Shown: piece after piece, positions 1 to 64,000 of the stretch
Position numbering within the stretch: the stretch's first letter is position 1
How the letters are laid out: each line of letters starts with the position of its first letter
Origin: Thermobifida alba
GTDB taxonomy: Bacteria > Actinomycetota > Actinomycetes > Streptosporangiales > Streptosporangiaceae
Direction: 5' to 3'
Length of the DNA: 64,000 nt
Assembly: GCF_023208015.1 (NCBI RefSeq)
Contig: NZ_CP051627.1
Location: forward strand, 3,171,501 to 3,235,500
Notes under the pieces: generated by a model
Told to the model about the DNA's origin: nothing
The model's database searches: none
What the model saw: the letters and a program-made list of their open reading frames with translations, nothing else
Made by a program: the position numbers and the translations under genes

Positions 1-297
1 CCTGGCCAGCCGGTCGGCCACCGTCTCCAGGGCGTCCACGGTGCGGTCGGGGTCGATGGTGTCGATCCCCCACAGGTAGCTCTCGTCCGCGACGACGCCG
101 CAGCGTTTGGACATGAGCGCGAGGACGTCGGAGAACGTCCACTCCCGGGAGAAGGTCAGTCCGAACTGGTGGTAGGGGTCTCCCTGGACCAGCCGCCGGT
201 AGTGCTTGAGGTTGTTCTGTCTCGGGGTGTTGACCTGACCGGCGATGCCGGTGCGCACGAGGTGGTCGATGAGCTCCGCGCGGGAGGGCGGCGTCAC
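1..297 (-). CDS. Conserved actinobacterial phosphatase-like protein (5' part only)
   Basis: Only the first 99 codons are inside the window; the C-terminus lies beyond the left edge. Read on the minus strand from a GTG at 297, the protein begins MTPPSRAELIDHLVRTGIAG and continues through RQNNLKHYRRLVQGDPYHQFGL. From memory this matches a conserved actinobacterial family, annotated as a phosphatase, often found beside acuC. An AGGGGG stretch just upstream supports the start. The gene follows acuC in the same direction with about 126 bases between them. The reaction is unproven and the catalytic part is not visible here. Confidence 0.6.
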   Translation of the reverse strand, partial: MTPPSRAELIDHLVRTGIAGQVNTPRQNNLKHYRRLVQGDPYHQFGLTFSREWTFSDVLALMSKRCGVVADESYLWGIDTIDPDRTVDALETVADRLAR

Positions 298-423
298 GGG
301 TAGGACCCCCTTGTTTCTCACCAATGCCAGTATTCCGACAATTGCGGATCATCCCGGCGATGTCGTACCCCGTTCACACGGTGGCGAACTCTTCCCCGGC
401 CCGACGTCCGCTGGCGGGGCCCG

Positions 424-1602
424 TCACAGCATCGGGTCGATGCCGTGGCAGGGGAACACCGCCGTGCGGGTGGCCCGAATCGCGCGGTCCACCGCGTCCG
501 CCGGGTCGAAGCCCGCCTCGAACGGGGTGTAGTCGGCCTTCCGCCCGTCGGTCATGTGCAGGGGGGCGACCTCGCCGGTGCGCTGCTTGACGAACTCGTG
601 CCACTCGTCGGGGGTGCGGCTGTCGGGGTCGATCGGACGGCCCGCCGCCTGCGCCAGCAGGTGGCTCCAGGCCCGCGGCACCACCTGCACGAGTTCGTAT
701 CCGCCGCCGCCGAGCAGCACCCAGCGCCCCGCGGCGGTCTCCTTGGCCAGTTCGTGCAGGGCCTCGTAGGTGCGGCGCTGCCCGTCCAGGCTGAGCGTCA
801 GGTTGGCCAGCGGGTCGAGCGTGTGGGTGTCGCAGCCCTGCTGGGTGACCAGCACCTCCGGCTGGAACTCGCGCAGCAGCGGCGGCACGACGGCGTGGAA
901 GGCACGCAGCCACATGGCGTCGTTGGTGCCCGCGGGCAGCGCCACGTTGACCGCGTACCCCTCGGCGTCGGGGCCGCCGATCTCCTCCGGGTAGCCGGTG
1001 CCGGGAAACAGCGTCAGCGGGGACTCGTGCAGGCTGATGGTCAGCACCCGGGGGTCGTTGTAGAACATCTCCTGCACCCCGTCGCCGTGGTGGACGTCCA
1101 CGTCGACGTAGGCGACCCGCTTGGCGCCCTGCTCCAGCAGCCAGGCGATGGCCACCGCCGCGTCGTTGTACACGCAGAAGCCCCACGCCTTCTTGGGCAT
1201 GGCGTGGTGCAGGCCGCCCGCGATGTTCGCCCCGTGCTCGGCCTCCCCGGTCCACACCGCGCGCGCCGCCGCCACGGAGGCGCCCGCGATCAGCGCGGAC
1301 GCCTCGTGCATGTTGGCGAAGACCGGGTTGTCGAGGGTCCCCAGGGAGTAGGTCTCGTCGGGTTGGAGGGTCTGTCCGGCCCGCTTGACGGCGGCGATGT
1401 AGTCGCGGTCGTGGACGAGTTCCAGCAGCGCCTCGTCAGCCGGCTCGACCGGCGCGAAGGAGACGCCGGGCGCGTCGAAGACCCCGAGCCGGCGGCAGAG
1501 GTCCATCGTCAGCTCGACCCGGACGGGCGCGAGCGGGTGCTGCGGCCCGAAGTTGTAGCCGACCAGCCCGTCGTCCCATGCGATACGCAGCGAACAGGCC
1601 AT
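424..1602 (-). CDS. acuC: Histone-deacetylase-family acetoin utilization protein AcuC
   Basis: 392-residue member of the class I/II histone-deacetylase superfamily, whose bacterial members remove acyl groups from lysines or small molecules using a zinc ion. Visible signatures are LHHA (131-134), the metal-site stretch DVDVHHGDG (167-175), LPAGTND, and GGGGYE near the C-terminus. The start at 1602 is chosen over an in-frame upstream codon at 1638 because GGGAGGG lies just before it and family proteins begin with a short strand like MACSLRIAWD. In Bacillus, AcuC deacetylates acetyl-CoA synthetase; the substrate here is unknown. It lies upstream of the partial gene at the window edge and downstream of proC. 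Confidence 0.85.
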   Translation of the reverse strand: MACSLRIAWDDGLVGYNFGPQHPLAPVRVELTMDLCRRLGVFDAPGVSFAPVEPADEALLELVHDRDYIAAVKRAGQTLQPDETYSLGTLDNPVFANMHEASALIAGASVAAARAVWTGEAEHGANIAGGLHHAMPKKAWGFCVYNDAAVAIAWLLEQGAKRVAYVDVDVHHGDGVQEMFYNDPRVLTISLHESPLTLFPGTGYPEEIGGPDAEGYAVNVALPAGTNDAMWLRAFHAVVPPLLREFQPEVLVTQQGCDTHTLDPLANLTLSLDGQRRTYEALHELAKETAAGRWVLLGGGGYELVQVVPRAWSHLLAQAAGRPIDPDSRTPDEWHEFVKQRTGEVAPLHMTDGRKADYTPFEAGFDPADAVDRAIRATRTAVFPCHGIDPML

Positions 1603-1693
1603 ACGCCCTCCCGTCAGTGGCGGTGTTCCACACCACATTAGTTGACGGGAAACGCCCGGGTTCGCGGGGATCGCCCCGTCCGCCCGGGCCGGC

Positions 1694-2488
1694 TCAGCCC
1701 TCGGACAGTTCGGCGCTCCGTCTGCGCGCGGCCTCGACCGCGTCGGTCAGGGCGCTGCGCACCCCGTGGCGTTCCAGCTCCCGCAGCGCGGCGGCGGTGG
1801 TCCCGCCGGGCGAGGTGACGGCCTCGCGCAGCAGGACGGGGTGCTCGCCGGAGTCGCGCAGCATCGCCGCGGAGCCCGCCGCGGTCTGCGCGACCAGCCG
1901 CTCGGCGGTCGGCCGCGGCAGCCCCATGAGCACACCGGCCTCGATCATCGCCTCGGCGACGAGGTAGAAGTAGGCCGGTCCGCTGCCGGACAGCGCGGTG
2001 ACGGCGTCCAGGTGCCGCTCCGGGACGCGCAGCACCTCGCCGACCGAGCGGAGCAGGGCCTCGGCGCGCGCCAGGTGCTCCTCGGAGGCGCGCGCTCCGG
2101 CGGCGAGCGCGGTCATCCCCTGGCCGACCAGGGCGGGGGTGTTGGGCATGGCCCGCACCACGGCGGTCTCGGGGGGGAGGTGCTTCTCCAGCACGGCCGT
2201 GGTGATCCCGGCCGCGACGGAGACGACCAGGCGTCCGGGCGGCAGCGCCGCGGCGATCTCGTTCAGCGCCTCGACCATGTCCTGCGGTTTGATCGCGAGG
2301 AGCAGCGTCTCGGCGCGGGAGGCGGCCTCGACCGCGGACACGGCGGCGACCCCGTAGCGGTCGCGCAGCTCCTCCGCGCGTTCCCGGCGCGCCTCGCTGA
2401 CGAGGACCCCGGCCGGGTCCTGCCCGGTGTTGAGGATTCCGGCGAGCAGGGCCTCGCCCATCCGGCCCGCCCCGATGATCGCGATCAT
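1694..2488 (-). CDS. proC: Pyrroline-5-carboxylate reductase
   Basis: 264 residues. It catalyses the last step of proline synthesis, NAD(P)H-dependent reduction of 1-pyrroline-5-carboxylate. The N-terminal Rossmann motif is IIGAGRMGEALLAG. The family signature is in the C-terminal dimerization domain: ALSGSGPAYFYLVAEAMIEA followed by TSPGGTTAAALRELE. Length fits the family (about 265-280). GGAAGGG precedes the ATG. It sits between acuC and a TetR gene on the same strand, with no other proline gene visible. Confidence 0.93.
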   Translation of the reverse strand: MIAIIGAGRMGEALLAGILNTGQDPAGVLVSEARRERAEELRDRYGVAAVSAVEAASRAETLLLAIKPQDMVEALNEIAAALPPGRLVVSVAAGITTAVLEKHLPPETAVVRAMPNTPALVGQGMTALAAGARASEEHLARAEALLRSVGEVLRVPERHLDAVTALSGSGPAYFYLVAEAMIEAGVLMGLPRPTAERLVAQTAAGSAAMLRDSGEHPVLLREAVTSPGGTTAAALRELERHGVRSALTDAVEAARRRSAELSEG

Positions 2489-2569
2489 GCGGTCACACCC
2501 TTCCGACGTCTGCTCCGACGGTCCCGACGGTAGCGGGACGCGGCCGGTGCTCCCACCCCGCCGTCCGGA

Positions 2570-3148
2570 TCACCGCCGTTCTCCCATGACCAGGCGGACG
2601 GCCGGGGCGTAGTGGGCCACGACCTGCTCCGGGTCGGCCGAGGCCAGCGGTTCGGCGCGGATCACGCTGCGCACCAGGACCATGCCGAACAGCTGGGAGG
2701 CGATCAGGCCGGCCCGCAGCGGCTCCACCCCGATCTTGGGCGCGATCTGCCGGGCGAGGACGTCGGTCATGAAGCCGCGCAGGACGTCCGCGGCCCGCTC
2801 GCTGGTCATGGCCGAGCGGAGCAGGGCGACGAAGGGCGCCCGGCCGTGCTCGTCGTCCCAGACCCGCAGGAAGGTGCGGACCACCGCCTCGGCGGGGTCG
2901 TGCTCCGGGTCGAGCATGATCCGCTCCAGCAGTTCGCCGGGGTCGTAGGGGATCTCCATCGCCGCGACGAACACCTGGTCCTTGGTGCCGAAGTAGTGGT
3001 GCACCAGGGCGGGGTCCACCCCGGCGCGCCGGGCGATGCCGCGCACCGAGGCGCCGTCGTACCCCTTCTCGGCGAAGTCCAGGCGCGCCGCCCGCAGGAT
3101 CTCCTCGCGGGTGCGCGTCGCTCCCGGGCGCCGTCCGGTCCGAGCCAC
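2570..3148 (-). CDS. TetR-family transcriptional regulator
   Basis: 192 residues with a typical TetR N-terminal helix-turn-helix: TREEILRAARLDFAEKGYDG, then VRGIARRAGVDPALVHHYFG. The C-terminal ligand domain is of the actinobacterial type with LRGFMTDVLARQIAPKIGV. The start is a GTG at 3148 preceded by GGACGGG. It lies just downstream of the TIM-barrel isomerase gene (36-base gap), so the two may be co-transcribed. The effector and targets are not predictable from sequence. Confidence 0.88.
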   Translation of the reverse strand: MARTGRRPGATRTREEILRAARLDFAEKGYDGASVRGIARRAGVDPALVHHYFGTKDQVFVAAMEIPYDPGELLERIMLDPEHDPAEAVVRTFLRVWDDEHGRAPFVALLRSAMTSERAADVLRGFMTDVLARQIAPKIGVEPLRAGLIASQLFGMVLVRSVIRAEPLASADPEQVVAHYAPAVRLVMGERR

Positions 3149-3184
3149 CCCGTCCCGTCCTGTCCGTTGTCGTTCCCGTGTCCG

Positions 3185-4096
3185 TCAGTCCGTGCCGCTG
3201 ACCGTGCCGTCGCCGCCGACCGAGAACACCCGGGGGGCGGCGGAGGCCGCCGAGTGCACCACGATCCGCTCGCGTTCCGGCTCGGCCGTGTGCCGCGCGC
3301 TCCGCGCGAAGTGCAGCCGGGTGAACGCCAGCGCCTCGGCCAGTTCGGTCAGCCGTCCCTCGCGGTCGGACTTGCGGGTGTTGACCTCCAGCACGATCTG
3401 GCCCCGGTAGTCGCGGTCGGCGAGGTACTCCAGGAGTTCCGCGCAGGGCTGGTTGCCCCGGCCGGGGATCAGGTGCTCGTCGAGGTTGCCCCCGCCGACG
3501 CCGTCCGCGAGGTGCACGTGGGAGAGGCGGTCGCCGAGCCGACGCGCCATGTCCATGGCGTCCGACTGCGACATGGCGGTGTGCGAGAGGTCCAGGGTGA
3601 CGTCGGGGTAGTCGCGGTCCAGCGGGTTCCAGCTGGGTGCGTAGGGGACGACCTCCCTGCCCCGCATGCGCACCTGGTACATGTTCTCGACGGCGAAGAC
3701 GACGTCGGTCTCGTCCTGCATCCGCTGGATGCCCTTCTCGAAGTCCTTGGCGTACTCGCGCTGCCACTTGAAGGCAGGGTGCACCACGACGGTCGTGGCG
3801 CCCAGCGCTTCGGCCATCTCCTTGGACTTGACGAGCTTGACCCAGGGATCGCGGCCCCACACCCGCTGGGTGAAGATCAGGCACGGGGAGTGGATCGCGG
3901 TGATGGGGACCTGGTGGTAGTCCGACAGGCGGCGGAGCATGTCGACGTCCTGGCTGACCGGGTCCGAGGTGACCATGACCTCGATGCCGTCGTAGCCGAG
4001 TTTGGCGGCGATCTCGAAGGCCGCCGGGGTCTTCTCCGGGTACACCGACGCCGTCGAGAGGACGACGGGGGCGTCTGGAACCTGGATAGCGTTCAC
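3185..4096 (-). CDS. Sugar phosphate isomerase/epimerase (xylose-isomerase-like TIM barrel)
   Basis: 303 residues of the AP-endonuclease-2/xylose-isomerase-like TIM-barrel superfamily. Candidate metal ligands follow the family pattern: DGIEVM near the N-terminus, [29 protein letters not shown] and IVLEVN. These enzymes isomerize or epimerize sugars or inositols; the substrate is unknown. The start is placed at the GTG at 4096 because a TATGGT -10 element lies exactly 7 bases upstream, suggesting a leaderless transcript; an in-frame ATG at 4108 is the alternative. It is transcribed divergently from the methyltransferase gene. Confidence 0.8.
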
Positions 4097-4103
4097 TTGA
4101 ACC

Positions 4104-4109
4104 ACCATA
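4104..4109 (-). promoter_or_regulatory. Putative -10 element of a leaderless promoter
   Basis: TATGGT on the minus strand, ending 7 bases before the GTG at 4096. The spacing puts the transcription start at or next to the start codon. No convincing -35 element is visible. Confidence 0.4.
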
Positions 4110-4203
4110 CGTGCTGTCGTGACGAAATTCCCTGCCGCACGAGTGGCCCGTGGGGGGCGGCGCGCCGTGCTCGCCAGACCGAGGCGGGCGTCCCCGCGTC
4201 GTC

Positions 4204-4914
4204 GTGAGGGTCATTCCGGGGAACAAAAAGCTCACCGGGGCGATTCCCGGCCCCGACGTCTGGAGCGCTCCGTGCACCTACGAGGCGGAGAACCGCGCCG
4301 CCGCCCCCGGGGGCCGGATCGAGGAGGCGATGCGCGGGATCCGGCCCCGGACCGGGGCGCACGTCCTGGACACCGGCTGCGGTACCGGTTTCCACCTGCC
4401 GCGCTTCGCCGTCGAGGCGCGGTGGGTGACCGGGGTGGAGCCGCAGCGGCTCGCCGAGGCGGCTCGGGCGCGCGTGCGGACGCTGCCCGACGCCACCGTA
4501 CACACCGGGGTGGCGCAGCGGCTTCCGGCCGCCGACGCCTCGGTGGACGTGACGCACGCGCGGTGGGCGTCCTTCTTCGGTCCCGGCTGCGAGCCGGGGC
4601 TGGTCGAAGCGGACCGGGTGATGCGGCGCGGCGGAGCGGCGTTCGTCATCGACAACGGCGCCGCCCGCAGCGCCTTCGGCGGCTGGTTCCGCCGGTCGCT
4701 GCCGTCCCACGGCCCGTCGGCGGTCGAGCGCTTCCGGAGCGGTCGCGGGTTCACCCGGCGGTCGGTGGACACGGGCCGGTGGTTCGAGAGCCGCGCGGAC
4801 TTCGAGGCCGTGGCGCGCATCGAGTTCCCCCCGGGCCCGGCCCGGGGGATCGTCGACGGGCACCGGGGCCCGGAGGTCGACCACGCGGTGAACCTCTGGT
4901 GGCGGGGGTACTGA
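4204..4914 (+). CDS. Class I SAM-dependent methyltransferase
   Basis: 236 residues from the GTG at 4204 (protein begins [20 protein letters not shown]). The SAM-binding motif I is [15 protein letters not shown], followed by a motif II acidic residue in VTGVEPQRL and a motif like [20 protein letters not shown]. The fold is that of a ubiE/Methyltransf_11-type enzyme; the methyl acceptor is unknown. An upstream in-frame GTG at 4150 would add 18 residues of poor composition, so the shorter form is preferred; neither start has a strong ribosome-binding site. It is divergent from the isomerase gene and precedes radA. Confidence 0.72.
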
Positions 4915-5167
4915 CCGGGGCACGGCCACCTCCTCCGTCAGGAGCGCCACAGGAACGTGAGGGTCCCGTAGGCGCCGGTGTGCAGGACTCGTGGTGCGGT
5001 GGGGGTACGGTGTTTCCTCCGGGGGCGGAGGCTGGACTCTCCCGAATCGTGTTCTCGTCTCTATGCGACAGCGCACACCGCCGTCTGGTTCCGGTCCGCC
5101 GCCGGAAAATCGCTCCCTGTTCTCCCGCGGTCCCGCCCCGTCCGTCCCGGCTGTCCCCGGCAGGCGC

Positions 5168-5173
5168 TAGCGT
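5168..5173 (+). promoter_or_regulatory. Putative -10 element of leaderless radA promoter
   Basis: TAGCGT, six bases before the radA ATG; the spacing predicts transcription starting at the start codon. Confidence 0.4.
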
Positions 5174-5179
5174 GCAGGT

Positions 5180-6544
5180 ATGGCGAGGGCAGCGAAGCGG
5201 ACGTTCCGGTGTACCGAGTGCGGGTGGACCGCTCCGAAGTGGGTGGGCCGCTGCGGCGACTGCCAGTCGTGGGGCACCGTGGAAGAGGTCTCGGCACCGG
5301 TGGCGGGCGGGGTGACCCCGGTCCGGTCGGGGACGCCCGCGCGCCCCATCGCCGAGATCGACGTGGAGGCCGCGCAGGCGTCGCCGACCGGCCTGGCGGA
5401 GCTCGACCGGGTGCTGGGCGGCGGGGTGGTGCCCGGCGGGGTCCTGCTGCTCGCCGGCGAGCCCGGGGTGGGCAAGTCCACCCTGCTGCTGGAGGTGGCC
5501 GCGCGCTACGCCGCGCTGGGTCCGGTGCTGTACGTGACGGGCGAGGAGTCGGCGGGGCAGGTGCGGCTGCGGGCCGAGCGGGTGGGCGCGCTGGCGCCCA
5601 AGCTCTACCTGGCGGCGGAGACCTCGCTGGCCGCGCTGGCCGGGCACGTCGACGAGGTGGCGCCCCGGCTGCTGGTCGTCGACTCGGTGCAGACCATGAG
5701 CGCGCCCGACGTCCCGGGCGTCCCGGGGGGAGTCACCCAGGTGCGCGAGGTCGCCGCCGGTCTGATCCGGTTGGCCAAGGAGCGCAACATCGCCACCGTC
5801 CTGGTCGGACACGTCACCAAGGACGGCTCCATCGCGGGGCCGCGGGTGCTGGAGCACCTGGTGGACGTGGTACTGCAGTTCGAGGGGGACCGGCACTCGC
5901 AGTTGCGCATGCTGCGCGCGGTGAAGAACCGGTACGGCCCCACCGACGAGATCGGCTGCTTCGAGCTCACCGACTCCGGCATCGTGGGCCTGCCCGATCC
6001 GAGCGGCCTGTTCCTCACCCGCCGCACCGAGCCGGTCCCGGGGACCTGCGTCACGGTCACCGTCGAGGGACGGCGTCCCCTGATCGCCGAGGTGCAGGCG
6101 CTGGTGGCGCCGACCGCGCTGCCGCAGCCGCGCCGTGCCACCTCGGGGCTGGACTCGGCCCGGGTCGCGATGGTGCTGGCGGTGCTGGAGAAGCGGGTCA
6201 ACCTGCGGATGGGCGCGGCCGACGTCTACACCTCCACGGTCGGCGGGGTCCGGCTGGTGGAGCCGTCGGTGGACCTGGCGCTGGCCCTGGCGCTGGCGGG
6301 GTCGCACACCGACCTGGCGCTGCCCCGGGGGATGGTCGCCATCGGCGAGGTGGGGCTGGCCGGCGACGTGCGCGTGGTCAGCGGCCTGCAGCGGCGGCTC
6401 CTGGAAGCGCAGCGGCTGGGGTTCACCACCGCGATCGTGCCCGCCGACGCCGACGATCCGGTCCAGGTGGAGGGCATCAGCACCGTGGGCGTCTCCGACC
6501 TGGGACAGGCGCTGCTCACCGCTTTCCCCGAGCTGCGCCGCTGA
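5180..6544 (+). CDS. radA: DNA repair protein RadA (Sms), branch-migration ATPase
   Basis: 454 residues. RadA is a RecA-like ATPase that drives branch migration during recombinational repair. The N-terminal zinc finger has four cysteines (11, 14, 25, 28). Walker A is GEPGVGKST (93-101), the RadA-specific KNRYG motif is at 249-253, and the C-terminal part is a Lon-protease-like domain (VDLALALALAGSHTDLALP). Length matches the family. TAGCGT lies six bases before the ATG with no ribosome-binding site, so the mRNA is probably leaderless. Confidence 0.96.
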   Translation: MARAAKRTFRCTECGWTAPKWVGRCGDCQSWGTVEEVSAPVAGGVTPVRSGTPARPIAEIDVEAAQASPTGLAELDRVLGGGVVPGGVLLLAGEPGVGKSTLLLEVAARYAALGPVLYVTGEESAGQVRLRAERVGALAPKLYLAAETSLAALAGHVDEVAPRLLVVDSVQTMSAPDVPGVPGGVTQVREVAAGLIRLAKERNIATVLVGHVTKDGSIAGPRVLEHLVDVVLQFEGDRHSQLRMLRAVKNRYGPTDEIGCFELTDSGIVGLPDPSGLFLTRRTEPVPGTCVTVTVEGRRPLIAEVQALVAPTALPQPRRATSGLDSARVAMVLAVLEKRVNLRMGAADVYTSTVGGVRLVEPSVDLALALALAGSHTDLALPRGMVAIGEVGLAGDVRVVSGLQRRLLEAQRLGFTTAIVPADADDPVQVEGISTVGVSDLGQALLTAFPELRR

Positions 6545-6642
6545 CCGGACGGCGGTGCACGGACCGCTTCCGTCCCACCGGGGGAGCCGCTCGGCGGCTT
6601 CCGCCGCCCCACCCCACTTCGGTCACTCTGGGTGACTGATCT

Positions 6643-6672
6643 TTGACTTGTGCGTTTTCCGTGTTTTATGGT
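6643..6672 (+). promoter_or_regulatory. Promoter of the GH5 cellulase gene
   Basis: A -35 hexamer TTGACT (6643-6648) and a -10 TATGGT (6667-6672) are separated by 18 bases in an AT-richer stretch between radA and the cellulase gene. The predicted transcription start is near 6680, which puts the CelR-type operator about 70 bases inside the transcribed leader. The 6545-6642 stretch shows no gene. Confidence 0.55.
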
Positions 6673-6746
6673 GATCCGCGCCACAGGTGTGGCGACCGAT
6701 GAACGAGCATCCCGATCTTCTCCTGTCACCGTTCCGGCCCCTTGCT

Positions 6747-6760
6747 TGGGAGCGTTCCCA
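6747..6760 (+). promoter_or_regulatory. CelR-type operator (LacI-family cellulase repressor site)
   Basis: TGGGAGCGTTCCCA differs at one position from the 14-base palindrome TGGGAGCGCTCCCA, the known binding site of the Thermobifida cellulase regulator CelR, which is released by cellobiose. It lies 60 bases before the cellulase start codon and downstream of the candidate promoter, a roadblock position. That it binds CelR is inferred from sequence identity; no celR gene is in the window. Confidence 0.82.
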
Positions 6761-6819
6761 GGCCCCTCTGGTCCCCAACCACGCCCGTCCGGGCGTGTTC
6801 CCCCGAAAGGACACCGGCA

Positions 6820-8664
6820 GTGGGCAGACTGACCCCCCTGATGAGCCGGCTGCGCGCCGGCGCGGCCGCGGTCGCGCTCGGAGCGACCGCGCTCATCCCC
6901 CTGACCTCCTCCCCAGCCGCCCTCGCCGCCGGCGGCGACTGGCTGCACACCGACGGCAACAGGATCGTGGACGCCGCCGGCAACGAGGTGTGGCTCACCG
7001 GAGCCAACTGGTTCGGCTTCAACACCAGCGAGCGGGTCTTCCACGGGCTGTGGGCCGCCAACATCGAGGACGTCACCCGGGCGATGGCCGAGCGCGGCAT
7101 CAACATCGTGCGCGTCCCCATCAGCACCCAGCTGCTCCTGGAGTGGCGGGACGGCCAGGAGGCGCCGAGCGGAGTCAACGAGTACGTCAACCCCGAACTG
7201 ACGGGGATGAGCAACCTCGAAGTCTTCGACTACTGGCTGCAGTTGTGCGAGGAGTACGGCCTCAAGGTCATGCTCGACGTGCACAGCGCGGAGGCCGACA
7301 ACTCCGGCCACTTCTACCCGGTCTGGTACAAGGGCGACATCACCTCCGAGGACTTCTACGCCGCCTGGGAGTGGGTCACCGAGCGCTACAAGAACAACGA
7401 CACCATCGTCGCCGCCGACATCAAGAACGAACCCCACGGCAAGGCCGACGAGAGCCCCCGGGCCAAGTGGGACGACTCCACCGACGTCGACAACTTCAAG
7501 CACGTCTGCGAAACGGCGGGCAACCGCATCCTCGCCATCAACCCGAACATGCTCATCCTGTGCGAGGGCATCGAGATCTACCCCAAGGACGGGCAGGACT
7601 GGTCCTCCACCGACGGCCGGGACTACCACTCCACCTGGTGGGGCGGCAACCTGCGCGGTGTCGCCGACCACCCCGTCGACCTGGGCGCCCACCAGGACCA
7701 GCTGGTCTACTCGCCGCACGACTACGGGCCCGCCGTGTTCCAGCAGGACTGGTTCGAGGGCGAGTGGAACAAGCAGACCCTGACCACGGACGTCTGGCGG
7801 CCCAACTGGCTCTACATCCACGAGGACGGCACCGCGCCGCTGCTCATCGGCGAGTGGGGCGGCTTCCTCGACGGGGGCGACAACGAGAAGTGGATGGAGG
7901 CGCTGCGCTCCCTCATCATCGAGGAGCGGCTGCACCACACCTTCTGGGCGCTCAACCCCAACTCCGGCGACACCGGCGGCCTGCTCGGATACGACTGGGT
8001 GACCTGGGACGAGGAGAAGTACGCGTTCCTTGAGGCCGCGCTGTGGCAGGACGGCAACGGCCGGTTCATCGGCCTGGACCACGAGGTCCCGCTGGGCGGC
8101 GCGGGCTCCACCACCGGCCTGTCGCTGAACCAGTACTACGGCGGCGGCTCCGGCGACCCCACCGACCCGCCCACGGACCCCACCGACCCGCCCACGGATC
8201 CGACCGACCCGGCCGACCCGCCCGCGGGTGAGGTCGAGGTCCACTACCGCAACAACAGCGCCTCCGCCACCGACAGCCAGATCGCTCCCGGACTGCGGCT
8301 GGTCAACACCGGAAGCAGCACCGTCGACCTGTCCGACGTGGAGATCCGGTACTACTTCAGCAACGAGTCCGGCGGCGCCCCGCAGTACGCCTGCGACTGG
8401 GCCCAGGTGGACTGCTCCAACGTCAGCGCCTCCTTCGGTTCGCTGTCGGCCCCGGGCGCCGACACCTACCTGGCGCTCACCCTCGCCGGCAGCCTGGCGC
8501 CCGGCGCGACCACCGAGATCCAGGGCCGCATCCACGCGTCGACCTGGGCGAACTTCGACGAGAGCGACGACTACAGCCGTGGCGACAACACCGACTGGGC
8601 CGCCAATCCGGCGGTGACCGCCTTCCTCGGCGGCACGCTGGTCTGGGGTGTGCCGCCGGCCTGA
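6820..8664 (+). CDS. Secreted GH5 cellulase (endoglucanase) with C-terminal CBM3
   Basis: 614 residues from the GTG at 6820, which has AAAGGAC upstream. Domains in order: Sec signal peptide with a hydrophobic core and ALA-A cleavage near residue 38; GH5 catalytic domain (about 40-435) with the acid/base Glu204 in NEPHG and nucleophile Glu345 in LIGEWGG; a Pro-Thr-Asp linker of repeated DPTDPP units (about 447-467); and a C-terminal domain (about 470-614). The last matches family 3 cellulose-binding modules: YRNNSASATDSQIAPG, LRLVNTGSSTVDLS, IQGRIHASTWANFDESDDYS. It hydrolyses beta-1,4-glucan outside the cell. The operator upstream indicates control by cellobiose. GH5 with a C-terminal CBM3 differs from the CBM2-containing enzymes usual in Thermobifida. 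Confidence 0.93.
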   Translation: MGRLTPLMSRLRAGAAAVALGATALIPLTSSPAALAAGGDWLHTDGNRIVDAAGNEVWLTGANWFGFNTSERVFHGLWAANIEDVTRAMAERGINIVRVPISTQLLLEWRDGQEAPSGVNEYVNPELTGMSNLEVFDYWLQLCEEYGLKVMLDVHSAEADNSGHFYPVWYKGDITSEDFYAAWEWVTERYKNNDTIVAADIKNEPHGKADESPRAKWDDSTDVDNFKHVCETAGNRILAINPNMLILCEGIEIYPKDGQDWSSTDGRDYHSTWWGGNLRGVADHPVDLGAHQDQLVYSPHDYGPAVFQQDWFEGEWNKQTLTTDVWRPNWLYIHEDGTAPLLIGEWGGFLDGGDNEKWMEALRSLIIEERLHHTFWALNPNSGDTGGLLGYDWVTWDEEKYAFLEAALWQDGNGRFIGLDHEVPLGGAGSTTGLSLNQYYGGGSGDPTDPPTDPTDPPTDPTDPADPPAGEVEVHYRNNSASATDSQIAPGLRLVNTGSSTVDLSDVEIRYYFSNESGGAPQYACDWAQVDCSNVSASFGSLSAPGADTYLALTLAGSLAPGATTEIQGRIHASTWANFDESDDYSRGDNTDWAANPAVTAFLGGTLVWGVPPA

Positions 8665-8680
8665 CACGTCCGCTGAGCCC

Positions 8681-8735
8681 ACACGACGGGGGGGCCGTGC
8701 CGCCGCGGCCGCGGCGGCACGGCCCCCCCCCGTGT
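8681..8735. terminator. Strong bidirectional hairpin terminator
   Basis: A very long GC-rich inverted repeat (ACACG...CGTGT outer ends, GGCCGTGCCGCCGC inner arm) lies between the convergent cellulase and gatD genes. It probably ends transcription from both sides. There is no U-tract, as is usual in high-GC actinobacteria. Confidence 0.75.
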
Positions 8736-8738
8736 CGG

Positions 8739-9449
8739 TCACAGCACGGCGGCCAGGCGCTCCTCGTGCAGCCGCTCCCCCCAGGACGGCGGCAGCGGCG
8801 GGATGTCGCCCACCCGCCAGCGCAGCAGCAGGTCGGCGAGGGCCGGGTTGCGCGGCAGGGCCGGACCGTGCAGGTAGGTGCCGAGCACCTGCCCCTGGTA
8901 GGCCCCCTCGGTGACGCCGTCGTTGCCGACGCCCCGGACCGCGGTCGACAGGGGCTTGGCCGAGGGACCGATCGCGGTGCGGCCCTGATGGTTCTCGAAG
9001 CCGGTGATCCGTCCCACGCCCAGCGCCGGGTCGACGTCCGCGACGATCTCCCCGACCGCCCGGCTCGGGCCCCGGCTGCTGCGCACGTCGAGGATGCCGA
9101 CGCCGGGCAGCGGGTTGGCCGCGTCGTCGCCGTAGGTCTCACCGATGATCTGGTAGCCGGCGCAGACCGCGAAGACCGCGGCTCCCCGCTCGGCCGCCTG
9201 CTTGAGTCCGCCGTCGGCGCGCAGCCGCTGCGCCGCGAGGATCTGCGGCCGGTCCTCGCCGCCGCCGAGCAGGTAGATGTCGCCCTCCGCGGGAACCGGG
9301 TCGCTGGAGTGGACGTGCACGACCTCGGTGGGGATGCCGCGCAGTTCCGCGCGGCGCCGCAGGATCAGCACGTTGCCCCGGTCTCCGTAGGTGCTGAGCA
9401 GGTCGGGGTAGATCCACACGATCCGCAGGGTGCTGCTGGTGTCACTCAT
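8739..9449 (-). CDS. gatD: Lipid II isoglutaminyl synthase, glutaminase subunit GatD
   Basis: 236 residues of the class I glutamine amidotransferase (cobyric-acid-synthase-like) fold. The nucleophile is Cys96 in FAVCAGYQ and the catalytic His is His194 in YLHGP. GatD supplies ammonia to MurT, which amidates the alpha-carboxyl of D-Glu in lipid II to D-isoglutamine. The two genes are 11 bases apart (murT first), as in other Gram-positive bacteria. Acts at the inner face of the membrane. Confidence 0.9.
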   Translation of the reverse strand: MSDTSSTLRIVWIYPDLLSTYGDRGNVLILRRRAELRGIPTEVVHVHSSDPVPAEGDIYLLGGGEDRPQILAAQRLRADGGLKQAAERGAAVFAVCAGYQIIGETYGDDAANPLPGVGILDVRSSRGPSRAVGEIVADVDPALGVGRITGFENHQGRTAIGPSAKPLSTAVRGVGNDGVTEGAYQGQVLGTYLHGPALPRNPALADLLLRWRVGDIPPLPPSWGERLHEERLAAVL

Positions 9450-9460
9450 GGGGTCCCCCT

Positions 9461-10717
9461 CTACTGGACTCGTCCGTAGGCCGCGCGGATCTGCTGGAAA
9501 GCGGTGTAGTTGGAGATCACGTCGACCTTGGTGATGTCGGGCCGCTCCGCCTTGAGGCGGGTGAGGACCTGGTCGACGCTGTCGGCGACCTCGAAGTCCA
9601 CCTCGTCGGTCTCCAGGCGCAGCGCGAGGTCGGTGCGGCGCTCCCCCATCACGAACACGCGGCGCCCCCGCAGCACCGTGTAGTCCACGTCCCACAGCCA
9701 GGAGGTGTCGCGGCCGTCGGGGATCTGCGCGTTCACCGAGAGGATGACCGGCACCCGGGGCGGGTCCAGGACCGCGAACGACTCCAGCCATCCGGCGGGG
9801 TTCTTCGCCAGCAGCAGCCTGACCTCGATCCCCTGGGTGACGATCGAGGTGTAGCGTCCGGCGACCGACTCGATCTCCTGCAGGCGGGGCAGCACCTGCT
9901 CGGGACGGAGCCCGTAGGCGGCGGCCGTGGCCAGGGCGATCACTGCGTTGGACCGGTTGGCGTCCCCCGGCAGCCGCAGCTGGAGCCTGTGCTCCTTCCC
10001 CTCGGGGTCGGTGACCGTGTCGGTGGCGTTGTCCAGCGACCAGGTGGTGTGCGGCCGGCTCAGCCCGCATTCGGGGCACTCCCAGTGCGGGTCGGGGTCC
10101 CGTTTGAGGTGGCCGCCGCACTCGGGGCAGCACCACGAGTCCTCCTTCCACCGCTGACCGGCCGCCACCCAGGTCGCGTGGGGCGCGCCGAGCCCGGCCC
10201 AGGCGACCAGCGGGTCGTCGGCGTTGGCGACGACGTGCGCCTGGCTGGCGGCCAGGGCCTCCCGCCACTTCTTGGCCAGCAGGTTGATCTCGGAGGCGCG
10301 GTCCATCTGGTCGCGGCTCAGGTTCATCAGCACGACCACGACGGCGTTGGTCTCACGGAGCACCTGCGGCAGGTACTTCTCGTCGGTCTCCAGGACGCCG
10401 ATGCGCGCCCTGGGGTTGTTGGACAGTGCGGTGATGTGGCCGGTCGGCATGTTCGCACCGTGCTCGTTGGTGGCGATCTCGCCGATCTCACGCAGTGCCG
10501 AGGAGATCAGTCTGGTCGTGGTGGTTTTTCCGTTGGTGGCGCTGACCAGGGCGATCCGGCGTCCGCGGGCGAGTTCGGCGAGCAGGTTCGGTTCGACCTT
10601 GAGCGCGATTCGCCCCCCGATGACCGAGCCGTCGCCGCGCCCGGTGGCCCGGGACAACGAGGCCGCGCCCCTACCCAGCGCGGCAGCGAGCTGGGCACGC
10701 AAGGGAAGTTCGCTCAT
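9461..10717 (-). CDS. murT: Lipid II isoglutaminyl synthase, Mur-ligase-like subunit MurT
   Basis: 418 residues. Mur ligase P-loop SATNGKTTTTRLI near the N-terminus, the motif LETDEKYLPQV, and an inserted zinc ribbon with two Cys pairs (CCPECGG and ECPECGL), which is diagnostic of MurT. A C-terminal DUF1727 domain contacts GatD. MurT activates the D-Glu carboxylate of lipid II with ATP and accepts ammonia from GatD. The start at 10717 is preceded by GGGGA; a GTG/ATG 12 bases upstream is in frame but less well placed. Confidence 0.92.
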   Translation of the reverse strand: MSELPLRAQLAAALGRGAASLSRATGRGDGSVIGGRIALKVEPNLLAELARGRRIALVSATNGKTTTTRLISSALREIGEIATNEHGANMPTGHITALSNNPRARIGVLETDEKYLPQVLRETNAVVVVLMNLSRDQMDRASEINLLAKKWREALAASQAHVVANADDPLVAWAGLGAPHATWVAAGQRWKEDSWCCPECGGHLKRDPDPHWECPECGLSRPHTTWSLDNATDTVTDPEGKEHRLQLRLPGDANRSNAVIALATAAAYGLRPEQVLPRLQEIESVAGRYTSIVTQGIEVRLLLAKNPAGWLESFAVLDPPRVPVILSVNAQIPDGRDTSWLWDVDYTVLRGRRVFVMGERRTDLALRLETDEVDFEVADSVDQVLTRLKAERPDITKVDVISNYTAFQQIRAAYGRVQ

Positions 10718-11006
10718 TGATCCCCACAACGTTCGATGGAAGAGAGTGCACGACGCCTTCGTTGCAGGCGGTGACCCAAGCCTATTGCCCCGCCGGGGGC
10801 GTAAACCGTCACGACGCCTCGGGTCTCGCCTTCTTCATATTTCCGGAGCACCCGGTTAACACGCGCTTGTGCCCCACCGCCGCCACAACGACCGGATACA
10901 GAATTCACTCTTTCTGTCCCCATTTGCCCGACATCACGCTGTTCACGTGGTCGGGTCCCTGTCCACCGCGGACCGCTGCCGCGCACGGACGCCGGCGGCG
11001 CCCGGC

Positions 11007-12935
11007 TCACCCCACCGGCCGCCGCCAGTCCAGTCGCTCGGGGGGCGGGCCGATGTTGGCTTCCACCTCCGCGGCCGGGGACTCCGCCTCCGCGGCCGGG
11101 GGCTCCGCCTCCGCGGCGGTCTGCAGGGTCGCGGTGGGCAGGGCGAGGATGCCGGGATTGGCGTCGGCGACCATCGGCGCCTCCCCCGCCCCGGGGACGA
11201 CCACGGCGGTGTGCGGCAGCCGCTGCAGACCGTAGACGTCGAACTTCTGGGTGCTGAGCCGGTCCGTGTGGTCGTCGGCCGACAGCGTGTCCTGTTCGGC
11301 CGCCTGACTGGTGGCCTTCCCCCAGGCCGTGGCCGCACGGATGTGCCGGACCAGGGTGAGCGGCGCGATCGACTTGGCGGCGTAGCGGACCGGAGCGGCC
11401 GCGGTGACCTGTTCGGAGGTGTCGGTGGCGTAGCTGTCGGCGGTGGTGCCGTCCAGCGCCGCACCGACGATCTCGGTGAGCGGGTGCATGCGCCCCGGTC
11501 GGACGGCGCCGAGGAAGCCCGCTGCGGCCTCGGCCGAGTCGGCGTCGGGCTGGCGCATGATGACGGGGAGGGTCCCCTCGCAACGCAGTTGGGCCAGGGC
11601 GTTCTCCCCCGCCCTCCGGTACAGCAGCACCACCCCGGTGGCCAGGCGCGCGGCCGCCTCGGTCAGGCGGCGCACCGCCCACTCCGGCAGCGCGTCGGCA
11701 CCGCACAGCACGATCATGCGCGCCCACGGCCGCCCCGGTCCGTTCCGCGCGGCCCGCAGGTCCAGCAGGGTGCTGAGCGCCTCGACGGTGTAGGTGCCGT
11801 AGGCGCGTTCGGCGAACTCCCCGGCGCTGCGGTCGGTGGCGATGATCTTCACCTGGGCGTAGGGTTCCCGTTCGGCCCGGCTGCCCAGGCCCTCGAAGGG
11901 CAGCAGCGCACGCCGCAGCGCGGCGGCCCGTGCCACGGCGGCGGGGTCGTCGGCGAACACCTCGCGCAGCTTCTCGCGCTCCCCGCGGGTCAGCAGGAGC
12001 AGGGCCGGATCGCCCCGGGCGTCGTCCTCCCCCGGCAGACCGACCAGGCCGAGGGCGGCGACGACCCGCACGATCTCGGTGTCGCCGCCCAGCACCGTGA
12101 AGATCCGCTCCAGGACGGCCCGGTCGGCGTCGGCGTCCCCGCCGGACTCGACCGCCTGGGCCGTGGCGGCGAGGATCGCGGCGCGGCGCCGGGTGTTGAG
12201 GTTGGCGCCGATCTTCACCCGGGGCAGGTCCGCGGGCAGCACCCACACCCGGGGGATGAGCCCGCAGCGCTGGGTGAGCGCGACGAACTGCCCGGCGGCC
12301 GCGCGTCCCGACAGGTCCACGACGGTGAGGTCGCCGCCGTCCTTGATCAGGGCGGCCCCGAGCGTGGTGAGCAGCGCGGACCAGCCCGCCTCGGTTCCGC
12401 CCACGACGGTGACCCGGTGGACGTCCTCGGGGATCTCCACGGCGTGCCACCGGGGCTGGGCCTCGTAGACGCGTTTGCGGTGCTGCCACTCGGTGTACCG
12501 GGCGGCGTGCTCCTCCTGCCGCTCCCGGAGCTCCCGCTCCCTCCGCTCCTGCTCCGAGACCCGTCGGGTGCGTTCCCGGGCCAGCATCTCCCCCATGTCG
12601 CTGCGGCTCTGCACGAGGATGAGCAGCACCGGGAACGCCACGACCAGACAGGCCAGGCAGCCGAGGACGGCGAGCAGCAGCGGCATCACCCCGAGCATGG
12701 TCAGCAGGAGCAGGACCGTGCCGATGAGGACGAGCAGGCACAGTCCGAACAGCAGCGGCCGGTTGGTCTCCGCCTCCGACCGGAGTTTGGCCTGCTCCCA
12801 CTGTTCGTCGGGGTCGACGCGCTCGTCAGGGGTGGGACGGCGCGGCGGCGGTCCCGGCGGGGGGACCAGGGTCTCGTAACGCCAGCCGAGAAAGGGCCTG
12901 CCCGGCCGTTTGCGTTCCGATCGGTCGTCGGGCAC
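11007..12935 (-). CDS. Membrane-anchored FtsK/EccC-like protein with degenerate P-loop
   Basis: 642 residues, function not recognised. A basic N-terminus is followed by two closely spaced membrane segments (about 60-108), then a charged coiled-coil-like stretch rich in Arg and Glu. The soluble part begins with VTVVGGTEAGWSALLTTLG, which has the shape of a P-loop but with Trp where the catalytic Lys should be. A second strand, MIVLCGADALPEW, sits where a Walker B would be but lacks the DE pair. The layout recalls FtsK/HerA or type VII EccC ATPases. The C-terminus carries a short Ala-Glu-Pro repeat. The GTG start has GGGAGG upstream. It lies between murT and the fused sigma factor, on the same strand. 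A pseudo-ATPase with a scaffold role is an inference. Confidence 0.55.
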   Translation of the reverse strand: MPDDRSERKRPGRPFLGWRYETLVPPPGPPPRRPTPDERVDPDEQWEQAKLRSEAETNRPLLFGLCLLVLIGTVLLLLTMLGVMPLLLAVLGCLACLVVAFPVLLILVQSRSDMGEMLARERTRRVSEQERRERELRERQEEHAARYTEWQHRKRVYEAQPRWHAVEIPEDVHRVTVVGGTEAGWSALLTTLGAALIKDGGDLTVVDLSGRAAAGQFVALTQRCGLIPRVWVLPADLPRVKIGANLNTRRRAAILAATAQAVESGGDADADRAVLERIFTVLGGDTEIVRVVAALGLVGLPGEDDARGDPALLLLTRGEREKLREVFADDPAAVARAAALRRALLPFEGLGSRAEREPYAQVKIIATDRSAGEFAERAYGTYTVEALSTLLDLRAARNGPGRPWARMIVLCGADALPEWAVRRLTEAAARLATGVVLLYRRAGENALAQLRCEGTLPVIMRQPDADSAEAAAGFLGAVRPGRMHPLTEIVGAALDGTTADSYATDTSEQVTAAAPVRYAAKSIAPLTLVRHIRAATAWGKATSQAAEQDTLSADDHTDRLSTQKFDVYGLQRLPHTAVVVPGAGEAPMVADANPGILALPTATLQTAAEAEPPAAEAESPAAEVEANIGPPPERLDWRRPVG

Positions 12936-13065
12936 CGCTCAAACCTCCCACCGGCCACGAGGGGACAGACCGGTCAGTCCTCGGGCGATAGACACGATTG
13001 TGGCCAATTCGTGGCCCCGGTGTCACGAGTTTGCTCAAAACCTCCCGCCGACTCGGCCGCCGGGG

Positions 13066-14706
13066 TCAGCCCGGCGTCTCCCCGCATCCCGCACGGTAGG
13101 CCTTTCCGCTGCTGACCGCGGTGGAGCCGTCGGCCGCACCGGCCGTGACCGTCCAGGCCACCGAGGTGTCCGGGGGAAGACCGCTGACGCTGGCGTACCA
13201 CTCCCCCGGGGTGTTGCCGGGGGACATGGCGGTCTGCTGGGTGCCGGAGGGCCCGGTGACGTCCAGGGTCACCGCGGTCGCCTCCCCCTGGACCCGGGCG
13301 GTGACCGCCAGCGTCCAGACGGGGGGACACTCCTCGGCGGTGACGTCCTGTGCGTGGGCGGAGAGGGCCAGCGGAGCCGTGGACGGCTCGCTGCCGTCCG
13401 CGTCGGGCTGCTCTGCCTCCGGGGTGTCGGCAGGGCCGGGGGGCGTGGGACTCGGCGCGGCGGTTCCGGTCCCGCCGGGGGAGGGGGCGTCCGCGGGAGG
13501 CGTCCCGGTTCCGGCCGTGCCCTGCGGGGCGGAGCCGCTGGGCCGGGGGGCGACGGGTTCCAGGGAGACCACGGGGGCCGCATCGACCTCGTTGCCTCCC
13601 GCCACCACCTCCGACAGCAGCGGCAGCGCGGCCCATCCGGCCACGGCCAGGGCCAGCAGTGCGGCGGCCAGCGTCACCGCCGTGGAGAGCCGCGGCCGGG
13701 AACCGGGGGAGCCGGCGGCGTCGCCGTCGCTGCGCTTCGGGAATCCGTCGGCGCGGTAGGGGCCGGCCCGGTCCGCGAACTCGGCGTGGTGGGCGACGAG
13801 TTCCGGGTCGAAGGCGTTGGCCAGCAGTTGGTCGTGCAGGAAGGCCGGTGCCGCGGCGACGGGCAGGAGGCTCAGCAGCGACGCGGGAGCCACCAGGGCG
13901 GCGCGTTCCCGCGCGCAGTTCTCGCACGTGGCCAGGTGCCGGTTGATCCGTTTGCGCCACAGCGGGCTGAGCCGGCCGTCCCAGTCCCGGAGCAGGGTGC
14001 GCAGCGCCGCGCACTCCCGTCCCCGGGCACGGGCCACCAGCAGCGCGCCGATGGAGCGTTCGAGTTGGGCGCGCGCGGTGGCCGCCACCGCGTTGGCCTG
14101 TCGAACGCTGACTCCCAGGACCGCGGCCAGTCCGGGCCCGTCGAGCTGGTGGCGCAGGGTGAGGTGGATGACCTCCCGCTCACGCGGGTTGAGCCCGCTC
14201 ATGGCCTCGTGGACGAGGACGCGCGTCTCCTCCCGGTGGACACCGGCCTCGGGAGGGCCGAGGGTCTCGTCGCTCAGCTCCGCCGCCTCGTCGAGGGAGG
14301 CGTACCGGTGGCGGCTGCGGAGCACGCGGTGGCACTGGGAGCGCGCGATCGCGTACAGCCAGGGACGCAACGCGTCGGGGTTGCGCAACTGGGTGATCCG
14401 CTCACGCGCGATGAGGAAGACGTCGTGCACCGTGTCGGCGGCGGCCTCGGCGTCGTCAAGCATCCTCAGGCTGTAGTCGTAGAGGCGGTCGGCGTAGGCC
14501 CGGTACGCCGCGCTCAGCCCGTCCCGCTCGTTCTTCGCGATCGCGTGCACGATGTCTGCGTCACGCATGGCCAAGAGCCTAGCCCCGCTGTCGTTGACGG
14601 CATAGTCCCGTGCATCGGGACAGCGGCGCCGCGGTGTCGGTTTCCTCCCGGTGCTGCGGGCGGCTGCGGCCTGGGAGGTCCGCCGGAGGGGGAGGTCGGG
14701 GGTCAT
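13066..14706 (-). CDS. ECF-like sigma factor fused to zinc anti-sigma, membrane and extracytoplasmic domains
   Basis: About 546 residues. Parts in order: a basic N-terminal extension; sigma region 2 (DRLYDYSLRMLDDAEAAADT, VHDVFLIARERI); sigma region 4 with LNPREREVIHLTLRHQLDG; a zinc-binding anti-sigma motif HLATCENC (His-x3-Cys-x2-Cys); a single membrane helix AVTLAAALLALAVAGWAALP; a long Pro/Thr/Gly linker; and an Ig-like extracytoplasmic domain ending in a Cys near the C-terminus. It resembles described actinobacterial sigma factors with cis-acting membrane anti-sigma parts (ECF53-like). The start at 14706 is chosen for its GGAAGGAG site; an ATG at 14568 would give 500 residues and keep all domains. 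Confidence 0.75.
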   Translation of the reverse strand: MTPDLPLRRTSQAAAARSTGRKPTPRRRCPDARDYAVNDSGARLLAMRDADIVHAIAKNERDGLSAAYRAYADRLYDYSLRMLDDAEAAADTVHDVFLIARERITQLRNPDALRPWLYAIARSQCHRVLRSRHRYASLDEAAELSDETLGPPEAGVHREETRVLVHEAMSGLNPREREVIHLTLRHQLDGPGLAAVLGVSVRQANAVAATARAQLERSIGALLVARARGRECAALRTLLRDWDGRLSPLWRKRINRHLATCENCARERAALVAPASLLSLLPVAAAPAFLHDQLLANAFDPELVAHHAEFADRAGPYRADGFPKRSDGDAAGSPGSRPRLSTAVTLAAALLALAVAGWAALPLLSEVVAGGNEVDAAPVVSLEPVAPRPSGSAPQGTAGTGTPPADAPSPGGTGTAAPSPTPPGPADTPEAEQPDADGSEPSTAPLALSAHAQDVTAEECPPVWTLAVTARVQGEATAVTLDVTGPSGTQQTAMSPGNTPGEWYASVSGLPPDTSVAWTVTAGAADGSTAVSSGKAYRAGCGETPG

Positions 14707-14811
14707 CGGGGCTCCTTCCCGGTGCGCCGTGGTCGCGCTCTCACCGGTAGGAGCCGCCGCCCCCGTCGGGGACAACGATTTCTTCCGCGGTGGTCCGGTG
14801 TCCCCGAAGAC

Positions 14812-14846
14812 GCCGGTGGCGACGGGAGGTGCTCCCGTCGCCACCG
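14812..14846 (-). terminator. Perfect 16-bp hairpin after the sulfurtransferase-DUF1416 pair
   Basis: Arms CCGGTGGCGACGGGAG and CTCCCGTCGCCACCGG with a 3-base loop, 33 bases beyond the DUF1416 stop codon on the minus strand. It separates that operon from the sigma-factor gene and argues that the sigma gene starts downstream of it rather than at 14844. Confidence 0.75.
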
Positions 14847-14878
14847 GTGGACGGCCGCGTACGGCGGCCGGACGCGTC

Positions 14879-15181
14879 CTAGGCCTGGACCTGGAGGTCG
14901 ACGACCTTCCCGGTCTCGGCGTTCACCGTGTACTCGGCGGTGAAGCCCTTGGAGGCCAGCACCCGGATCTTCCACTCGCCGTCGGCGGCGAAGAAGCGGA
15001 AGGTGCCCTCCTCACCGGTCACGACCTCTCCGACGAAGTCGTCGGAGGCGCTGAGCAGACGCACGTAGGCACTGGCGAGCGGCTGGCCGTCCCGGGTCAC
15101 CGTGCCCTGGACGACCGCCTGGTTGCCCGCGTCGACGTCGGCGAGGGCCACGCCCCCGACCGGAGCTCCGCAGGTGCTCAC
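14879..15181 (-). CDS. DUF1416 domain protein (CysA-associated)
   Basis: 100 residues from a GTG at 15181 (MSTCGAPVGGVALADVDAG). DUF1416 is a small beta-sandwich family, mostly actinobacterial, nearly always beside a thiosulfate sulfurtransferase. The Cys near the N-terminus and the transthyretin-like repeat (QAVVQGTVTRDGQPLASAYV) are typical. The GTG overlaps the sulfurtransferase stop codon by four bases (GTGA), so translation is coupled. The molecular role is unknown. Confidence 0.85.
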   Translation of the reverse strand: MSTCGAPVGGVALADVDAGNQAVVQGTVTRDGQPLASAYVRLLSASDDFVGEVVTGEEGTFRFFAADGEWKIRVLASKGFTAEYTVNAETGKVVDLQVQA

Positions 15182-16017
15182 TTGGCCTCCCCCAGTTCCA
15201 CCGGAACGCCGATCAGCGAGCCGTACTCGGTCCAGGAGCCGTCGTAGTTCTTCACGTTCGGGATGCCGAGGAGCTCGTGCAGCGCGAACCACGCGATGGA
15301 GGAGCGCTCACCGATCCGGCAGTAGGCGATGATCTCCTTGTCCAGGTCGACCCCGGCCTCCTCGTACAGCTTGCGCAGCTCCTCGTCGGACTTGAAGGTG
15401 CCGTCCTCGTTGGCGACCTTGGCCCACGGGATGTTGCGCGCGGTCGGGATGTGGCCGGGGACCTGGGAGACCTCCTGCGGCAGGTGCGCGGGGGCCAGCA
15501 GCTTGCCGGTGAACTCGTCGGGGGAGCGGACGTCGACGAGGGCCTTGTTGCCGATCGCCGCGACGACCTCGTCGCGGAAGGCGCGGATGGAGGTGTCCTG
15601 CTCCTTGGCGGTGTAGGTGGTCCGCGGCCGCTGCGGGACCTCCGTGACCAGCTCGCGGGAGTCCAGCTCCCACTTCTTGCGGCCGCCGTCGAGCAGGCGC
15701 ACCTTCTCGTGGCCGTAGAGCTTGAAGTACCAGTAGGCGTAGGCGGCGAACCAGTTGTTGTTGCCGCCGTAGAGCACCACGGTGTGGTCGTTGGCGATGC
15801 CGCGCTCGGACAGCAGCGCCTCGAAGCCGGCCTTGTCCACGAAGTCGCGCCGGACCGGGTCCTGGAGGTCCTTCTTCCAGTCGATCTTGATCGCGTTGCG
15901 GATGTGTCCCTTGTCGTAGGCCGAGGTGTCCTCGTCGACCTCGACGATCACGACCTCAGGGTCATCCAGGTGAGCCTCCACCCAGTCGGCGTCCACGAGG
16001 ACGTCGGAGCGGCTCAT
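15178..16017 (-). CDS. Thiosulfate sulfurtransferase (rhodanese, CysA/SseA type)
   Basis: 279 residues with two rhodanese domains. The N-terminal one is inactive; the C-terminal one carries catalytic Cys233 in the loop CRIGERSS. It transfers sulfane sulfur from thiosulfate to a thiophilic acceptor. A perfect AAGGAGG precedes the ATG at 16017. It forms a translationally coupled pair with DUF1416 and lies 230 bases downstream of a short leader peptide and promoter, so it is likely regulated by sulfur or cysteine supply. Confidence 0.92.
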   Translation of the reverse strand: MSRSDVLVDADWVEAHLDDPEVVIVEVDEDTSAYDKGHIRNAIKIDWKKDLQDPVRRDFVDKAGFEALLSERGIANDHTVVLYGGNNNWFAAYAYWYFKLYGHEKVRLLDGGRKKWELDSRELVTEVPQRPRTTYTAKEQDTSIRAFRDEVVAAIGNKALVDVRSPDEFTGKLLAPAHLPQEVSQVPGHIPTARNIPWAKVANEDGTFKSDEELRKLYEEAGVDLDKEIIAYCRIGERSSIAWFALHELLGIPNVKNYDGSWTEYGSLIGVPVELGEAK

Positions 16018-16217
16018 GGGGAACCTCCTTGTTGTGTGTTCTACCGTTCTGGCACAGCGTGCGAATCTGCCGGGACGGAACGTCGTCGTCCGGGGCGCAC
16101 TCGTGGCAGGTGCTTTCCGTCGTGTCGGAGCGGGTGCGTGGCACGGGCATCGGGACGGGGCCCCGGTCGGGGCAGTCGTCTCCGTGCGTGGCGAAGAGGG
16201 GAAGGGAGCGGCGGGGA

Positions 16218-16233
16218 ACGGCCGCACGGCCGT
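16218..16233 (-). repeat. Short inverted repeat after the leader peptide
   Basis: ACGGCCGCACGGCCGT forms a 6-bp stem with a 4-base loop, 14 bases past the leader stop codon. It could be part of an attenuator, but there is no U-tract and the stem is short. Confidence 0.3.
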
Positions 16234-16246
16234 GAGCGGTCTCGCT

Positions 16247-16336
16247 CTAACGGGCAGCGTGACAGAGCGCCGTGGCGACACGGCAGAAGTCGACGGCGCG
16301 TCGCTTCGTCAGGAGCGCATCTGTCAGGAGAGTCAC
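16247..16336 (-). CDS. 29-residue leader peptide upstream of the sulfurtransferase operon
   Basis: GTG at 16336, TAG at 16247-16249. The peptide starts MTLLTDALLTKRRAVDFC and ends RVATALCHAAR. It matches, from memory, the pattern of actinobacterial leader peptides (TKRRAVDLCRV-type) found ahead of sulfur-metabolism genes. It has two Cys codons in its second half, so cysteinyl-tRNA supply could be sensed. The start codon is seven bases from a -10 element, so it is probably translated from a leaderless message. Too short for a normal ORF search. Confidence 0.6.
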   Translation of the reverse strand: MTLLTDALLTKRRAVDFCRVATALCHAAR

Positions 16337-16343
16337 GGAGACG

Positions 16344-16372
16344 ATGTTACGTGCTCGGCATCCGATTGTCAC
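16344..16372 (-). promoter_or_regulatory. Promoter of the leader peptide-sulfurtransferase transcript
   Basis: On the minus strand, -35 GTGACA (16367-16372) and -10 TAACAT (16344-16349) are separated by exactly 17 bases. The predicted start of transcription coincides with the GTG of the leader peptide at 16336. Confidence 0.6.
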
Positions 16373-16399
16373 GGGTGTCCTGTTTCACAGGACGGAAGA

Positions 16400-16433
16400 A
16401 CAGGGCCGTTCCGTCGGGACGGAGCGGCCCTGT
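16400..16433. terminator. Hairpin terminator between DUF2993 gene and leader promoter
   Basis: Outer arms ACAGGGCCG and CGGCCCTGT enclose an inner stem TCCGTC/GACGGA around GGG. It is 21 bases past the DUF2993 stop codon on the minus strand and probably insulates the leader promoter from read-through. Confidence 0.65.
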
Positions 16434-16453
16434 GCGGTCCGGTCTGCGGCGGG

Positions 16454-17140
16454 CTAGGCCTCGGGGGAGCCGACGATCTGCACGTCGCTGCCCACGGCGG
16501 TTGCCTGGATGCCGTTGGGCAGGAGTTCGACGCCGGTCACCTGCAGGTCGAAGGGCAGCCGGGGCAGTTTCATGGTGAGCGTGAGCATGCTCTCCACCGT
16601 GCTCACCGGCACCAGTTCCTCGCTCAGTTCGATGCCGCTCGGGATGACCGTGAGCTCGTCGCCGTTCACCTCGATCTGGAAGTCACTGGAGAGGGAGACG
16701 CTGAACCCCTGGTAGGCGAGGTCTCCGGAGATGCGGGGCGCTCCGTTCGCGGCCTCGATCACCACGCCCTCGGGCAGCCGCTTCTGCAGTTCGCTGTAGG
16801 GGAGCAGCACCGTGCCCTCGACTCCCCCGGCCACCACGCTGGGCTCCGTCAGCAGGTCGGCGAAGGGGGCGCTGACCTCGGTCAGCGTCACGTCGACCCG
16901 GTCGACCTGCACCTCCTCGATGGTCATCGCGCCGGTGACCACGTGGATCTCCTGGTACTCCCCGCCGATGGCCTGGTTGAGGAACGGAAAGCCCCCGATG
17001 GTGACCTCCGGTTCGGCTGCCATCTCGTACTGCTGGGAGATCCGCTTGGCGATCTCGCTCTCCGCCGCGTAGTGCGCCCCCCTGTCGGCGGCTGCCAGCA
17101 GAACCAGCAGGAAAATCAGGAGGACGAGGAACTTTCTCAT
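16454..17140 (-). CDS. DUF2993 secreted/membrane-anchored protein
   Basis: 228 residues. An N-terminal hydrophobic stretch (FLVLLIFLLVLLAAADRGA) acts as signal or anchor. The rest matches DUF2993: VTIGGFPFLNQAIGGEYQEI, an LLPYSELQKRLPEGV segment, and repeated amphipathic beta strands. The family is widespread in actinobacteria and probably faces the outside of the membrane; its role is unknown. GGAAG precedes the ATG. Confidence 0.8.
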   Translation of the reverse strand: MRKFLVLLIFLLVLLAAADRGAHYAAESEIAKRISQQYEMAAEPEVTIGGFPFLNQAIGGEYQEIHVVTGAMTIEEVQVDRVDVTLTEVSAPFADLLTEPSVVAGGVEGTVLLPYSELQKRLPEGVVIEAANGAPRISGDLAYQGFSVSLSSDFQIEVNGDELTVIPSGIELSEELVPVSTVESMLTLTMKLPRLPFDLQVTGVELLPNGIQATAVGSDVQIVGSPEA

Positions 17141-17293
17141 CGGGCTTCCAGCACACTCCGTAGATTCGGCGAGCCGCGCCGCGCTTCGAGCGCACCGGAC
17201 GCGGGTATCGCTAGGAGATTACTGCAATCGTCCGATTGGCCTCAGTCTGCGGTGGAGTATCCCAGTGAACTTTGAGGAACCCCACAGGACCGG

Positions 17294-17316
17294 GGCCTGG
17301 ACGCCGCGTCCGGGCC
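17294..17316 (-). terminator. Hairpin downstream of the membrane/ABM gene
   Basis: GGCCTGGACG and CGTCCGGGCC form a 10-bp stem with one G-U-type mismatch and a 3-base loop, four bases past the stop codon at 17320 on the minus strand. Confidence 0.5.
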
Positions 17317-17319
17317 GCC

Positions 17320-18549
17320 TCACCGCGGCATCAGCATGTCGGGCAGGCTGTCCGCGGCCGCCGCCCCGGACAGGGAGAGTTCGATGACGTTGGTGGCCAC
17401 GATGTGCCGGGCGGAGCGCCGTACGAAGTCGATCACGTGCGGCTGCTGTTCGTGCTCCTCGTAGGCCAGCCGGTCGCGGTAGATGGCGTAGACGATGCGC
17501 TGCTGCGGGGAGCTGGGCACGGTGTGGCAGGCGTACAGGAGGGTGTCGGGCTCCTGCCGGGCGACCTCGTCGACCGCCTCGTCCACGCAGTCGTCGAAGA
17601 GGTCCTCGTGGCCCTCCTTGACCGTGTAGATGGTGATGACGCCCTGGAGCCGGGAGGCTCTGGGACGCGGTTCGGGTTCCGGGTCGTCGAAGTCGTCGGG
17701 GGCGGCCCTGCGCCGTCTGCCCCGCACCGGAGCCTCGTCGAAGTCGTCGTGGTCGGCCCTGCGTCGCCTGCGCCGCACCGGTTCCTCCTCTTCTTCCTCG
17801 TCGAGCTCGTCGAGATCATCGAGGTCGTCGAGGTCGTCCTCGAAGAAGTCGTCCTCGTCGCGGTTCCCGCCCCGACGACGCCCGCCGCGTCGCGGCGGCG
17901 CGCCCGCCCGGAGCACCGCGCCCCACAGCGCGGCCACCGCGCCGAGCATCATGAGCTGGCCGAGGATTCCCAGGCCGAACCTGCTGACCAGGATCTCCAG
18001 CAGCGCCGCCAGCGCCACCAGTCCCAGGACGCCCAGTTCGCGCTGCCCCCGTTCCGGGGCCCCAGACAGGCGCCGCGCCGCCGCGACCGCTGCGGCGACC
18101 AGTGCCGCCAGGACGAACAGGTGCACGAGGGCCAGGACGGCCATCGGGACGACGTCGTAGTGCTCGGAGGCGGCCGGATAGCCGGTGTCGTAGCGGCCGC
18201 GCAGCCGGTCCATGGTGAGGACCACCAGCGGGACGATGGTCAGCGTGGTGACCACCAGGCGGGTTCCGAAGCGCCCTCTCGGCGACTCCACCGCGTACTC
18301 GACGGCGCCCCAGCCCAGGAACAGCGGCCCCAGCAGGCCGATGCCGATCTGGAGCAGCCGGAAGGTCGCGTTGGAGAAGTCCAGCAGTGCCGCGGGGAAG
18401 GCCGCGCTGAGCGCGATCGCGGTCGCTGTCGCGGCCACCACCCAGGCGGTGACGGCGATGCCCGGGCGCCGGTACGCGCGCACGCTGAGCGCCGCGGTGG
18501 CACTCCAGGCCACCAGGGCGCAGACGAATGCAAGTCCTACCTCGACCAT
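17320..18549 (-). CDS. Multi-pass membrane protein fused to a C-terminal ABM-like domain
   Basis: 409 residues from the ATG at 18549; an in-frame start at 18603 is also possible. The first 230 residues carry about seven hydrophobic segments. Then comes a very low-complexity linker of Asp/Glu runs alternating with Arg runs ([31 protein letters not shown]). The last 100 residues (VITIYTVKEGHEDLFDDCVD through YEEHEQQPHVIDF) match the antibiotic-biosynthesis-monooxygenase (ABM) fold, a small dimeric alpha/beta barrel. The function is unknown. The charged linker could be a flexible spacer or bind nucleic acid; this is inference. Confidence 0.6.
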   Translation of the reverse strand: MVEVGLAFVCALVAWSATAALSVRAYRRPGIAVTAWVVAATATAIALSAAFPAALLDFSNATFRLLQIGIGLLGPLFLGWGAVEYAVESPRGRFGTRLVVTTLTIVPLVVLTMDRLRGRYDTGYPAASEHYDVVPMAVLALVHLFVLAALVAAAVAAARRLSGAPERGQRELGVLGLVALAALLEILVSRFGLGILGQLMMLGAVAALWGAVLRAGAPPRRGGRRRGGNRDEDDFFEDDLDDLDDLDELDEEEEEEPVRRRRRRADHDDFDEAPVRGRRRRAAPDDFDDPEPEPRPRASRLQGVITIYTVKEGHEDLFDDCVDEAVDEVARQEPDTLLYACHTVPSSPQQRIVYAIYRDRLAYEEHEQQPHVIDFVRRSARHIVATNVIELSLSGAAAADSLPDMLMPR

Positions 18550-18722
18550 CTCGACAATGATGCTGCACTTTCCGGACGGAACGCGCATTCGCTCCCGGAA
18601 CAAACCAACCCAGGAACGGGGTCATTCTGGCATATCGGTCATTTTTGACAGGTATGTGTGACTTACCTCACTAGCCCTGGCTTCGTACTCCCTGCACGTG
18701 ACCCACACGGCATCCCGGGCCG

Positions 18723-18728
18723 TAGGCT
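18723..18728 (+). promoter_or_regulatory. Putative -10 element of a leaderless promoter (HAD gene)
   Basis: TAGGCT, seven bases before the ATG at 18736. No ribosome-binding site precedes that ATG, which fits leaderless initiation. Confidence 0.45.
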
Positions 18729-18735
18729 CGGTTCC

Positions 18736-19629
18736 ATGTGGAGCCGTCTCCGAGACCGTGGCCACGGCCGTACCGCACCCACCGGAGCGGCCTCCGCCAC
18801 GGCAGCCACCAGCCTCTCCCCCCGCACGCTGGACGTGCACGCCCCCGACGGGCGCACCGACCCCCGCAGCACCGCCGCCTTCTTCGACGTGGACAACACA
18901 CTCATGCGCGGCGCGTCGATCTACCACTTCGCCCGCGGCCTGGCCGCGCGCAACCTGTTCACCACCCGCGACCTCCTCCGCTTCGGCTGGGGGCAGCTGG
19001 TCTTCCGGATCAGCGGCTCGGAGCGCCGCCACCACATCAACGCCGCACGCGAGGCGGCCCTGGCGTTCGTGGCCGGACACAAGGTCGCCGACCTGGTCTC
19101 CCTGTGCGAGGAGATCTACGACGAGACCATGGCCGACCGGATCTGGGAGGGGGCCCGGCGACTGGTGCACCGCCACCTCGACTCCGGACAGCGGGTCTGG
19201 CTGGTCACCGCGACCCCGGTGGAACTCGCCGACATCATCAAACGCCGTCTCGGACTCACCGGCGCGCTGGGCACGGTCGCCGAATCCGTGGACGGGGTGT
19301 ACACCGGGCGCCTGGTGGGCGACCTGCTGCACGGCCCCGCCAAGGCCGAGGCGGTCCGCGCACTCGCCGAACTGGAGGGGCTCGACCTCGCCCGCTGCAC
19401 CGCCTACAGCGACTCCTACAACGACCTGCCGCTGCTGTCCCTGGTGGGCCACCCCAACGCGGTCAACCCCGACGACAACCTGCAACGGCACGCCCACGCG
19501 CACGGCTGGCCGGTCCACGACTTCCGCAGGCACCGCACCGCACTGACCGTCGGGCTGCCCTCCGCCATGATCGGCGCGGTGGCGGGCGGCGCCCTGGTGG
19601 GGCTGCTCCGGCGCCGCAGGCACGGCTGA
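18736..19629 (+). CDS. HAD-superfamily IB hydrolase (SerB-like phosphatase)
   Basis: 297 residues. Motif I is [10 protein letters not shown] with nucleophile Asp51 and Asp53; motif II is in [13 protein letters not shown]; motif III/IV is [11 protein letters not shown]. This set defines HAD subfamily IB, which includes phosphoserine phosphatase and lysophosphatidate-type enzymes. A C-terminal hydrophobic stretch ([19 protein letters not shown]) suggests a membrane anchor. The start is set at 18736 from the upstream -10 element; an earlier in-frame ATG at 18658 would add an unlikely tail. Substrate unknown. Confidence 0.82.
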
Positions 19630-19681
19630 GCGGAGAACCGCGGCAGCGGCCCGTCCCGGCGCCGTTCTCGGGACTCGGCGC

Positions 19682-20689
19682 TCAGGCGCTGCGCAGGGGG
19701 CGACGCCGTCGGCGCGCCCGGGAGACCGCACGCGGCGCGTATCCGGCCACGTAGCTGTCGAAGGCCTCCTGGGAGGTGTAGGTCGGCGCCCAGTCGAGCA
19801 CCCGCTGCACCTCGTTGCAGTCCAGCAGCCGGGACGCCCCCCACTGCCGCAGCAGTTCCGGGGAGTAGCCGGCCCTTCCGCGGCCGACCAGGCTGCCGAG
19901 CACCCGCAGCCCCGGCGCGGGCACCGGCAGCACCACGGACCGCCCGGCCCGGCGCAGGCAGTGCGACAGCGGGACCGCCCCGGGGGCGGCCACGTCGAAG
20001 ACGCCGTCCCGGTCGACGAGCGCCATCCGCCGGATGACCTCGACCCCGTCGTCCTCGTGGAGGAACTGCATCCGGGGGTCGTGACCGCGGAGCACCGGCA
20101 CCAGCCGCCGTCCCAGGTACCGGGTCAACGGGGAGTCCACCGACGGCCCCACGAGATCGGCGAAGCGCAGCACGGCGATGGACAGGTCGGGCCGGCGGCG
20201 GGCGAGGCCGCGCACGTAGCGCTCCGCCTTGGCGGCCTCGGCGGCCTCCCTCAGGTGGGCCCGCGCCGCCTTCCGTTCCCGGGCCCCGGCCGCCTCCCGG
20301 GCCGCCTGCCCCGCCTCGTGGGCGCAGTCGCGGACCGCGGTCGTGGAACGCACGACGAGCCTGCGCACGGTATCGGACCGCTGGCAGGCCGTCAGCACCT
20401 GCATGGTGCCCAGGACGCTGTTCCCCGCGCCCCGCCCCCGGCCGCCCGCCGCCGGCGCGACGGTCAACCGGAGATGCAGGACGGTGTCGGCTCCCGAGTC
20501 CTGGACGGCCGCGGCGACGCTGTCGTCGTGCAGTCCGACCCGGACGAACTCGGCCCGCCCCAGTGAGTGCTCGGGCGTCACCGAATCGACGCCGACGACC
20601 CGTTCGACCTCGGGATGGTCCTGCAGAGCCGCGGCGACCCGGGCCCCCAGATAACCGGAGACCCCGGTGACAAGCACGACGCGGGCCAT
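19682..20689 (-). CDS. NAD-dependent epimerase/dehydratase (extended SDR)
   Basis: 335 residues with the Rossmann motif VLVTGVSGYLGARVAAAL at the N-terminus. The middle has RRLVVRSTTAVRDCAHEAGQ; the usual YxxxK pair is not clearly present (AKAERYVRGLARRRP is the nearest), so catalysis is uncertain. From memory, similar actinobacterial proteins occur beside HAD-IB and bS22-like genes, as here. The AAGGAG before the ATG at 20689 supports the start. The C-terminus is basic (ARRRRRP). Confidence 0.72.
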   Translation of the reverse strand: MARVVLVTGVSGYLGARVAAALQDHPEVERVVGVDSVTPEHSLGRAEFVRVGLHDDSVAAAVQDSGADTVLHLRLTVAPAAGGRGRGAGNSVLGTMQVLTACQRSDTVRRLVVRSTTAVRDCAHEAGQAAREAAGARERKAARAHLREAAEAAKAERYVRGLARRRPDLSIAVLRFADLVGPSVDSPLTRYLGRRLVPVLRGHDPRMQFLHEDDGVEVIRRMALVDRDGVFDVAAPGAVPLSHCLRRAGRSVVLPVPAPGLRVLGSLVGRGRAGYSPELLRQWGASRLLDCNEVQRVLDWAPTYTSQEAFDSYVAGYAPRAVSRARRRRRPLRSA

Positions 20690-20806
20690 ATCGACACTCC
20701 TTCGACGGGCTGGGATGGCGGCGGAGAGACTCTCCTCCGCATCGCCCACCCCCACCACGCCCTTCCGGGACGGTCGGATGCGCACGACGTCCGCGGAGAG
20801 GCGGGC

Positions 20807-20905
20807 CTACTTCTTGTTACGGCGTGCGATACGGGTCTTCTTCAGCAGTTTGCGGTGCTTCTTCTTGGCCATGCGCTTGCGGCGCTTCTTGACGACCGAA
20901 CCCAC
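20807..20905 (-). CDS. bS22-like small ribosomal protein (AURKAIP1/COX24 domain)
   Basis: 32 residues from a GTG at 20905: begins MGSVVKKRRKRMAKKKHRK and ends RIARRNKK. It is almost wholly Lys/Arg and resembles the mycobacterial 33-residue small-subunit protein bS22. GAGGTGATCC precedes the GTG. Too short for most ORF finders. Confidence 0.85.
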   Translation of the reverse strand: MGSVVKKRRKRMAKKKHRKLLKKTRIARRNKK

Positions 20906-21116
20906 GGGATCACCTCGGTTTCACGGAACAGCGAAGACAGGGCGGCGCGACGCGGGACAGGGGACCGGTCCGCCGTCCGGGCGGGTGCGGCGGCACGTGA
21001 CGTGCGGCCTGACACCGGGTGAGCCGCCCCGACCGAGGCGGTGCACAAAAAGCTAGCGTACCCTCTCCCCCCGCGGAACGAACGCGGCGACGTCACGCGC
21101 GGTGCCGCCGCACCGT

Positions 21117-21752
21117 TCAGGCTCCCGGCACCGAGGAGCTGCCGGGGTACAGGGAGGCGGCCGGTTCCGCGTAGGAGACGGCGACGAGCTGCTCCTCCTC
21201 GAAGGTCAGCGAGGTGACGCTGGCCAGGTTGCACTGGCGCCGGTCCGGCCGGTGCCACAGGCGCTGCCGTTCGGCGGCGCGCCGGGTGATCCAGATCGGA
21301 AGCTGGTGGCTGACGCACACGGCCTCCCGCCCCCACGCCTCCTTGCGCACGTGGCGGATCACCTCGCTCATGCGCCGCACGATCGCGCGGTACGGCTCGC
21401 CCCAGGAGGGCATGAACGGGTTGTACAGCTTGCTCCAGGTGCGCGGGTCGGCGATCGAGCGGGAGGTGAAGGGCCGGCCCTGGAAGTGGTTGGCCGCCTC
21501 CACCAGCCGCTCGTCCAGGTTGATCTGGAGGCCGAAGCCGGCGGCGACCGGTTCCGCGGTCTCCTGCGCCCGCTCCAGCGGCGAGGAGTACAGCACCGCG
21601 ATGTCGCGTCCGGAGAACCACTCCGCCGCGAGTTCGGCCATCCGGCGTCCCCGCTCGCTGAGGTGGAAGTCGGGCAGCCGCCCGTAGAGGATGCCCTCGG
21701 GGTTGTGCACCTCGCCGTGTCGCAGCAGGTGGATGACGGTGGTCGTGGACAT
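21117..21752 (-). CDS. Histidine phosphatase family protein
   Basis: 211 residues of the phosphoglycerate-mutase-like superfamily. The catalytic RHG motif is in HLLRHGEVHNPEG, followed by LSERGRRMAELAA and YSSPLERAQETAEP; the second His is in VCVSHQLPIW. Substrate unknown. Starts at the ATG at 21752. It lies downstream of hemL on the same strand after a 465-base gap without a convincing gene (21753-22216). Confidence 0.85.
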   Translation of the reverse strand: MSTTTVIHLLRHGEVHNPEGILYGRLPDFHLSERGRRMAELAAEWFSGRDIAVLYSSPLERAQETAEPVAAGFGLQINLDERLVEAANHFQGRPFTSRSIADPRTWSKLYNPFMPSWGEPYRAIVRRMSEVIRHVRKEAWGREAVCVSHQLPIWITRRAAERQRLWHRPDRRQCNLASVTSLTFEEEQLVAVSYAEPAASLYPGSSSVPGA

Positions 21753-22216
21753 GGCGCCGGACCGCTTCCTTCTCGCTCGTTCCTGGCCCGGTCCGCACCG
21801 TGACGGAACCGGGGCGGAGGTGGACCGTCCGCGTGCCCCCACCGTATCGGCCGCCCTCTGCAGGGCCCCCTGCCACGGCCCGCGCCGTGGGACGGCGGCG
21901 CGACTCGCGGCGCCGCCCGGTGGAGAGGCGCCGTACCTGGCGGGGCCGCACCGGAACCGCCGCCACCCCCGGGTGAAGGGTACCCCCGCCGCGCCTCGGC
22001 GGCACCGCGGCACGACGGCCCCGGCGGCCTGCGCCGGCGCGCCACGCGCCCACCGGTCCGTGCCCGGCGGTCGCGTGGCGCGCTCCTCCCCGGGCAGGAT
22101 CGGGCGCCGCTCCGTCACGAACGGGCTCTGCACCGGCAGGCCGGGAGCGTCCGTGTCGCCGCGGCGGTCCCGGAAGCGGAGTCCCTGCGGGCCGCCGCGG
22201 CGTGGTCGCCGGCGGT
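21753..22216. other. Intergenic stretch between hemL and the phosphatase gene
   Basis: No gene supported. Open frames here are antisense or frame-shifted extensions with composition biased by GC content. It probably holds the phosphatase promoter, but no clear -10/-35 pair stands out. Confidence 0.4.
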
Positions 22217-23509
22217 CTAGGCCGCCTGGGCGGCCGCCTTGGCCGCGGCGGGCAGGGCGGAGACGACCCGGTCCAGCGCGGCGTCGTCGTGCGCGGCCGA
22301 GAAGAACCACGCCTCGAACGCCGCGGGCGGCAGGTAGACGCCCTGCTCCAGCATCGCGGTGAAGAACGCCGCGAACTGCGCGGTGTTCTGCGCGCGGGCG
22401 CCGTCGAAGTCGACGACCTCGGCGTCGGTGAAGAAGACCGTGAACAGGTTGCCGCCGTGTTGGATGCGGTGCGGCACCCCCTCGGCGGTCAGCGCCTCGC
22501 TCACGGCCGCGGAGACCCGCGCGGCGGCGGCGTCGATGTGCGCGTAGACCTCCGGCGTGGCGTTGCGCAGCGTGGCCAGCCCGGCGGCGGTGGCCAGCGG
22601 GTTGCCCGACAGCGTGCCCGCCTGGTAGACGGGGCCGCTGGGGCTGAGCTGGTCCATGATGTCGGCCCGGCCGCCGAACGCGGCCGCGGGCAGCCCGCCG
22701 CCCATGACCTTGCCGAAGGTCATCAGGTCGGGGGTGACGCCCTCCAGACCGAACCAGCCCGACGGGCTCACCCGGAAACCGGTGAGGACCTCGTCGAGGA
22801 TGAGCAGCGCGCCGTGCCGCGCGGTGATCTCGCGCAGCGCGGCGTTGAACCCGTCCCGCGGCGGTACCACGCCCATGTTGGCGGGGCAGGCTTCGGCGAT
22901 GACGCAGGCGATCTCGTCCCCGGACTCGGCGAAGGCCGCCTCGACGGCGGCGATGTCGTTGTAGGGCAGCACGATCGTGTCGGCGGCGCTGGCCCCGGTG
23001 ACTCCCGGCGAGTTGGGCAGGGCGAACGTGGCCACCCCCGATCCGGCGGCGGCCAGCAGCGCGTCTACGTGACCGTGGTAGTTGCCCGCGAACTTGACCA
23101 CCTTGGCGCGGCCGGTGGCGCCGCGGGCCAGCCGGATCGCGGACATGGTGGCCTCGGTGCCGGAGTTGACCAGCCGCACCTTCTCCACCGGGGTGCGCGC
23201 CACGATCTCCTCGGCCAGCTCCACCTCGGCGGCGGTCGGCGCACCGTAGGAGGTCCCCCGGGAGGCCGTCTGGGCCAGTGCCTCGACGACGGCCGGGTGC
23301 GCGTGTCCCAGGATCAGCGGCCCCCACGAGCAGATGAGGTCCACGTAGGTGTTCCCGTCGGCGTCGGTGAGGTAGGCGCCCTTGCCCGACACCATGAACG
23401 GAGGTGTGCCGCCGACCGCCTGGAACGCCCGGACCGGGGAGTTCACCCCGCCGGGGATCACGGCTCGGGCACGTTCGAACAGCTCATGCGATGTCTGATG
23501 AGTAGCCAC
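22217..23509 (-). CDS. hemL: Glutamate-1-semialdehyde 2,1-aminomutase
   Basis: 430 residues. Converts glutamate-1-semialdehyde to 5-aminolevulinate, the second step of the C5 tetrapyrrole pathway. PLP-binding Lys is in [19 protein letters not shown], the family motif [12 protein letters not shown] precedes it, and the N-terminus has [13 protein letters not shown]. Its partner hemA lies in the hem operon about 9 kb away. The GTG start at 23509 has GAAGGG next to it. Confidence 0.95.
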
Positions 23510-23683
23510 CCCTTCAGTCTGTCAGCCGTCGGCCCGCTCCTGTTCCCGGGCCGCGGTCCGATGGCGCCGCCCGGTTCGCCGGACGCGGTGAACCGGTGGG
23601 TAACTTGGGGCGCGTCCGCGCTTCCCGGGCTTCCTCCGCACGGGGCCCGGCCGCCCACACCGACGACCACGGAAGGGACCGCG

Positions 23684-24175
23684 ATGTCCGAGACCTTCAC
23701 CACCGCCGACCTGATCGACGCCCACGGCGACGAACTCGCCAGCTGTGAGACCCAGTTCCGTCAGTTCGGCGGAGTCCGGACCTTCTTCGGCCGGATCCGG
23801 ACCGTCAAGTGCCACGAGGACAACGCCCTGGTCAAGGAAGTCCTCAACCAGCCCGGGGAGGGCCGGGTCCTGGTGGTGGACGGCGGCGGCTCGCTGCGGT
23901 CGGCGCTGATGGGCGACATGATCGCCGGGGCCGCGGAACGCAACGGCTGGGCGGGCGTGGTGATCAACGGCGCGGTGCGCGACGTCGCCGAGCTGGCCGC
24001 GCTGTCGCTGGGGGTCAAGGCGCTGGGCTCCAACCCCCGCAAGTCCGCCAAGGCGGGCGCGGGAGTGGTGGACGGTCCGGTCGCCTTCGGCCAGGTGGTG
24101 TTCACCCCGGGCGCCTGGCTGTACAGCGACGAGGACGGGATCGTGGTGAGCGGGCGGGAACTGCCGCTGGGCTGA
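23684..24175 (+). CDS. rraA: RraA-like protein / 4-hydroxy-4-methyl-2-oxoglutarate aldolase family
   Basis: 163 residues. Matches the RraA family: [52 protein letters not shown], and [16 protein letters not shown]. In E. coli RraA inhibits RNase E; other members are class II aldolases acting on 4-hydroxy-4-methyl-2-oxoglutarate. The D-x20-RD metal/substrate pattern (GDMIA...GAVRD) is present, so the aldolase activity is possible. GGAAGGG precedes the ATG. A strong hairpin follows. Confidence 0.88.
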
Positions 24176-24192
24176 AGCGGCTCCCGGGGCGG

Positions 24193-24240
24193 GCGGCGGC
24201 TGTTTCCGCAACGGTGCGCCGTTGTGGAAACAGCCGCCGC
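24193..24240 (+). terminator. Long hairpin terminator after rraA
   Basis: Arms GCGGCGGCTGTTTCC and GGAAACAGCCGCCGC extend through CAACGG/CCGTTG around a TGCG loop, 18 bases after the rraA stop codon. Confidence 0.75.
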
Positions 24241-24743
24241 CCCTCCCTGACGGGCACCGGCTGGCGCCGGTGGAGGCCGCGTCCCGACGTGCCCCCCTTT
24301 TTTCCATCTCCCCCTGGTACGCCGGGACGCGGCCCGTCTGCAACGGGTGGACGGGACGTGCCGGGGACGCCCGCCCACCCGAGTCCGGGGGCACCCACAC
24401 GACCGCCGCAGCCGCAGGGGACGGCCGCCGCCGCCGAACGCTCCGCGCCCCCGAACACAGGTCCATGAGCAGCACAGTCAACGCTCGGTGAGTGCCTTGC
24501 TTCAGAATGTTACTCCGCCGAGACGGAAGCGTGGGTCGATTCGCGATTTTCCCCGCACCGCCCACCTTCGCCCCGGGTCCGCGGGCCTTCCGGCGGCCGG
24601 ATTCGCCCCCGGCTGCCCCACTCTGGTCGACAGTAGCGTCACCTGGGGCCGGATCTCGCATTCTGGCCCTGATGACGGGTCGGCTCCTGGCAGGATGAGA
24701 GACGCGTGAGCCCCGGAGAGCCGGAGCGGATTGAGGAGGCGCG
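24241..24743. other. 503-base intergenic region before pglX-like gene
   Basis: No gene is supported on either strand. The stretch contains a run CCCCCCTTTTTTCC near 24291 and a locally AT-richer part at 24490-24560, which may hold the promoter of the downstream gene. No repeats or insertion-sequence ends were seen. Confidence 0.4.
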
Positions 24744-27700
24744 GTGGCCGGCCACAAAGACCGAGGTGAGCTACTGGCGGGACTGCGTCGACAGGTCACG
24801 CTGCTGGAGGAGGACCTCCGCGCCCGTAGCGAGGAGGACGAGTTCGCAGCCGCCCTGGAGGCGGAGTACCGCGAGGCCCGCGAGGCGCAGCGCACCGCCG
24901 CCGCCTACCGGACCTGGCGGGAGGAGCGGGTCACCCAGGCGGCGGCGGCCTGGGTGCTGGGCACGCTGTTCGTCCGGTTCTGCGAGGACAACGGGCTGAT
25001 CGAGCAGCCCTGGATCGCCGGTCCCGGAGACCGGCTGCAGACGGCGGAGGCCCGGCAGCGGGCCTTCTTCGCCACCACGCCCAATCTCGACGACCGCGAC
25101 TGGCTGGTCTCCGCCTTCGTCCACCTCGCCAAGTGCCACCGCACCACCGAAGGGCTGTTCAACCGCTCCTACAACCCGCTGTGGCGGCTCACCCCCGGCG
25201 CCGAGGCGGCCAGGGCCCTGCTGGAGTTCTGGCGCCGCGGCCCCGACGGGGCGCCGGCGTACGACCTCACCGACCCCGACCTGGACACCCGCTTCCTCGC
25301 CGACCTGTACCAGGAGGTGAGCGAGCCCGCCCGCAAGGCCTACGCCCTGCTGCACACCCCGGACTTCGTCGTGGACCTCCTGCTCGACCTCACCCTGGAG
25401 CCGGCGGTCGAGGAGTTCGGTCTGGAGCCCGACCTGGAGGTGCGCACCGGCTCGGGCGAGGTCGTCTGGCGCCACAGGGGACTGCGGACCGTCGATCCCG
25501 CCTGCGGCAGCGGCGAGTTCCTCCTCGGGTTGTTCACCCGCCTCCTCGCCCGGCACCGCGCCTGCGCGGGGCCCGACGCCGACCGCTGGGAACTCGTCCG
25601 CAAGGCCCTGAACTCGGTGCACGGCTGCGACAAGAACCCGTTCGCGGCCAGTATCGCCCGGTTCCGCCTGCTCGTCGCCGTCCTGCGGGAGACCGGCGCG
25701 CGCCGCCTGGACCAGGCCCCGGACTTCCCCGTCCACGTCGCGGTGGGCGACTCGCTGCTGCACGGCCGGGACGCCCAGACCGCCACCGACGACCTGTCCC
25801 CCGCCGACCGGCGGGTGTTCACCTACACCACCGAGGACGTCCACGACCACGTCCGGCGGGTGGACCTGCTGGGCCGGGACAGCTACCACGTGGTGGTGAC
25901 CAGCCCGCCCCACACCGCCGTCCGGGACCGGCAGGAGAACGCCAACTACCGCTCCGTCTACGACGCCTGCTCGGGCACGTACCCGCTGTCGGTGCCGTTC
26001 GCCCAGCGGATCTTCCGGCTGGCCACCCGCGAACACGCGGGCTTCTCGGGGCAGCTCACCGCCCACTCGCTGCTGAGACGCGAGTTCGGCCGACGGCTCG
26101 TCGAGGACTTCTTCGGCCGGAAGGTGAAACTCACCCACGTCGTCGACACCTCCGGCGTGTTCCTCCCCGGCCGCACCACCCCGACCGTCGTCCTCGTCGG
26201 CCGCAACACCACCCAGGGATGGGGGGACCCGATCCGCGAGGTCCTGGGGGTACGCGGGGAACCCGCCCCGCCCGAGGACCCGGCCCAGGGCGTCGTGTGG
26301 CGCTCCATCGTGGAGAACATCCACCGCCCCGGTATCGAGACCTCCTGGGTGAGCGTCCGCAACGGCGACCGCGACCTGCGCATCGCCCACCCCTGGTCGC
26401 TCAGCGGCGACGGCGCCGACGAACTGCACCGGCGCCTGGAGAACGCCCCGGAACGCCTCGGCGACCTCGTCGCCGAGATCGGACCCGACGCGCCGTTCCG
26501 CGAGGACGGCGTCCACGCGGTGGGCGAGGACGTCCTGGAGCGCGCCCGGATCGGCCCGGAGCACCGGCGTCCGTCAGCCGACGGCGACGCCGTCCGGGAC
26601 TTCCGGATCGTCGCCCCGGTCGCCTCGCTGTGGCCGTACTCCGGCGAGCCGCCCACCGCGGCACTCTCCCCCGAGGCGGAGCGCTTCCTCTGGGCCTACC
26701 GGACCCTCCTGCGCGACCGCACCGGCTCCGAGAGCGCCTCCCGCGACCACGGCCCGGCCTGGTACGGGTACGCGGTGTCCCGCACCGACCGGCACCGCGC
26801 CCCGCTCGTCATCGCCTGCGCGGAGACCGCCACGCACAACCACTTCGTGCTGGACCGGGACGGGACGGTGTTCCGGCGGAGCGCCCCGGTGCTGCGGCTC
26901 CCGGAGGGGGCCACCGAGGAGGACCACCTGCGGCTGCTGGGGGTGCTGAACTCCGCCGCGGTGTGCTTCTGGCTCAAGCAGGTGAACCAGGGCGCGAGCG
27001 GCGGGGCGGGACGGGCCTCCCGGGAGGAGGCGTGGGCGGAGCGCTACCAGTTCGCCCCGGTCAGGCTGCGGGACCTCCCCCTGCCCGCCCACCTGCCGCT
27101 CGAACCCGGCCGCACCCTGGACTCCCTGGCCCGCCGGGCCGCCGCCCACGAACCCGCCGCCGTCGTGGCCCGGGACGTGCCCTCCCGGCGCGCCCTGGCC
27201 GAGGCCCGGGAGTCCGCCGAGTCGGTCCGCCGCCGGATGGTCGCGCTGCAGGAGGAGCTGGACTGGCAGGTGTACGGCCTCTACGGGCTGCTCTCCGACG
27301 CCGAGGCCGCCGCCGTGCTCTCCCCCGACCCCGAGAAGGTGCCCGGGATCGCCCCGGGCGAGCGCGCCTTCGAGATCGTCCTGGCCCGCCGGATCGCGGT
27401 CGGCGACTCCACGACCGACTGGTTCGCCCGGCACGGCGCCGCCCCCGTCACCGAACTCCCCCGCCACTGGCCGGAGGAGTACCGCCGGACCGTGCAGGCC
27501 CGCATCGACCTCATCGAGAAGCACCGCGACCTGGCCCTGGTGGAGCGCCCCGAGTACAAACGCCGCTGGCAGTGCGAGCCCTGGGAGGTCCGCCAGGCCG
27601 CCGCGCTGCGGTCCTGGCTGCTGGACCGCTGCGAGCAGCCCGGCCTGTGGTTCGCCTCCGCCCCGGGGCGGGAGGGCGTCCCCCGCCCCCTGTCCCTCAC

Positions 27701-28340
27701 CGAACTGGCCGAGGCCCTGGTCCGCGCGCCCGGCGGGGACGACGTGACCGCGGTGGCCGAGTGGTACGCCGCCGAGCACCTGGGACGCCCCGGCGCGGAC
27801 CTGGTCGAGGTGCTCGAACAGCTCGTCGCCGACCAGCACGTCCCCTTCCTGGCCGCGTACCGCTACCGGCCGTCGGGGCTGCGCAAGTACGCGCGGTGGC
27901 AAAAGGTGTGGGACCTGCAGCAGGAGGAGGACCGCACCGGACGGCGCCTGGACATCCCGCTGCCGCCCAGGTACACCTCCGCGGACTTCCGCGAGCCGTC
28001 GTACTGGGCCAACCGCGGCCGGCTCGACCTGCCCCGGGAGCGGTTCCTGTCCTATCCGGGGACGGAACCGCCGGACGGTCCCGCGATCGTGCTGGGCTGG
28101 GCCGGCTGGGACCACGCGCAGCGGGCCGAGGCCCTCATCGGCCTCGTCGCGGCCCGCACCGCCGAGGAGCGGCCCCGGGAACAGGTCGTTCCACTGCTCG
28201 CCGGGGTGCTCGAACTCCTGCCGTGGCTCCGCCGGTGGCACGACGGCGGCACCGTCGAGCGGGTCGCCCGCTGGCTCGCCGAACACCGGGAACGCCACGG
28301 CCTCAGCGAGGACCACCTCACCACCTGGCGGCCCGCCTGA
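24744..28340 (+). CDS. pglX: BREX-2-type PglX adenine-specific DNA methyltransferase, altered motif IV
   Basis: 1198 residues, the full length of BREX-2 PglX proteins. N-terminal helical region with TLFVRFCEDNGLIEQPW; SAM motif I DPACGSGEF (251-259); a catalytic-loop position at 387-390 that reads SPPH where N6-adenine methyltransferases have NPPY; then YRSVYDACSGTYPLSVPFAQ, target-recognition regions, and a conserved C-terminus (FREPSYWANRGRLDLPRERF, GWAGWDHAQRAEAL). In phage-defence BREX-2, PglX methylates host DNA and works with PglW, PglY, PglZ and others, none of which is in this window. GAGGAGG precedes the GTG. The His in place of the aromatic residue suggests changed or lost methylation. 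Confidence 0.85.
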   Translation: MAGHKDRGELLAGLRRQVTLLEEDLRARSEEDEFAAALEAEYREAREAQRTAAAYRTWREERVTQAAAAWVLGTLFVRFCEDNGLIEQPWIAGPGDRLQTAEARQRAFFATTPNLDDRDWLVSAFVHLAKCHRTTEGLFNRSYNPLWRLTPGAEAARALLEFWRRGPDGAPAYDLTDPDLDTRFLADLYQEVSEPARKAYALLHTPDFVVDLLLDLTLEPAVEEFGLEPDLEVRTGSGEVVWRHRGLRTVDPACGSGEFLLGLFTRLLARHRACAGPDADRWELVRKALNSVHGCDKNPFAASIARFRLLVAVLRETGARRLDQAPDFPVHVAVGDSLLHGRDAQTATDDLSPADRRVFTYTTEDVHDHVRRVDLLGRDSYHVVVTSPPHTAVRDRQENANYRSVYDACSGTYPLSVPFAQRIFRLATREHAGFSGQLTAHSLLRREFGRRLVEDFFGRKVKLTHVVDTSGVFLPGRTTPTVVLVGRNTTQGWGDPIREVLGVRGEPAPPEDPAQGVVWRSIVENIHRPGIETSWVSVRNGDRDLRIAHPWSLSGDGADELHRRLENAPERLGDLVAEIGPDAPFREDGVHAVGEDVLERARIGPEHRRPSADGDAVRDFRIVAPVASLWPYSGEPPTAALSPEAERFLWAYRTLLRDRTGSESASRDHGPAWYGYAVSRTDRHRAPLVIACAETATHNHFVLDRDGTVFRRSAPVLRLPEGATEEDHLRLLGVLNSAAVCFWLKQVNQGASGGAGRASREEAWAERYQFAPVRLRDLPLPAHLPLEPGRTLDSLARRAAAHEPAAVVARDVPSRRALAEARESAESVRRRMVALQEELDWQVYGLYGLLSDAEAAAVLSPDPEKVPGIAPGERAFEIVLARRIAVGDSTTDWFARHGAAPVTELPRHWPEEYRRTVQARIDLIEKHRDLALVERPEYKRRWQCEPWEVRQAAALRSWLLDRCEQPGLWFASAPGREGVPRPLSLTELAEALVRAPGGDDVTAVAEWYAAEHLGRPGADLVEVLEQLVADQHVPFLAAYRYRPSGLRKYARWQKVWDLQQEEDRTGRRLDIPLPPRYTSADFREPSYWANRGRLDLPRERFLSYPGTEPPDGPAIVLGWAGWDHAQRAEALIGLVAARTAEERPREQVVPLLAGVLELLPWLRRWHDGGTVERVARWLAEHRERHGLSEDHLTTWRPA

Positions 28341-28344
28341 CCGG

Positions 28345-29007
28345 TCAGGACGCGGCTCCGCACACGTCGGCCAGGATGCTCAGCACCGCGATCGGGTCGG
28401 GCAGGTGGACCGGTCCGTCGCCCCCGAAGGGCGAGCGGATCCAGTCGGCGGTGCGCCCCGACGGCAGCAGCGACGGCGGCGCGGGCACGTAGCTGTCCCG
28501 GCAGTGCCAGCGCAGGCCCGGTGTGTCCTCGACCGTCTCGGGGAAGCAGTCCAGGCGGCAGGACCACCACTCGTCCTCGTCGATGGGTGAACGGGTGGCC
28601 ACGAAGAACAGGTAGCGCTGGGACTCCAGGGCCGCCACCGGCCCGAGGCGCAGCCCCGCGCGGTCCATCTGGGCCATGGCCATCACCCCGGCGCTCGCGG
28701 GCACGTCGAAGACGTCGAAGACGCGTCCGGTCGGCAGGATGATGTTGGCCTCCGGGACCGCGGTCCACCAGCGTCTGATGACGTCGGGGTCGGTGCTGGC
28801 CTCCATCGCCCACGCCGCGCTCGTCGGGTGTGCGCCCGGCGCGGGGCAGCCCAGCCGGTCGCAGGTGCACGCACGGGGCCCTTCCCGGTCGGGGTGGGCT
28901 CCCCGACACACCGGCCACCCGAGTGCCGCGTACTCCAGTGCGGCGTCGATCATGGCAGCTGGTTTCTGACGGCGGCGCCTGCGTCTGCCGCCCAACACAC
29001 CGACCAT
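28345..29007 (-). CDS. Bifunctional DNA primase/polymerase N-terminal domain-like protein
   Basis: 220 residues from the ATG at 29007, which has GGGGGATT upstream; an ATG at 29043 is in frame. Features: basic stretch GGRRRRRRQKP, DAALEYAALGWPVCRGAHP, a Cys-rich CTCDRLGCPAPGAHPTSAAW, and FDVFDVPASAGVMAMAQMDR. This is the pattern of stand-alone actinobacterial proteins of the prim-pol family (PF09250). The polymerase DxD acids seem incomplete, so activity is uncertain. It converges with pglX, with only four bases between the stop codons. Confidence 0.72.
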   Translation of the reverse strand: MVGVLGGRRRRRRQKPAAMIDAALEYAALGWPVCRGAHPDREGPRACTCDRLGCPAPGAHPTSAAWAMEASTDPDVIRRWWTAVPEANIILPTGRVFDVFDVPASAGVMAMAQMDRAGLRLGPVAALESQRYLFFVATRSPIDEDEWWSCRLDCFPETVEDTPGLRWHCRDSYVPAPPSLLPSGRTADWIRSPFGGDGPVHLPDPIAVLSILADVCGAAS

Positions 29008-29142
29008 GAATCCCCCATCACTCTCAGTGTCGGCCGCCGACATCCGGCGCGGGGGCCCGTGGCGCGGGGCCCGCGGGTGTCGGGGCTGTTCTGCTCCCCG
29101 ACACCCGTCCGGGCCGCCGGGGAGTGCTCTAGTGGTTCCCGG

Positions 29143-30126
29143 CTACCGCAGCAGACGCGCTGCCTCGGTCGCCCAGTAGGTGAGGATCTGTCCGGCGCCC
29201 GCCCTCCGGTAGGAGGTGAGGGTCTCCAGAATCACCCGTTCCCGTTCCAGCCAGCCGTTCCGGGCCGCCGCCTCGACCATCGCGTACTCGCCGCTGACCT
29301 GGTAGGCGGAGACGGGCACGGAGACGGCCTCGGCCACCCTGGCCACGATGTCCAGGTAGGCCAGTCCCGGTTTGACCATCACCATGTCAGCCCCTTCGGC
29401 CAGGTCCAGCTCGACCTCGCGCAGCGCCTCCCGGGCGTTGGCGGGATCCTGCTGGTAGCTGGAGCGGTCGCCGAACTGCGGCGCGCACTCGGCCGCGTCG
29501 CGGAACGGGCCGTAGAACGCCGAGGCGTACTTGGCGGCATAGGCGAGGATCGCGACACCGGTGTACCCGGCCCCGTCCAGTGCGGCGCGGATCGCCCCCA
29601 CCTGGCCGTCCATCATGCCGCTGGGGGCGACCACGGCCGCCCCGGCCGCGGCCTGGGCCACCGCGGCGGAGGCGTAGCGCTCCAGGGTGGCGTCGTTGTC
29701 GACCTCGCCCGTGTCGGTGAGCAGTCCGCAGTGTCCGTGCGAAGTGTACTCGTCCAGACACAGATCGGTCATCAGCACGACCTCGTCGCCGAGGTCCGCG
29801 GCGAGCTTTCGCAGCGCCACCTGCACGATCCCGTCGGGGTCGTCGGCGGAGGAGCCGCGCTCGTCCTTGGCCGCGGGCACGCCGAACAGCATGATCCCGC
29901 CGACCCCGGCCCCGACCGCCTCCTCGGCGCTCTTGCGCAGGCTGTCCAGGGTGTGCTGGTGGACGCCCGGCATGGAGCCGATCTCCTGCGGCGCGTCGAT
30001 GCCCTCCTTGACGAACATCGGCAGAATGAGCTCTTCCGGCCGGACGCGCGTCTCCGCGACCAGCCGCCGCATCGCGGGCGTGGCGCGCAGTCGCCGCGGC
30101 CGGGCCAGCGGGAAACGGGCCGTCAT
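29143..30126 (-). CDS. hemB: Delta-aminolevulinic acid dehydratase (porphobilinogen synthase)
   Basis: 327 residues. Condenses two 5-aminolevulinates to porphobilinogen. Catalytic lysines are in ILAYAAKYASAFYGPFRDA and MVMVKPGLAYLD. The metal-site loop reads DLCLDEYTSHGHCG, with Cys-x-Asp in place of Cys-x-Cys, a mixed site common in actinobacteria. Last gene of the rex-hem operon, 22 bases after hemD/cobA. Confidence 0.96.
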   Translation of the reverse strand: MTARFPLARPRRLRATPAMRRLVAETRVRPEELILPMFVKEGIDAPQEIGSMPGVHQHTLDSLRKSAEEAVGAGVGGIMLFGVPAAKDERGSSADDPDGIVQVALRKLAADLGDEVVLMTDLCLDEYTSHGHCGLLTDTGEVDNDATLERYASAAVAQAAAGAAVVAPSGMMDGQVGAIRAALDGAGYTGVAILAYAAKYASAFYGPFRDAAECAPQFGDRSSYQQDPANAREALREVELDLAEGADMVMVKPGLAYLDIVARVAEAVSVPVSAYQVSGEYAMVEAAARNGWLERERVILETLTSYRRAGAGQILTYWATEAARLLR

Positions 30127-30148
30127 GCGGATCCTCTCCTGTCCTGTG

Positions 30149-31834
30149 TCACAGCATGGTCTTGCGGCGGCGGCCCCGGCGCTTCTGGCTGGGGCGCAGC
30201 ACCGGCTTGCCCGCCTCGATCGCGGCCTGCCGCTGGGCCGCGCCGAACTCCGCGAGCGCCTCGGCCAGCGCCACCACCGACGCCTTCGGCGCGCGCACGT
30301 CCACGCGCAGCCCGAACTCCTCGGCGGTCTTGGCGGTCTCCGGCCCGATCACGGCGATCACCGTGGTGGCGTGCGGTTTGCCCGCGATGCCGACGAGGTT
30401 GCGGACCGTGGAGGAGGAGGTGAACAGCACCGCGTCGAACCCGCCGCCCTTGATGGCCTCGCGGATGGGCGCGGGCGGGGGCGCGGCGCGCACGGTGCGG
30501 TAGGCGGTGACGTCGTCGATCTCCCAGCCGAGTTTGACCAGGCCCTCGGAGAGGACCTCGGTGGCGATGTCGGCGCGCGGCAGCAGCACCCGCTCGATCG
30601 GGTCGATCTCGGCGTCGTAGGGCGGCCACACCTCGACCAGGCCCGCTCCGGACTGCTTGTCCTCGGGCGGCTGCAGGTCGGGGTGGATGCCGAACGCCTG
30701 CAGCGCGGCGGCGGTCTGCTCCCCCACCGCGGCGACCTTCACCCCGGCGAAGGCGCGCGCGTCCAGACCGTAGTCCTCCAGACGCTCGCGGATGGCCTTG
30801 ACCGCGTTGACGGAGGTGAAGGCCACCCACTGGTAGCGGCCGGTGACCAGGCCGCGGACCGCCCGCTCCATCTGCTGCGGGGTGCGCGGCGGCTCCACCG
30901 AGATGGTGGGGACCTCCTCGGGCACCGCCCCGTAGCCGCGCAGCTGGTCGGAGAGGGCCGCGGCCTGCTCGCGGGTGCGCGGTACCAGGACCCGCCAGCC
31001 GAACAGCGGCTTGGTCTCGAACCAGGAGAGCTTCCGCTGGCGTTGCGCCCCCTCCCCGATGATCATCAGGGACGGGCGGGGAACCGTGTGGCCCTTGGCG
31101 TCGGAGGCCTTCAGGTCGGCGGCCAGGCGGGCCAGGGTGGAGGTGACGGTGGTCTGCTGGGTGGTCGTCCCCATCCGGGTCACCGTGACCGGGGTGGTGT
31201 CGGGACGGCCGCCCGCGATGAGGGTCTTGCAGATCCGGTCGAGGCCGGGTCCCTTCGCCTCCGGGTCGTCCTCGCTGGGCGCGTCGGGGAACATCACGAC
31301 CAGGGTGGCCTTGCTCTGCGCGGCGTTGACCCAGTCCACGTCGGTGTCGGCGGCGTCGAGCACCCGGAGCTCGTTGGTGCCGGCGGGCATCAGCTCGGTC
31401 CCCGCGTAGGCGGGAACCGCGGTGATCGCGGGGAGCCCCGGTGCGATCTCGAACTCGATGCCCGCGTCGCGGGCGGCCTCGGCCAGGTCGGCGCCCCGGC
31501 AGGCCAGCAGCGGGTCACCGGCGTAGAGCCGGACCACGCGCAGTCCCTGGGCCGCCTTGGCGACCGCGAACGCGTCTCCCTTGTCCCCGTACTCGTCGGG
31601 GCCGACGACCTCCACGTCCGGACGGCAGTGGCGCAGCAGCCCCTCCCGGTGCCGGGCGAGCGGTCCGAACTCGCGGAACGTGAGGACGACGTCGGCCTGC
31701 CCCAGCAGCGCGGCGCCCCGCAGCGTCAGCAGGTCGGCGTCGCCCGGCCCGGCACCGACCAGCGCGATGTGGCCGGCTGCGGGCTTGGCGGCTTCCTCGG
31801 CCCCGGTCGCCGGGGTCTCAGTCTGCGGGTTCAC
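30149..31834 (-). CDS. Uroporphyrinogen-III C-methyltransferase / uroporphyrinogen-III synthase fusion
   Basis: 561 residues from the GTG at 31834 (AAGAGGAGCGAA upstream). N-terminal half: SAM-dependent uroporphyrinogen-III methyltransferase, with ALVGAGPGDADLLTLRGA and VVRLYAGDPLLACRGAD. C-terminal half: uroporphyrinogen-III synthase (HemD), starting near FGWRVLVPRTREQAAALSDQ and including VAFTSVNAVKAIRERLEDYG and FTSSSTVRNLVGIAG. It closes and, in the other half, methylates uroporphyrinogen III, a branch point between haem and sirohaem/cobalamin. The C-terminus is very basic (RPSQKRRGRRRKTML). Confidence 0.93.
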   Translation of the reverse strand: MNPQTETPATGAEEAAKPAAGHIALVGAGPGDADLLTLRGAALLGQADVVLTFREFGPLARHREGLLRHCRPDVEVVGPDEYGDKGDAFAVAKAAQGLRVVRLYAGDPLLACRGADLAEAARDAGIEFEIAPGLPAITAVPAYAGTELMPAGTNELRVLDAADTDVDWVNAAQSKATLVVMFPDAPSEDDPEAKGPGLDRICKTLIAGGRPDTTPVTVTRMGTTTQQTTVTSTLARLAADLKASDAKGHTVPRPSLMIIGEGAQRQRKLSWFETKPLFGWRVLVPRTREQAAALSDQLRGYGAVPEEVPTISVEPPRTPQQMERAVRGLVTGRYQWVAFTSVNAVKAIRERLEDYGLDARAFAGVKVAAVGEQTAAALQAFGIHPDLQPPEDKQSGAGLVEVWPPYDAEIDPIERVLLPRADIATEVLSEGLVKLGWEIDDVTAYRTVRAAPPPAPIREAIKGGGFDAVLFTSSSTVRNLVGIAGKPHATTVIAVIGPETAKTAEEFGLRVDVRAPKASVVALAEALAEFGAAQRQAAIEAGKPVLRPSQKRRGRRRKTML

Positions 31835-31890
31835 TTCGCTCCTCTTCTCACCTGTCCGCGTCCCTGGGTCCAGCGTGTGGGACGCGCTGG

Positions 31891-32853
31891 TCAGATCTCT
31901 CCTCTTCCCGTCGCGGCGTCGGCCACGATCTGATCGGCCCCCCGCCGGATCATCTCGTGGGCGAGTTGGTGGCCGAGTGCGGCGGCCGCCTGGACCGCGT
32001 CGGGAAACTCGGTGACGGTGACCGTCTGCTCGGCGCGCACGGCCTGGCTTCCGTCGGTGGCGACGACCGCGGCACGCAGGCGGAGGCGGTCGTCGGCCAC
32101 GAACTCGGCGTAGGCGCCGACCGGGGCGGCGCATCCGGCCTCCAGTTCCGCCAGGATGACGCGCTCGGCGGTGACCGCGGCCCGGGTGGGGGTGTGGTCG
32201 ACCGCGCCGAGGTAGCTCAGGGCGCCCTCGGCGTCGGCGGTGCGGCACTCCACGGCGAGTGCGCCCTGGCCGGGGGCGGGGAGGACCTGTTCGACCTCGA
32301 ACACGTCGGTGACGTCGTCGAGGCGGCCTACCCGGTCCAGTCCCGCGTAGGCCAGCACGACCGCGTCGAGTTCGCCGGAGGAGACCTTGCCCAGGCGGGT
32401 CTCGGCGTTGCCGCGGATCGGCACGTAGCGCAGGTCGGGGCGGAGCGCCGCGAGCTGGGCGACGCGGCGCGGCGAGCCGGTGCCGACGGTGGAGCCGGGC
32501 GGCAGGTCGGCGAACTTCAGCCCGTCGCGGGCGCACAGGGCGTCCCGGGGGTCGTCGCGTTCGGTCACGGCGGCGAGCACGATGCCGTCGGTGGGGGCGG
32601 TGGGCAGGTCCTTGAGGGAGTGGACGGCGAACTCCACCTCCCCGGCGAGCAGGGCGTCGCGCAGCGCGCTGACGAAGACGCCGGTGCCGCCCAACTGGGT
32701 CAGCTGGGCGCGGGTGACGTCGCCGAAGCTGGTGATGAGGACCAGTTCGACCGGGACCCCGGTGCGTTCGGTGAGGGTCTCGGCGACCCTCTGGGACTGG
32801 CTGGTGGCCATGGTGCTGCGGCGGGTGCCGAGCCTGGCCGGTGTGGTGGACAT
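31891..32853 (-). CDS. hemC: Hydroxymethylbilane synthase (porphobilinogen deaminase)
   Basis: 320 residues. Polymerizes four porphobilinogens on a dipyrromethane cofactor. The cofactor-binding Cys is in LAELEAGCAAPVGAYAEF; other signatures are LGTRRSTMATSQSQ and VHSLKDLPT. GAGGAGAGATGAC precedes the ATG at 32853, which lies one base after the hemA stop codon (TGACATG), so the genes are coupled. Confidence 0.95.
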   Translation of the reverse strand: MSTTPARLGTRRSTMATSQSQRVAETLTERTGVPVELVLITSFGDVTRAQLTQLGGTGVFVSALRDALLAGEVEFAVHSLKDLPTAPTDGIVLAAVTERDDPRDALCARDGLKFADLPPGSTVGTGSPRRVAQLAALRPDLRYVPIRGNAETRLGKVSSGELDAVVLAYAGLDRVGRLDDVTDVFEVEQVLPAPGQGALAVECRTADAEGALSYLGAVDHTPTRAAVTAERVILAELEAGCAAPVGAYAEFVADDRLRLRAAVVATDGSQAVRAEQTVTVTEFPDAVQAAAALGHQLAHEMIRRGADQIVADAATGRGEI

Positions 32854-32854
32854 G

Positions 32855-34288
32855 TCATCTCTCCTCACCGAGCGCGGCGCCGGGCTTGACGACCGCGTCG
32901 GGGATTGCCGGGTCGAGGTCGAACAGTTCGCGCAGGGCTTCGGCGTAGACGGCCCCGTCGGGGCCGGTCGCCAACTGTTTGACCCGCACAGTGGGTTGGT
33001 GCAGCAGTTTGTCGACGACCCGGCGCACAGTGCGGGTGATCTCGGCGCGGGTGCGGTCGTCGATGCCGGGCAGCCGCCCGTTCAGGCGCTCCAGTTCGCT
33101 CTCCACCACCAACTGGGCCTTGCTGCGCAGGGCGACCACGGTGGGGGCGACGCGCTCGGCGCTGCGGACCGCCTGGTACTCGGCCACCTCCTCGGCGACG
33201 ATGTCGCGCACCGCGGCGAGGTCGGCGACCTGTCCGGCCGCGTCGGTGTCCTCCGCGGCCTCGCGCAGGTCCTCGATGCCGACGAGGTAAACGCCGGGCA
33301 GGTCGCGTACGGCCTTGTCGATGTCGTGCGGCAGCGCCAGGTCCAGGAAGACCAGGGGGCGGGCGGTGCGGTCGCCGGCGGCGGCCACCTCCTCCGCGGT
33401 GAGCACGACGCCCTGGGCTCCGGTGCAGGAGATGACCAGGTCGACGTCGGCGAGGTGGGCGGCGGCCTCCTCGAACGGCACGGCGCGGCTGCGCACCGAC
33501 TCGTACCCCTCGGTGAGGCACTCGGCCAGCCGTTCGGCGCGTTCGGGGGTGCGGTTGGCGACGAGGACCAGGCCGGCGCCCTGCCGGGCGACGGTGTTGG
33601 CCGACAGCGCGCTCATGGACCCCGCGCCCAGCACCATGACCCGGCGGCCGGTGAGGGCCTGCGGGGCGGGCAGCGCGGCGGTGACCTCCTCGGCGAGGTC
33701 GCCGTCGACGGGGCAGGCGGCGGGGGCGGTTCGGTCCCGGGGGTCGGCCGCGGCGGGCAGGTACCGTCCGGCGACGGTCAGGCCGAAGCTGACCATGCTG
33801 GCCCCGGCCTGGTCGAGGCGGGTCTCGGTGTGCGCGCGCTTGCCGACGCGCAGGGCGCGCTGGCCGAGGTCGTTGAGGACCCGGCCGAGGGTGCCGACGT
33901 ACTGGGCGTCCTTGAGCGCGTTGCGCACCTGGCCGAGGATCTGCCCCTCGCCCACGACCATGGAGTCCAGCCCGCAGGCGACGGAGAACAGGTGCTGGAC
34001 GGCGCGCTCCTCGTAGTGCACGTAGCAGTGCCGGGTGAGTTCGTCCAGGGAAACACCGGTGTAGTCGGAGAGCAGCTCGCAGATGGCGGCCACTCCCGGG
34101 TGGAACTGCTCGACGTCGGCGTAGACCTCGGTGCGGTTGCAGGTGGAGACCACCATCGCCTCGTTCACGGCGGGGGTGTTGACCATCTCCGCCATGAGCT
34201 TGAGACGGACCTCACCGCTCAGCGCCATGCGCTCAAGCAGCGCCACGGGCGAACTCCGGTGGCTCACGCCCAGGGCGAGGACACTCAT
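32855..34288 (-). CDS. hemA: Glutamyl-tRNA reductase
   Basis: 477 residues. Reduces glutamyl-tRNA to glutamate-1-semialdehyde, first committed step of tetrapyrrole synthesis. The catalytic Cys50 is in VVSTCNRTEVYAD; the active-site loop VVGEGQILGQVR and NADPH domain VMVLGAGSMSALSA follow. The ATG at 34288 has TTGGAG upstream; an in-frame GTG two codons earlier is less well placed. Second gene of the rex-hem operon. Confidence 0.95.
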   Translation of the reverse strand: MSVLALGVSHRSSPVALLERMALSGEVRLKLMAEMVNTPAVNEAMVVSTCNRTEVYADVEQFHPGVAAICELLSDYTGVSLDELTRHCYVHYEERAVQHLFSVACGLDSMVVGEGQILGQVRNALKDAQYVGTLGRVLNDLGQRALRVGKRAHTETRLDQAGASMVSFGLTVAGRYLPAAADPRDRTAPAACPVDGDLAEEVTAALPAPQALTGRRVMVLGAGSMSALSANTVARQGAGLVLVANRTPERAERLAECLTEGYESVRSRAVPFEEAAAHLADVDLVISCTGAQGVVLTAEEVAAAGDRTARPLVFLDLALPHDIDKAVRDLPGVYLVGIEDLREAAEDTDAAGQVADLAAVRDIVAEEVAEYQAVRSAERVAPTVVALRSKAQLVVESELERLNGRLPGIDDRTRAEITRTVRRVVDKLLHQPTVRVKQLATGPDGAVYAEALRELFDLDPAIPDAVVKPGAALGEER

Positions 34289-34383
34289 CCGCACTCCAAT
34301 GCAACCATCTTCTTCGCGACGCTCCCTTCCTCACGCGCGTCCGTCGGACGCCCGCCGCCCCGCCGCCCCGGTGACCGGTCGAC

Positions 34384-35076
34384 TCAGACCTCCAGAACGT
34401 CCATCCAGTCCGGTCCCCGGCGGCCCGCGGACTTGCGCTGCTCGTGGAAGGCCAGGATCTGGAGTTCGATGGACAGGTCGACCTTACGCACATCGACGTG
34501 GTCGGGCACATTGAGTACCACCGGGGCGAAGTTCAGGATGCTGGTGACGCCGGCCGCGACGAACCGGTCGCACACCCCCTGAGCGGCCTTCGCCGGAGTG
34601 GCGATCACTCCGATCGAGACGTTCTCATCGCTGACAACGTCCTCCAGGTTGTCAATATGCCGTACGGTCAGCCCGGCCACGCGGGACCCCACCACTTCGG
34701 GGGCTTCGTCCAGCAGTGCCGCGATCCGGAACCCGCGGGTCCCGAAGCCTCCGTAGTTGGCCAGTGCGCGGCCCAGGTTGCCCACGCCGATGATGGCCAC
34801 GGACCAGTCCTGGGTGAGACCAAGCTCACGGGAGATCTGGTAGATGAGGTACTCGACGTCGTAGCCCACTCCGCGGGTCCCGTAGGACCCCAGGTGGGAG
34901 AGGTCCTTGCGGAGCTTGGCGGAGTTGACCCCCGTCGCCGCGGCCAGCTCCCCGGACGATACCGTGGGTGTTCCCCGTTCACTCAGTGCCTGCAGCGCAC
35001 GCAGGTACAACGGGAGTCTGGCGACTGTCGCCTCCGGGATACCCCTATCCCGAGGCCGTGACGGACGGCTGGTCAC
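34384..35076 (-). CDS. rex: Redox-sensing transcriptional repressor Rex
   Basis: 230 residues. N-terminal winged helix (ATVARLPLYLRALQALSERG) with DNA-contact motif LRKDLSHLGSYG; C-terminal Rossmann domain with IIGVGNLGRALANY. Rex senses the NADH/NAD+ ratio and represses respiratory and haem genes when NADH is low. It heads the hem operon (95 bases to hemA) and a matching operator lies over its own promoter. Start: GTG at 35076 with AGGAG upstream. Confidence 0.94.
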   Translation of the reverse strand: MTSRPSRPRDRGIPEATVARLPLYLRALQALSERGTPTVSSGELAAATGVNSAKLRKDLSHLGSYGTRGVGYDVEYLIYQISRELGLTQDWSVAIIGVGNLGRALANYGGFGTRGFRIAALLDEAPEVVGSRVAGLTVRHIDNLEDVVSDENVSIGVIATPAKAAQGVCDRFVAAGVTSILNFAPVVLNVPDHVDVRKVDLSIELQILAFHEQRKSAGRRGPDWMDVLEV

Positions 35077-35194
35077 AGGTGCGCGCTCCTGGGCGACATC
35101 GGCGTTGTGGGCCCTCTCCTGGTCGGCGCGCGGACCGGTTTCGGGGAAACCCCGTGATGTCCGCCACGTAACCGACCGGAAAGAATTTGCCCTC

Positions 35195-35223
35195 AGGTTA
35201 CGCCCTTGTGAAAGCGCGCACAA
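35195..35223 (-). promoter_or_regulatory. Promoter of the rex-hem operon
   Basis: On the minus strand, -35 TTGTGC (35218-35223) and -10 TAACCT (35195-35200) are 17 bases apart. The -35 lies within the Rex operator. The predicted leader before the rex GTG is about 110 bases. Confidence 0.6.
35206..35223. promoter_or_regulatory. Rex operator
   Basis: TTGTGAAAGCGCGCACAA has the TTGTG-N8-CACAA arrangement of known Rex-binding sites (consensus TTGTGAA-N4-TTCACAA, the left half fully matched). It covers the -35 and spacer of the rex promoter, so Rex would block RNA polymerase and autoregulate rex and the hem genes. Confidence 0.82.
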
Positions 35224-35365
35224 AGTGGGGCCGAGTGTCACACGCGGACACGTTCCCCGGTGCGGGCCCCGTCCGGGGCGGGGGCAGGGCGCCCCGCCCC
35301 CGGGCCGCGTCGGCCGACACGGCCCTCCTCCTGCCTCCGCGCGTCCGGGGCCTGCGCCGGCGCGG

Positions 35366-35641
35366 TCACCGGGCCCCGGTCAGCGCGGCGCGCAGTCGGC
35401 GCTCGTCCACCCGCCAGAAGTCGTGCTGCCTGCCGTCGACGAAGGTGACCGGGATCTTGTCCCAGTACTCCTCCTGCTCCGCCTCGTCGGCCACGGTGAG
35501 GTCGCGGACCTCGTAGCGGGCGCCCACCTCGGCGCAGACCCGCGCGATGACGGCGAGCGCCTCCTCGCACAGGTGGCACCCCGGTTTCCCCAACATGGTG
35601 ACCACGTGAGGATTATCACTCTTCTCGATGCGGTCCGACAT
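35366..35641 (-). CDS. Glutaredoxin-family thiol protein
   Basis: 91 residues with the thioredoxin-fold active-site motif CHLC in VTMLGKPGCHLCEEALAVIA, the cis-Pro in KIPVTFVDG. Proteins of this kind are annotated as glutaredoxin-family/DUF836; the organism uses mycothiol, so the true partner may be a mycoredoxin system. It lies 36-50 bases from a MoaD-like gene on the same strand. Confidence 0.82.
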   Translation of the reverse strand: MSDRIEKSDNPHVVTMLGKPGCHLCEEALAVIARVCAEVGARYEVRDLTVADEAEQEEYWDKIPVTFVDGRQHDFWRVDERRLRAALTGAR

Positions 35642-35689
35642 GGCGCCTTTCCCCTCCTCCTGTCCCTCCGGTCTCCCGGCCCCGGCGAA

Positions 35690-35953
35690 TCATCCGCCTG
35701 CGAAGGGCGGGAGGACCTCCACGGTCCATCCGGGTTCCAGAACAATCTCGCCGTGGGGCAGCGCGCCCACCGGAGTGGAGTTCACCAAAAACGACGAACG
35801 CTTCAGAACGCTCAGCAGTGTGGCGTTTCCCTCGTATTTTCGGCGGACCTGTTCGAGCAGGTCGTCCAGTGTCCCTGCGGCGTAGGTCTCTTCGGCGCGG
35901 CCGGCGGCGGCCTTGGCCGCGGCCCAGTACCTGATGGTCCCGTGAGGCCTCAA
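35690..35953 (-). CDS. MoaD/ThiS-like sulfur-carrier protein
   Basis: 87 residues of ubiquitin-like fold ending in Gly-Gly (VLPPFAGG), the tail that is thiocarboxylated in sulfur carriers. N-terminal strand GTIRYWAAAKAAAG. The likely start is a TTG at 35953, as AAGGAT lies 6 bases upstream; a longer form from 36067 has no support. No MoaE or ThiG is nearby, so the partner is unknown. Confidence 0.72.
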   Translation of the reverse strand: MRPHGTIRYWAAAKAAAGRAEETYAAGTLDDLLEQVRRKYEGNATLLSVLKRSSFLVNSTPVGALPHGEIVLEPGWTVEVLPPFAGG

Positions 35954-36058
35954 CGGATTATCCTTGTGTTTACTCGGAGGCGATTTTTCCACTAAGCATT
36001 CTCGTCGGGGGCAATGGGGCCTTCGTACACGCCGTTCGCGGGTGACGGGAAGAGGCAC

Positions 36059-36835
36059 ATGAGCCACCTTCTGCTACTGACCAACTCCAACGAGCCGTCC
36101 GATCAGATCCTGCCCGCCCTGGGGCTGCTCCTGCACTCGGTGCGCATCGCGCCCGCCGAGGCGAGCGCCCTGCTGACCCCCGGACACGACCGCGCGGCCG
36201 GCCTGCCGGTGGACGCGATCCTGGTGGACGCCCGCACCGATCTCGCCGCGGCACGGAACCTGTGCCGCCTGCTGCACACCACGGGCCTGGACTGCCCGCT
36301 CATCGCCGTCCTCACCGAGGGGGGCGTCGCCGCGCTGACCCCCGACTGGCAGGTGACCGACTTCCTGCTCACCACCGCCGGTCCGGCCGAGGTTGAGGCG
36401 CGGCTGCGGCTGTCGGTCGGCCAGGCCGACAGCGCCGCCGACGACCCCGACGAGATCCGCCGCGGCGACCTGGTCATCGACGAGGCCACCTACACGGCCC
36501 GGCTGCGCGGCCGCATCCTCGACCTCACCTTCAAGGAGTTCGAGCTCCTGAAGTTCCTCGCCCAGCACCCCGGCCGGGTCTTCACCCGCGCCCAACTGCT
36601 CCAGGAGGTGTGGGGGTACGACTACTTCGGCGGCACCCGCACGATCGACGTGCACGTGCGGCGGCTGCGCGCCAAGCTCGGCACCGAGTACGAGTCCCTG
36701 ATCGGGACCGTGCGCAACGTCGGCTACCGCTTCGTCATGGACCCCGTCGCGGACTCCGCGTCCCGGGCCGCCGACGACCGCGCGGCGGCGCGGCCGGAGG
36801 AGGCGGAGCCGCCGCTGGCCCGGCACAGGGTCTGA
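36059..36835 (+). CDS. glnR: Nitrogen regulator GlnR (OmpR-type orphan response regulator)
   Basis: 258 residues. A receiver-like N-terminal domain ([19 protein letters not shown]) and a C-terminal winged helix with [40 protein letters not shown] and RRLRAKLG. These stretches match GlnR of Streptomyces closely. GlnR controls nitrogen assimilation genes (glnA, amtB) and is not phosphorylated in the usual way. GGAAGAGG precedes the ATG at 36059. Gene order glnR-mshD-pst is also that of Streptomyces. Confidence 0.93.
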
Positions 36836-37056
36836 CCCCGCGGCGACGGGCCGCCGGGGGCCGCGCCCCGAACGCCGACACTCCGTTATCGGACCGCCAC
36901 CCAGAGGTCGTATTCCGCGCCCGAAAGACCTAGGATGGTGCATACCGGACCTCCGTGCGACCGGCCGTTCCACGGCCCGGTCGCACGCGGCTTTCCAGCC
37001 GGCCGGACAGGTCCACGGTCGACAGCACGCGACTCGGATTCGAGGAGGACCGTCCC

Positions 37057-38130
37057 ATGCCCCCTGGGGTGGACACGCGCGCGTCCCGGACACCGCGGCG
37101 TGCGTGGCTCGCAGTCCCGCTGGGCGCGGCCTTCATCGGTTGCGTCCTGGTCCCCACACTGCCCGCCTCCGCCGACGCCACGCTCCGCCTGGGGCTGGAC
37201 AGCCGCACCGCCGAACCGGGCGCCTCGTTCTCCCTGCCCCTGTCGATCCACAACACCCTCGACTCCGCCGAGGTCGTCATCACCGAGGCGACCGCCACGG
37301 CCGGATCGCCCGACCTGGCGGAGCTCGCCGTCACCGACCTGCCCGACGTCCTGGAGGCGGGGGAGGCCGCGGAGGCCGAGGTCACCGGAGACCTGGCGAA
37401 GGACCCCGGGGAGTCCCGGATCCTGGTCGAGGTCGAGGTCACCTACTCCTACCCGGCTCCGTGCGGGGCGTCGGAGCCCCCGTCCCCCGTCCCGTCCGAC
37501 CTCACGCTCCCGACGACCTCCGCTCCGGTGCCCTCCGGGACGGCCCCGGGCGAGGACCCCTGCCCCGCCGCGGAGGTCACGGGAACGGCCACGGTCAGCG
37601 CCTGGGTGACGGTGCTCCAGCCGACCCCGACGCCGCCGTCGTCCCCGTCCCCCACGGTGACCCCCACGAGAACGCCCGACCCGGCCCAGAGCTCCCCGCC
37701 GTCCACCCCCTCCCCCTCGACGGAGCAGCCGGCGTCCACCCGCCCTTCGGCGTCCACGCGCCCTCCGGCCTCCCCCCGCCCCCCGTCGTCCGCGAGCTCT
37801 CCGGCTCCGCACAGCCCGGTGTCCACCGGCGCTCCGGGGACCGTCGGCAGCCCGTCTCCGGCTCCACTGCCGACCGGAGCGGCCGACCTGCCGGAACTGT
37901 CCGCTCCGACCGACGAGTACGCCGAACTCCCGCTGATCACACCGGGCGAGGAGAACCAGGGGGACGGCGCCGCGACGGTCGCCCAGGAGGAGGAGCGGGT
38001 CGACCCCCTCCTCACCCCCTTCGTCCTCCTGCTGGTCCTGATGCTCCTGCTGGTGCTGGCCACTCCCCTGGGCCCGGTCCGGCGGGTGCGTGTCAGGCAC
38101 GCCTACGTCGGCCGGCGGCGCAGGAACTGA
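37057..38130 (+). CDS. Secreted Pro/Ser/Thr-rich membrane-anchored protein
   Basis: 357 residues. Sec signal peptide (VPLGAAFIGCVLVPTLPASADA), a beta-sandwich-like extracellular domain to about residue 190, a long linker of Pro/Ser/Thr with repeats such as TRPSASTRPPASPRPP, and a C-terminal membrane helix (FVLLLVLMLLLVLATPLGPV) with basic tail. It looks like a cell-surface protein with a glycosylatable stalk. No known enzyme motif. GAGGAGG precedes the ATG. Confidence 0.6.
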   Translation: MPPGVDTRASRTPRRAWLAVPLGAAFIGCVLVPTLPASADATLRLGLDSRTAEPGASFSLPLSIHNTLDSAEVVITEATATAGSPDLAELAVTDLPDVLEAGEAAEAEVTGDLAKDPGESRILVEVEVTYSYPAPCGASEPPSPVPSDLTLPTTSAPVPSGTAPGEDPCPAAEVTGTATVSAWVTVLQPTPTPPSSPSPTVTPTRTPDPAQSSPPSTPSPSTEQPASTRPSASTRPPASPRPPSSASSPAPHSPVSTGAPGTVGSPSPAPLPTGAADLPELSAPTDEYAELPLITPGEENQGDGAATVAQEEERVDPLLTPFVLLLVLMLLLVLATPLGPVRRVRVRHAYVGRRRRN

Positions 38131-38156
38131 GCACCGGAACCGTGCGGGCGGGTCAG

Positions 38157-38162
38157 TAGGCT
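38157..38162 (+). promoter_or_regulatory. Putative -10 element of leaderless mshD
   Basis: TAGGCT, six bases before the mshD ATG; the surrounding bases hold no ribosome-binding site. Confidence 0.45.
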
Positions 38163-38168
38163 CGTCCC

Positions 38169-39134
38169 ATGAGCCACATCCTCACCACTGACACGCTGGA
38201 CTCCGAACAGGTCGCGGCGGTGCTCGCCCTGGCCGAGGCCGTGCGGGAGGCGGACGGTGTCGAAGCGTTGTCGGAGCAGACCCTGCTGCGGGTCCGGCAC
38301 GGGGCCCTCGGCCGGGCGCGCTTCCACCTGGCGTACGTCGGGACCGGCCGCGAGGCGACCCTCGGCGGCTTCGCCTTCGCCGAGGTCTCCACGGGGGAGC
38401 CGGACTCGGCGGAGTTGGCGGTCGCGCCGTCGTGGCGGCGGCGCGGGCTGGGGCTGCGGCTGCTGGACGACCTGTTCGCCAACGCCAGCGCACGCGGCCT
38501 GCGGGTGTGGGCGCACGGCGATCTGGAGGCCGCCCGGGCTCTGGCCGCTTCGGCGGGTCTGGAGCGGATGCGGGCCCTGTGGAAGATGCGGCTGCCGCTG
38601 CGCGCCACGGACTCGTCCGCCGCGCCGGAACTGCCCGAGCCCCGCCTGTCCCCCGAGGTCGCCGAGAACCTGGAGATCCGGACGTTCCGGGTGGGCTCCG
38701 ACGAGCGGGAGTGGCTGCGCACCAATGCCCGCGCCTTCGCCGACCACCCCGAGCAGGGCGGTATCACCCTGGACGACCTGCGCCAGCGCGCGCAGGAGGA
38801 GTGGTTCGACCCGGCTGGCTTCTTCGTCGCGGCCGATCCGCGCAGCGGCCGGATCGCCGGCTACCACTGGACCAAGGTGCACGCCGACGGGGCGGGGCTG
38901 ACCGACGGGGAGCCGGTGGGCGAGGTCTACGTGGTGGGGGTCGACCCCGCCTGGCAGGGCAGCGGCCTGGGGCGGGCGCTGACCCTGGTCGGGCTGCGCC
39001 ACCTGCGGGACCGGGGGCTGCCGTGGGTGCTGCTGTACGTGGACGAGGAGAACCGTCCCGCGGTGCGGCTGTACCGCTCGCTCGGCTTCGAGCTGTGGGA
39101 GAGCGACGTCATGTACGGCCGCGCGGGCGGGTGA
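38169..39134 (+). CDS. mshD: Mycothiol synthase (mycothiol acetyltransferase)
   Basis: 321 residues with two tandem GNAT domains. It acetylates Cys-GlcN-Ins with acetyl-CoA, the last step of mycothiol synthesis. The C-terminal GNAT has the acetyl-CoA loop VGVDPAWQGSGLGRALT; the N-terminal one VAPSWRRRGLGLRLLDDLF. C-terminal YGRAG and VLLYVDEENRPAVRLYRSLG fit the family. Mycothiol is specific to actinobacteria. Confidence 0.92.
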   Translation: MSHILTTDTLDSEQVAAVLALAEAVREADGVEALSEQTLLRVRHGALGRARFHLAYVGTGREATLGGFAFAEVSTGEPDSAELAVAPSWRRRGLGLRLLDDLFANASARGLRVWAHGDLEAARALAASAGLERMRALWKMRLPLRATDSSAAPELPEPRLSPEVAENLEIRTFRVGSDEREWLRTNARAFADHPEQGGITLDDLRQRAQEEWFDPAGFFVAADPRSGRIAGYHWTKVHADGAGLTDGEPVGEVYVVGVDPAWQGSGLGRALTLVGLRHLRDRGLPWVLLYVDEENRPAVRLYRSLGFELWESDVMYGRAGG

Positions 39135-39210
39135 GCGGGGCGTGCACGTTCGGTAGCCAATCGCCCTACTCTATGACGTCACTGCAGGTCAATTAGGGAC
39201 AAAAGCCTCA

Positions 39211-39243
39211 AAACTCACCTCGTTCACTCAAACTCCACTGTGG
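39211..39243 (+). promoter_or_regulatory. Distal PHO-box-like direct repeats
   Basis: Three adjacent 11-base units: AAACTCACCTC, GTTCACTCAAA, CTCCACTGTGG, resembling the GTTCAC-type units bound by PhoP in Streptomyces, the middle one best. Lies upstream of the proximal pair and pstS. Confidence 0.5.
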
Positions 39244-39276
39244 GGATGACGTACTTTCAGCGTCCCTCATGCTGAC

Positions 39277-39298
39277 GTTCACTGCTCGTTCACCTTCT
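39277..39298 (+). promoter_or_regulatory. Proximal PHO box (PhoP operator) of pstS
   Basis: Two direct 11-base repeats, GTTCACTGCTC and GTTCACCTTCT, match the Streptomyces PHO-box unit (GTTCACC). PhoP would activate pstS in phosphate shortage. No phoR-phoP genes are in this window. Confidence 0.7.
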
Positions 39299-39401
39299 TT
39301 GGTACGACTGGCCACCTCCGCTCCCTACCTTGGCTTTCGGCGGGAGCGCCGACCGTTCCCCGCACGAATGGTGAGTAAGCCAGAGGAAGGACACCCGGGC
39401 T

Positions 39402-40517
39402 GTGAAGCTCTCTAGGTATGGCACGATCGCGGGCGCGGCCCTCGCCGGCGCCCTCGCGCTCTCCGCCTGCGGCAGTGACCAGGCAGTCGCCCCCGAAGAG
39501 AACAGCGGCGCGAGCGCGGGCAGCGTCGACTGCGTGCAGGGCGGTGGCACCCTGGCCGGCGCCGGCGCCAGCTCGCAGGAGAACGCGATGGCGGCGTGGG
39601 TGGCCGCCTACACCGGTGCCTGCGCGGACACCACCGTCAACTACGACTCGGTGGGTTCCGGCGCCGGCCGCTCCCAGTTCATCGAGGGAGCCGTGTCCTT
39701 CGCCGGCTCCGACTCGGCCATGGACGAGGAGGAGACCGAGCAGGCCACCGAACGCTGCGGCTCCGAGGTCGTCCACCTCCCCGGCTACATCAGCCCGATC
39801 GCCGTCATCTTCAACCTCGACGGCATCGACTCGCTGAACCTGCGCCCCGAGGTGATCGCCGACATCTTCAACCAGAAGATCACCAAGTGGAACGACGAGG
39901 CGATCGCCGCTGACAACCCCGACGTCGAACTGCCCGACGCCGACATCGTCCCGGTGAACCGCTCCGACGAGTCCGGCACCACCGAGAACTTCGTGCAGTA
40001 CCTGTCCGAGGCCGCCCCCGACAACTGGCCGCACGAGGTCAGCGGCGACTGGCCGATCGCCCCGGTCGAGGCCGCCCAGGGCTCCTCCGGTGTCGTCTCC
40101 GCCGTCCAGGGCGGCACGGGCACCATCGGCTACGTCGACGCCTCGCACGCCGCCGACTTCGGCACCGTGGCCGTCGGCGTCGGCGACGAGTTCGTCCCGT
40201 ACAGCCCGGAGGCCGCCGCCGCCATCGTCGACTCCGCCCAGCCTCGCGAGGGCAACTCCGAGAACGACCTGGCCGTCACGCTCGACTACGCCACCGACGA
40301 GTCCGGCGTCTACCCGATCGTGCTCGTCAGCTACGAGATCGTGTGCCTGGAGTACGCCGAGCAGGCCGAGGCCGACCTCGTGAAGAGCTTCATCGGCTAC
40401 GTCATCAGCGAGCAGGGCCAGCAGGCCGCTGCCGACGAGGCCGGCTCCGCGCCGCTCTCCGACGCCACCCGCGAGAAGATCCAGAACGTGCTGGACCAGA
40501 TCCGGGTTGCGAGCTGA
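39402..40517 (+). CDS. pstS: Phosphate ABC transporter substrate-binding lipoprotein PstS
   Basis: 371 residues from a GTG. Lipobox LSAC with lipid-modified Cys23, then a phosphate-binding domain with GAGASSQENAM, FAGSDSAMDEEE and VNRSDESGTTENFVQYL. It captures phosphate for the PstCAB permease. PHO boxes lie upstream; a hairpin and a 340-base gap separate it from pstC. Confidence 0.95.
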   Translation: MKLSRYGTIAGAALAGALALSACGSDQAVAPEENSGASAGSVDCVQGGGTLAGAGASSQENAMAAWVAAYTGACADTTVNYDSVGSGAGRSQFIEGAVSFAGSDSAMDEEETEQATERCGSEVVHLPGYISPIAVIFNLDGIDSLNLRPEVIADIFNQKITKWNDEAIAADNPDVELPDADIVPVNRSDESGTTENFVQYLSEAAPDNWPHEVSGDWPIAPVEAAQGSSGVVSAVQGGTGTIGYVDASHAADFGTVAVGVGDEFVPYSPEAAAAIVDSAQPREGNSENDLAVTLDYATDESGVYPIVLVSYEIVCLEYAEQAEADLVKSFIGYVISEQGQQAAADEAGSAPLSDATREKIQNVLDQIRVAS

Positions 40518-40540
40518 TCCACTCCGCTCCTGCCGCACCG

Positions 40541-40577
40541 AGGGTGGGGTTCCACAGACCGCTGTGGGCCCCGCCCT
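40541..40577 (+). terminator. Hairpin between pstS and pstC
   Basis: Arms AGGGTGGGGTTCCACAG and CTGTGGGCCCCGCCCT pair around ACCG, 24 bases after the pstS stop codon. It may end part of the transcripts or protect the pstS mRNA, giving more PstS than PstCAB. The remaining gap to 40855 shows no gene. Confidence 0.6.
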
Positions 40578-40855
40578 TGGCTGCGTTGCCCGCCCTCCCC
40601 ATCCCGGGCGTTCCGGACACGCTCCGCACCGCAGCGGTGGCGCACCGTCGCGCGGACAGTCTCCTCCCCCGCCCCGAGCAGAGATTTTCCCCTCGTTTCC
40701 GGGTAGCTCCGGAACGACACCCGGGCTCCTTCCGTTCTGGTCGGGGGCGAACGCCACAATGTCACGGGCCCTGCCCTCGCCCGGCGGGAGCCGCGTCGAG
40801 TGCGGACGCTGCTTCCGCCGGGTACACACCCGCATCATCTGACCGGAGTCTCACC

Positions 40856-41818
40856 ATGACCACCACGGACCCGTCCACGGCGGCCCGAGCACCACGGGGC
40901 AAACGCCGCATCGGCGACGTCCTCTTCGCCGGTGGAGCCCAGGGTTCAGGGATCCTGATCCTGGCGATCCTGGCCGGTGTCGCCGCCTTCCTGCTCCTGC
41001 AGTCCCTCGACTCCCTGACCGCGAACACCGCGAACTTCCTCACCACCTCCGAGTGGGACGCCAACACCCGTGACGAGCCCGCCTTCGGCGTGGCCGCCCT
41101 GGCCTTCGGCACGGTGCTGGCCGCGGCGATCGCCCTCGTCCTGGCCACTCCGGTGGCGATCGGCATCGCCCTGTTCATCGTCTTCTACGCACCCCGCCGC
41201 ATCGCCGCGGTCCTGGGCTACCTGGTGGACCTGCTCGCGGCGATCCCCAGCGTCGTCTACGGCCTGTGGGGCATCGGCTGGCTCGTCGTCCACCTGACGC
41301 CGTTCTACGGCTGGCTGGAGACCTACTTCGGCTGGATCCCGCTGTTCGCCGGCCCGGTCTCCACGACCGGACGCACCATGCTCAGCGCGGGCATCGTGCT
41401 GGCGGTCATGATCCTGCCGATCATCACCGCCATGACCCGCGACGTGTTCCTCCAGGTCCCCCAGTCGCACCGGGAGGCCGCCCTGGCGCTGGGCGCCACC
41501 CGCTGGGAGATGATCCGCATGGCGGTGCTGCCCTTCGGCCGCCCCGGCATCATCGGCGGCGCGATGCTCGGCCTGGGCCGGGCACTGGGCGAGACCATGG
41601 CGGTGGCCATGATCCTGTCGCCTTCCCTGGTCATCTCCTGGTTCCTGCTGCAGAGCGGCAACCAGACGATCGCCGCGCACATCGCCCTGCAGTACCCCGA
41701 GGCCACCGGCTACGGCGTCTCCGCGCTGATCGCGGCCGGCCTGGTCCTCTTCGCCATCACCCTGATCGTGAACATGGCGGCCCGCTTCGTCGTCTCCCGC
41801 CGCAAGGAGTTCGCGTAA
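40856..41818 (+). CDS. pstC: Phosphate ABC transporter permease PstC
   Basis: 320 residues with about six membrane helices and the permease (EAA) loop SHREAALALGATRWEMIRMAVLP. CCGGAG precedes the ATG at 40856, which is well downstream of the ORF's first codon. Forms the membrane channel with PstA; its stop is directly followed by the pstA ATG. Confidence 0.93.
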   Translation: MTTTDPSTAARAPRGKRRIGDVLFAGGAQGSGILILAILAGVAAFLLLQSLDSLTANTANFLTTSEWDANTRDEPAFGVAALAFGTVLAAAIALVLATPVAIGIALFIVFYAPRRIAAVLGYLVDLLAAIPSVVYGLWGIGWLVVHLTPFYGWLETYFGWIPLFAGPVSTTGRTMLSAGIVLAVMILPIITAMTRDVFLQVPQSHREAALALGATRWEMIRMAVLPFGRPGIIGGAMLGLGRALGETMAVAMILSPSLVISWFLLQSGNQTIAAHIALQYPEATGYGVSALIAAGLVLFAITLIVNMAARFVVSRRKEFA

Positions 41819-42904
41819 ATGTCCGCCACGAAACTGTCCGCTCCGGAGAAGACCGTGCCGCCCCGACCGCTCACGTCCTCCCTCGGCGGCAAGACGCTGC
41901 CCACCCTCTTCCCGCCGGTGCTGCTCGTCGGCGTCGCCCTGGTCACCGCGGGCCTGCTGTACCTGACCGGCGGGTGGAACCCGGCGCTGTGGGCGATCGT
42001 CACCGCCCTGGGCTACACGGTCGTCGTCACCGTGGCCTCGGCCATCGTCGAGAACGGCCGCAAGGCCAAGGACCGCCTGGTCACCGCTGTCGTCTACGTC
42101 TGCTTCGGCATCGCCATGGTGCCGCTGGTGTCCCTGCTGTGGACGGTGCTCTCCGCGGGCCTGGTCCGGCTGGACGGCTACTTCCTGACCGTCTCCATGA
42201 ACGGCGTCACCCCGAGCATGGACGCGGGCGGCGCCTACCACGCGATCCTCGGCACCCTGCTGATGACGCTCATGGCCGCGCTGATCTCGGTGCCCATCGG
42301 CCTGATGACCGCCATCTACCTGGTCGAGTACGGCAAGGGACGGCTCAAGCGGGCCATCACGTTCTTCGTGGACGTCATGACCGGCATCCCGTCCATCGTG
42401 GCCGGCCTGTTCGTGGTGGCACTGTGGATCCTGCTGTTCGGCCCGGGCAAGACCAACGGCGCGGCCGGTGCGATCTCGCTGTCGGTCCTGATGATCCCGG
42501 TCGTGGTGCGCTCCTGCGAGGAGATGCTGCGCCTGGTGCCCAACGAACTGCGGGAGGCCTCCTACGCCCTGGGCGTCCCCAAGTGGCTGACGGTGGTCAA
42601 GGTGGTCCTGCCGACCGCCATCGCGGGCATCACCACCGGTGTGATGCTGGCGCTGGCCCGGGTCATCGGCGAGACCGCGCCGCTCATCCTCACCGCGGGC
42701 TCCTCGGCCGTCGCCATCAACGCCAACCTCTTCGAGGGGCAGATGATGAGCCTGCCGGTGTTCATCTACTCGCAGGTCCGCATGGGCGGCGCCATCAACT
42801 ACGAGCGTGCCTGGGCCGGCGCGCTGACCCTGATCATCATCGTGATGCTGCTGTTCCTCGCCGCCCGCCTGGTTTCGCGCTTCTTCGCTCCGAAGACGCG
42901 CTGA
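41819..42904 (+). CDS. pstA: Phosphate ABC transporter permease PstA
   Basis: 361 residues, longer than usual PstA by about 60 because of two extra N-terminal hydrophobic segments. Permease loop LREASYALGVPKWLTVVKVVLPTA. Its ATG follows the pstC stop with no gap, so translation is coupled. Works with PstC and PstB. Confidence 0.93.
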   Translation: MSATKLSAPEKTVPPRPLTSSLGGKTLPTLFPPVLLVGVALVTAGLLYLTGGWNPALWAIVTALGYTVVVTVASAIVENGRKAKDRLVTAVVYVCFGIAMVPLVSLLWTVLSAGLVRLDGYFLTVSMNGVTPSMDAGGAYHAILGTLLMTLMAALISVPIGLMTAIYLVEYGKGRLKRAITFFVDVMTGIPSIVAGLFVVALWILLFGPGKTNGAAGAISLSVLMIPVVVRSCEEMLRLVPNELREASYALGVPKWLTVVKVVLPTAIAGITTGVMLALARVIGETAPLILTAGSSAVAINANLFEGQMMSLPVFIYSQVRMGGAINYERAWAGALTLIIIVMLLFLAARLVSRFFAPKTR

Positions 42905-42955
42905 CCTCCCACAGCCCGCCCCAGTACCAACCAACCACGGTCTTTAGGAAACACA

Positions 42956-43735
42956 GTGGCCAAGCGAATCGACGTCTCCGGACTGCACGTCTACTACGGT
43001 GACTTCCTCGCCGTCGAGGACGTCTCGATGACCATCGAACCCCGGTCGGTCACCGCCTTCATCGGCTCCTCCGGCTGCGGCAAGTCCACCTTCCTGCGCA
43101 CCCTGAACCGGATGCACGAGGTCACCCCCGGGGCCCGGGTGGAAGGCAAGGTCCTCCTGGACGACCAGGACATCTACTCGCCGGACGTGGACCCGGTGGC
43201 GGTGCGCCGCGAGGTCGGCATGGTCTTCCAGCGCCCCAACCCGTTCCCGACCATGTCCATCTACGACAACGTCATCGCCGGCGCCAAGCTCAACAACCAG
43301 CGGCTGCGCAAGTCCGAGGCCGACGACCTGGTGGAGCGCTCCCTGCGCGGCGCGAACCTGTGGGAGGAGGTCAAGGACCGCCTCGACCGTCCCGGCGCGG
43401 GCCTGTCCGGCGGTCAGCAGCAGCGCCTGTGCATCGCCCGCGCCATCGCGGTGGAGCCCAGCGTGCTGCTCATGGACGAGCCCTGCTCGGCACTGGACCC
43501 GATCTCGACGCTGGCGATCGAGGACCTGATCTCCAAGCTGAAGGAGAACTACACGATCGTCATCGTCACCCACAACATGCAGCAGGCCGCCCGGGTCAGC
43601 GACGTGACGGCGTTCTTCAACCTGGCGGGCACCGGCAAGCCCGGCAAGCTCATCGAGATGGGCGAGACGAACAAGATCTTCACCAAGCCGGAGAAGAAGG
43701 AGACCGAGAACTACATCACCGGACGTTTCGGCTAG
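42956..43735 (+). CDS. pstB: Phosphate ABC transporter ATP-binding protein PstB
   Basis: 259 residues. Walker [10 protein letters not shown], signature [16 protein letters not shown], Walker [14 protein letters not shown] and H-loop [10 protein letters not shown] are all intact. TAGGA precedes the GTG. Drives phosphate import. Ends in a very stable terminator. Confidence 0.96.
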
Positions 43736-43742
43736 ACCGGTT

Positions 43743-43797
43743 CCCACGGACGGCCGCGGCCCGCCTGGTCTCCAGGCGGGCCGCGGCCGTCCGTGGG
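43743..43797. terminator. 26-bp perfect hairpin terminator, pstB/MFS
   Basis: A perfect 26-base stem with a 3-base loop (TCT) lies between the convergent pstB and MFS genes, ends 8-10 bases from each stop codon. Likely a bidirectional terminator. Confidence 0.85.
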
Positions 43798-43807
43798 GCG
43801 CGTCCGC

Positions 43808-45007
43808 TCAGTCGCCGGTCCGCCTCCGCCCGCGGGTCAGGGCGTGCGACGCCACGGCACACGCTGCGCCGGCCCCGAGGACACCGGACGCGGCAAGGGC
43901 TGTCGCGGTCAGGTCGTAGCCGACCAGGGCGCTGATCTGGGGCCCCAGACTCGCTCCCAGGAACAGGGTGAAGACGTACAGCGCCGTTCCGGCTCCGGGC
44001 GTCCGGACGGCGTGCACCATGACGGCCTCCACCATGCTGGGCGCGGCCGTTCCGACGGTGACCACGAGGACGAAGAGCAGCGTTCCGAGGACGTACGGCG
44101 TCTCCGGAGCCGCGGCGATCCCCGCGGTGGCGGCCGCGGAGCCCGCCAGCGCGGCGACCCCCCGCGCCACGGGCGGTACCCGGACGAGCAGGGGGGTGAG
44201 AAGGGGAACCAGGACCATGGCGGGCAGCCCGCTCGCACGCAACAGGAGCAGCTGGTCGGGATCAACGACCGCACCGGACAGTTCGACGGCGGTGTAGACC
44301 GCGACGAAGCTGCTCATGATGGTCGAGACGGCCAGGAGCAGGAGCAGGACCGGCGCCTTGGCGACCAGCGGGCCCATCGCGCCCAGCGGGCTGGGAGGCG
44401 GCGCCTCGGAGTCCGGCGCCGACGGTTCCGGAAGCAGCACCAGAGCCAGGGCGAGCGCCGCCACCGCGAAGGCGGCTCCCGAGGCGTGGAAGATCCACGG
44501 CCAGCGGTCGGCGCCGCCGACCGCCTGGGCGGCCACCTGTCCGACGATGGAAGCGGCGAAGAACGAACTGGTCAGCGTGGTCAGGGCCACAGCCCTGCGG
44601 TGGGGTGCCAGGCGGGTGCCCAGATAGGCGAAGGCCGCCGGGGCGAACGTCGCCGCGCTGACGCCCTGGAGCGTCCTGAGGGCCAGCGCCCATCCCACCC
44701 CGGGAGCGAACGCGACCAGCAGGGTCGTCACCGCTGTCGCGGAGACTCCGAGGACGACGGTCCTGCGGACGCCGTACCGGTCGGCGGCCCACCCCCACAG
44801 CAGGAAGCCCGCGGAGTAGCCGAACCCGAACACGGTCTGTGTCCAGGTCACCGTCCGCTGATCGGTTGACCAGGCCGCGGCGAGCTGGTCGAAGACGGGG
44901 ATGACGACATAGAACTGGCTGACCACGAGCAGGGCCGTGGCCGAGATCACGAGCAGGGTCGGCACGAAGGGCGCACACCGGGGCGGGACCGCGTGGACCA
45001 GGGACAC
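43808..45007 (-). CDS. MFS transporter (drug/metabolite exporter)
   Basis: 399 residues from a GTG at 45007 (AAGGAATC upstream). About 12 hydrophobic segments; MFS motif A between helices 2 and 3 is GWAADRYGVRRT. Resembles AraJ/YnfM-type drug exporters. It is divergent from a TetR gene, and palindromic operators lie between them, so it is probably induced by its substrate through that TetR protein. Confidence 0.85.
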   Translation of the reverse strand: MSLVHAVPPRCAPFVPTLLVISATALLVVSQFYVVIPVFDQLAAAWSTDQRTVTWTQTVFGFGYSAGFLLWGWAADRYGVRRTVVLGVSATAVTTLLVAFAPGVGWALALRTLQGVSAATFAPAAFAYLGTRLAPHRRAVALTTLTSSFFAASIVGQVAAQAVGGADRWPWIFHASGAAFAVAALALALVLLPEPSAPDSEAPPPSPLGAMGPLVAKAPVLLLLLAVSTIMSSFVAVYTAVELSGAVVDPDQLLLLRASGLPAMVLVPLLTPLLVRVPPVARGVAALAGSAAATAGIAAAPETPYVLGTLLFVLVVTVGTAAPSMVEAVMVHAVRTPGAGTALYVFTLFLGASLGPQISALVGYDLTATALAASGVLGAGAACAVASHALTRGRRRTGD

Positions 45008-45064
45008 GACTGATTCCTTCTTCCTGGCGTCTGTGAGCACGGCACGGGATTCGCGCCGCCACTG

Positions 45065-45084
45065 TTCCAACTATTTAGTTGGAA
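45065..45084. promoter_or_regulatory. Palindromic operator (TetR/MFS intergenic), site 1
   Basis: TTCCAACTATTTAGTTGGAA is a perfect 20-base palindrome with 9-base arms, 58 bases before the MFS start codon, in an AT-rich part of the divergent promoter region. Confidence 0.75.
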
Positions 45085-45119
45085 ATGCGGTCAGCCTAGG
45101 CACCCGGGACGGAAAAAAG

Positions 45120-45133
45120 CAACCAGATGGTTG
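45120..45133. promoter_or_regulatory. Palindromic operator (TetR/MFS intergenic), site 2
   Basis: CAACCAGATGGTTG is a perfect 14-base palindrome sharing the CAAC/GTTG half-site with site 1. It lies near the predicted -35 region of the TetR gene. Confidence 0.6.
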
Positions 45134-45187
45134 GAGTCGTGGCCGCCGGGGCCGTCCGCGCGACCTCGCCCGCCACCGGAGCCGCAC

Positions 45188-45193
45188 TACCAT
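45188..45193 (+). promoter_or_regulatory. Putative -10 element of leaderless TetR gene
   Basis: TACCAT six bases before the ATG at 45200. Confidence 0.4.
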
Positions 45194-45199
45194 GCGTTC

Positions 45200-45838
45200 A
45201 TGGCCTGGGACACCGAACGCACGCGGGCGCTGCTGCTCGAAGCCGCGGTCGCGGAATTCTCCGCACACGGGCTGTCCGGCGCGCGCGTCGACCGGATCGC
45301 GGCTCGGGCCGGGGTCAACAAGGAGCGCATCTACCAGTACTTCGGCAACAAGGAGTCGCTGTTCGACGCGGTACTCCTGGCAGAACTCGACCGTCTGGTC
45401 GACGCGGTACCGCTGCGTGCCGCCACCCCGGAGGAGTTCGCCTCCTACGTCGTCGACGTCTTCGACTACCACCAGGGACACCCGCACCTGGCGCGCCTGC
45501 TGTACTGGGAAGGCCTGGAACGCGCCGACCGGCCCGTTCCCGGGGAGGACCAGCGCACCCGGCGCTACCGGCAGAAGGTGCGTGAACTCTCCGCCGCGCT
45601 GGGCCGGGACCCCGACGACACGGCCCACCTCCTGCTCGGCGTCATCGCTCTCGCCGCCAGCTGGCAGGCACTGCCGCAGTTGAACCGCATGCTCCTCGGC
45701 TCCCCGGATCCCGAACAGCGACGTGTCCACCTCGCCGAGACCGTCCGCCGCCTCTGGGCCCCTCCGGCCTCTCCCCCGGCGTCAGGAGCGTCGCAGCACC
45801 GGTCCGGGACTCAGAAGACCAGCCGCACCAGTCCGTAG
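45200..45838 (+). CDS. TetR-family regulator of the divergent MFS gene
   Basis: 212 residues. N-terminal HTH: LLEAAVAEFSAHGLSGARVD, IAARAGVNKERIYQYFGNKE. C-terminal ligand domain of the TetR_C type with WEGLERADRPVPGEDQR. It likely binds the two palindromes in the intergenic region and represses itself and the MFS gene. Its 3' end overlaps the convergent Pit gene by 28 bases. Confidence 0.88.
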   Translation: MAWDTERTRALLLEAAVAEFSAHGLSGARVDRIAARAGVNKERIYQYFGNKESLFDAVLLAELDRLVDAVPLRAATPEEFASYVVDVFDYHQGHPHLARLLYWEGLERADRPVPGEDQRTRRYRQKVRELSAALGRDPDDTAHLLLGVIALAASWQALPQLNRMLLGSPDPEQRRVHLAETVRRLWAPPASPPASGASQHRSGTQKTSRTSP

Positions 45839-46806
45839 ACGCAGGCGGAGACCACCGCCGCCGCGGGGACGGTCAGCAGCCAGAACTTCACGATGCTGGC
45901 GAACACCGCCCAGCGCACCTCCGCCAGTCTCCGGGCGGTGCCCGCGCCGACGATGGCCGAGGTGGTGGTGTGCGTGCTGGAGACCGGAGCGTGCCAGACC
46001 AGTGAGGTGAGGCCCATGATGGCCGAGACGGCCGCCTCCACCGCGAACCCCCGGGCCGGGTCGATGCGGCTCACCCGCCGCCCCAGGGTGCGCATGATCC
46101 GCCAACCGCCGGTGGCGGTGCCCAGCGAGATCGCCGCCGCGGAGCTGACCACCACCCAGCTCGGAACGGCGTAGTCGCTCTGGTGGCCGACGGTGACCAG
46201 GGCCAGGACGACGATGCCCATGGTCTTCTGGGCGTCCTGGAGGCCGTTGCCCAGCGCCAGCGTCGCCGCCGACACGCTCTGGGCGAGCTTGAAGCCCCGG
46301 TTGACCGAACGGGGGCTGGTGTGCCGGAAGAGCCACAGGATTCCCAGCATGATCAGGTAGCCCAGCAGCCAGCCCAGCAGCGGGGCCACCAGCATGGGGA
46401 GCAGGAAGCTGGTGAGGACGCCGCCCCACCGCACCTCTCCCGCGGAGGCCATCGCCGCGCCGATCATCCCGCCGACGAGCGCGTGCGAGGCAGAGGAGGG
46501 CATGCCCCGGTACCAGGCGAAGAGGTTCCAGACGGCCGCGCCGCACAGCGCCGCGAACAGCACGGCGAGGCCGTCGCCGCCCTGGATGGGGTCGATGAGG
46601 TCCTGTCCGATGGTGCGGGCCACGCCTTCGCCGAGGAAGGCCCCCAGCAGGGTCATCAGCGCGGCCAGGGGGATCGCGGCCCAGGGGGTGAGGGCCCTGG
46701 ACGCGATGGAGGTGACGATGGTGTGTGCGGCGTCGTGGAGGCCGTTGGTGAACGCGAAGACCAGAGCCGCCACGACCACTGCGAGCAGGGCGGATTCGAG
46801 GAGCAC
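45811..46806 (-). CDS. pit: Low-affinity inorganic phosphate transporter (Pit family)
   Basis: 331 residues with about ten hydrophobic segments. The duplicated PiT signature is seen as FAFTNGLHDAAHTIVTSIAS (N-terminal half) and TLALGNGLQDAQKTMGIVV (C-terminal half). Imports phosphate with a cation. The start GTG at 46806 has AGGAAC upstream. Paired with the DUF47 gene 35 bases upstream. Confidence 0.9.
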   Translation of the reverse strand: MLLESALLAVVVAALVFAFTNGLHDAAHTIVTSIASRALTPWAAIPLAALMTLLGAFLGEGVARTIGQDLIDPIQGGDGLAVLFAALCGAAVWNLFAWYRGMPSSASHALVGGMIGAAMASAGEVRWGGVLTSFLLPMLVAPLLGWLLGYLIMLGILWLFRHTSPRSVNRGFKLAQSVSAATLALGNGLQDAQKTMGIVVLALVTVGHQSDYAVPSWVVVSSAAAISLGTATGGWRIMRTLGRRVSRIDPARGFAVEAAVSAIMGLTSLVWHAPVSSTHTTTSAIVGAGTARRLAEVRWAVFASIVKFWLLTVPAAAVVSACVYGLVRLVF

Positions 46807-46841
46807 GGCAGAGGTGTTCCTGATTCGGGGAGGGGAGGGGG

Positions 46842-47459
46842 TCAGGCTTCCTTGACCGCGATGCTCTCGACGGTGTTGGCCACGTGTTCGAAGGCGTCGG
46901 CCGCGGCTTCCAGCTGGTCCACGACGTCCTTGAGTTTGAGGACCGTCAGCGCGTCGTACTCGCCGCTGAACAGGTGGGCCAGTAGTCGCCGGTAGACCTG
47001 GTCGGCCTGGTTCTCCAACCGGTTGATCTCGACCCAGTAGCCGGAGAGGTTGCGCATGGACCGCAGCCGCGGCATGGCCTCCGCGGTCAGTTCGGCGGCG
47101 CGCTCCAGGATTCCGACCTGGTCGATGATGCCTTTGGGGAGCCGGTCCAGCTGGTAGAGCCCGATGAAGTCCACGGCGGCCTCCAGCGCGTCCATGACGT
47201 TGTCCAGGCTGGAGGCGAGCCGGTAGATGTCCTCGCGGTCGAAGGGGGTGACGAAGCTCGCGTTGAGCCGGCGCATGATCGCGTGGGCGCGTTCGTCCCC
47301 CGCCTGCTCGCACTGGCGCATCTTCTCGGCGATGGTCTCTCGGTCGGCGTCCTCGCTGATGAGTTCCACCAGCAGCCGCGAGGCCAGGACCAGGTTGTTC
47401 GCGAAATCGGCGAACATCTCGTAGTAGCTGTCATCGCGCGGTGTCAGGCGAAGACGCAC
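46842..47459 (-). CDS. DUF47 family protein (Pit accessory/PhoU-like)
   Basis: 205 residues, all-helical and PhoU-like, beginning MRLRLTPRDDSYYEMFADFA. DUF47 proteins pair with Pit transporters and are thought to regulate them. Motifs EQAGDERAHAIMRRLNASFV and DREDIYRLASSLDNVMD fit. GTG at 47459 with GGGAGAAAG upstream. Same-strand pair with pit. Confidence 0.88.
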   Translation of the reverse strand: MRLRLTPRDDSYYEMFADFANNLVLASRLLVELISEDADRETIAEKMRQCEQAGDERAHAIMRRLNASFVTPFDREDIYRLASSLDNVMDALEAAVDFIGLYQLDRLPKGIIDQVGILERAAELTAEAMPRLRSMRNLSGYWVEINRLENQADQVYRRLLAHLFSGEYDALTVLKLKDVVDQLEAAADAFEHVANTVESIAVKEA

Positions 47460-47903
47460 ATCTTTCTCCCATGAGTGCGGTAAGGCTCGTGTCCTCTGGG
47501 CTTTCGGGCCCTGTCCCGCGGAAGTCCCTCTTGGGCGCGACCGCACCGCACCCCGCCGTCCGCGACGCGGGGTGCGTCACTCGATGTTCAGTTACAGCTA
47601 CCCCGGCGTCCGCCAGAATGCCGACGTAGTGGAGCAATCCCATCCTAACCGCCCCCCTCTGGCGGGGAGGGGTCGCGGCAGGTCGACGTACTGACCGTTC
47701 CTCAGGGATATCGTGCGTGAACGAGACCCGAACCGGAGGAGAACGCTGTACTCCGCCGGCTCTTCACCGGCTCGCCATCACCACGAAACACAAGATTAAC
47801 GTACAAGCCACCACCGCTTCCTTTCGTCGGCCAAACTGTTGACTTGCCCACCGTCGCCCGCGGTTGCGCGGAGTGACAATCGTTCTGAAACCGTGATCTT
47901 CCG
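47460..47903. other. 444-base divergent promoter region
   Basis: Separates the DUF47/pit operon (minus) from the SCP-like gene (plus). No gene is supported. A stretch at 47760-47850 is AT-richer and contains TTGACT near 47838, a candidate -35 for the plus-strand genes, but no matching -10 is convincing. Confidence 0.35.
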
Positions 47904-48413
47904 ATGGCCCCCAGACCCACCGCGGCACAGCGCCGGCACGCCGCACTGCGCTCCGCCCTCGACGAACAGCTCGCCGCCCTCGGCGCCCCGCCCTACTCCG
48001 GTCCCGATCTGCCGGAGCCGGTCCTGTCGGCCTGCGCCCGGGCCCTGCTGCGCGCCCACCGCGGCGGCCTGACACCGCACCGCCCGGCCGTCAGGGCCGT
48101 GGTGCGCGCGACCCTCGCCGAACTCGCCGCCCGCCACCCCGGCCAGGCCCTGGAGGTCCGGGTCCCCCCGTACGGCGCCGTGCAGTGCCTGGCGGGCCCC
48201 CGCCACACCCGCGGCACCCCGCCGGGCGTGGTCGAGACCGACCCGCTGACCTGGACCGCGCTGGTTGTGGGAGAAGTCACCTGGGCGGACTCGGTCGCCT
48301 CCCACCGCGTCTCGGCCAGCGGCGTACGCGCCGACCTGTCCGCGGTGCTGCCGCTGTGGCCCCGCCCGGACGGAACGCCCCCGCGTGCCTCCGACCCCGC
48401 GGACAGCCACTAA
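47904..48413 (+). CDS. Sterol-carrier-family protein
   Basis: 169 residues. Conserved in actinobacteria just upstream of purF. Features VVRATLAELAARHPGQALEVRVPPYGAVQCLAG and TDPLTWTALVVGEVTWADSV fit the SCP-2-like domain assigned to this family. The stop TAA is part of the putative purF -10 element. Function unknown. Confidence 0.7.
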   Translation: MAPRPTAAQRRHAALRSALDEQLAALGAPPYSGPDLPEPVLSACARALLRAHRGGLTPHRPAVRAVVRATLAELAARHPGQALEVRVPPYGAVQCLAGPRHTRGTPPGVVETDPLTWTALVVGEVTWADSVASHRVSASGVRADLSAVLPLWPRPDGTPPRASDPADSH

Positions 48414-48416
48414 GCT
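48411..48416 (+). promoter_or_regulatory. Putative -10 element of leaderless purF
   Basis: TAAGCT, seven bases before the purF GTG; its first three bases are the stop codon of the preceding gene. A separate purF transcript may start at the GTG. Confidence 0.4.
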
Positions 48417-48423
48417 GGACCAC

Positions 48424-49878
48424 GTGTCGCAACCCGACGGCCGTCTCAGCCTGGACATCGATCCCCTGGAACGCGGACCGCAGGACGCCTGTGGAGTGTT
48501 CGGGGTCTGGGCTCCCGGCGAAGAAGTAAGCAAACTGACCTACTTCGGCCTCTACGCGCTCCAGCACCGGGGCCAGGAGTCCGCGGGCATCGCCCTCAGC
48601 GACGGCGGACGCATCGTCGTCTACAAGGACATGGGGCTGGTCTCCCAGGTCTTCAACGAGGTGACCCTGGACTCCCTCAAGGGGCACCTGGCGATCGGCC
48701 ACTGCCGCTACTCCACCACCGGCTCCCCCGTGTGGGAGAACGCCCAACCCACCTTCTTCAGCGCGCGTGAAGGCGGCCTGGCCCTCGGCCACAACGGCAA
48801 CCTCATCAACACCCCGGAACTCGCGGCGCTGCTGCCGTCGGACCGCCTGACCGCGACGACGGACACCGAGGTGCTGACCAGCCTGCTGGCCGCCGGCCCC
48901 CACCGCACCACCGAAGAGGCCGCCCTGGAGGTGCTGCCCAAGGCCAAGGGCGCCTTCTCGCTGGTCTTCATGGACGAGCACACCCTGTACGCCGCCCGCG
49001 ACCCGCAGGGCATCCGCCCGCTGGTGCTGGGCCGGCTGGACAGCGGCTGGGTGGTCGCCAGCGAGACCGCGGCCCTGGACATCGTCGGCGCCCACCTGGT
49101 GCGCGAGGTGGAACCCGGAGAACTGCTGCTCATCAACGCCGACGGCGTGGTCTCCCGGCGCTTCGCCCCGGCCGAGCCGAAGGGCTGCCTGTTCGAGTAC
49201 GTCTACCTGGCCCGCCCCGACACCACCATCGCCGGGAGCAACGTCAACAGCACCCGTGTCGAGGTGGGGCGCCGGCTCGCCAGGCAGCATCCGGCCGACG
49301 CCGACATCGTCATCCCGGTTCCGGAGTCGGGCACCCCGGCCGCCGTGGGCTACGCCGAGGGCAGCGGCATCCCGTTCGCCCAGGGCCTGGTGAAGAACTC
49401 CTACGTGGGACGCACCTTCATCCAGCCCAGCCAGACGCTGCGCCAGCTCGGCATCCGCCTCAAGCTGAACCCGCTGCGCGAGGTCATCGAGGGCAAGCGC
49501 CTGGTGGTGGTGGACGACTCGATCGTGCGCGGCAACACCCAGCGCGCCCTCGTGCGGATGCTGCGTGAGGCGGGCGCAGCCGAGGTGCACGTCCGCATCT
49601 CCAGCCCGCCCGTCATGTGGCCCTGCTACTACGGCATCGACTTCGCCACCAAGGCCGAGCTGATCGCGGGCAACCTCTCCGTCGAGGAGATCCGCCGGTC
49701 CATCGACGCGGACTCGCTCGGCTTCATCGACCTGGACGAACTGGTCGCGGCCACCCGGGTCGAGAAGAACCGGCTGTGCCGGGCCTGCTTCGACGGCGTC
49801 TACCCGGTCGAGGTCGACGAGGACTCCCGCGGCAAGTACCTGCTGGAAAAGTCCTGCGGTGCGCCCAAGCGCACCTAG
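48424..49878 (+). CDS. purF: Amidophosphoribosyltransferase
   Basis: 484 residues. First step of purine synthesis: makes phosphoribosylamine from PRPP and glutamine. A propeptide of 22 residues precedes the nucleophile Cys23 in DACGVFGVW. PRPP-binding motif VVVDDSIVRGNTQ; four Cys of an Fe-S cluster are candidates in KNRLCRACF and nearby. The GTG at 48424 has no strong ribosome-binding site. Confidence 0.94.
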   Translation: MSQPDGRLSLDIDPLERGPQDACGVFGVWAPGEEVSKLTYFGLYALQHRGQESAGIALSDGGRIVVYKDMGLVSQVFNEVTLDSLKGHLAIGHCRYSTTGSPVWENAQPTFFSAREGGLALGHNGNLINTPELAALLPSDRLTATTDTEVLTSLLAAGPHRTTEEAALEVLPKAKGAFSLVFMDEHTLYAARDPQGIRPLVLGRLDSGWVVASETAALDIVGAHLVREVEPGELLLINADGVVSRRFAPAEPKGCLFEYVYLARPDTTIAGSNVNSTRVEVGRRLARQHPADADIVIPVPESGTPAAVGYAEGSGIPFAQGLVKNSYVGRTFIQPSQTLRQLGIRLKLNPLREVIEGKRLVVVDDSIVRGNTQRALVRMLREAGAAEVHVRISSPPVMWPCYYGIDFATKAELIAGNLSVEEIRRSIDADSLGFIDLDELVAATRVEKNRLCRACFDGVYPVEVDEDSRGKYLLEKSCGAPKRT

Positions 49879-49959
49879 CCGCCACTCCCTTCCCAGCCGT
49901 CCCCCGTTGCGCGGCGACCGTCGCGCAACAATCCGACCAGCACAGAAGAGGTTTCTTTC

Positions 49960-51009
49960 GTGTCAGAGGGTGCCACCACCGCCTACGCCGCCGCCGGGGT
50001 CGACATCGCCGCCGGCGAGCGCGCGGTGGAACTGATGAAGCGGCACGTGGCGCGTACCCACAGGCCCGAAATCGTTTCCGACGCCAGCGGCTTCTCCGGG
50101 CTGTTCCGGCTCGACGTCGCCAAGTACACCGCGCCGGTGCTGGCCACCTCCACCGACGGCGTCGGCACCAAGGTCATGCTGGCCCAGGAACTGGACCGGC
50201 ACGACACGATCGGCATCGACCTGGTCGCGATGGTCGTGGACGACCTCGTGGTCAGCGGGGCCGAACCGCTGTTCCTGACCGACTACATCGCCTGCGGCTC
50301 GGTGGTCCCCGAGCGGATCGCCGAGATCGTCGGCGGCATCGCCGAGGGCTGCCACCAGGCGGGGTGCGCGCTGATCGGCGGGGAGACCGCCGAACACCCC
50401 GGCGCGATGGGGCCGGACGAGTACGACCTGGCCGGTGCGGGCACCGGTGTCGTGGAGGCCGACGCGATCCTCGGCCCCGACCGGGTCCGCGCGGGCGACG
50501 TGGTCATCGCGATGGCCTCGTCGGGGCCGCACTCCAACGGCTACTCGCTGATCCGGCGTATCGTCGCCGACGCCGGGCTCGACCTGCGGGCCGAGGTCCC
50601 CGAACTGGGCGGGGTGCTCGGTGAGGTCCTGCTCACCCCGACCAGGATCTACGCCAAGGACTGCCTGGCGCTCGTCGACTCCGTCGAGGTGCACGCGTTC
50701 GCGCACATCACCGGCGGCGGCCTGGCCGCCAACCTGGCCCGTTCGCTGCCCGACACGGTCGACGCCGTGCTGGACCGCGCCACCTGGACCCCCGATCCGG
50801 TCTTCGGTTTCCTCGCCGAACACGGCCGGGTCTCCCGGGAGGACATGGAGTCCACGTTCAACATGGGCGTGGGGATGGTGGCGGTCGTCGCCGCGGACTC
50901 CGCGGAGCGCGCCCTGGCGGTGCTCGCGGAGCGGAACGTGCCGTCCTGGGTCCTCGGGTCGGTGGTCCCCGGCTCGGGTCGGGCGACCCTCACCGGGGAG
51001 CACCCTTAG
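49960..51009 (+). CDS. purM: Phosphoribosylformylglycinamidine cyclo-ligase
   Basis: 349 residues. AIR synthetase, fifth step of purine synthesis. Motifs GFSGLFRLDVAKYTAPVL, STDGVGTKVMLA and LIGGETAEHPGAMGPDEYDL are characteristic. AGAAGAGG precedes the GTG. Follows purF by 81 bases in the same direction. Confidence 0.94.
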   Translation: MSEGATTAYAAAGVDIAAGERAVELMKRHVARTHRPEIVSDASGFSGLFRLDVAKYTAPVLATSTDGVGTKVMLAQELDRHDTIGIDLVAMVVDDLVVSGAEPLFLTDYIACGSVVPERIAEIVGGIAEGCHQAGCALIGGETAEHPGAMGPDEYDLAGAGTGVVEADAILGPDRVRAGDVVIAMASSGPHSNGYSLIRRIVADAGLDLRAEVPELGGVLGEVLLTPTRIYAKDCLALVDSVEVHAFAHITGGGLAANLARSLPDTVDAVLDRATWTPDPVFGFLAEHGRVSREDMESTFNMGVGMVAVVAADSAERALAVLAERNVPSWVLGSVVPGSGRATLTGEHP

Positions 51010-51018
51010 CGGACATGC

Positions 51019-51058
51019 GAAACCGGGGCTTCTCGTCACTGAGACAGCCCCGGGTTTC
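51019..51058 (+). terminator. Hairpin after purM
   Basis: GAAACCGGGGCT pairs with AGCCCCGGGTTTC with one bulge, 10 bases past the purM stop codon. Confidence 0.6.
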
Positions 51059-51208
51059 GACCCTGTTCAGATGTTCAGCTTCCTGCTTCGGCAGACCGGT
51101 CCCCGTCGGTCGGAGTCGCTCGATTCGTTCGAGGGCCGCGCGGTACCCGGGAGACAGGGCCCGGTTCCGTGCGGTTCACATGCTCCGGTCGACGGTGAGG
51201 ACCACGGA

Positions 51209-51448
51209 TCAGCGACGTTCCGAATCGGAGTCGTCGCCGCCCGGGTACTTCTCCGCGTAGTCCGCGTAGCGTTCGATCAGGTCATCGTAAGGGTCACGGT
51301 ACGTGTCGTCCGGTGAATCCGAAGACTTCGACGCACCCCCACCGACACCCAGCTCTGCCCGAAGCCGATCAAGGTCTGTGTTACCGGTGCTGTACTTCAA
51401 CCGCCGGGCGACCTTCTGCTGCTTGGCCTTGGCTCGGCCGCGCCCCAT
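51209..51448 (-). CDS. DUF3073 domain protein
   Basis: 79 residues starting MGRGRAKAKQQKVARRLKYS with an acidic C-terminal half (DDTYRDPYDDLIERYADYAE). DUF3073 is a small conserved actinobacterial family of unknown function; the basic head suggests RNA or DNA contact. GAGGGGG precedes the ATG. It lies convergent with purM. Confidence 0.9.
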   Translation of the reverse strand: MGRGRAKAKQQKVARRLKYSTGNTDLDRLRAELGVGGGASKSSDSPDDTYRDPYDDLIERYADYAEKYPGGDDSDSERR

Positions 51449-51889
51449 TGGCTCGACCCCCTCAACGATTGGGTTCTCGCAAACCCCAGTTCACTAGCAA
51501 AACCGCGATGCCGGGCTGGCGGCTCTCACCGCACTGACGACAGGCACCAGCTTTACGTACGGATACAACCGTACCCCGTTCAGAGGCGACCTGCCCACGC
51601 CGCCCACGTCCAACCGGCTGTGCCGTCTCCGTCACACCGACGGAGGAGGAGGTTTCGGAGCGTAAAATCCCCGGAATCCGTCGTGCGGAAACCTCGGGGG
51701 TGCGCCCCGTCCACCGTCCTCCCAGGGGCGGAGTGCCGCGACCGGGGGTTCCCATCCGACCTCGGTCGAAGCGTCCTGTGAGCTTGGTCTCCCCCTCGGG
51801 GGCAGGGTCTCAAAACTACTGACCGAAATCAACCGACGTCTGGAACCAAAACCCCGCGCTCCGCGACTGTTCTGTGCCACTATGCGAGC
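51449..51889. other. 441-base intergenic region
   Basis: Between the divergent DUF3073 and 305-residue genes. It should hold both promoters. A CACTAT lies six bases before the GTG at 51890 and may be a -10 element. An open minus-strand frame at 51462-51755 was judged not to be a gene. Confidence 0.35.
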
Positions 51890-52807
51890 GTGCTCCCCTA
51901 TACCGCCTACCTCCGTCTCTACCAGCCGCTCGCGGCCTTCCCCCGTCGCGAGCGGGCGTACTGGAAGGCGTACGCGGACTCGCCGCGCTGCCGCGGGCGG
52001 GGCGAGGCGATGGCGGCCGAGCACGCGGAGAGCCTCCGGCGGCTGCTCCACGACCCGCCGCTGGCCGCCCCCCTGTCGGAGAGCGGCGACGCCTACGTGC
52101 GCCGGGTCGGCGACGAGCTGTTCGTCTGCCCCTGGCAGACCCGGCTGCGCTGCTGGCTCGCCCTCTCGACGCTGCGTGCCACGACCTCGCGGCGACTGCG
52201 CCAGGCGTTCCTTCCCGACCTGGTGGCCCAGGAGGCCCAGCGTGACTTCGAGCGGTGGCGCGACCGCACCGGACGCACCCGCTCCCAGATCCTGACGAGC
52301 ACCTGGGAGGTGCCGCTCGCCTGGTTCGTGCCCTTCACCCCGGAGGAACGGCACCTCACCCTGGAGTGCAGCGGTGCGGAGCCGCTCCCGAACGCCCCGC
52401 CGTGCGGGGCGTGCCCGCACTGCGGGACCGCCCTGCCCGCCCCGGAGCGGGCGCCGGTCCGCACGCTGCTCTACGTCACCCGGGCCGCTGACGCGCTTCC
52501 CCGCCTGGCTCGGGCCGTCCGGCTGGTGAGCGGGTGCTCCCCGGCGGGTTCCTCGCTCCTGTACGCCCTGGAGCGCCTGGAGGAGTGGGTGCAGGCGGTG
52601 GCGCACCCGCGGGCCCTCCTGGAGCTCGACTACGGCGGTCTGGTCCTGCTGCTCGACGACACCGCACTGCGGTCGGACCAATCGGTCGCGGAGGTCCGTA
52701 CCGCGCTCGCCGCCGTGGAGCAGGGGCGCCCGGAGCTGGCGGCGGCGATGCGCCTGCGGCTGCGGAAACGCTGGGAGGCGGTCCGTGCGCTGCGTCACGC
52801 CAACTGA
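51890..52807 (+). CDS. Conserved actinobacterial protein with Cys-x2-Cys pairs
   Basis: 305 residues, function unknown. Starts MLPYTAYLRLYQPLAAF. A potential zinc knuckle is CGACPHCG around residue 176. Resembles hypothetical proteins found just upstream of bldC in Streptomyces. The GTG start at 51890 lacks a ribosome-binding site and may be leaderless. No membrane segments. Confidence 0.7.
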   Translation: MLPYTAYLRLYQPLAAFPRRERAYWKAYADSPRCRGRGEAMAAEHAESLRRLLHDPPLAAPLSESGDAYVRRVGDELFVCPWQTRLRCWLALSTLRATTSRRLRQAFLPDLVAQEAQRDFERWRDRTGRTRSQILTSTWEVPLAWFVPFTPEERHLTLECSGAEPLPNAPPCGACPHCGTALPAPERAPVRTLLYVTRAADALPRLARAVRLVSGCSPAGSSLLYALERLEEWVQAVAHPRALLELDYGGLVLLLDDTALRSDQSVAEVRTALAAVEQGRPELAAAMRLRLRKRWEAVRALRHAN

Positions 52808-52888
52808 AGCCGCGCCTCCCGGGTTTGCGTGTCCATCCGCCTGCGACGGCCCTGCGCAGGGGCTTCCGGGGCCCTGCCCCGGGCCGTC

Positions 52889-52908
52889 AAACCTGGTCGA
52901 CCAGGTTT
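52889..52908. terminator. Perfect palindrome, probable terminator
   Basis: AAACCTGGTCGACCAGGTTT forms an 8-bp stem around TCGA. It lies 80 bases after the stop codon at 52807 and is followed by a T-rich run; it could also be an operator. Confidence 0.5.
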
Positions 52909-53341
52909 CTGCGGATGTGTTTTCGGTTTTTGGACGGGTAGATGCGGGATAGGCCAGGACGAGTCACTCAATTGACATCATCCTTACCGAAAATGGGCAT
53001 ACCATCCAATAGGTAACGATATAGACTGTGTTGGTACCGTTACAGAGTGCACCACGGATGCCCGGAAGCCCTGTTCCACAGGGGATCTGAGCCGTCCGCA
53101 CGAGCCGGTGGTCACCGTCGGCTCGCACGTTGACAACCCGATCTACACGGGCAGGAGGGGTCGGACCACCGATCCGGAACCGTACTTCACAGCGGGGGGC
53201 ACCCCGTTTGAGGGCACGCTGCCACCGCACTTTCGGTCCGCCGGATCGCGAAAACCCCAGCCCGAGAATGAAGTTTTGACCGAATACGCCACATGCCACT
53301 AAACGTATCGCTAGAATCACTCAGCGTGACGCGCTACATGT
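52909..53341. other. AT-richer intergenic region upstream of bldC
   Basis: Clearly lower in G+C than its neighbours. No gene is supported (an open minus-strand frame at 52964-53320 has no recognisable content). Contains the inverted repeat GTAACG...CGTTAC near 53012-53042. Probably a long regulatory region for bldC. Confidence 0.4.
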
Positions 53342-53388
53342 GCGACTTTGCGGTCCCATTTGACAAAGTCGCGCTAAGTGGTCGCACA
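53339..53388. repeat. Overlapping inverted repeats upstream of bldC
   Basis: GCGACTTTG (53342-53350) can pair with CAAAGTCGC (53364-53372), or TGTGCGAC (53339-53346) with GTCGCACA (53381-53388). The pairs share bases and exclude each other, and overlap the predicted promoter. Confidence 0.6.
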
Positions 53389-53390
53389 AT
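53360..53390 (+). promoter_or_regulatory. Putative bldC promoter
   Basis: A perfect -35 TTGACA (53360-53365) and a weaker -10 CACAAT (53385-53390) with a 19-base spacer. They lie inside the inverted repeats, so the palindrome may control access. Confidence 0.45.
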
Positions 53391-53503
53391 CACCTCGGGT
53401 GATGCCAATATAGACCTCAGGGAAATATTGGACATCCGGACCAAGCGCCAGGATTGAAAGTCTCAAGGATCAACACACAGATCCGGGAGGAGAGGCCGTA
53501 CAC

Positions 53504-53707
53504 ATGTCAACTCGCACGCCCGAGGCGGAGCCCCTGTTGACCCCTGCCGAGGTCGCCACCATGTTCCGCGTGGACCCCAAGACCGTCACCCGCTGGGCGA
53601 AGGCAGGAAAGCTGACTTCGATCCGCACCCTCGGCGGCCACCGCCGCTACCGGGAGACCGAGGTCCGCGCTCTCCTGGCCGGCATTCCCAGCCAGCGCAG
53701 CGAGTAG
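53504..53707 (+). CDS. bldC: Developmental transcription factor BldC
   Basis: 67 residues, one MerR-like winged helix with LLTPAEVATMFRVDPKTVTRW and LGGHRRYRETEVRALLAG. BldC is a small DNA-binding protein that oligomerizes on direct repeats and delays sporulation in Streptomyces. The strong GGGAGGAGAGG lies just before the ATG. The upstream region is long. Confidence 0.95.
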   Translation: MSTRTPEAEPLLTPAEVATMFRVDPKTVTRWAKAGKLTSIRTLGGHRRYRETEVRALLAGIPSQRSE

Positions 53708-53767
53708 CCTCCCTCGCCCGCACCGGTTCGGCGGGACGGCGGGGGGACGCCCGACACCCGAAGAAAC

Positions 53768-53803
53768 CCGGGGGGTGGGCCGCATCGGCGGCCCACCCCC
53801 CGG
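53768..53803 (+). terminator. Hairpin terminator after bldC
   Basis: Arms CCGGGGGGTGGGCCGC and GCGGCCCACCCCCCGG with a 4-base loop, 60 bases past the bldC stop. Confidence 0.8.
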
Positions 53804-53832
53804 CGTGTCCGACACCCCGGCCCGCCCGCGGT

Positions 53833-54195
53833 TCAGGACACCACTTCCCCCTCGATGTGGTCGGCCCCGATCCGCTCCCAGTGGAGGAAGCGCTCGGTCT
53901 CCCCCAGCAGCGCGGCGGTCAGCCAGACCACGATGCCCACGTCGTCGGCGACCCCGAAGATCGGGATGAACAGCTCGGGAACGAGGTCGATGGGGGAGAC
54001 GACGTAGGCCAGGGCAACCAGGAACAGCACGATCTTCGAGGTGGACAGCTCCTGGTACTGCCCGCGCATCCGGGCTCCCAGCATGCGCGGGAGAGCCTTG
54101 ACGCGAGCCGCGACGGACGGCTTCCCCTGCTGGGTGTTGTCGTAGACCATCTTCCAGGCGGCAGCGCCGGCTGCGGCGCGGTTGGACTTGCGCAT
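53833..54195 (-). CDS. YkvA family (DUF1232) membrane protein
   Basis: 120 residues. The DUF1232 signature is ALAYVVSPIDLVPELFIPIFGVADDVGIVVWL, with two hydrophobic stretches. GAGGTGGAGGA precedes the ATG. Function unknown. Divergent from the amidase. Confidence 0.85.
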   Translation of the reverse strand: MRKSNRAAAGAAAWKMVYDNTQQGKPSVAARVKALPRMLGARMRGQYQELSTSKIVLFLVALAYVVSPIDLVPELFIPIFGVADDVGIVVWLTAALLGETERFLHWERIGADHIEGEVVS

Positions 54196-54394
54196 TCCTC
54201 CACCTCGACACGGGGTCGGTGCGCCCGGAGGGGTTCCGGGCGCCTCTTGCGATATGACGCATTCCACTGGTTTTCTGTTCCCTGTGCCGGGGCCCCCCAC
54301 ACGCGGCGGGGTGAGGGTTCCCTTCCCTCCCCGCTCGCCGTACCGCACCCGGTGCGACCGACGTGGCATAGGTTGGTTGCGGTCCTTTCCGGCC

Positions 54395-55297
54395 GTGCCC
54401 GTCCCGCCGTCGAGACAACCCGTTTTCGGAGGAAGTATCACCGCCCGCCCGTTCGCCTCCCCCCGCTCCGTCCGACTGCTCGCAGCCGCCGCCGGAGTGC
54501 TGCTGGCCACCGCGTGCTGGTCCCCCCCACCGGACGCCCGTCCCGCCATCGGCGAGACCGCGGCCCCGCCGCTGCCCGGACCGGGCGGCGGTTCCGCCGT
54601 GTCCCCGTCGCCCTCCGCTCCGCTGCCCCTGTCCGGCAGGGTCGTGGTCCTCGACCCCGGCCACAACGGCGGCAACGCCGACGCCCCCGAGCGGATCGGC
54701 CGTCCCGTCCCGGCCGGCCCCACCACCAAGGAGTGCGACACGGTGGGCGCCCGGACCGAGGGGGGCTACGACGAACACGAGTTCAACTGGGACCTGTCGC
54801 TGCTGGTGCGCGACCGTCTGGAGGAGGCGGGCGCGACCGTGGTCCTGACCCGCGACAGCGACGACGGCGTCGGCCCGTGCATCGACGAGCGCGCCGCCAT
54901 CGGCAACGAGGCGCAGGCCGACGCGGCAGTCTCCATCCACGCCGACGGGGCCGCCCCGGGCTCCCGGGGCTTCCACGTGATCGTTCCCGGAGAGGTCCCC
55001 GGGTTCACCGAGCCCATCCTGGAGTCCTCCTACGCCCTGGGCGAGGCCCTGCGGGACGAGTTCCACGCGGTGACCGACCACCCCTACTCCGACTATCTCG
55101 GGGAGGAGGGCATCGACGTCCGCACCGACCTGGGCGGGCTGAACCTGTCCACCGTGCCCAAGGTCTTCCTGGAGGTCGGCAACATGCGCGACCCCGTGGA
55201 CGCGGAGAAGCTCACCGACCCGGAGTGGCGCGCACTCGCCGCCGAGGGGATCGCCGCGGGCCTGACCCGGTTCCTGGAGGACTCCGGCCGCCGGTGA
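54395..55297 (+). CDS. N-acetylmuramoyl-L-alanine amidase lipoprotein (Amidase_3)
   Basis: About 300 residues. Lipobox LLATAC after a hydrophobic stretch; catalytic domain with zinc ligands in VVLDPGHNGG, EHEFNWDLSL and AAVSIHADGA, and the catalytic Glu in KVFLEVGNMRD. Cleaves the amide between N-acetylmuramic acid and the stem peptide. The start is uncertain: a GTG at 54395 is used, but the best ribosome-binding site, GGAGGA at 54428, precedes ATC at 54437. Confidence 0.8.
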   Translation: MPVPPSRQPVFGGSITARPFASPRSVRLLAAAAGVLLATACWSPPPDARPAIGETAAPPLPGPGGGSAVSPSPSAPLPLSGRVVVLDPGHNGGNADAPERIGRPVPAGPTTKECDTVGARTEGGYDEHEFNWDLSLLVRDRLEEAGATVVLTRDSDDGVGPCIDERAAIGNEAQADAAVSIHADGAAPGSRGFHVIVPGEVPGFTEPILESSYALGEALRDEFHAVTDHPYSDYLGEEGIDVRTDLGGLNLSTVPKVFLEVGNMRDPVDAEKLTDPEWRALAAEGIAAGLTRFLEDSGRR

Positions 55298-55412
55298 CCC
55301 CGCGGCCCCGGTGTCCCGTGCAGGTGCGGGACTCCCGAAAACGCCTGTCCTTCTGGACACTCCGCTTTCCCCGTGTATGGTGCCCCTCACTCTCAGTCTG
55401 CACAATGTTGCT

Positions 55413-56048
55413 ATGCCACTGACATCCAGTGATGTGCGCGACAAGCGGTTCAGCACCTCGCGCCTGCGCCTGGGATACGTCCAAGAGGACGTCGACGCCC
55501 TGCTGCGCAGGGTGGAGGAGACCCTGCGGGCACTCGAACAGGGCACCCGCCCCTCGAAGATCATCACCGCCTCGGACGTGATGCGGTCCCAGTTCCGGAC
55601 CACCGTGATGCGGCCGGGCTACGACGAGGAGGAGGTGGACGCCTTCCTCGACGAGGTCGCCGAGACCCTGCGGGAGCTCGGCCTGTACTCACAGCAGTTG
55701 CGGACCGGCAAGCACAGTGCCGAGTACTTCCGCCGGGCCGCCGCGCCCCGCCCCCGCGAACCCGTCACCCCCCGCATGCGCCCCGAGGACATCCGCAACA
55801 AGGGCTTCAACACCACCCGGCTCCGGGTCGGCTACGCGGAGGAGGAGGTGGACGCCTTCCTCGACCTCGCCGAGGCGACCATCGCCGCACTGGTGGAGGG
55901 CAGGCCCACCGACACCCCGCTGACCGCCTCCCAGGTGCGGGAAGCCCGCTTCTCCAGCACCCGGCTGCGCTCCGGCTACGTGGAGACGGAGGTGGACGCC
56001 TTCCTCGACGAGATCGCCGACGAACTGGAGCGCTACGGACTGCACTGA
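55413..56048 (+). CDS. DivIVA-domain protein with four repeats
   Basis: 211 residues. Four copies of a 39-residue unit at about 3-41, 51-89, 122-160 and 170-208, each with an RLRxGYxxxEVDAFLDE-like core. Units 1-2 and 3-4 are each 48 residues apart, so the layout is two pairs. The unit is the DivIVA N-terminal-like motif. DivIVA proteins mark poles and septa; here there is no long coiled coil. The ATG follows CACAAT by six bases and may be leaderless. Confidence 0.82.
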   Translation: MPLTSSDVRDKRFSTSRLRLGYVQEDVDALLRRVEETLRALEQGTRPSKIITASDVMRSQFRTTVMRPGYDEEEVDAFLDEVAETLRELGLYSQQLRTGKHSAEYFRRAAAPRPREPVTPRMRPEDIRNKGFNTTRLRVGYAEEEVDAFLDLAEATIAALVEGRPTDTPLTASQVREARFSSTRLRSGYVETEVDAFLDEIADELERYGLH

Positions 56049-56066
56049 GCCGGCCCGCGGCGCCGG

Positions 56067-56669
56067 TCAGCCCTTCCGCAGGCTCGCCAGGAGCAGGTCG
56101 GCGTAGTAGACACCCAGCTGGGGGCCGCTCAACTCGCCGTCGGCCCGGTACCACATGCTCAGGTGGTGGATCGAGCCGAAGAAGTAGTTGACCACGATAT
56201 CCGCCGGGATCTTGTCGTGGAAGACGCCCTCGCGCATTCCTTCCTCGACCAGCGACCGGAACAGTTCGTGGTACCTGCGGCGCTCCCTGCGCACCTCACG
56301 CTGGCGTCCGGGGGAGAGCATGTGCAACGAGCGGAAGAAGATGACCATGTCGTCGAGGTTGTCCACGGTGGTGTGGACGACGTCGACGGCCGCCGCGTGC
56401 AGGCGCTCGGTCACGTCTCCCCCGCCCTCGACGATCTGGGCGAGCCGGCTCATCTGCAGGTTCAGGACGCGCTGGTAGACCGCGAAGAGCAGGTCGTCCT
56501 TGGAGGTGAAGTAGTGGTACATCGCCCCCTTGGTGACCCCGGCGGCCTCGACCAGCTCCTGGACCGAGACCCGGTCGAAACCGCGCTGGGCGAACAGGCG
56601 GGTGGCCTCGGTCAGGAGGCGGTCCGGCACGGAGGGGGAGACCGCCCTGGACTCGGTTGACTGCGTCAT
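56067..56669 (-). CDS. TetR-family regulator
   Basis: 200 residues from the ATG at 56669 (AGGGGAAC upstream). HTH: LLTEATRLFAQRGFDRVSVQ and VEAAGVTKGAMYHYFTSKDD. C-terminal domain resembles regulators of fatty-acid or acyl-CoA metabolism. A palindrome lies about 80 bases upstream of the start. Confidence 0.88.
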   Translation of the reverse strand: MTQSTESRAVSPSVPDRLLTEATRLFAQRGFDRVSVQELVEAAGVTKGAMYHYFTSKDDLLFAVYQRVLNLQMSRLAQIVEGGGDVTERLHAAAVDVVHTTVDNLDDMVIFFRSLHMLSPGRQREVRRERRRYHELFRSLVEEGMREGVFHDKIPADIVVNYFFGSIHHLSMWYRADGELSGPQLGVYYADLLLASLRKG

Positions 56670-56750
56670 GTTCCCCTGCCTCTCGCGTTCACCGCGCGTC
56701 TGCGGCGCCGTCGCTCCCCGGCTATGCACGTTCCCCAGCATAAGCCACCC

Positions 56751-56770
56751 GACATACCGGCCAGTATGTC
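56751..56770. promoter_or_regulatory. TetR-type palindromic operator
   Basis: GACATACCGGCCAGTATGTC has perfect 7-base arms GACATAC/GTATGTC around a 6-base centre. Its position upstream of the TetR gene suggests autoregulation. Confidence 0.7.
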
Positions 56771-56926
56771 AACTCCCCGGCTTCCGGGACGGCGGTTTCC
56801 GACGATATCGGTGACCCTGCGGTAACCGAGCGCCCGAAGCAGCCGGGGTGAACGGCGCGGCTTTTCGTACTAGGGTGAGCCCCCGACGCGCCGCCGCGGA
56901 CACCCCGGATCCGAACCTGTGTTCGA

Positions 56927-56932
56927 TAGGGT
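56927..56932 (+). promoter_or_regulatory. Putative -10 element of leaderless DUF6504 gene
   Basis: TAGGGT six bases before the GTG at 56939. Confidence 0.4.
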
Positions 56933-56938
56933 GCGCGG

Positions 56939-57190
56939 GTGAGTCTCTACAACGAACAGATCGACGTCCGTTCCACCACCGGCGACGCCCCCGCCCTGTT
57001 CTCCTGGCGCGGCACCCTCTACCGGGTGCGCCGGGTCATCGGCACCTGGCGCGACGCCGACCCCGCCGCCTCCGCCGAGGTGCGACTGGTCCGGGTGGCG
57101 GCCGAGTCCGACCACGGCCACCCCGGTATCGCCGACATCGTGCTGGACACCGCGACCAACCACTGGACGATGCGGCGTCTGTGGCACTGA
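56939..57190 (+). CDS. DUF6504 family protein
   Basis: 83 residues beginning MSLYNEQIDVRS, with FSWRGTLYRVRRVIGTWRD. Fits the DUF6504 family of small actinobacterial proteins; function unknown. The convergent YigZ gene starts its 3' end four bases away. Confidence 0.72.
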   Translation: MSLYNEQIDVRSTTGDAPALFSWRGTLYRVRRVIGTWRDADPAASAEVRLVRVAAESDHGHPGIADIVLDTATNHWTMRRLWH

Positions 57191-57194
57191 CCGG

Positions 57195-57836
57195 TCACCG
57201 CGCGGTCCCGTCCGCGCCCACCTCGACCTCCACGGTCGTCACCCCCTGCGGTTCGCAGAGGGCCTGCCCGGCGGTGATCTCGGCGACCCACGCCGCGAAC
57301 TCCGCCGGGTCGGTCCCGTCCAGCGCGACGTCCACCTCGACATCGGCGCCGTAGCGCACGTCCAGCACCCGGTGCGGCGACTCCCGCAGGTCGCTCTCCA
57401 GCCGCCCGGCCTGCTGGTAGTCGGCCAGCACCGTCATCACCGGCAGCGAGCGCCGCTCCAGGACCCCCACCGCGTCGACCGCCGCGGACACCGCGCTGCC
57501 GTAGGCCCGGATCAGTCCGCCCGCGCCGAGCTTGATCCCGCCGAAGTAGCGGGTCACCACCGCGACGGTGTCGGTGAGTCCGCGGTGGCGCAGCACCTCC
57601 AGCATGGGCACCCCCGCCGTCCCCGCGGGCTCCCCGTCGTCGCTGGACCGCTGCACCCCGCCGTCCTCGCCCAGCACGTAGGCGGTGCAGTTGTGGGTGG
57701 CGTTCCAGTGCAGTCTGCGCCGCTCCGCGATGAACGCCCGCGCCTCGTCCTCGTCCGCCACCCGGGCCAGCGCGCAGATGAACCGGGACTTCTTGATGTC
57801 GATCTGGTGCTCGCCGCCGCGTCTGATCGTTCTCAT
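57195..57836 (-). CDS. YigZ/IMPACT family protein
   Basis: 213 residues. Conserved N-terminal part IKKSRFICALARVADEDEAR, NATHNCTAYVLGEDGGVQRS, and VVTRYFGGIKLGAGGLIRAYG. The C-terminal domain is DUF1949-like. Family members may act on ribosomes or small RNAs; the role is unknown. GGGAG before the ATG at 57836. Confidence 0.88.
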   Translation of the reverse strand: MRTIRRGGEHQIDIKKSRFICALARVADEDEARAFIAERRRLHWNATHNCTAYVLGEDGGVQRSSDDGEPAGTAGVPMLEVLRHRGLTDTVAVVTRYFGGIKLGAGGLIRAYGSAVSAAVDAVGVLERRSLPVMTVLADYQQAGRLESDLRESPHRVLDVRYGADVEVDVALDGTDPAEFAAWVAEITAGQALCEPQGVTTVEVEVGADGTAR

Positions 57837-57882
57837 ACCGCTCCCGATCGTACGCGCCGCGCCGCACGCCGCCGGGGCTCTG

Positions 57883-57888
57883 TAGGGT
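57883..57888 (+). promoter_or_regulatory. Putative -10 element of leaderless NUDIX gene
   Basis: TAGGGT seven bases before the ATG at 57896. Confidence 0.4.
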
Positions 57889-57895
57889 CGGTGCC

Positions 57896-58387
57896 ATGCC
57901 GACACCCCCATTCGTCCTGCGGCTGCGCGAGCACGTGGGACACGGACTGCTGCCCCTGGTCGGAGTGACGGCGGTGGTCGTCGCCCCGGACGGGCGCATC
58001 CTGCTGCACCGGCGCGCCGACGACGGGCGCTGGTGCACCCCCGGCGGCCTCGTGGAGCCCGGCGAGCAGCCCGCCGCCACGCTGGTGCGCGAACTGGAGG
58101 AGGAGACCGGGCTCCGCGTCCACCCCGAGGTGCTGGTCAGCGCGGTCATGGAGGAACCCCACACCTACCCGAACGGGGACCGGGTGCAGATCCTCGACCT
58201 CACCTTCCGCTGCCGTCCGGTCTCGGGCGAGGCCCGCGTCAACGACGACGAGTCCCTGGAGGTGCGCTGGTTCGACTACGCCGGACTGCCTCCGATGCCG
58301 GGCCGCATCATGCGCCGCATCGACCACGCGCTGGCGGGGAGGGTCGGCTGGTTCGACCTCCGCGACGGCCCGTGGCGCGAGCCCTGA
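57896..58387 (+). CDS. NUDIX hydrolase
   Basis: 163 residues. NUDIX box at 51-73 with Glu57 and REL-EE at 65-70 (GLVEPGEQPAATLVRELEEE). Hydrolyses a nucleoside diphosphate linked to another group; substrate unknown. Conventional length. Confidence 0.88.
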   Translation: MPTPPFVLRLREHVGHGLLPLVGVTAVVVAPDGRILLHRRADDGRWCTPGGLVEPGEQPAATLVRELEEETGLRVHPEVLVSAVMEEPHTYPNGDRVQILDLTFRCRPVSGEARVNDDESLEVRWFDYAGLPPMPGRIMRRIDHALAGRVGWFDLRDGPWREP

Positions 58388-58444
58388 CCCGCGCCGGCCC
58401 TCTCCGCCCGGCGCGTCCCCGACGGGCCGCGCCGGAGCCGGTGG

Positions 58445-58927
58445 TCAGTTCGGCAGGTTCTCCTCGATCGCGCTGATGATCTCGGGGTCCTCGGGCTCCA
58501 CCCGGGGCCGGAAGCGGTGCAGCACCTTTCCGCCGGGGGCGACGAGGAACTTCTCGAAGTTCCACTGGACGTCCCCCGCCACCCCCTGGGAGTCGCGGGT
58601 CTTGGTCAGCTCGGCGTACAGGGGGTGCCGGCCGGGTCCGTTGACCTCCATCTTCTCCAGCATGGGGAAGCTGATGCCGTAGGTGGTGGCGCAGAAGAGC
58701 CGGATCTCCCCGGCGTCCCCCGGCTCCTGCCCGGCGAACTGGTTGCAGGGCACCCCGATCACGGAGAACCCCCGGTAGGCGTACGCTTCCTGGAGCCTCT
58801 CCAGTCCGCTGTACTGGGGGGTGAGACCGCACTTGGAGGCGACGTTGACGATCAGCAGCAGTTGGTCCTGCGGCAGTCGGAACGGCTCGCCCTCCAAAGA
58901 ACGCAACTCGCTTTGGTAGATCTTCAT
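58445..58927 (-). CDS. Glutathione peroxidase-family thiol peroxidase
   Basis: 160 residues. Catalytic Cys33 in NVASKCGLTPQYSG, Gln67 in PCNQFAGQEPG, Trp122-Asn123 in WNFEKF: the full GPx tetrad with cysteine instead of selenocysteine. In actinobacteria it probably uses thioredoxin or mycothiol. Reduces peroxides. Confidence 0.92.
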   Translation of the reverse strand: MKIYQSELRSLEGEPFRLPQDQLLLIVNVASKCGLTPQYSGLERLQEAYAYRGFSVIGVPCNQFAGQEPGDAGEIRLFCATTYGISFPMLEKMEVNGPGRHPLYAELTKTRDSQGVAGDVQWNFEKFLVAPGGKVLHRFRPRVEPEDPEIISAIEENLPN

Positions 58928-59076
58928 GGTCCGGAGCCTAGCCCCAGCCGCCTCACCCGTCGGGCACCCAATCCCGTGAATACTCCGGGTAACGACTTGG
59001 ACGGCCCGGGTGTCCGCCGTCGAGACGGGTTCTAGGATCGTGGCACAGGCGTTCCGGCCGAGGGAGTGGGAGCAAC

Positions 59077-60519
59077 ATGCGCAGCGGGCGTCGAGGCACC
59101 TTGCGGCTGGTGACCGGGGCGGTCCTGCTGGCCGCCGCGGTGTCCTGCACGGACGGCGACGCTCCCGGGGAACCGGCGCCGTCCACTCCGCGGCCGACCC
59201 CCACGGTCTACCGGGGCGAGGTCCCGCCCGGTCTGGCCGAGACGCCGCTGCGGTACCTGCACGGCTCCCAGGAGCCCGGCCAGGAGATCCTGGGCGACCC
59301 CCGGGGAGTGCGCGTCCACGCGGTCGGCGATGCCTTCCTCATCAGCTCCAACAGCGAGGAGCGGCACCTGCTGCAGGACGCCGCCGACGGCTCCGTCCTG
59401 TGGCGGGGGGAGTCGAGCATCGAACGGTTCACCCAGGACCGGAGCGGCGCGGACGTGTTCGAGGTGAGCACGCGCGAGGGCGACCGCGTCACCCGCACCG
59501 TCGTGGACTCGGCCGGCGAGCCGGTGTGGAGCGGTTCCGACCCCCGGGAGAGCTACCTCAACGGACTGGTCGTGCGCGCCCCCGCCGGCTGGACCGCGGC
59601 CGAGCCGTACGGCGAGTTCGTGGTCCGCGACCCCGCGGCGGACGGCGTCGAGTGGGCGTACGAGTTCACCGCCCCCGCGGAGACCGACGCGGAGGACCCG
59701 GCGGACGACGAGGAGTCCGACGACGAGGGCGAGGAGGCGGCCGCGCACCTGGGGGTCCCGGTGGGCGCGCACGACGACGTGGTGCTGCTGGACGACGGCG
59801 CCGGGCTGCTGCAGGCCCGCGACCTGTCCGACGGGGCGGCGCTGCTGTGGAGCGTCTCCGGCGACTCCGTGGCCGCCGAGGACGGCCGGGCACTGTCCGC
59901 TCCCCGGCCGCGTCTGGTCGGCTTCTACCCGCTGCCCGAGGAGGAGACCGGCTCCCCCGCCGACGACGCGGAGTCCGAGGAGTCCGCCGGCCCCCGCCGG
60001 ACCGTGCTGCTCCGCTGGAGCAGTCCCGAGGAGTCCTCCCTGCTCTCCCTGCACGACCTGCGCGACGGGGAGACGCTGTGGACGCTGCGCGAGCCGGGGA
60101 GCAACCCCCTCGGCAGGGCGTTCGCCACCGCACCGGTCGCCGGCACCGTCTGGGACGCCGCCGCCGGGGTCCTGCTGGTGCCGCAGGCCGACGCCGCGAC
60201 CTCGGTGGTCGCCGTGGACCTGGCCTCGGGCGAGACGCTGTGGACGTTCGACGACGCCGCGGAGCGGTCCATCTCGCCGCGTTTCACCCTGGCCGGGTAC
60301 GTCTACGGCGACACCCGCGCCGACGACGGGGGCTCCCAGGTGGTGCTCGAAACCGGGACCAAGGACCTCGTCGCCGACGACCTGCCCGGCTACGTGGAGG
60401 CGGTCACCGACGACGGCCACGCCCTCGTCGTGCAGGACCGCCAGCGGTTCGTCTTCGCCCCCGAGACCCCGCCGACGGACCCCGCCACTCCGTCACCGTC
60501 GCCCACAGAGCGTGGCTGA
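59077..60519 (+). CDS. PQQ-like beta-propeller lipoprotein
   Basis: 480 residues. Lipobox AAVSC with Cys24. Repeated beta-propeller units of the WRGESS / LWTLREPG type (LLWSVSG, ETLWTLREPG, ETLWTFDDA). It has an acidic low-complexity insert (EEDPADDEESDDEGEE-like). A surface lipoprotein; binding partner unknown. GGGAG before the ATG at 59077. Confidence 0.75.
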   Translation: MRSGRRGTLRLVTGAVLLAAAVSCTDGDAPGEPAPSTPRPTPTVYRGEVPPGLAETPLRYLHGSQEPGQEILGDPRGVRVHAVGDAFLISSNSEERHLLQDAADGSVLWRGESSIERFTQDRSGADVFEVSTREGDRVTRTVVDSAGEPVWSGSDPRESYLNGLVVRAPAGWTAAEPYGEFVVRDPAADGVEWAYEFTAPAETDAEDPADDEESDDEGEEAAAHLGVPVGAHDDVVLLDDGAGLLQARDLSDGAALLWSVSGDSVAAEDGRALSAPRPRLVGFYPLPEEETGSPADDAESEESAGPRRTVLLRWSSPEESSLLSLHDLRDGETLWTLREPGSNPLGRAFATAPVAGTVWDAAAGVLLVPQADAATSVVAVDLASGETLWTFDDAAERSISPRFTLAGYVYGDTRADDGGSQVVLETGTKDLVADDLPGYVEAVTDDGHALVVQDRQRFVFAPETPPTDPATPSPSPTERG

Positions 60520-60568
60520 GGTGCGCTTTCACCCAACCCTGGTGCGCTCCAAACCGAATGCCGTTCTC

Positions 60569-60574
60569 TACCAT
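60569..60574 (+). promoter_or_regulatory. Putative -10 element of mutA promoter
   Basis: TACCAT eight bases before the mutA ATG; fits a nearly leaderless message. Confidence 0.35.
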
Positions 60575-60582
60575 CTCGGAGT

Positions 60583-62475
60583 ATGAGCGTGCCGGAGAAC
60601 ACAGCCACGACCACCGGCGCCCTTCCCCTCGCCGCCGAGTTCCCCTCGGTGACGAAGGAGCAGTGGCGCGACCTGGTCGCAGGGGTGCTGCGGAAGAGCG
60701 GAGCGGACGTCGACGGGGCGTCCGACGCCCCCGAGAGCCTCCTGACCACCACCACCTACGACGGAATCGTCATCCAGCCGCTGTACGACAGCGGCGACGA
60801 CATCGAGTCCGGTTTCCCCGGCATCGCGCCGTTCACCCGGGGGGCCCGGCCGCAGGGCGCGGTCGTCGACGGCTGGGACGTGCGCCAGCACCACGCCCAC
60901 CCCGACGCCGCGGCCGCGCGTCGGGCCGTGCTGGAGGACCTGGAGAACGGCGTCACCTCGATCTGGCTGGGCGTGGGCGCGGCCGGAGTGCCCGTCGACC
61001 GGATCGGCGAGGTCCTCGCCGACGTCCACCTGGACCTGGCCCCGGTCACCCTGGACGCCGGGGCCGACTACGAGGCCGCCGCGGCGGCCCTGCTCTCCGC
61101 GTACGCCGACCGGGACCTGCCGGACAGCGCGGTCTCCGGAAACCTGGGCGTCGACCCGCTCGGGCTGGCCGCCCGCACCGGTGAGCGCGCCGACGTCGCC
61201 TCGGCCGTGCGCTTCGCCGCCGGGCTCGCCGCCTCCCGCCCCGCCCTGCGCCTGGTGGTCGCCGACGGCACCCCCGTGCACGAGGCGGGCGGTTCGGAGG
61301 CGCAGGAACTGGGCGCCGCCGTCGCCTCGGGCGTGGCCTACCTGCGCGCGCTGACCGAGGCCGGCCTGGACCTGGCCGACGCCGCGGCACGCGTCGAGTT
61401 CCGCTTCGCCGCCAGTGCCGACCAGTTCCTCACCATCGCCAAGCTGCGCGCCGCGCGCGCCATGTGGAACCGGGTCGCCGAGGTCTGCGGCCTGCCCGAG
61501 GAGCACCGCGGCATGCGCCAGCACGTGGTCACCTCCGCGGCGATGATGACGCGCCGCGACCCGTACGTGAACATGCTGCGCACCACCCTGGCGTGCTTCG
61601 CCGCAGGCGTGGGCGGCGCGGACGCGGTCACCGTCCGCCCCTTCGACTCGGCGCTGGGCCTGCCCGACGCGCTGGCCCGCCGTATCGCCCGCAACACCCA
61701 GTCGCTGCTGCTGGAGGAGTCGCACGTCGCCCGGGTCATCGACCCCGCCGGGGGCTCCTTCTACGTGGAGCGCCTCACCGCCGACCTGTACCGCCGCGGC
61801 TGGGAGTTCTTCCAGGAGCTGGAGGCCGCCGGCGGCATGGCCGAGGCCCTGGCCTCGGGTCTGGTGGCCGACCGGGTCAACGCTGTGTGGGAGGAGCGCC
61901 GCGTCAACCTGGCCCACCGCCGCGACCCGCTGACCGGGGTGAGCGAGTTCCCCCACCTGGAGGAGCCCGTCCTGGAGCGGGCCCCCGCCCCCGCGGCGCC
62001 CGCGTCGAACGCCCCCAGCGCGCTGCCCGCGCGCCGCTACGCCGCCGAGTACGAGGAGCTGCGGGACCGCTCCGACGCGACCCTGGCCGCGACGGGAGCG
62101 CGCCCCCGGGTCTTCCTGGCCACGTTGGGTCCGGTCGCCGTGCACACCGCGCGGGCGACCTTCGCCGCGAACCTGTTCCGCGCGGGCGGCATCGAGCCGG
62201 TCAGCGGCGGCGAGGCCGGTCCCGAGGAGGCCGCGGCGGCGTTCCGGGACAGCGGGGCGCGCGTCGCCTGCGTGTGCTCCAGTGACAGGGTCTACGCCGA
62301 ACAGGCCGCCGCCACCGTCGCCGCACTGCGGGAGGCGGGCGCCGAACGGGTGCTGCTGGCCGGCAGGCCCTCCGACGACCTCTCCGCCGCCGGGGTGGAC
62401 GGCTTCGTGTTCACCGGCTGCGACGCACTGGCCCTGTTGACCGACCTCAGCGACTTCCTTGGAGCGGCCCGATGA
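60583..62475 (+). CDS. mutA: Methylmalonyl-CoA mutase small subunit
   Basis: 630 residues. TIM-barrel domain homologous to MutB but without a cobalamin-binding His: the C-terminal domain lacks DxHxxG. Motifs [20 protein letters not shown] and [13 protein letters not shown]. Forms a heterodimer with MutB and is thought to have lost catalysis. Its stop codon overlaps the mutB ATG by four bases (ATGA). Confidence 0.94.
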
Positions 62476-64000
62476 GCGCGAACATCCCGAACTTCGCGGA
62501 GATCGCCGCGGGCACCCCCGTGGCGGCCTCCGGTCCGGAGCAGGCCGAGCGGTGGCGTCAGGCCCTGGCCGAGGCCACCGGCAAGGGCCCCGACGCCCTG
62601 GTGTGGGAGACCCCCGAGGGGATCGGCGTCAAGCCGCTGTACACCCGGGCCGACCGCGACGGCCTGGACTTCCTCCACACCTATCCCGGGCTCGCGCCGT
62701 TCCTGCGCGGCCCGTACCCGACCATGTACGTCAACCAGCCGTGGACGATCCGCCAGTACGCGGGATTCTCCACCGCCGAGGAGTCCAACGCCTTCTACCG
62801 GCGCAACCTGGCCGCCGGCCAGAAGGGCCTGTCGGTCGCGTTCGACCTGGCCACCCACCGCGGCTACGACTCCGACCACCCCCGGGTGGAGGGCGACGTG
62901 GGCATGGCCGGGGTGGCGATCGACTCCATCTACGACATGCGGCAGCTGTTCGACGGCATCCCGCTGGACCGCATGAGCGTGTCCATGACCATGAACGGCG
63001 CGGTGCTGCCGGTGATGGCGCTGTACATCGTGGCCGCCGAGGAGCAGGGGGTGGCGCCGGAGAAGCTGGCGGGGACCATCCAGAACGACATCCTCAAGGA
63101 GTTCATGGTCCGCAACACCTACATCTACCCGCCGCAGCCGTCGATGCGGATCATCTCCGACATCTTCGCCTACACCTCGCAGCGGATGCCGCGGTTCAAC
63201 TCCATCTCGATCTCCGGCTACCACATGCAGGAGGCGGGGGCCACCGCGGACCTGGAGCTGGCCTACACGCTGGCCGACGGCGTCGAGTACATCCGCGCCG
63301 GGCTGGACGCCGGGCTGGAGGTGGACGCCTTCGCCCCGCGCCTGTCGTTCTTCTGGGCGATCGGCATGAACTTCTTCATGGAGGTCGCCAAGCTGCGCGC
63401 GGCCCGCCTGCTCTGGGCCAAGCTGGTCAAGCAGTTCTCCCCGGCCAACCCCAAGTCGCTGAGCCTGCGCACGCACTCGCAGACCTCCGGCTGGTCGCTG
63501 ACCGCGCAGGACGTGTTCAACAACGTGGTGCGCACCTGCGTGGAGGCGATGGCCGCCACCCAGGGCCACACCCAGTCCCTGCACACCAACGCGCTGGACG
63601 AGGCGCTGGCGCTGCCCACCGACTTCTCCGCCCGCATCGCCCGCAACACCCAGCTCGTGCTGCAGCAGGAGTCCGGCACCACCCGCGTCATCGACCCGTG
63701 GGGCGGCAGCTCCTTCGTGGAGCGGCTCACCCACGAACTGGCCGTGCGCGCCTGGGGGCACATCCGCGAGGTCGAGGAGGCCGGGGGCATGGCCAAGGCC
63801 ATCGACGCGGGCATCCCCAAGATGCGCATCGAGGAGGCCGCGGCGCGCACCCAGGCGCGCATCGACTCCGGGCGCCAGCCGGTGATCGGCGTCAACAAGT
63901 ACCGGCCCGACACCCTGGACGAGATCGAGGTCCTCAAGGTCGACAACAGCCGGGTGCGCGCCGAGCAGATCGAGAAGCTGCGGCGGCTGCGCGAGGAGCG
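62472..64000 (+). CDS. mutB: Methylmalonyl-CoA mutase large subunit (3' end outside window)
   Basis: 510 codons visible, the remaining C-terminal cobalamin-binding domain lies past 64000. Signature [40 protein letters not shown] and [15 protein letters not shown]. Isomerizes (R)-methylmalonyl-CoA to succinyl-CoA with adenosylcobalamin. Confidence 0.94.

What the first reader, a model, noticed from the sequence alone, without database searches (positions are those of the whole stretch)
24744..28340. Orphan BREX-2-type PglX with SPPH instead of NPPY
The protein is full-length and matches BREX-2 PglX over its length, including the C-terminus. At residues 387-390 it has Ser-Pro-Pro-His where N6-adenine methyltransferases need Asn/Asp/Ser-Pro-Pro-Tyr/Phe/Trp. 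The SAM motif I is intact. No PglW, PglY, PglZ, BrxD or BrxHI lies within 24 kb upstream or 35 kb downstream. It could bind DNA and SAM without methylating, act as a stand-alone restriction or regulatory protein, or be a relict. The neighbouring prim-pol-like gene converges with it at a four-base gap. This is the strongest candidate in the window for a defence or DNA-modification system not yet described.
Basis: partly seen in the sequence, partly recalled or inferred. Interest (0 to 1): 0.75.

Follow-up and report, generated by a model that had tools for sequence, protein, structure and literature searches.

The report
Catalytically disarmed twin of BREX methyltransferase
All four Thermobifida genomes examined keep, at the same chromosomal spot, a full-length copy of the phage-defence DNA methyltransferase PglX whose methylation active site has been altered while the rest of the protein is kept by selection; since Streptomyces appears to have evolved such copies separately, this is probably an undescribed, non-methylating helper of the BREX-2 (Pgl) system.

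Summary
In detail: window 24744-28340 encodes a full-length BREX-2 PglX (NF033451, 1595 bits) with SPPH for NPPY. It is not a genome-level orphan. The 4.9-Mb genome (genus Thermobifida) has a BREX-2 core 1.7 Mb away (PglW, PglY, PglZ, BrxD, BrxHI, no pglX) and a second, stand-alone PglX with NPPY. All four Thermobifida species carry an orthologue of the window gene at the same site (SPPH, EPPH, DPPY, SPPA). Among 158 PglX proteins, 147 have NPPY; the 11 exceptions (4 Thermobifida, 7 Streptomyces) all also change the motif I residue after GSG. A mixture-model test rejects a single origin (p = 0.016; a simpler model gives 0.053). In both groups the target-recognition domain, normally hypervariable, is conserved. 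Codon models show purifying selection (omega 0.09-0.17), weaker than on canonical PglX. Ten of 11 such genomes carry a BREX-2 core plus NPPY PglX. All seven Streptomyces copies sit next to a HEC-01-like ATPase/DUF4276 pair. Best reading: a selected pseudo-methyltransferase, a non-methylating accessory of BREX-2. Its biochemical role is inferred. The converging prim-pol gene is family-wide and unrelated. New variant of a known kind.

The parts
24744..28340 (+). pglX* (name used here): full-length BREX-2-type PglX with altered methyltransferase active site, 1198 aa
   Evidence: AlphaFold2 model with mean pLDDT 86.8; matches CamA, M.BseCI and BrxX/PglX structures
24733..24739 (+). Ribosome-binding site GAGGAGG, 4 nt before GTG; GGGAGGCGCG-GTG in the other three species
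25353..25355 (+). Residue 204 before the Thr-Pro of what is probably motif X; Gln in canonical PglX, His here, changed in all four Thermobifida copies (H, H, R, P)
25494..25517 (+). Motif I DPACGSGE (residues 251-258): glycine loop kept, near-invariant His258 replaced by Glu
25902..25913 (+). Motif IV SPPH (residues 387-390) where canonical PglX has NPPY
26364..26843 (+). Target-recognition region (residues about 541-700): hypervariable in canonical PglX, conserved among PglX* orthologues
27237..28334 (+). C-terminal DUF7008 domain (residues 832-1197), highly conserved

Best explanation
The gene encodes a conserved pseudo-methyltransferase, called PglX* here. It probably arose in an ancestor of Thermobifida by duplication of a BREX-2 PglX and came to lie between rraA and the prim-pol gene, where all four species examined still keep it. 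Its active site changed at the motif IV Asn and the motif I His (and at a Gln next to motif X), so it most likely no longer transfers methyl groups to adenine; this is least certain for the copy that keeps DPPY. The fold, most family-invariant residues, the C-terminal domain and a fixed target-recognition domain are kept by selection. Most likely it works as a non-methylating, DNA-binding accessory of the BREX-2 system encoded elsewhere in the genome: it occupies a fixed DNA site or joins BREX-2 complexes in place of the active PglX, and so senses, recruits or restrains BREX-2 without writing a mark. Shown here: the sequence changes, purifying selection, conserved recognition domain, recurrence, and co-occurrence with BREX-2 and an active-type PglX. 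Inferred: loss of methylation, DNA binding, contact with BREX-2, and the direction of the effect.
For: Four syntenic orthologues in four Thermobifida species, 68-79% identical, with SPPH, EPPH, DPPY and SPPA. Of 158 distinct PglX proteins, 147 have NPPY (144 of them with GSG-His) and all 11 exceptions also lost that His. Of 54 near-invariant methyltransferase-domain sites, only H258 and N387 are lost in all Thermobifida copies; the Streptomyces copies lose the same two plus A472. GY94 omega 0.09-0.17, far from 1 (LRT 220-610), and 0.06-0.14 within the methyltransferase domain; no internal stops where a neutral simulation gives about 5. Recognition-domain identity is at least 0.62 in all 21 PglX* pairs, against a mean of 0.34, with 1.1% at 0.6 or more, in 1403 canonical pairs of similar overall identity. 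All four Thermobifida and six of seven Streptomyces genomes have a BREX-2 PglZ and an NPPY PglX; in three Streptomyces the PglX* gene lies beside PglW in the BREX-2 locus. Literature: Y381A in S. coelicolor PglX nearly abolishes methylation and does not restore resistance (PMC4365076); Y511A in E. coli BrxX abolishes defence and methylation (PMC11842806).
Against: No biochemical data. One Thermobifida orthologue keeps DPPY and three Streptomyces copies keep EPPY, so weak activity cannot be excluded in all copies. The E. coli Y511A mutant also lost DNA binding, so copies with His, Ala or Ser at that position may bind DNA poorly. Protein evolution is 2-3 times faster than in canonical PglX by the codon model, and simple counts show first and second codon positions changing nearly as fast as third positions between the two closest species. 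S. durocortorensis has PglX* without detectable BREX-2 in a fragmented assembly. Only one genome per species was available. A physical link to BREX-2 inside Thermobifida is absent.
Confidence: 0.55

Rival explanations
1. Slowly decaying relict: after duplication the copy lost methylation and is drifting, held only by weak residual constraint.
For: Omega 2-3 times that of canonical PglX; by simple counts codon positions 1, 2 and 3 change at 0.124, 0.122 and 0.155 between the two closest species; the fraction of family-invariant residues kept in the N-terminal and methyltransferase domains is lower (0.81-0.85) in the window, T. cellulosilytica and T. fusca copies than in canonical PglX.
Against: Omega 0.09-0.17 rejects neutrality strongly; intact frames and conserved ribosome-binding site in four species; methyltransferase domain as constrained as the other domains; the same pair of residues changed in a separate Streptomyces clade.
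Confidence: 0.17
2. Still an active methyltransferase with altered chemistry or target, for example using DPPY or EPPY, or methylating cytosine N4 through an SPP motif.
For: DPPY is a working motif in many adenine methyltransferases and SPP-type motifs occur in N4-cytosine enzymes (own knowledge); the motif I glycine loop and the acidic residues at 296 and 336 are kept.
Against: The fourth position is His, Ala or Ser in five copies, where the Tyr is needed in PglX and BrxX (PMC4365076, PMC11842806); the motif varies freely within one genus; the motif I His changes in all 11 copies and the motif X Gln in all four Thermobifida copies.
Confidence: 0.13
3. Non-methylating structural partner of the active PglX: a PglX/PglX* heterodimer in the manner of METTL3/METTL14, where METTL14 carries EPPL in place of DPPW.
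For: Glu is the commonest replacement, in 8 of 11 copies; 10 of 11 genomes have an active-type PglX; METTL14 is a precedent for a degenerate methyltransferase needed by an active partner (PMC5023411).
Against: BrxX was studied as a monomer on DNA, with an inactive dimeric form when Ocr is bound (PMC11842806); no complex could be modelled here; PglX* recognition domains are not specially close to those of the canonical copies in the same genomes.
Confidence: 0.15

Closest known systems
BREX-2 / Pgl methyltransferase PglX (S. coelicolor SCO6627; NCBIfam NF033451)
   Same: Full-length homology, N-terminal domain, methyltransferase fold, recognition domain and DUF7008 C-terminus; 1595 bits to the family model
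   Different: Motif IV SPPH instead of NPPY, motif I GSGE instead of GSGH, not in a BREX-2 locus, recognition domain conserved between species
Type I BREX BrxX/PglX (PDB 9EWZ, 8C45, 8Q56)
   Same: Same overall architecture over nearly the whole length
   Different: Only 11-13% identity; BrxX has NPPY and needs its Tyr for DNA binding, defence and methylation (PMC11842806)
METTL14 (pseudo-methyltransferase of the METTL3/METTL14 complex)
   Same: Degenerate motif IV (EPPL; PglX* has EPPx or SPPx) in a kept methyltransferase fold that co-occurs with an active paralogue (PMC5023411)
   Different: Eukaryotic RNA enzyme, different protein family; an analogy only
CamA orphan adenine methyltransferase (PDB 7LT5, 7RFK)
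   Same: Best structural match to residues 180-849, Z 27.6, rmsd 3.6 over 537 residues
   Different: CamA is catalytically active and lacks the BREX N- and C-terminal domains
HEC-01 ATPase/DUF4276 pair (PADLOC)
   Same: Lies divergently beside all seven Streptomyces PglX* genes
   Different: Absent beside the Thermobifida gene; only weak ATPase similarity elsewhere in two of the four genomes

Membership tests
BREX-2 PglX (NF033451) | Full-length match above the family cut-off | tested here: met
   1595 bits against 400; residues 10-1198
BREX-2 PglX (NF033451) | N6-adenine methyltransferase motif IV NPPY | tested here: not met
   SPPH at 387-390; 147 of 158 relatives have NPPY
BREX-2 PglX (NF033451) | SAM motif I DPxCGSGH | tested here: inconclusive
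   Glycine loop kept, His258 replaced by Glu; SAM binding itself not testable
BREX-2 PglX (NF033451) | Gene within a BREX-2 locus (pglW, pglY, pglZ, brxD, brxHI) | tested here: not met
   Locus is hemL-rraA-pglX*-prim-pol-hemB; the core is 1.7 Mb away
BREX-2 system in this genome | Core PglW, PglY, PglZ, BrxD and a helicase at the BrxHI position present | tested here: met
   C1:4835533-4863617; family matches to PglW, PglY, PglZ and BrxD, DEXH-type helicase last
BREX-2 system in this genome | A PglX with NPPY present | tested here: met
   Stand-alone copy at C1:272258-275896
Active N6-adenine DNA methyltransferase | Methylation of DNA | not testable with these tools
   Needs a methylome or an in vitro assay
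Decaying pseudogene | Neutral evolution, broken frames | tested here: not met
   Omega 0.09-0.17, LRT against 1 of 220-610; frames intact in four species
PglX* with HEC-01-like pair (Streptomyces module) | Adjacent AAA ATPase and DUF4276 genes | tested here: not met
   Neighbours are rraA and prim-pol; only weak ATPase matches in two Thermobifida genomes
Type IIG restriction-modification enzyme | Nuclease domain fused to the methyltransferase | tested here: inconclusive
   No nuclease domain in the Pfam scan; helical N-terminal region not tested further

The most novel reading that the evidence does not exclude
PglX* is a methylation-free DNA sensor with a fixed target that directs BREX-2, or in Streptomyces the adjacent HEC-01-like ATPase/DUF4276 pair, to foreign DNA, so that self and non-self are told apart without a methyl mark. 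It evolved twice from PglX by changing the same two active-site residues.
Probability: 0.22. Interest if true: 0.85.

Novelty: new variant of a known kind. Interest (0 to 1): 0.62.

Why it matters
[quoted passage not shown] A selected PglX that apparently cannot write, has a fixed reader domain, occurs with active-type BREX-2 genes and seems to have arisen twice would separate the two roles in nature. Deleting it in BREX-2 strains would directly test whether reading alone can steer or restrain the system. Automated annotation calls these proteins adenine methyltransferases: both NF033451 and PADLOC label the window protein PglX. No paper describing them was found in the open-access library searched.

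Tried and rejected
A first tree placed two Streptomyces PglX* with NPPY relatives; this was an error of mine, because second NPPY copies in the same loci had overwritten them in the script, and replace it. The alignment read one sequence on the wrong strand and was not used. Prim-pol as a functional partner: rejected, since it lies next to hemB and rraA without pglX in related genera. Sequencing error: rejected. HEC-01-like partner in Thermobifida: not found. Single origin of all 11 PglX*: p 0.053 under LG+G4, 0.016 under the C20 mixture, so two origins are preferred, not proven. Sequence search of the PDB with the single protein gave nothing; structure comparison did. Promoter and terminator consensus scan: nothing. 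Literature searches for inactive or pseudo-methyltransferase PglX found no description; the 2026 BREX survey (PMC12839542) does not mention NPPY, and the passages read do not mention such a protein; its supplements could not be read. A search for HEC-01 papers gave only unrelated hits. Fisher tests ignore relatedness and serve as description only.

Full report
Observation. The ORF at 24744-28340 is a GTG-started gene of 1198 codons with a strong ribosome-binding site (GAGGAGG, conserved as GGGAGG in three other species). It matches the NCBI model for BREX-2 PglX over residues 10-1198 with 1595 bits (cut-off 400), PADLOC PglX and the DUF7008 C-terminal domain. Residues 387-390 are SPPH.

Not an orphan in its genome. 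The window is C1:3171501-3235500 of a 4.90-Mb single-contig genome. The same chromosome holds PglW (4835533-4839810), PglY (4853600-4857394), PglZ (4857391-4860147), BrxD (4860148-4861485) and a helicase at the BrxHI position (4861482-4863617), with McrBC-like, metallo-beta-lactamase and 2139-aa genes between PglW and PglY. That core has no pglX. A second PglX, with NPPY, stands alone at 272258-275896. Contig lengths and titles show that two congeners are T. cellulosilytica TB100 and T. fusca NBRC 14071, so the genus is Thermobifida. All four species have a BREX-2 PglZ. Three (window species, G002, T. fusca) have a core without pglX together with a stand-alone NPPY pglX; T. cellulosilytica has pglX inside its core, and G002 also has a second core of that kind.

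A conserved clade at one locus. Each of the four species has an orthologue of the window gene between rraA and prim-pol. Pairwise identity is 68-79%, while neighbouring haem genes are mostly 86-95%. In related genera rraA and prim-pol are neighbours without pglX, so the gene came to this site once and was kept. The tree puts the four together (support 100) as sister of the PglX found inside Thermobifida BREX-2 cores (99). Motif IV is SPPH, EPPH, DPPY and SPPA.

Recurrence. Among 158 distinct PglX sequences, 147 have NPPY, 144 of them with GSG-His. The 11 others all replace both the motif IV Asn and that His. Seven of these are Streptomyces, always with Glu in place of Asn (EPPS, EPPF, EPPY). 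The Streptomyces seven form a separate clade; forcing all PglX* into one clade is rejected under a mixture model (p 0.016) and borderline under a simpler one (p 0.053). Of 54 near-invariant methyltransferase-domain residues of canonical PglX, only H258 and N387 are lost in all Thermobifida copies; the Streptomyces copies lose these two and A472. The loss is narrow rather than scattered.

Selection. A codon model that allows for the GC-rich codon usage gives omega 0.09-0.17 for all six Thermobifida pairs and rejects omega 1 with likelihood-ratio statistics of 220 to 610; canonical PglX gives 0.058 in the one pair that is not saturated, neighbours 0.03-0.09. The methyltransferase domain is as constrained as the rest (0.06-0.14). 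A neutral simulation gives about five internal stops at 12% divergence, while none is seen. Simple counts show faster change at first and second codon positions than in neighbours, so constraint is relaxed relative to canonical PglX, not absent.

A fixed recognition domain. In canonical PglX pairs with 70-88% identity over the N-terminal and methyltransferase domains, the recognition region (541-660) averages 34% identity, and 1.1% of 1403 pairs reach 60%. All 21 PglX* pairs reach 62% or more. Within Thermobifida the canonical copies change this region (35-45% identity) while PglX* does not (65-68%). A restriction-modification specificity module is expected to diversify; this one does not.

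Genome partners. All four Thermobifida and six of the seven Streptomyces PglX* genomes carry a BREX-2 PglZ and an NPPY PglX. The exception, S. durocortorensis, has a fragmented assembly; its near-identical relative G506 has both. In three Streptomyces PglX* lies beside PglW, with the NPPY PglX on the other side of PglW. In all seven Streptomyces, PglX* is divergent from a two-gene unit, a 471-aa AAA_21 ATPase and a DUF4276 protein, which PADLOC scores as HEC-01A and HEC-01B. Among 393 Streptomyces genomes, 17 have this ATPase; the six closest have PglX* nearby, the other 11 do not. Thermobifida lacks this unit beside PglX*.

Structure. The predicted model is confident (mean pLDDT 86.8). It resembles DNA-bound CamA (Z 27.6, rmsd 3.6, 537 residues, model range 180-849) and M.BseCI, and matches BrxX/PglX over nearly its whole length. 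The DNA-binding architecture therefore seems to be kept.

Mechanism. In S. coelicolor PglX, changing the Tyr of NPPY nearly abolished methylation and did not restore phage resistance (PMC4365076); in E. coli BrxX the same change abolished DNA binding, defence and methylation (PMC11842806). From this and the sequence, PglX* of the window most likely does not methylate. Whether it still binds DNA is open: the Tyr that anchors the flipped base is replaced by a non-aromatic or His residue in five of 11 copies, but the recognition domain and fold are kept by selection. The reading preferred here is a non-methylating BREX-2 accessory that reads a fixed site or takes the place of PglX in BREX-2 complexes. 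METTL14, with EPPL in place of DPPW, is a precedent for such a partner (PMC5023411), by analogy only. What it does to BREX-2 cannot be decided from sequence.

Verdict. The finding is a new variant of a known kind: a pseudo-methyltransferase form of PglX, present in at least two actinobacterial genera, not described in the papers searched.

Noticed in passing
window 24191-24242: A perfect 24-bp inverted repeat with a 4-nt loop between rraA and pglX*; folded with its flanks -68.6 kcal/mol, z -8.1. Possibly the rraA terminator.
   Followed up: partly
G000 C1:4840297-4853251 (L053): McrBC-like pair, a metallo-beta-lactamase/beta-CASP protein and a 2139-aa protein lie antisense between PglW and PglY of the BREX-2 core.
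   Followed up: partly
G000 C1:272258-275896; G002 C1:3493754-3497377; T. fusca C16:25872-29525: Stand-alone NPPY PglX occurs in exactly the three Thermobifida species that have a BREX-2 core lacking pglX: a split BREX-2.
   Followed up: partly
L224:5228-7287, L133:7410-9454 and five further Streptomyces loci: HEC-01-like AAA_21 ATPase plus DUF4276 gene pair divergent from every Streptomyces PglX*.
   Followed up: yes
L001 (G000 C1:3611-4156): A 1366-aa frame with an MmeI-type target-recognition domain near the start of the contig; an AAA ATPase-like match lies next to it at 4681-5772.
   Followed up: no
L133 (S. alkaliterrae) 13411-17273: A two-gene unit of helicase-like and OLD-type ATPase-like proteins follows PglX* there (function read from the sequence only).
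   Followed up: no
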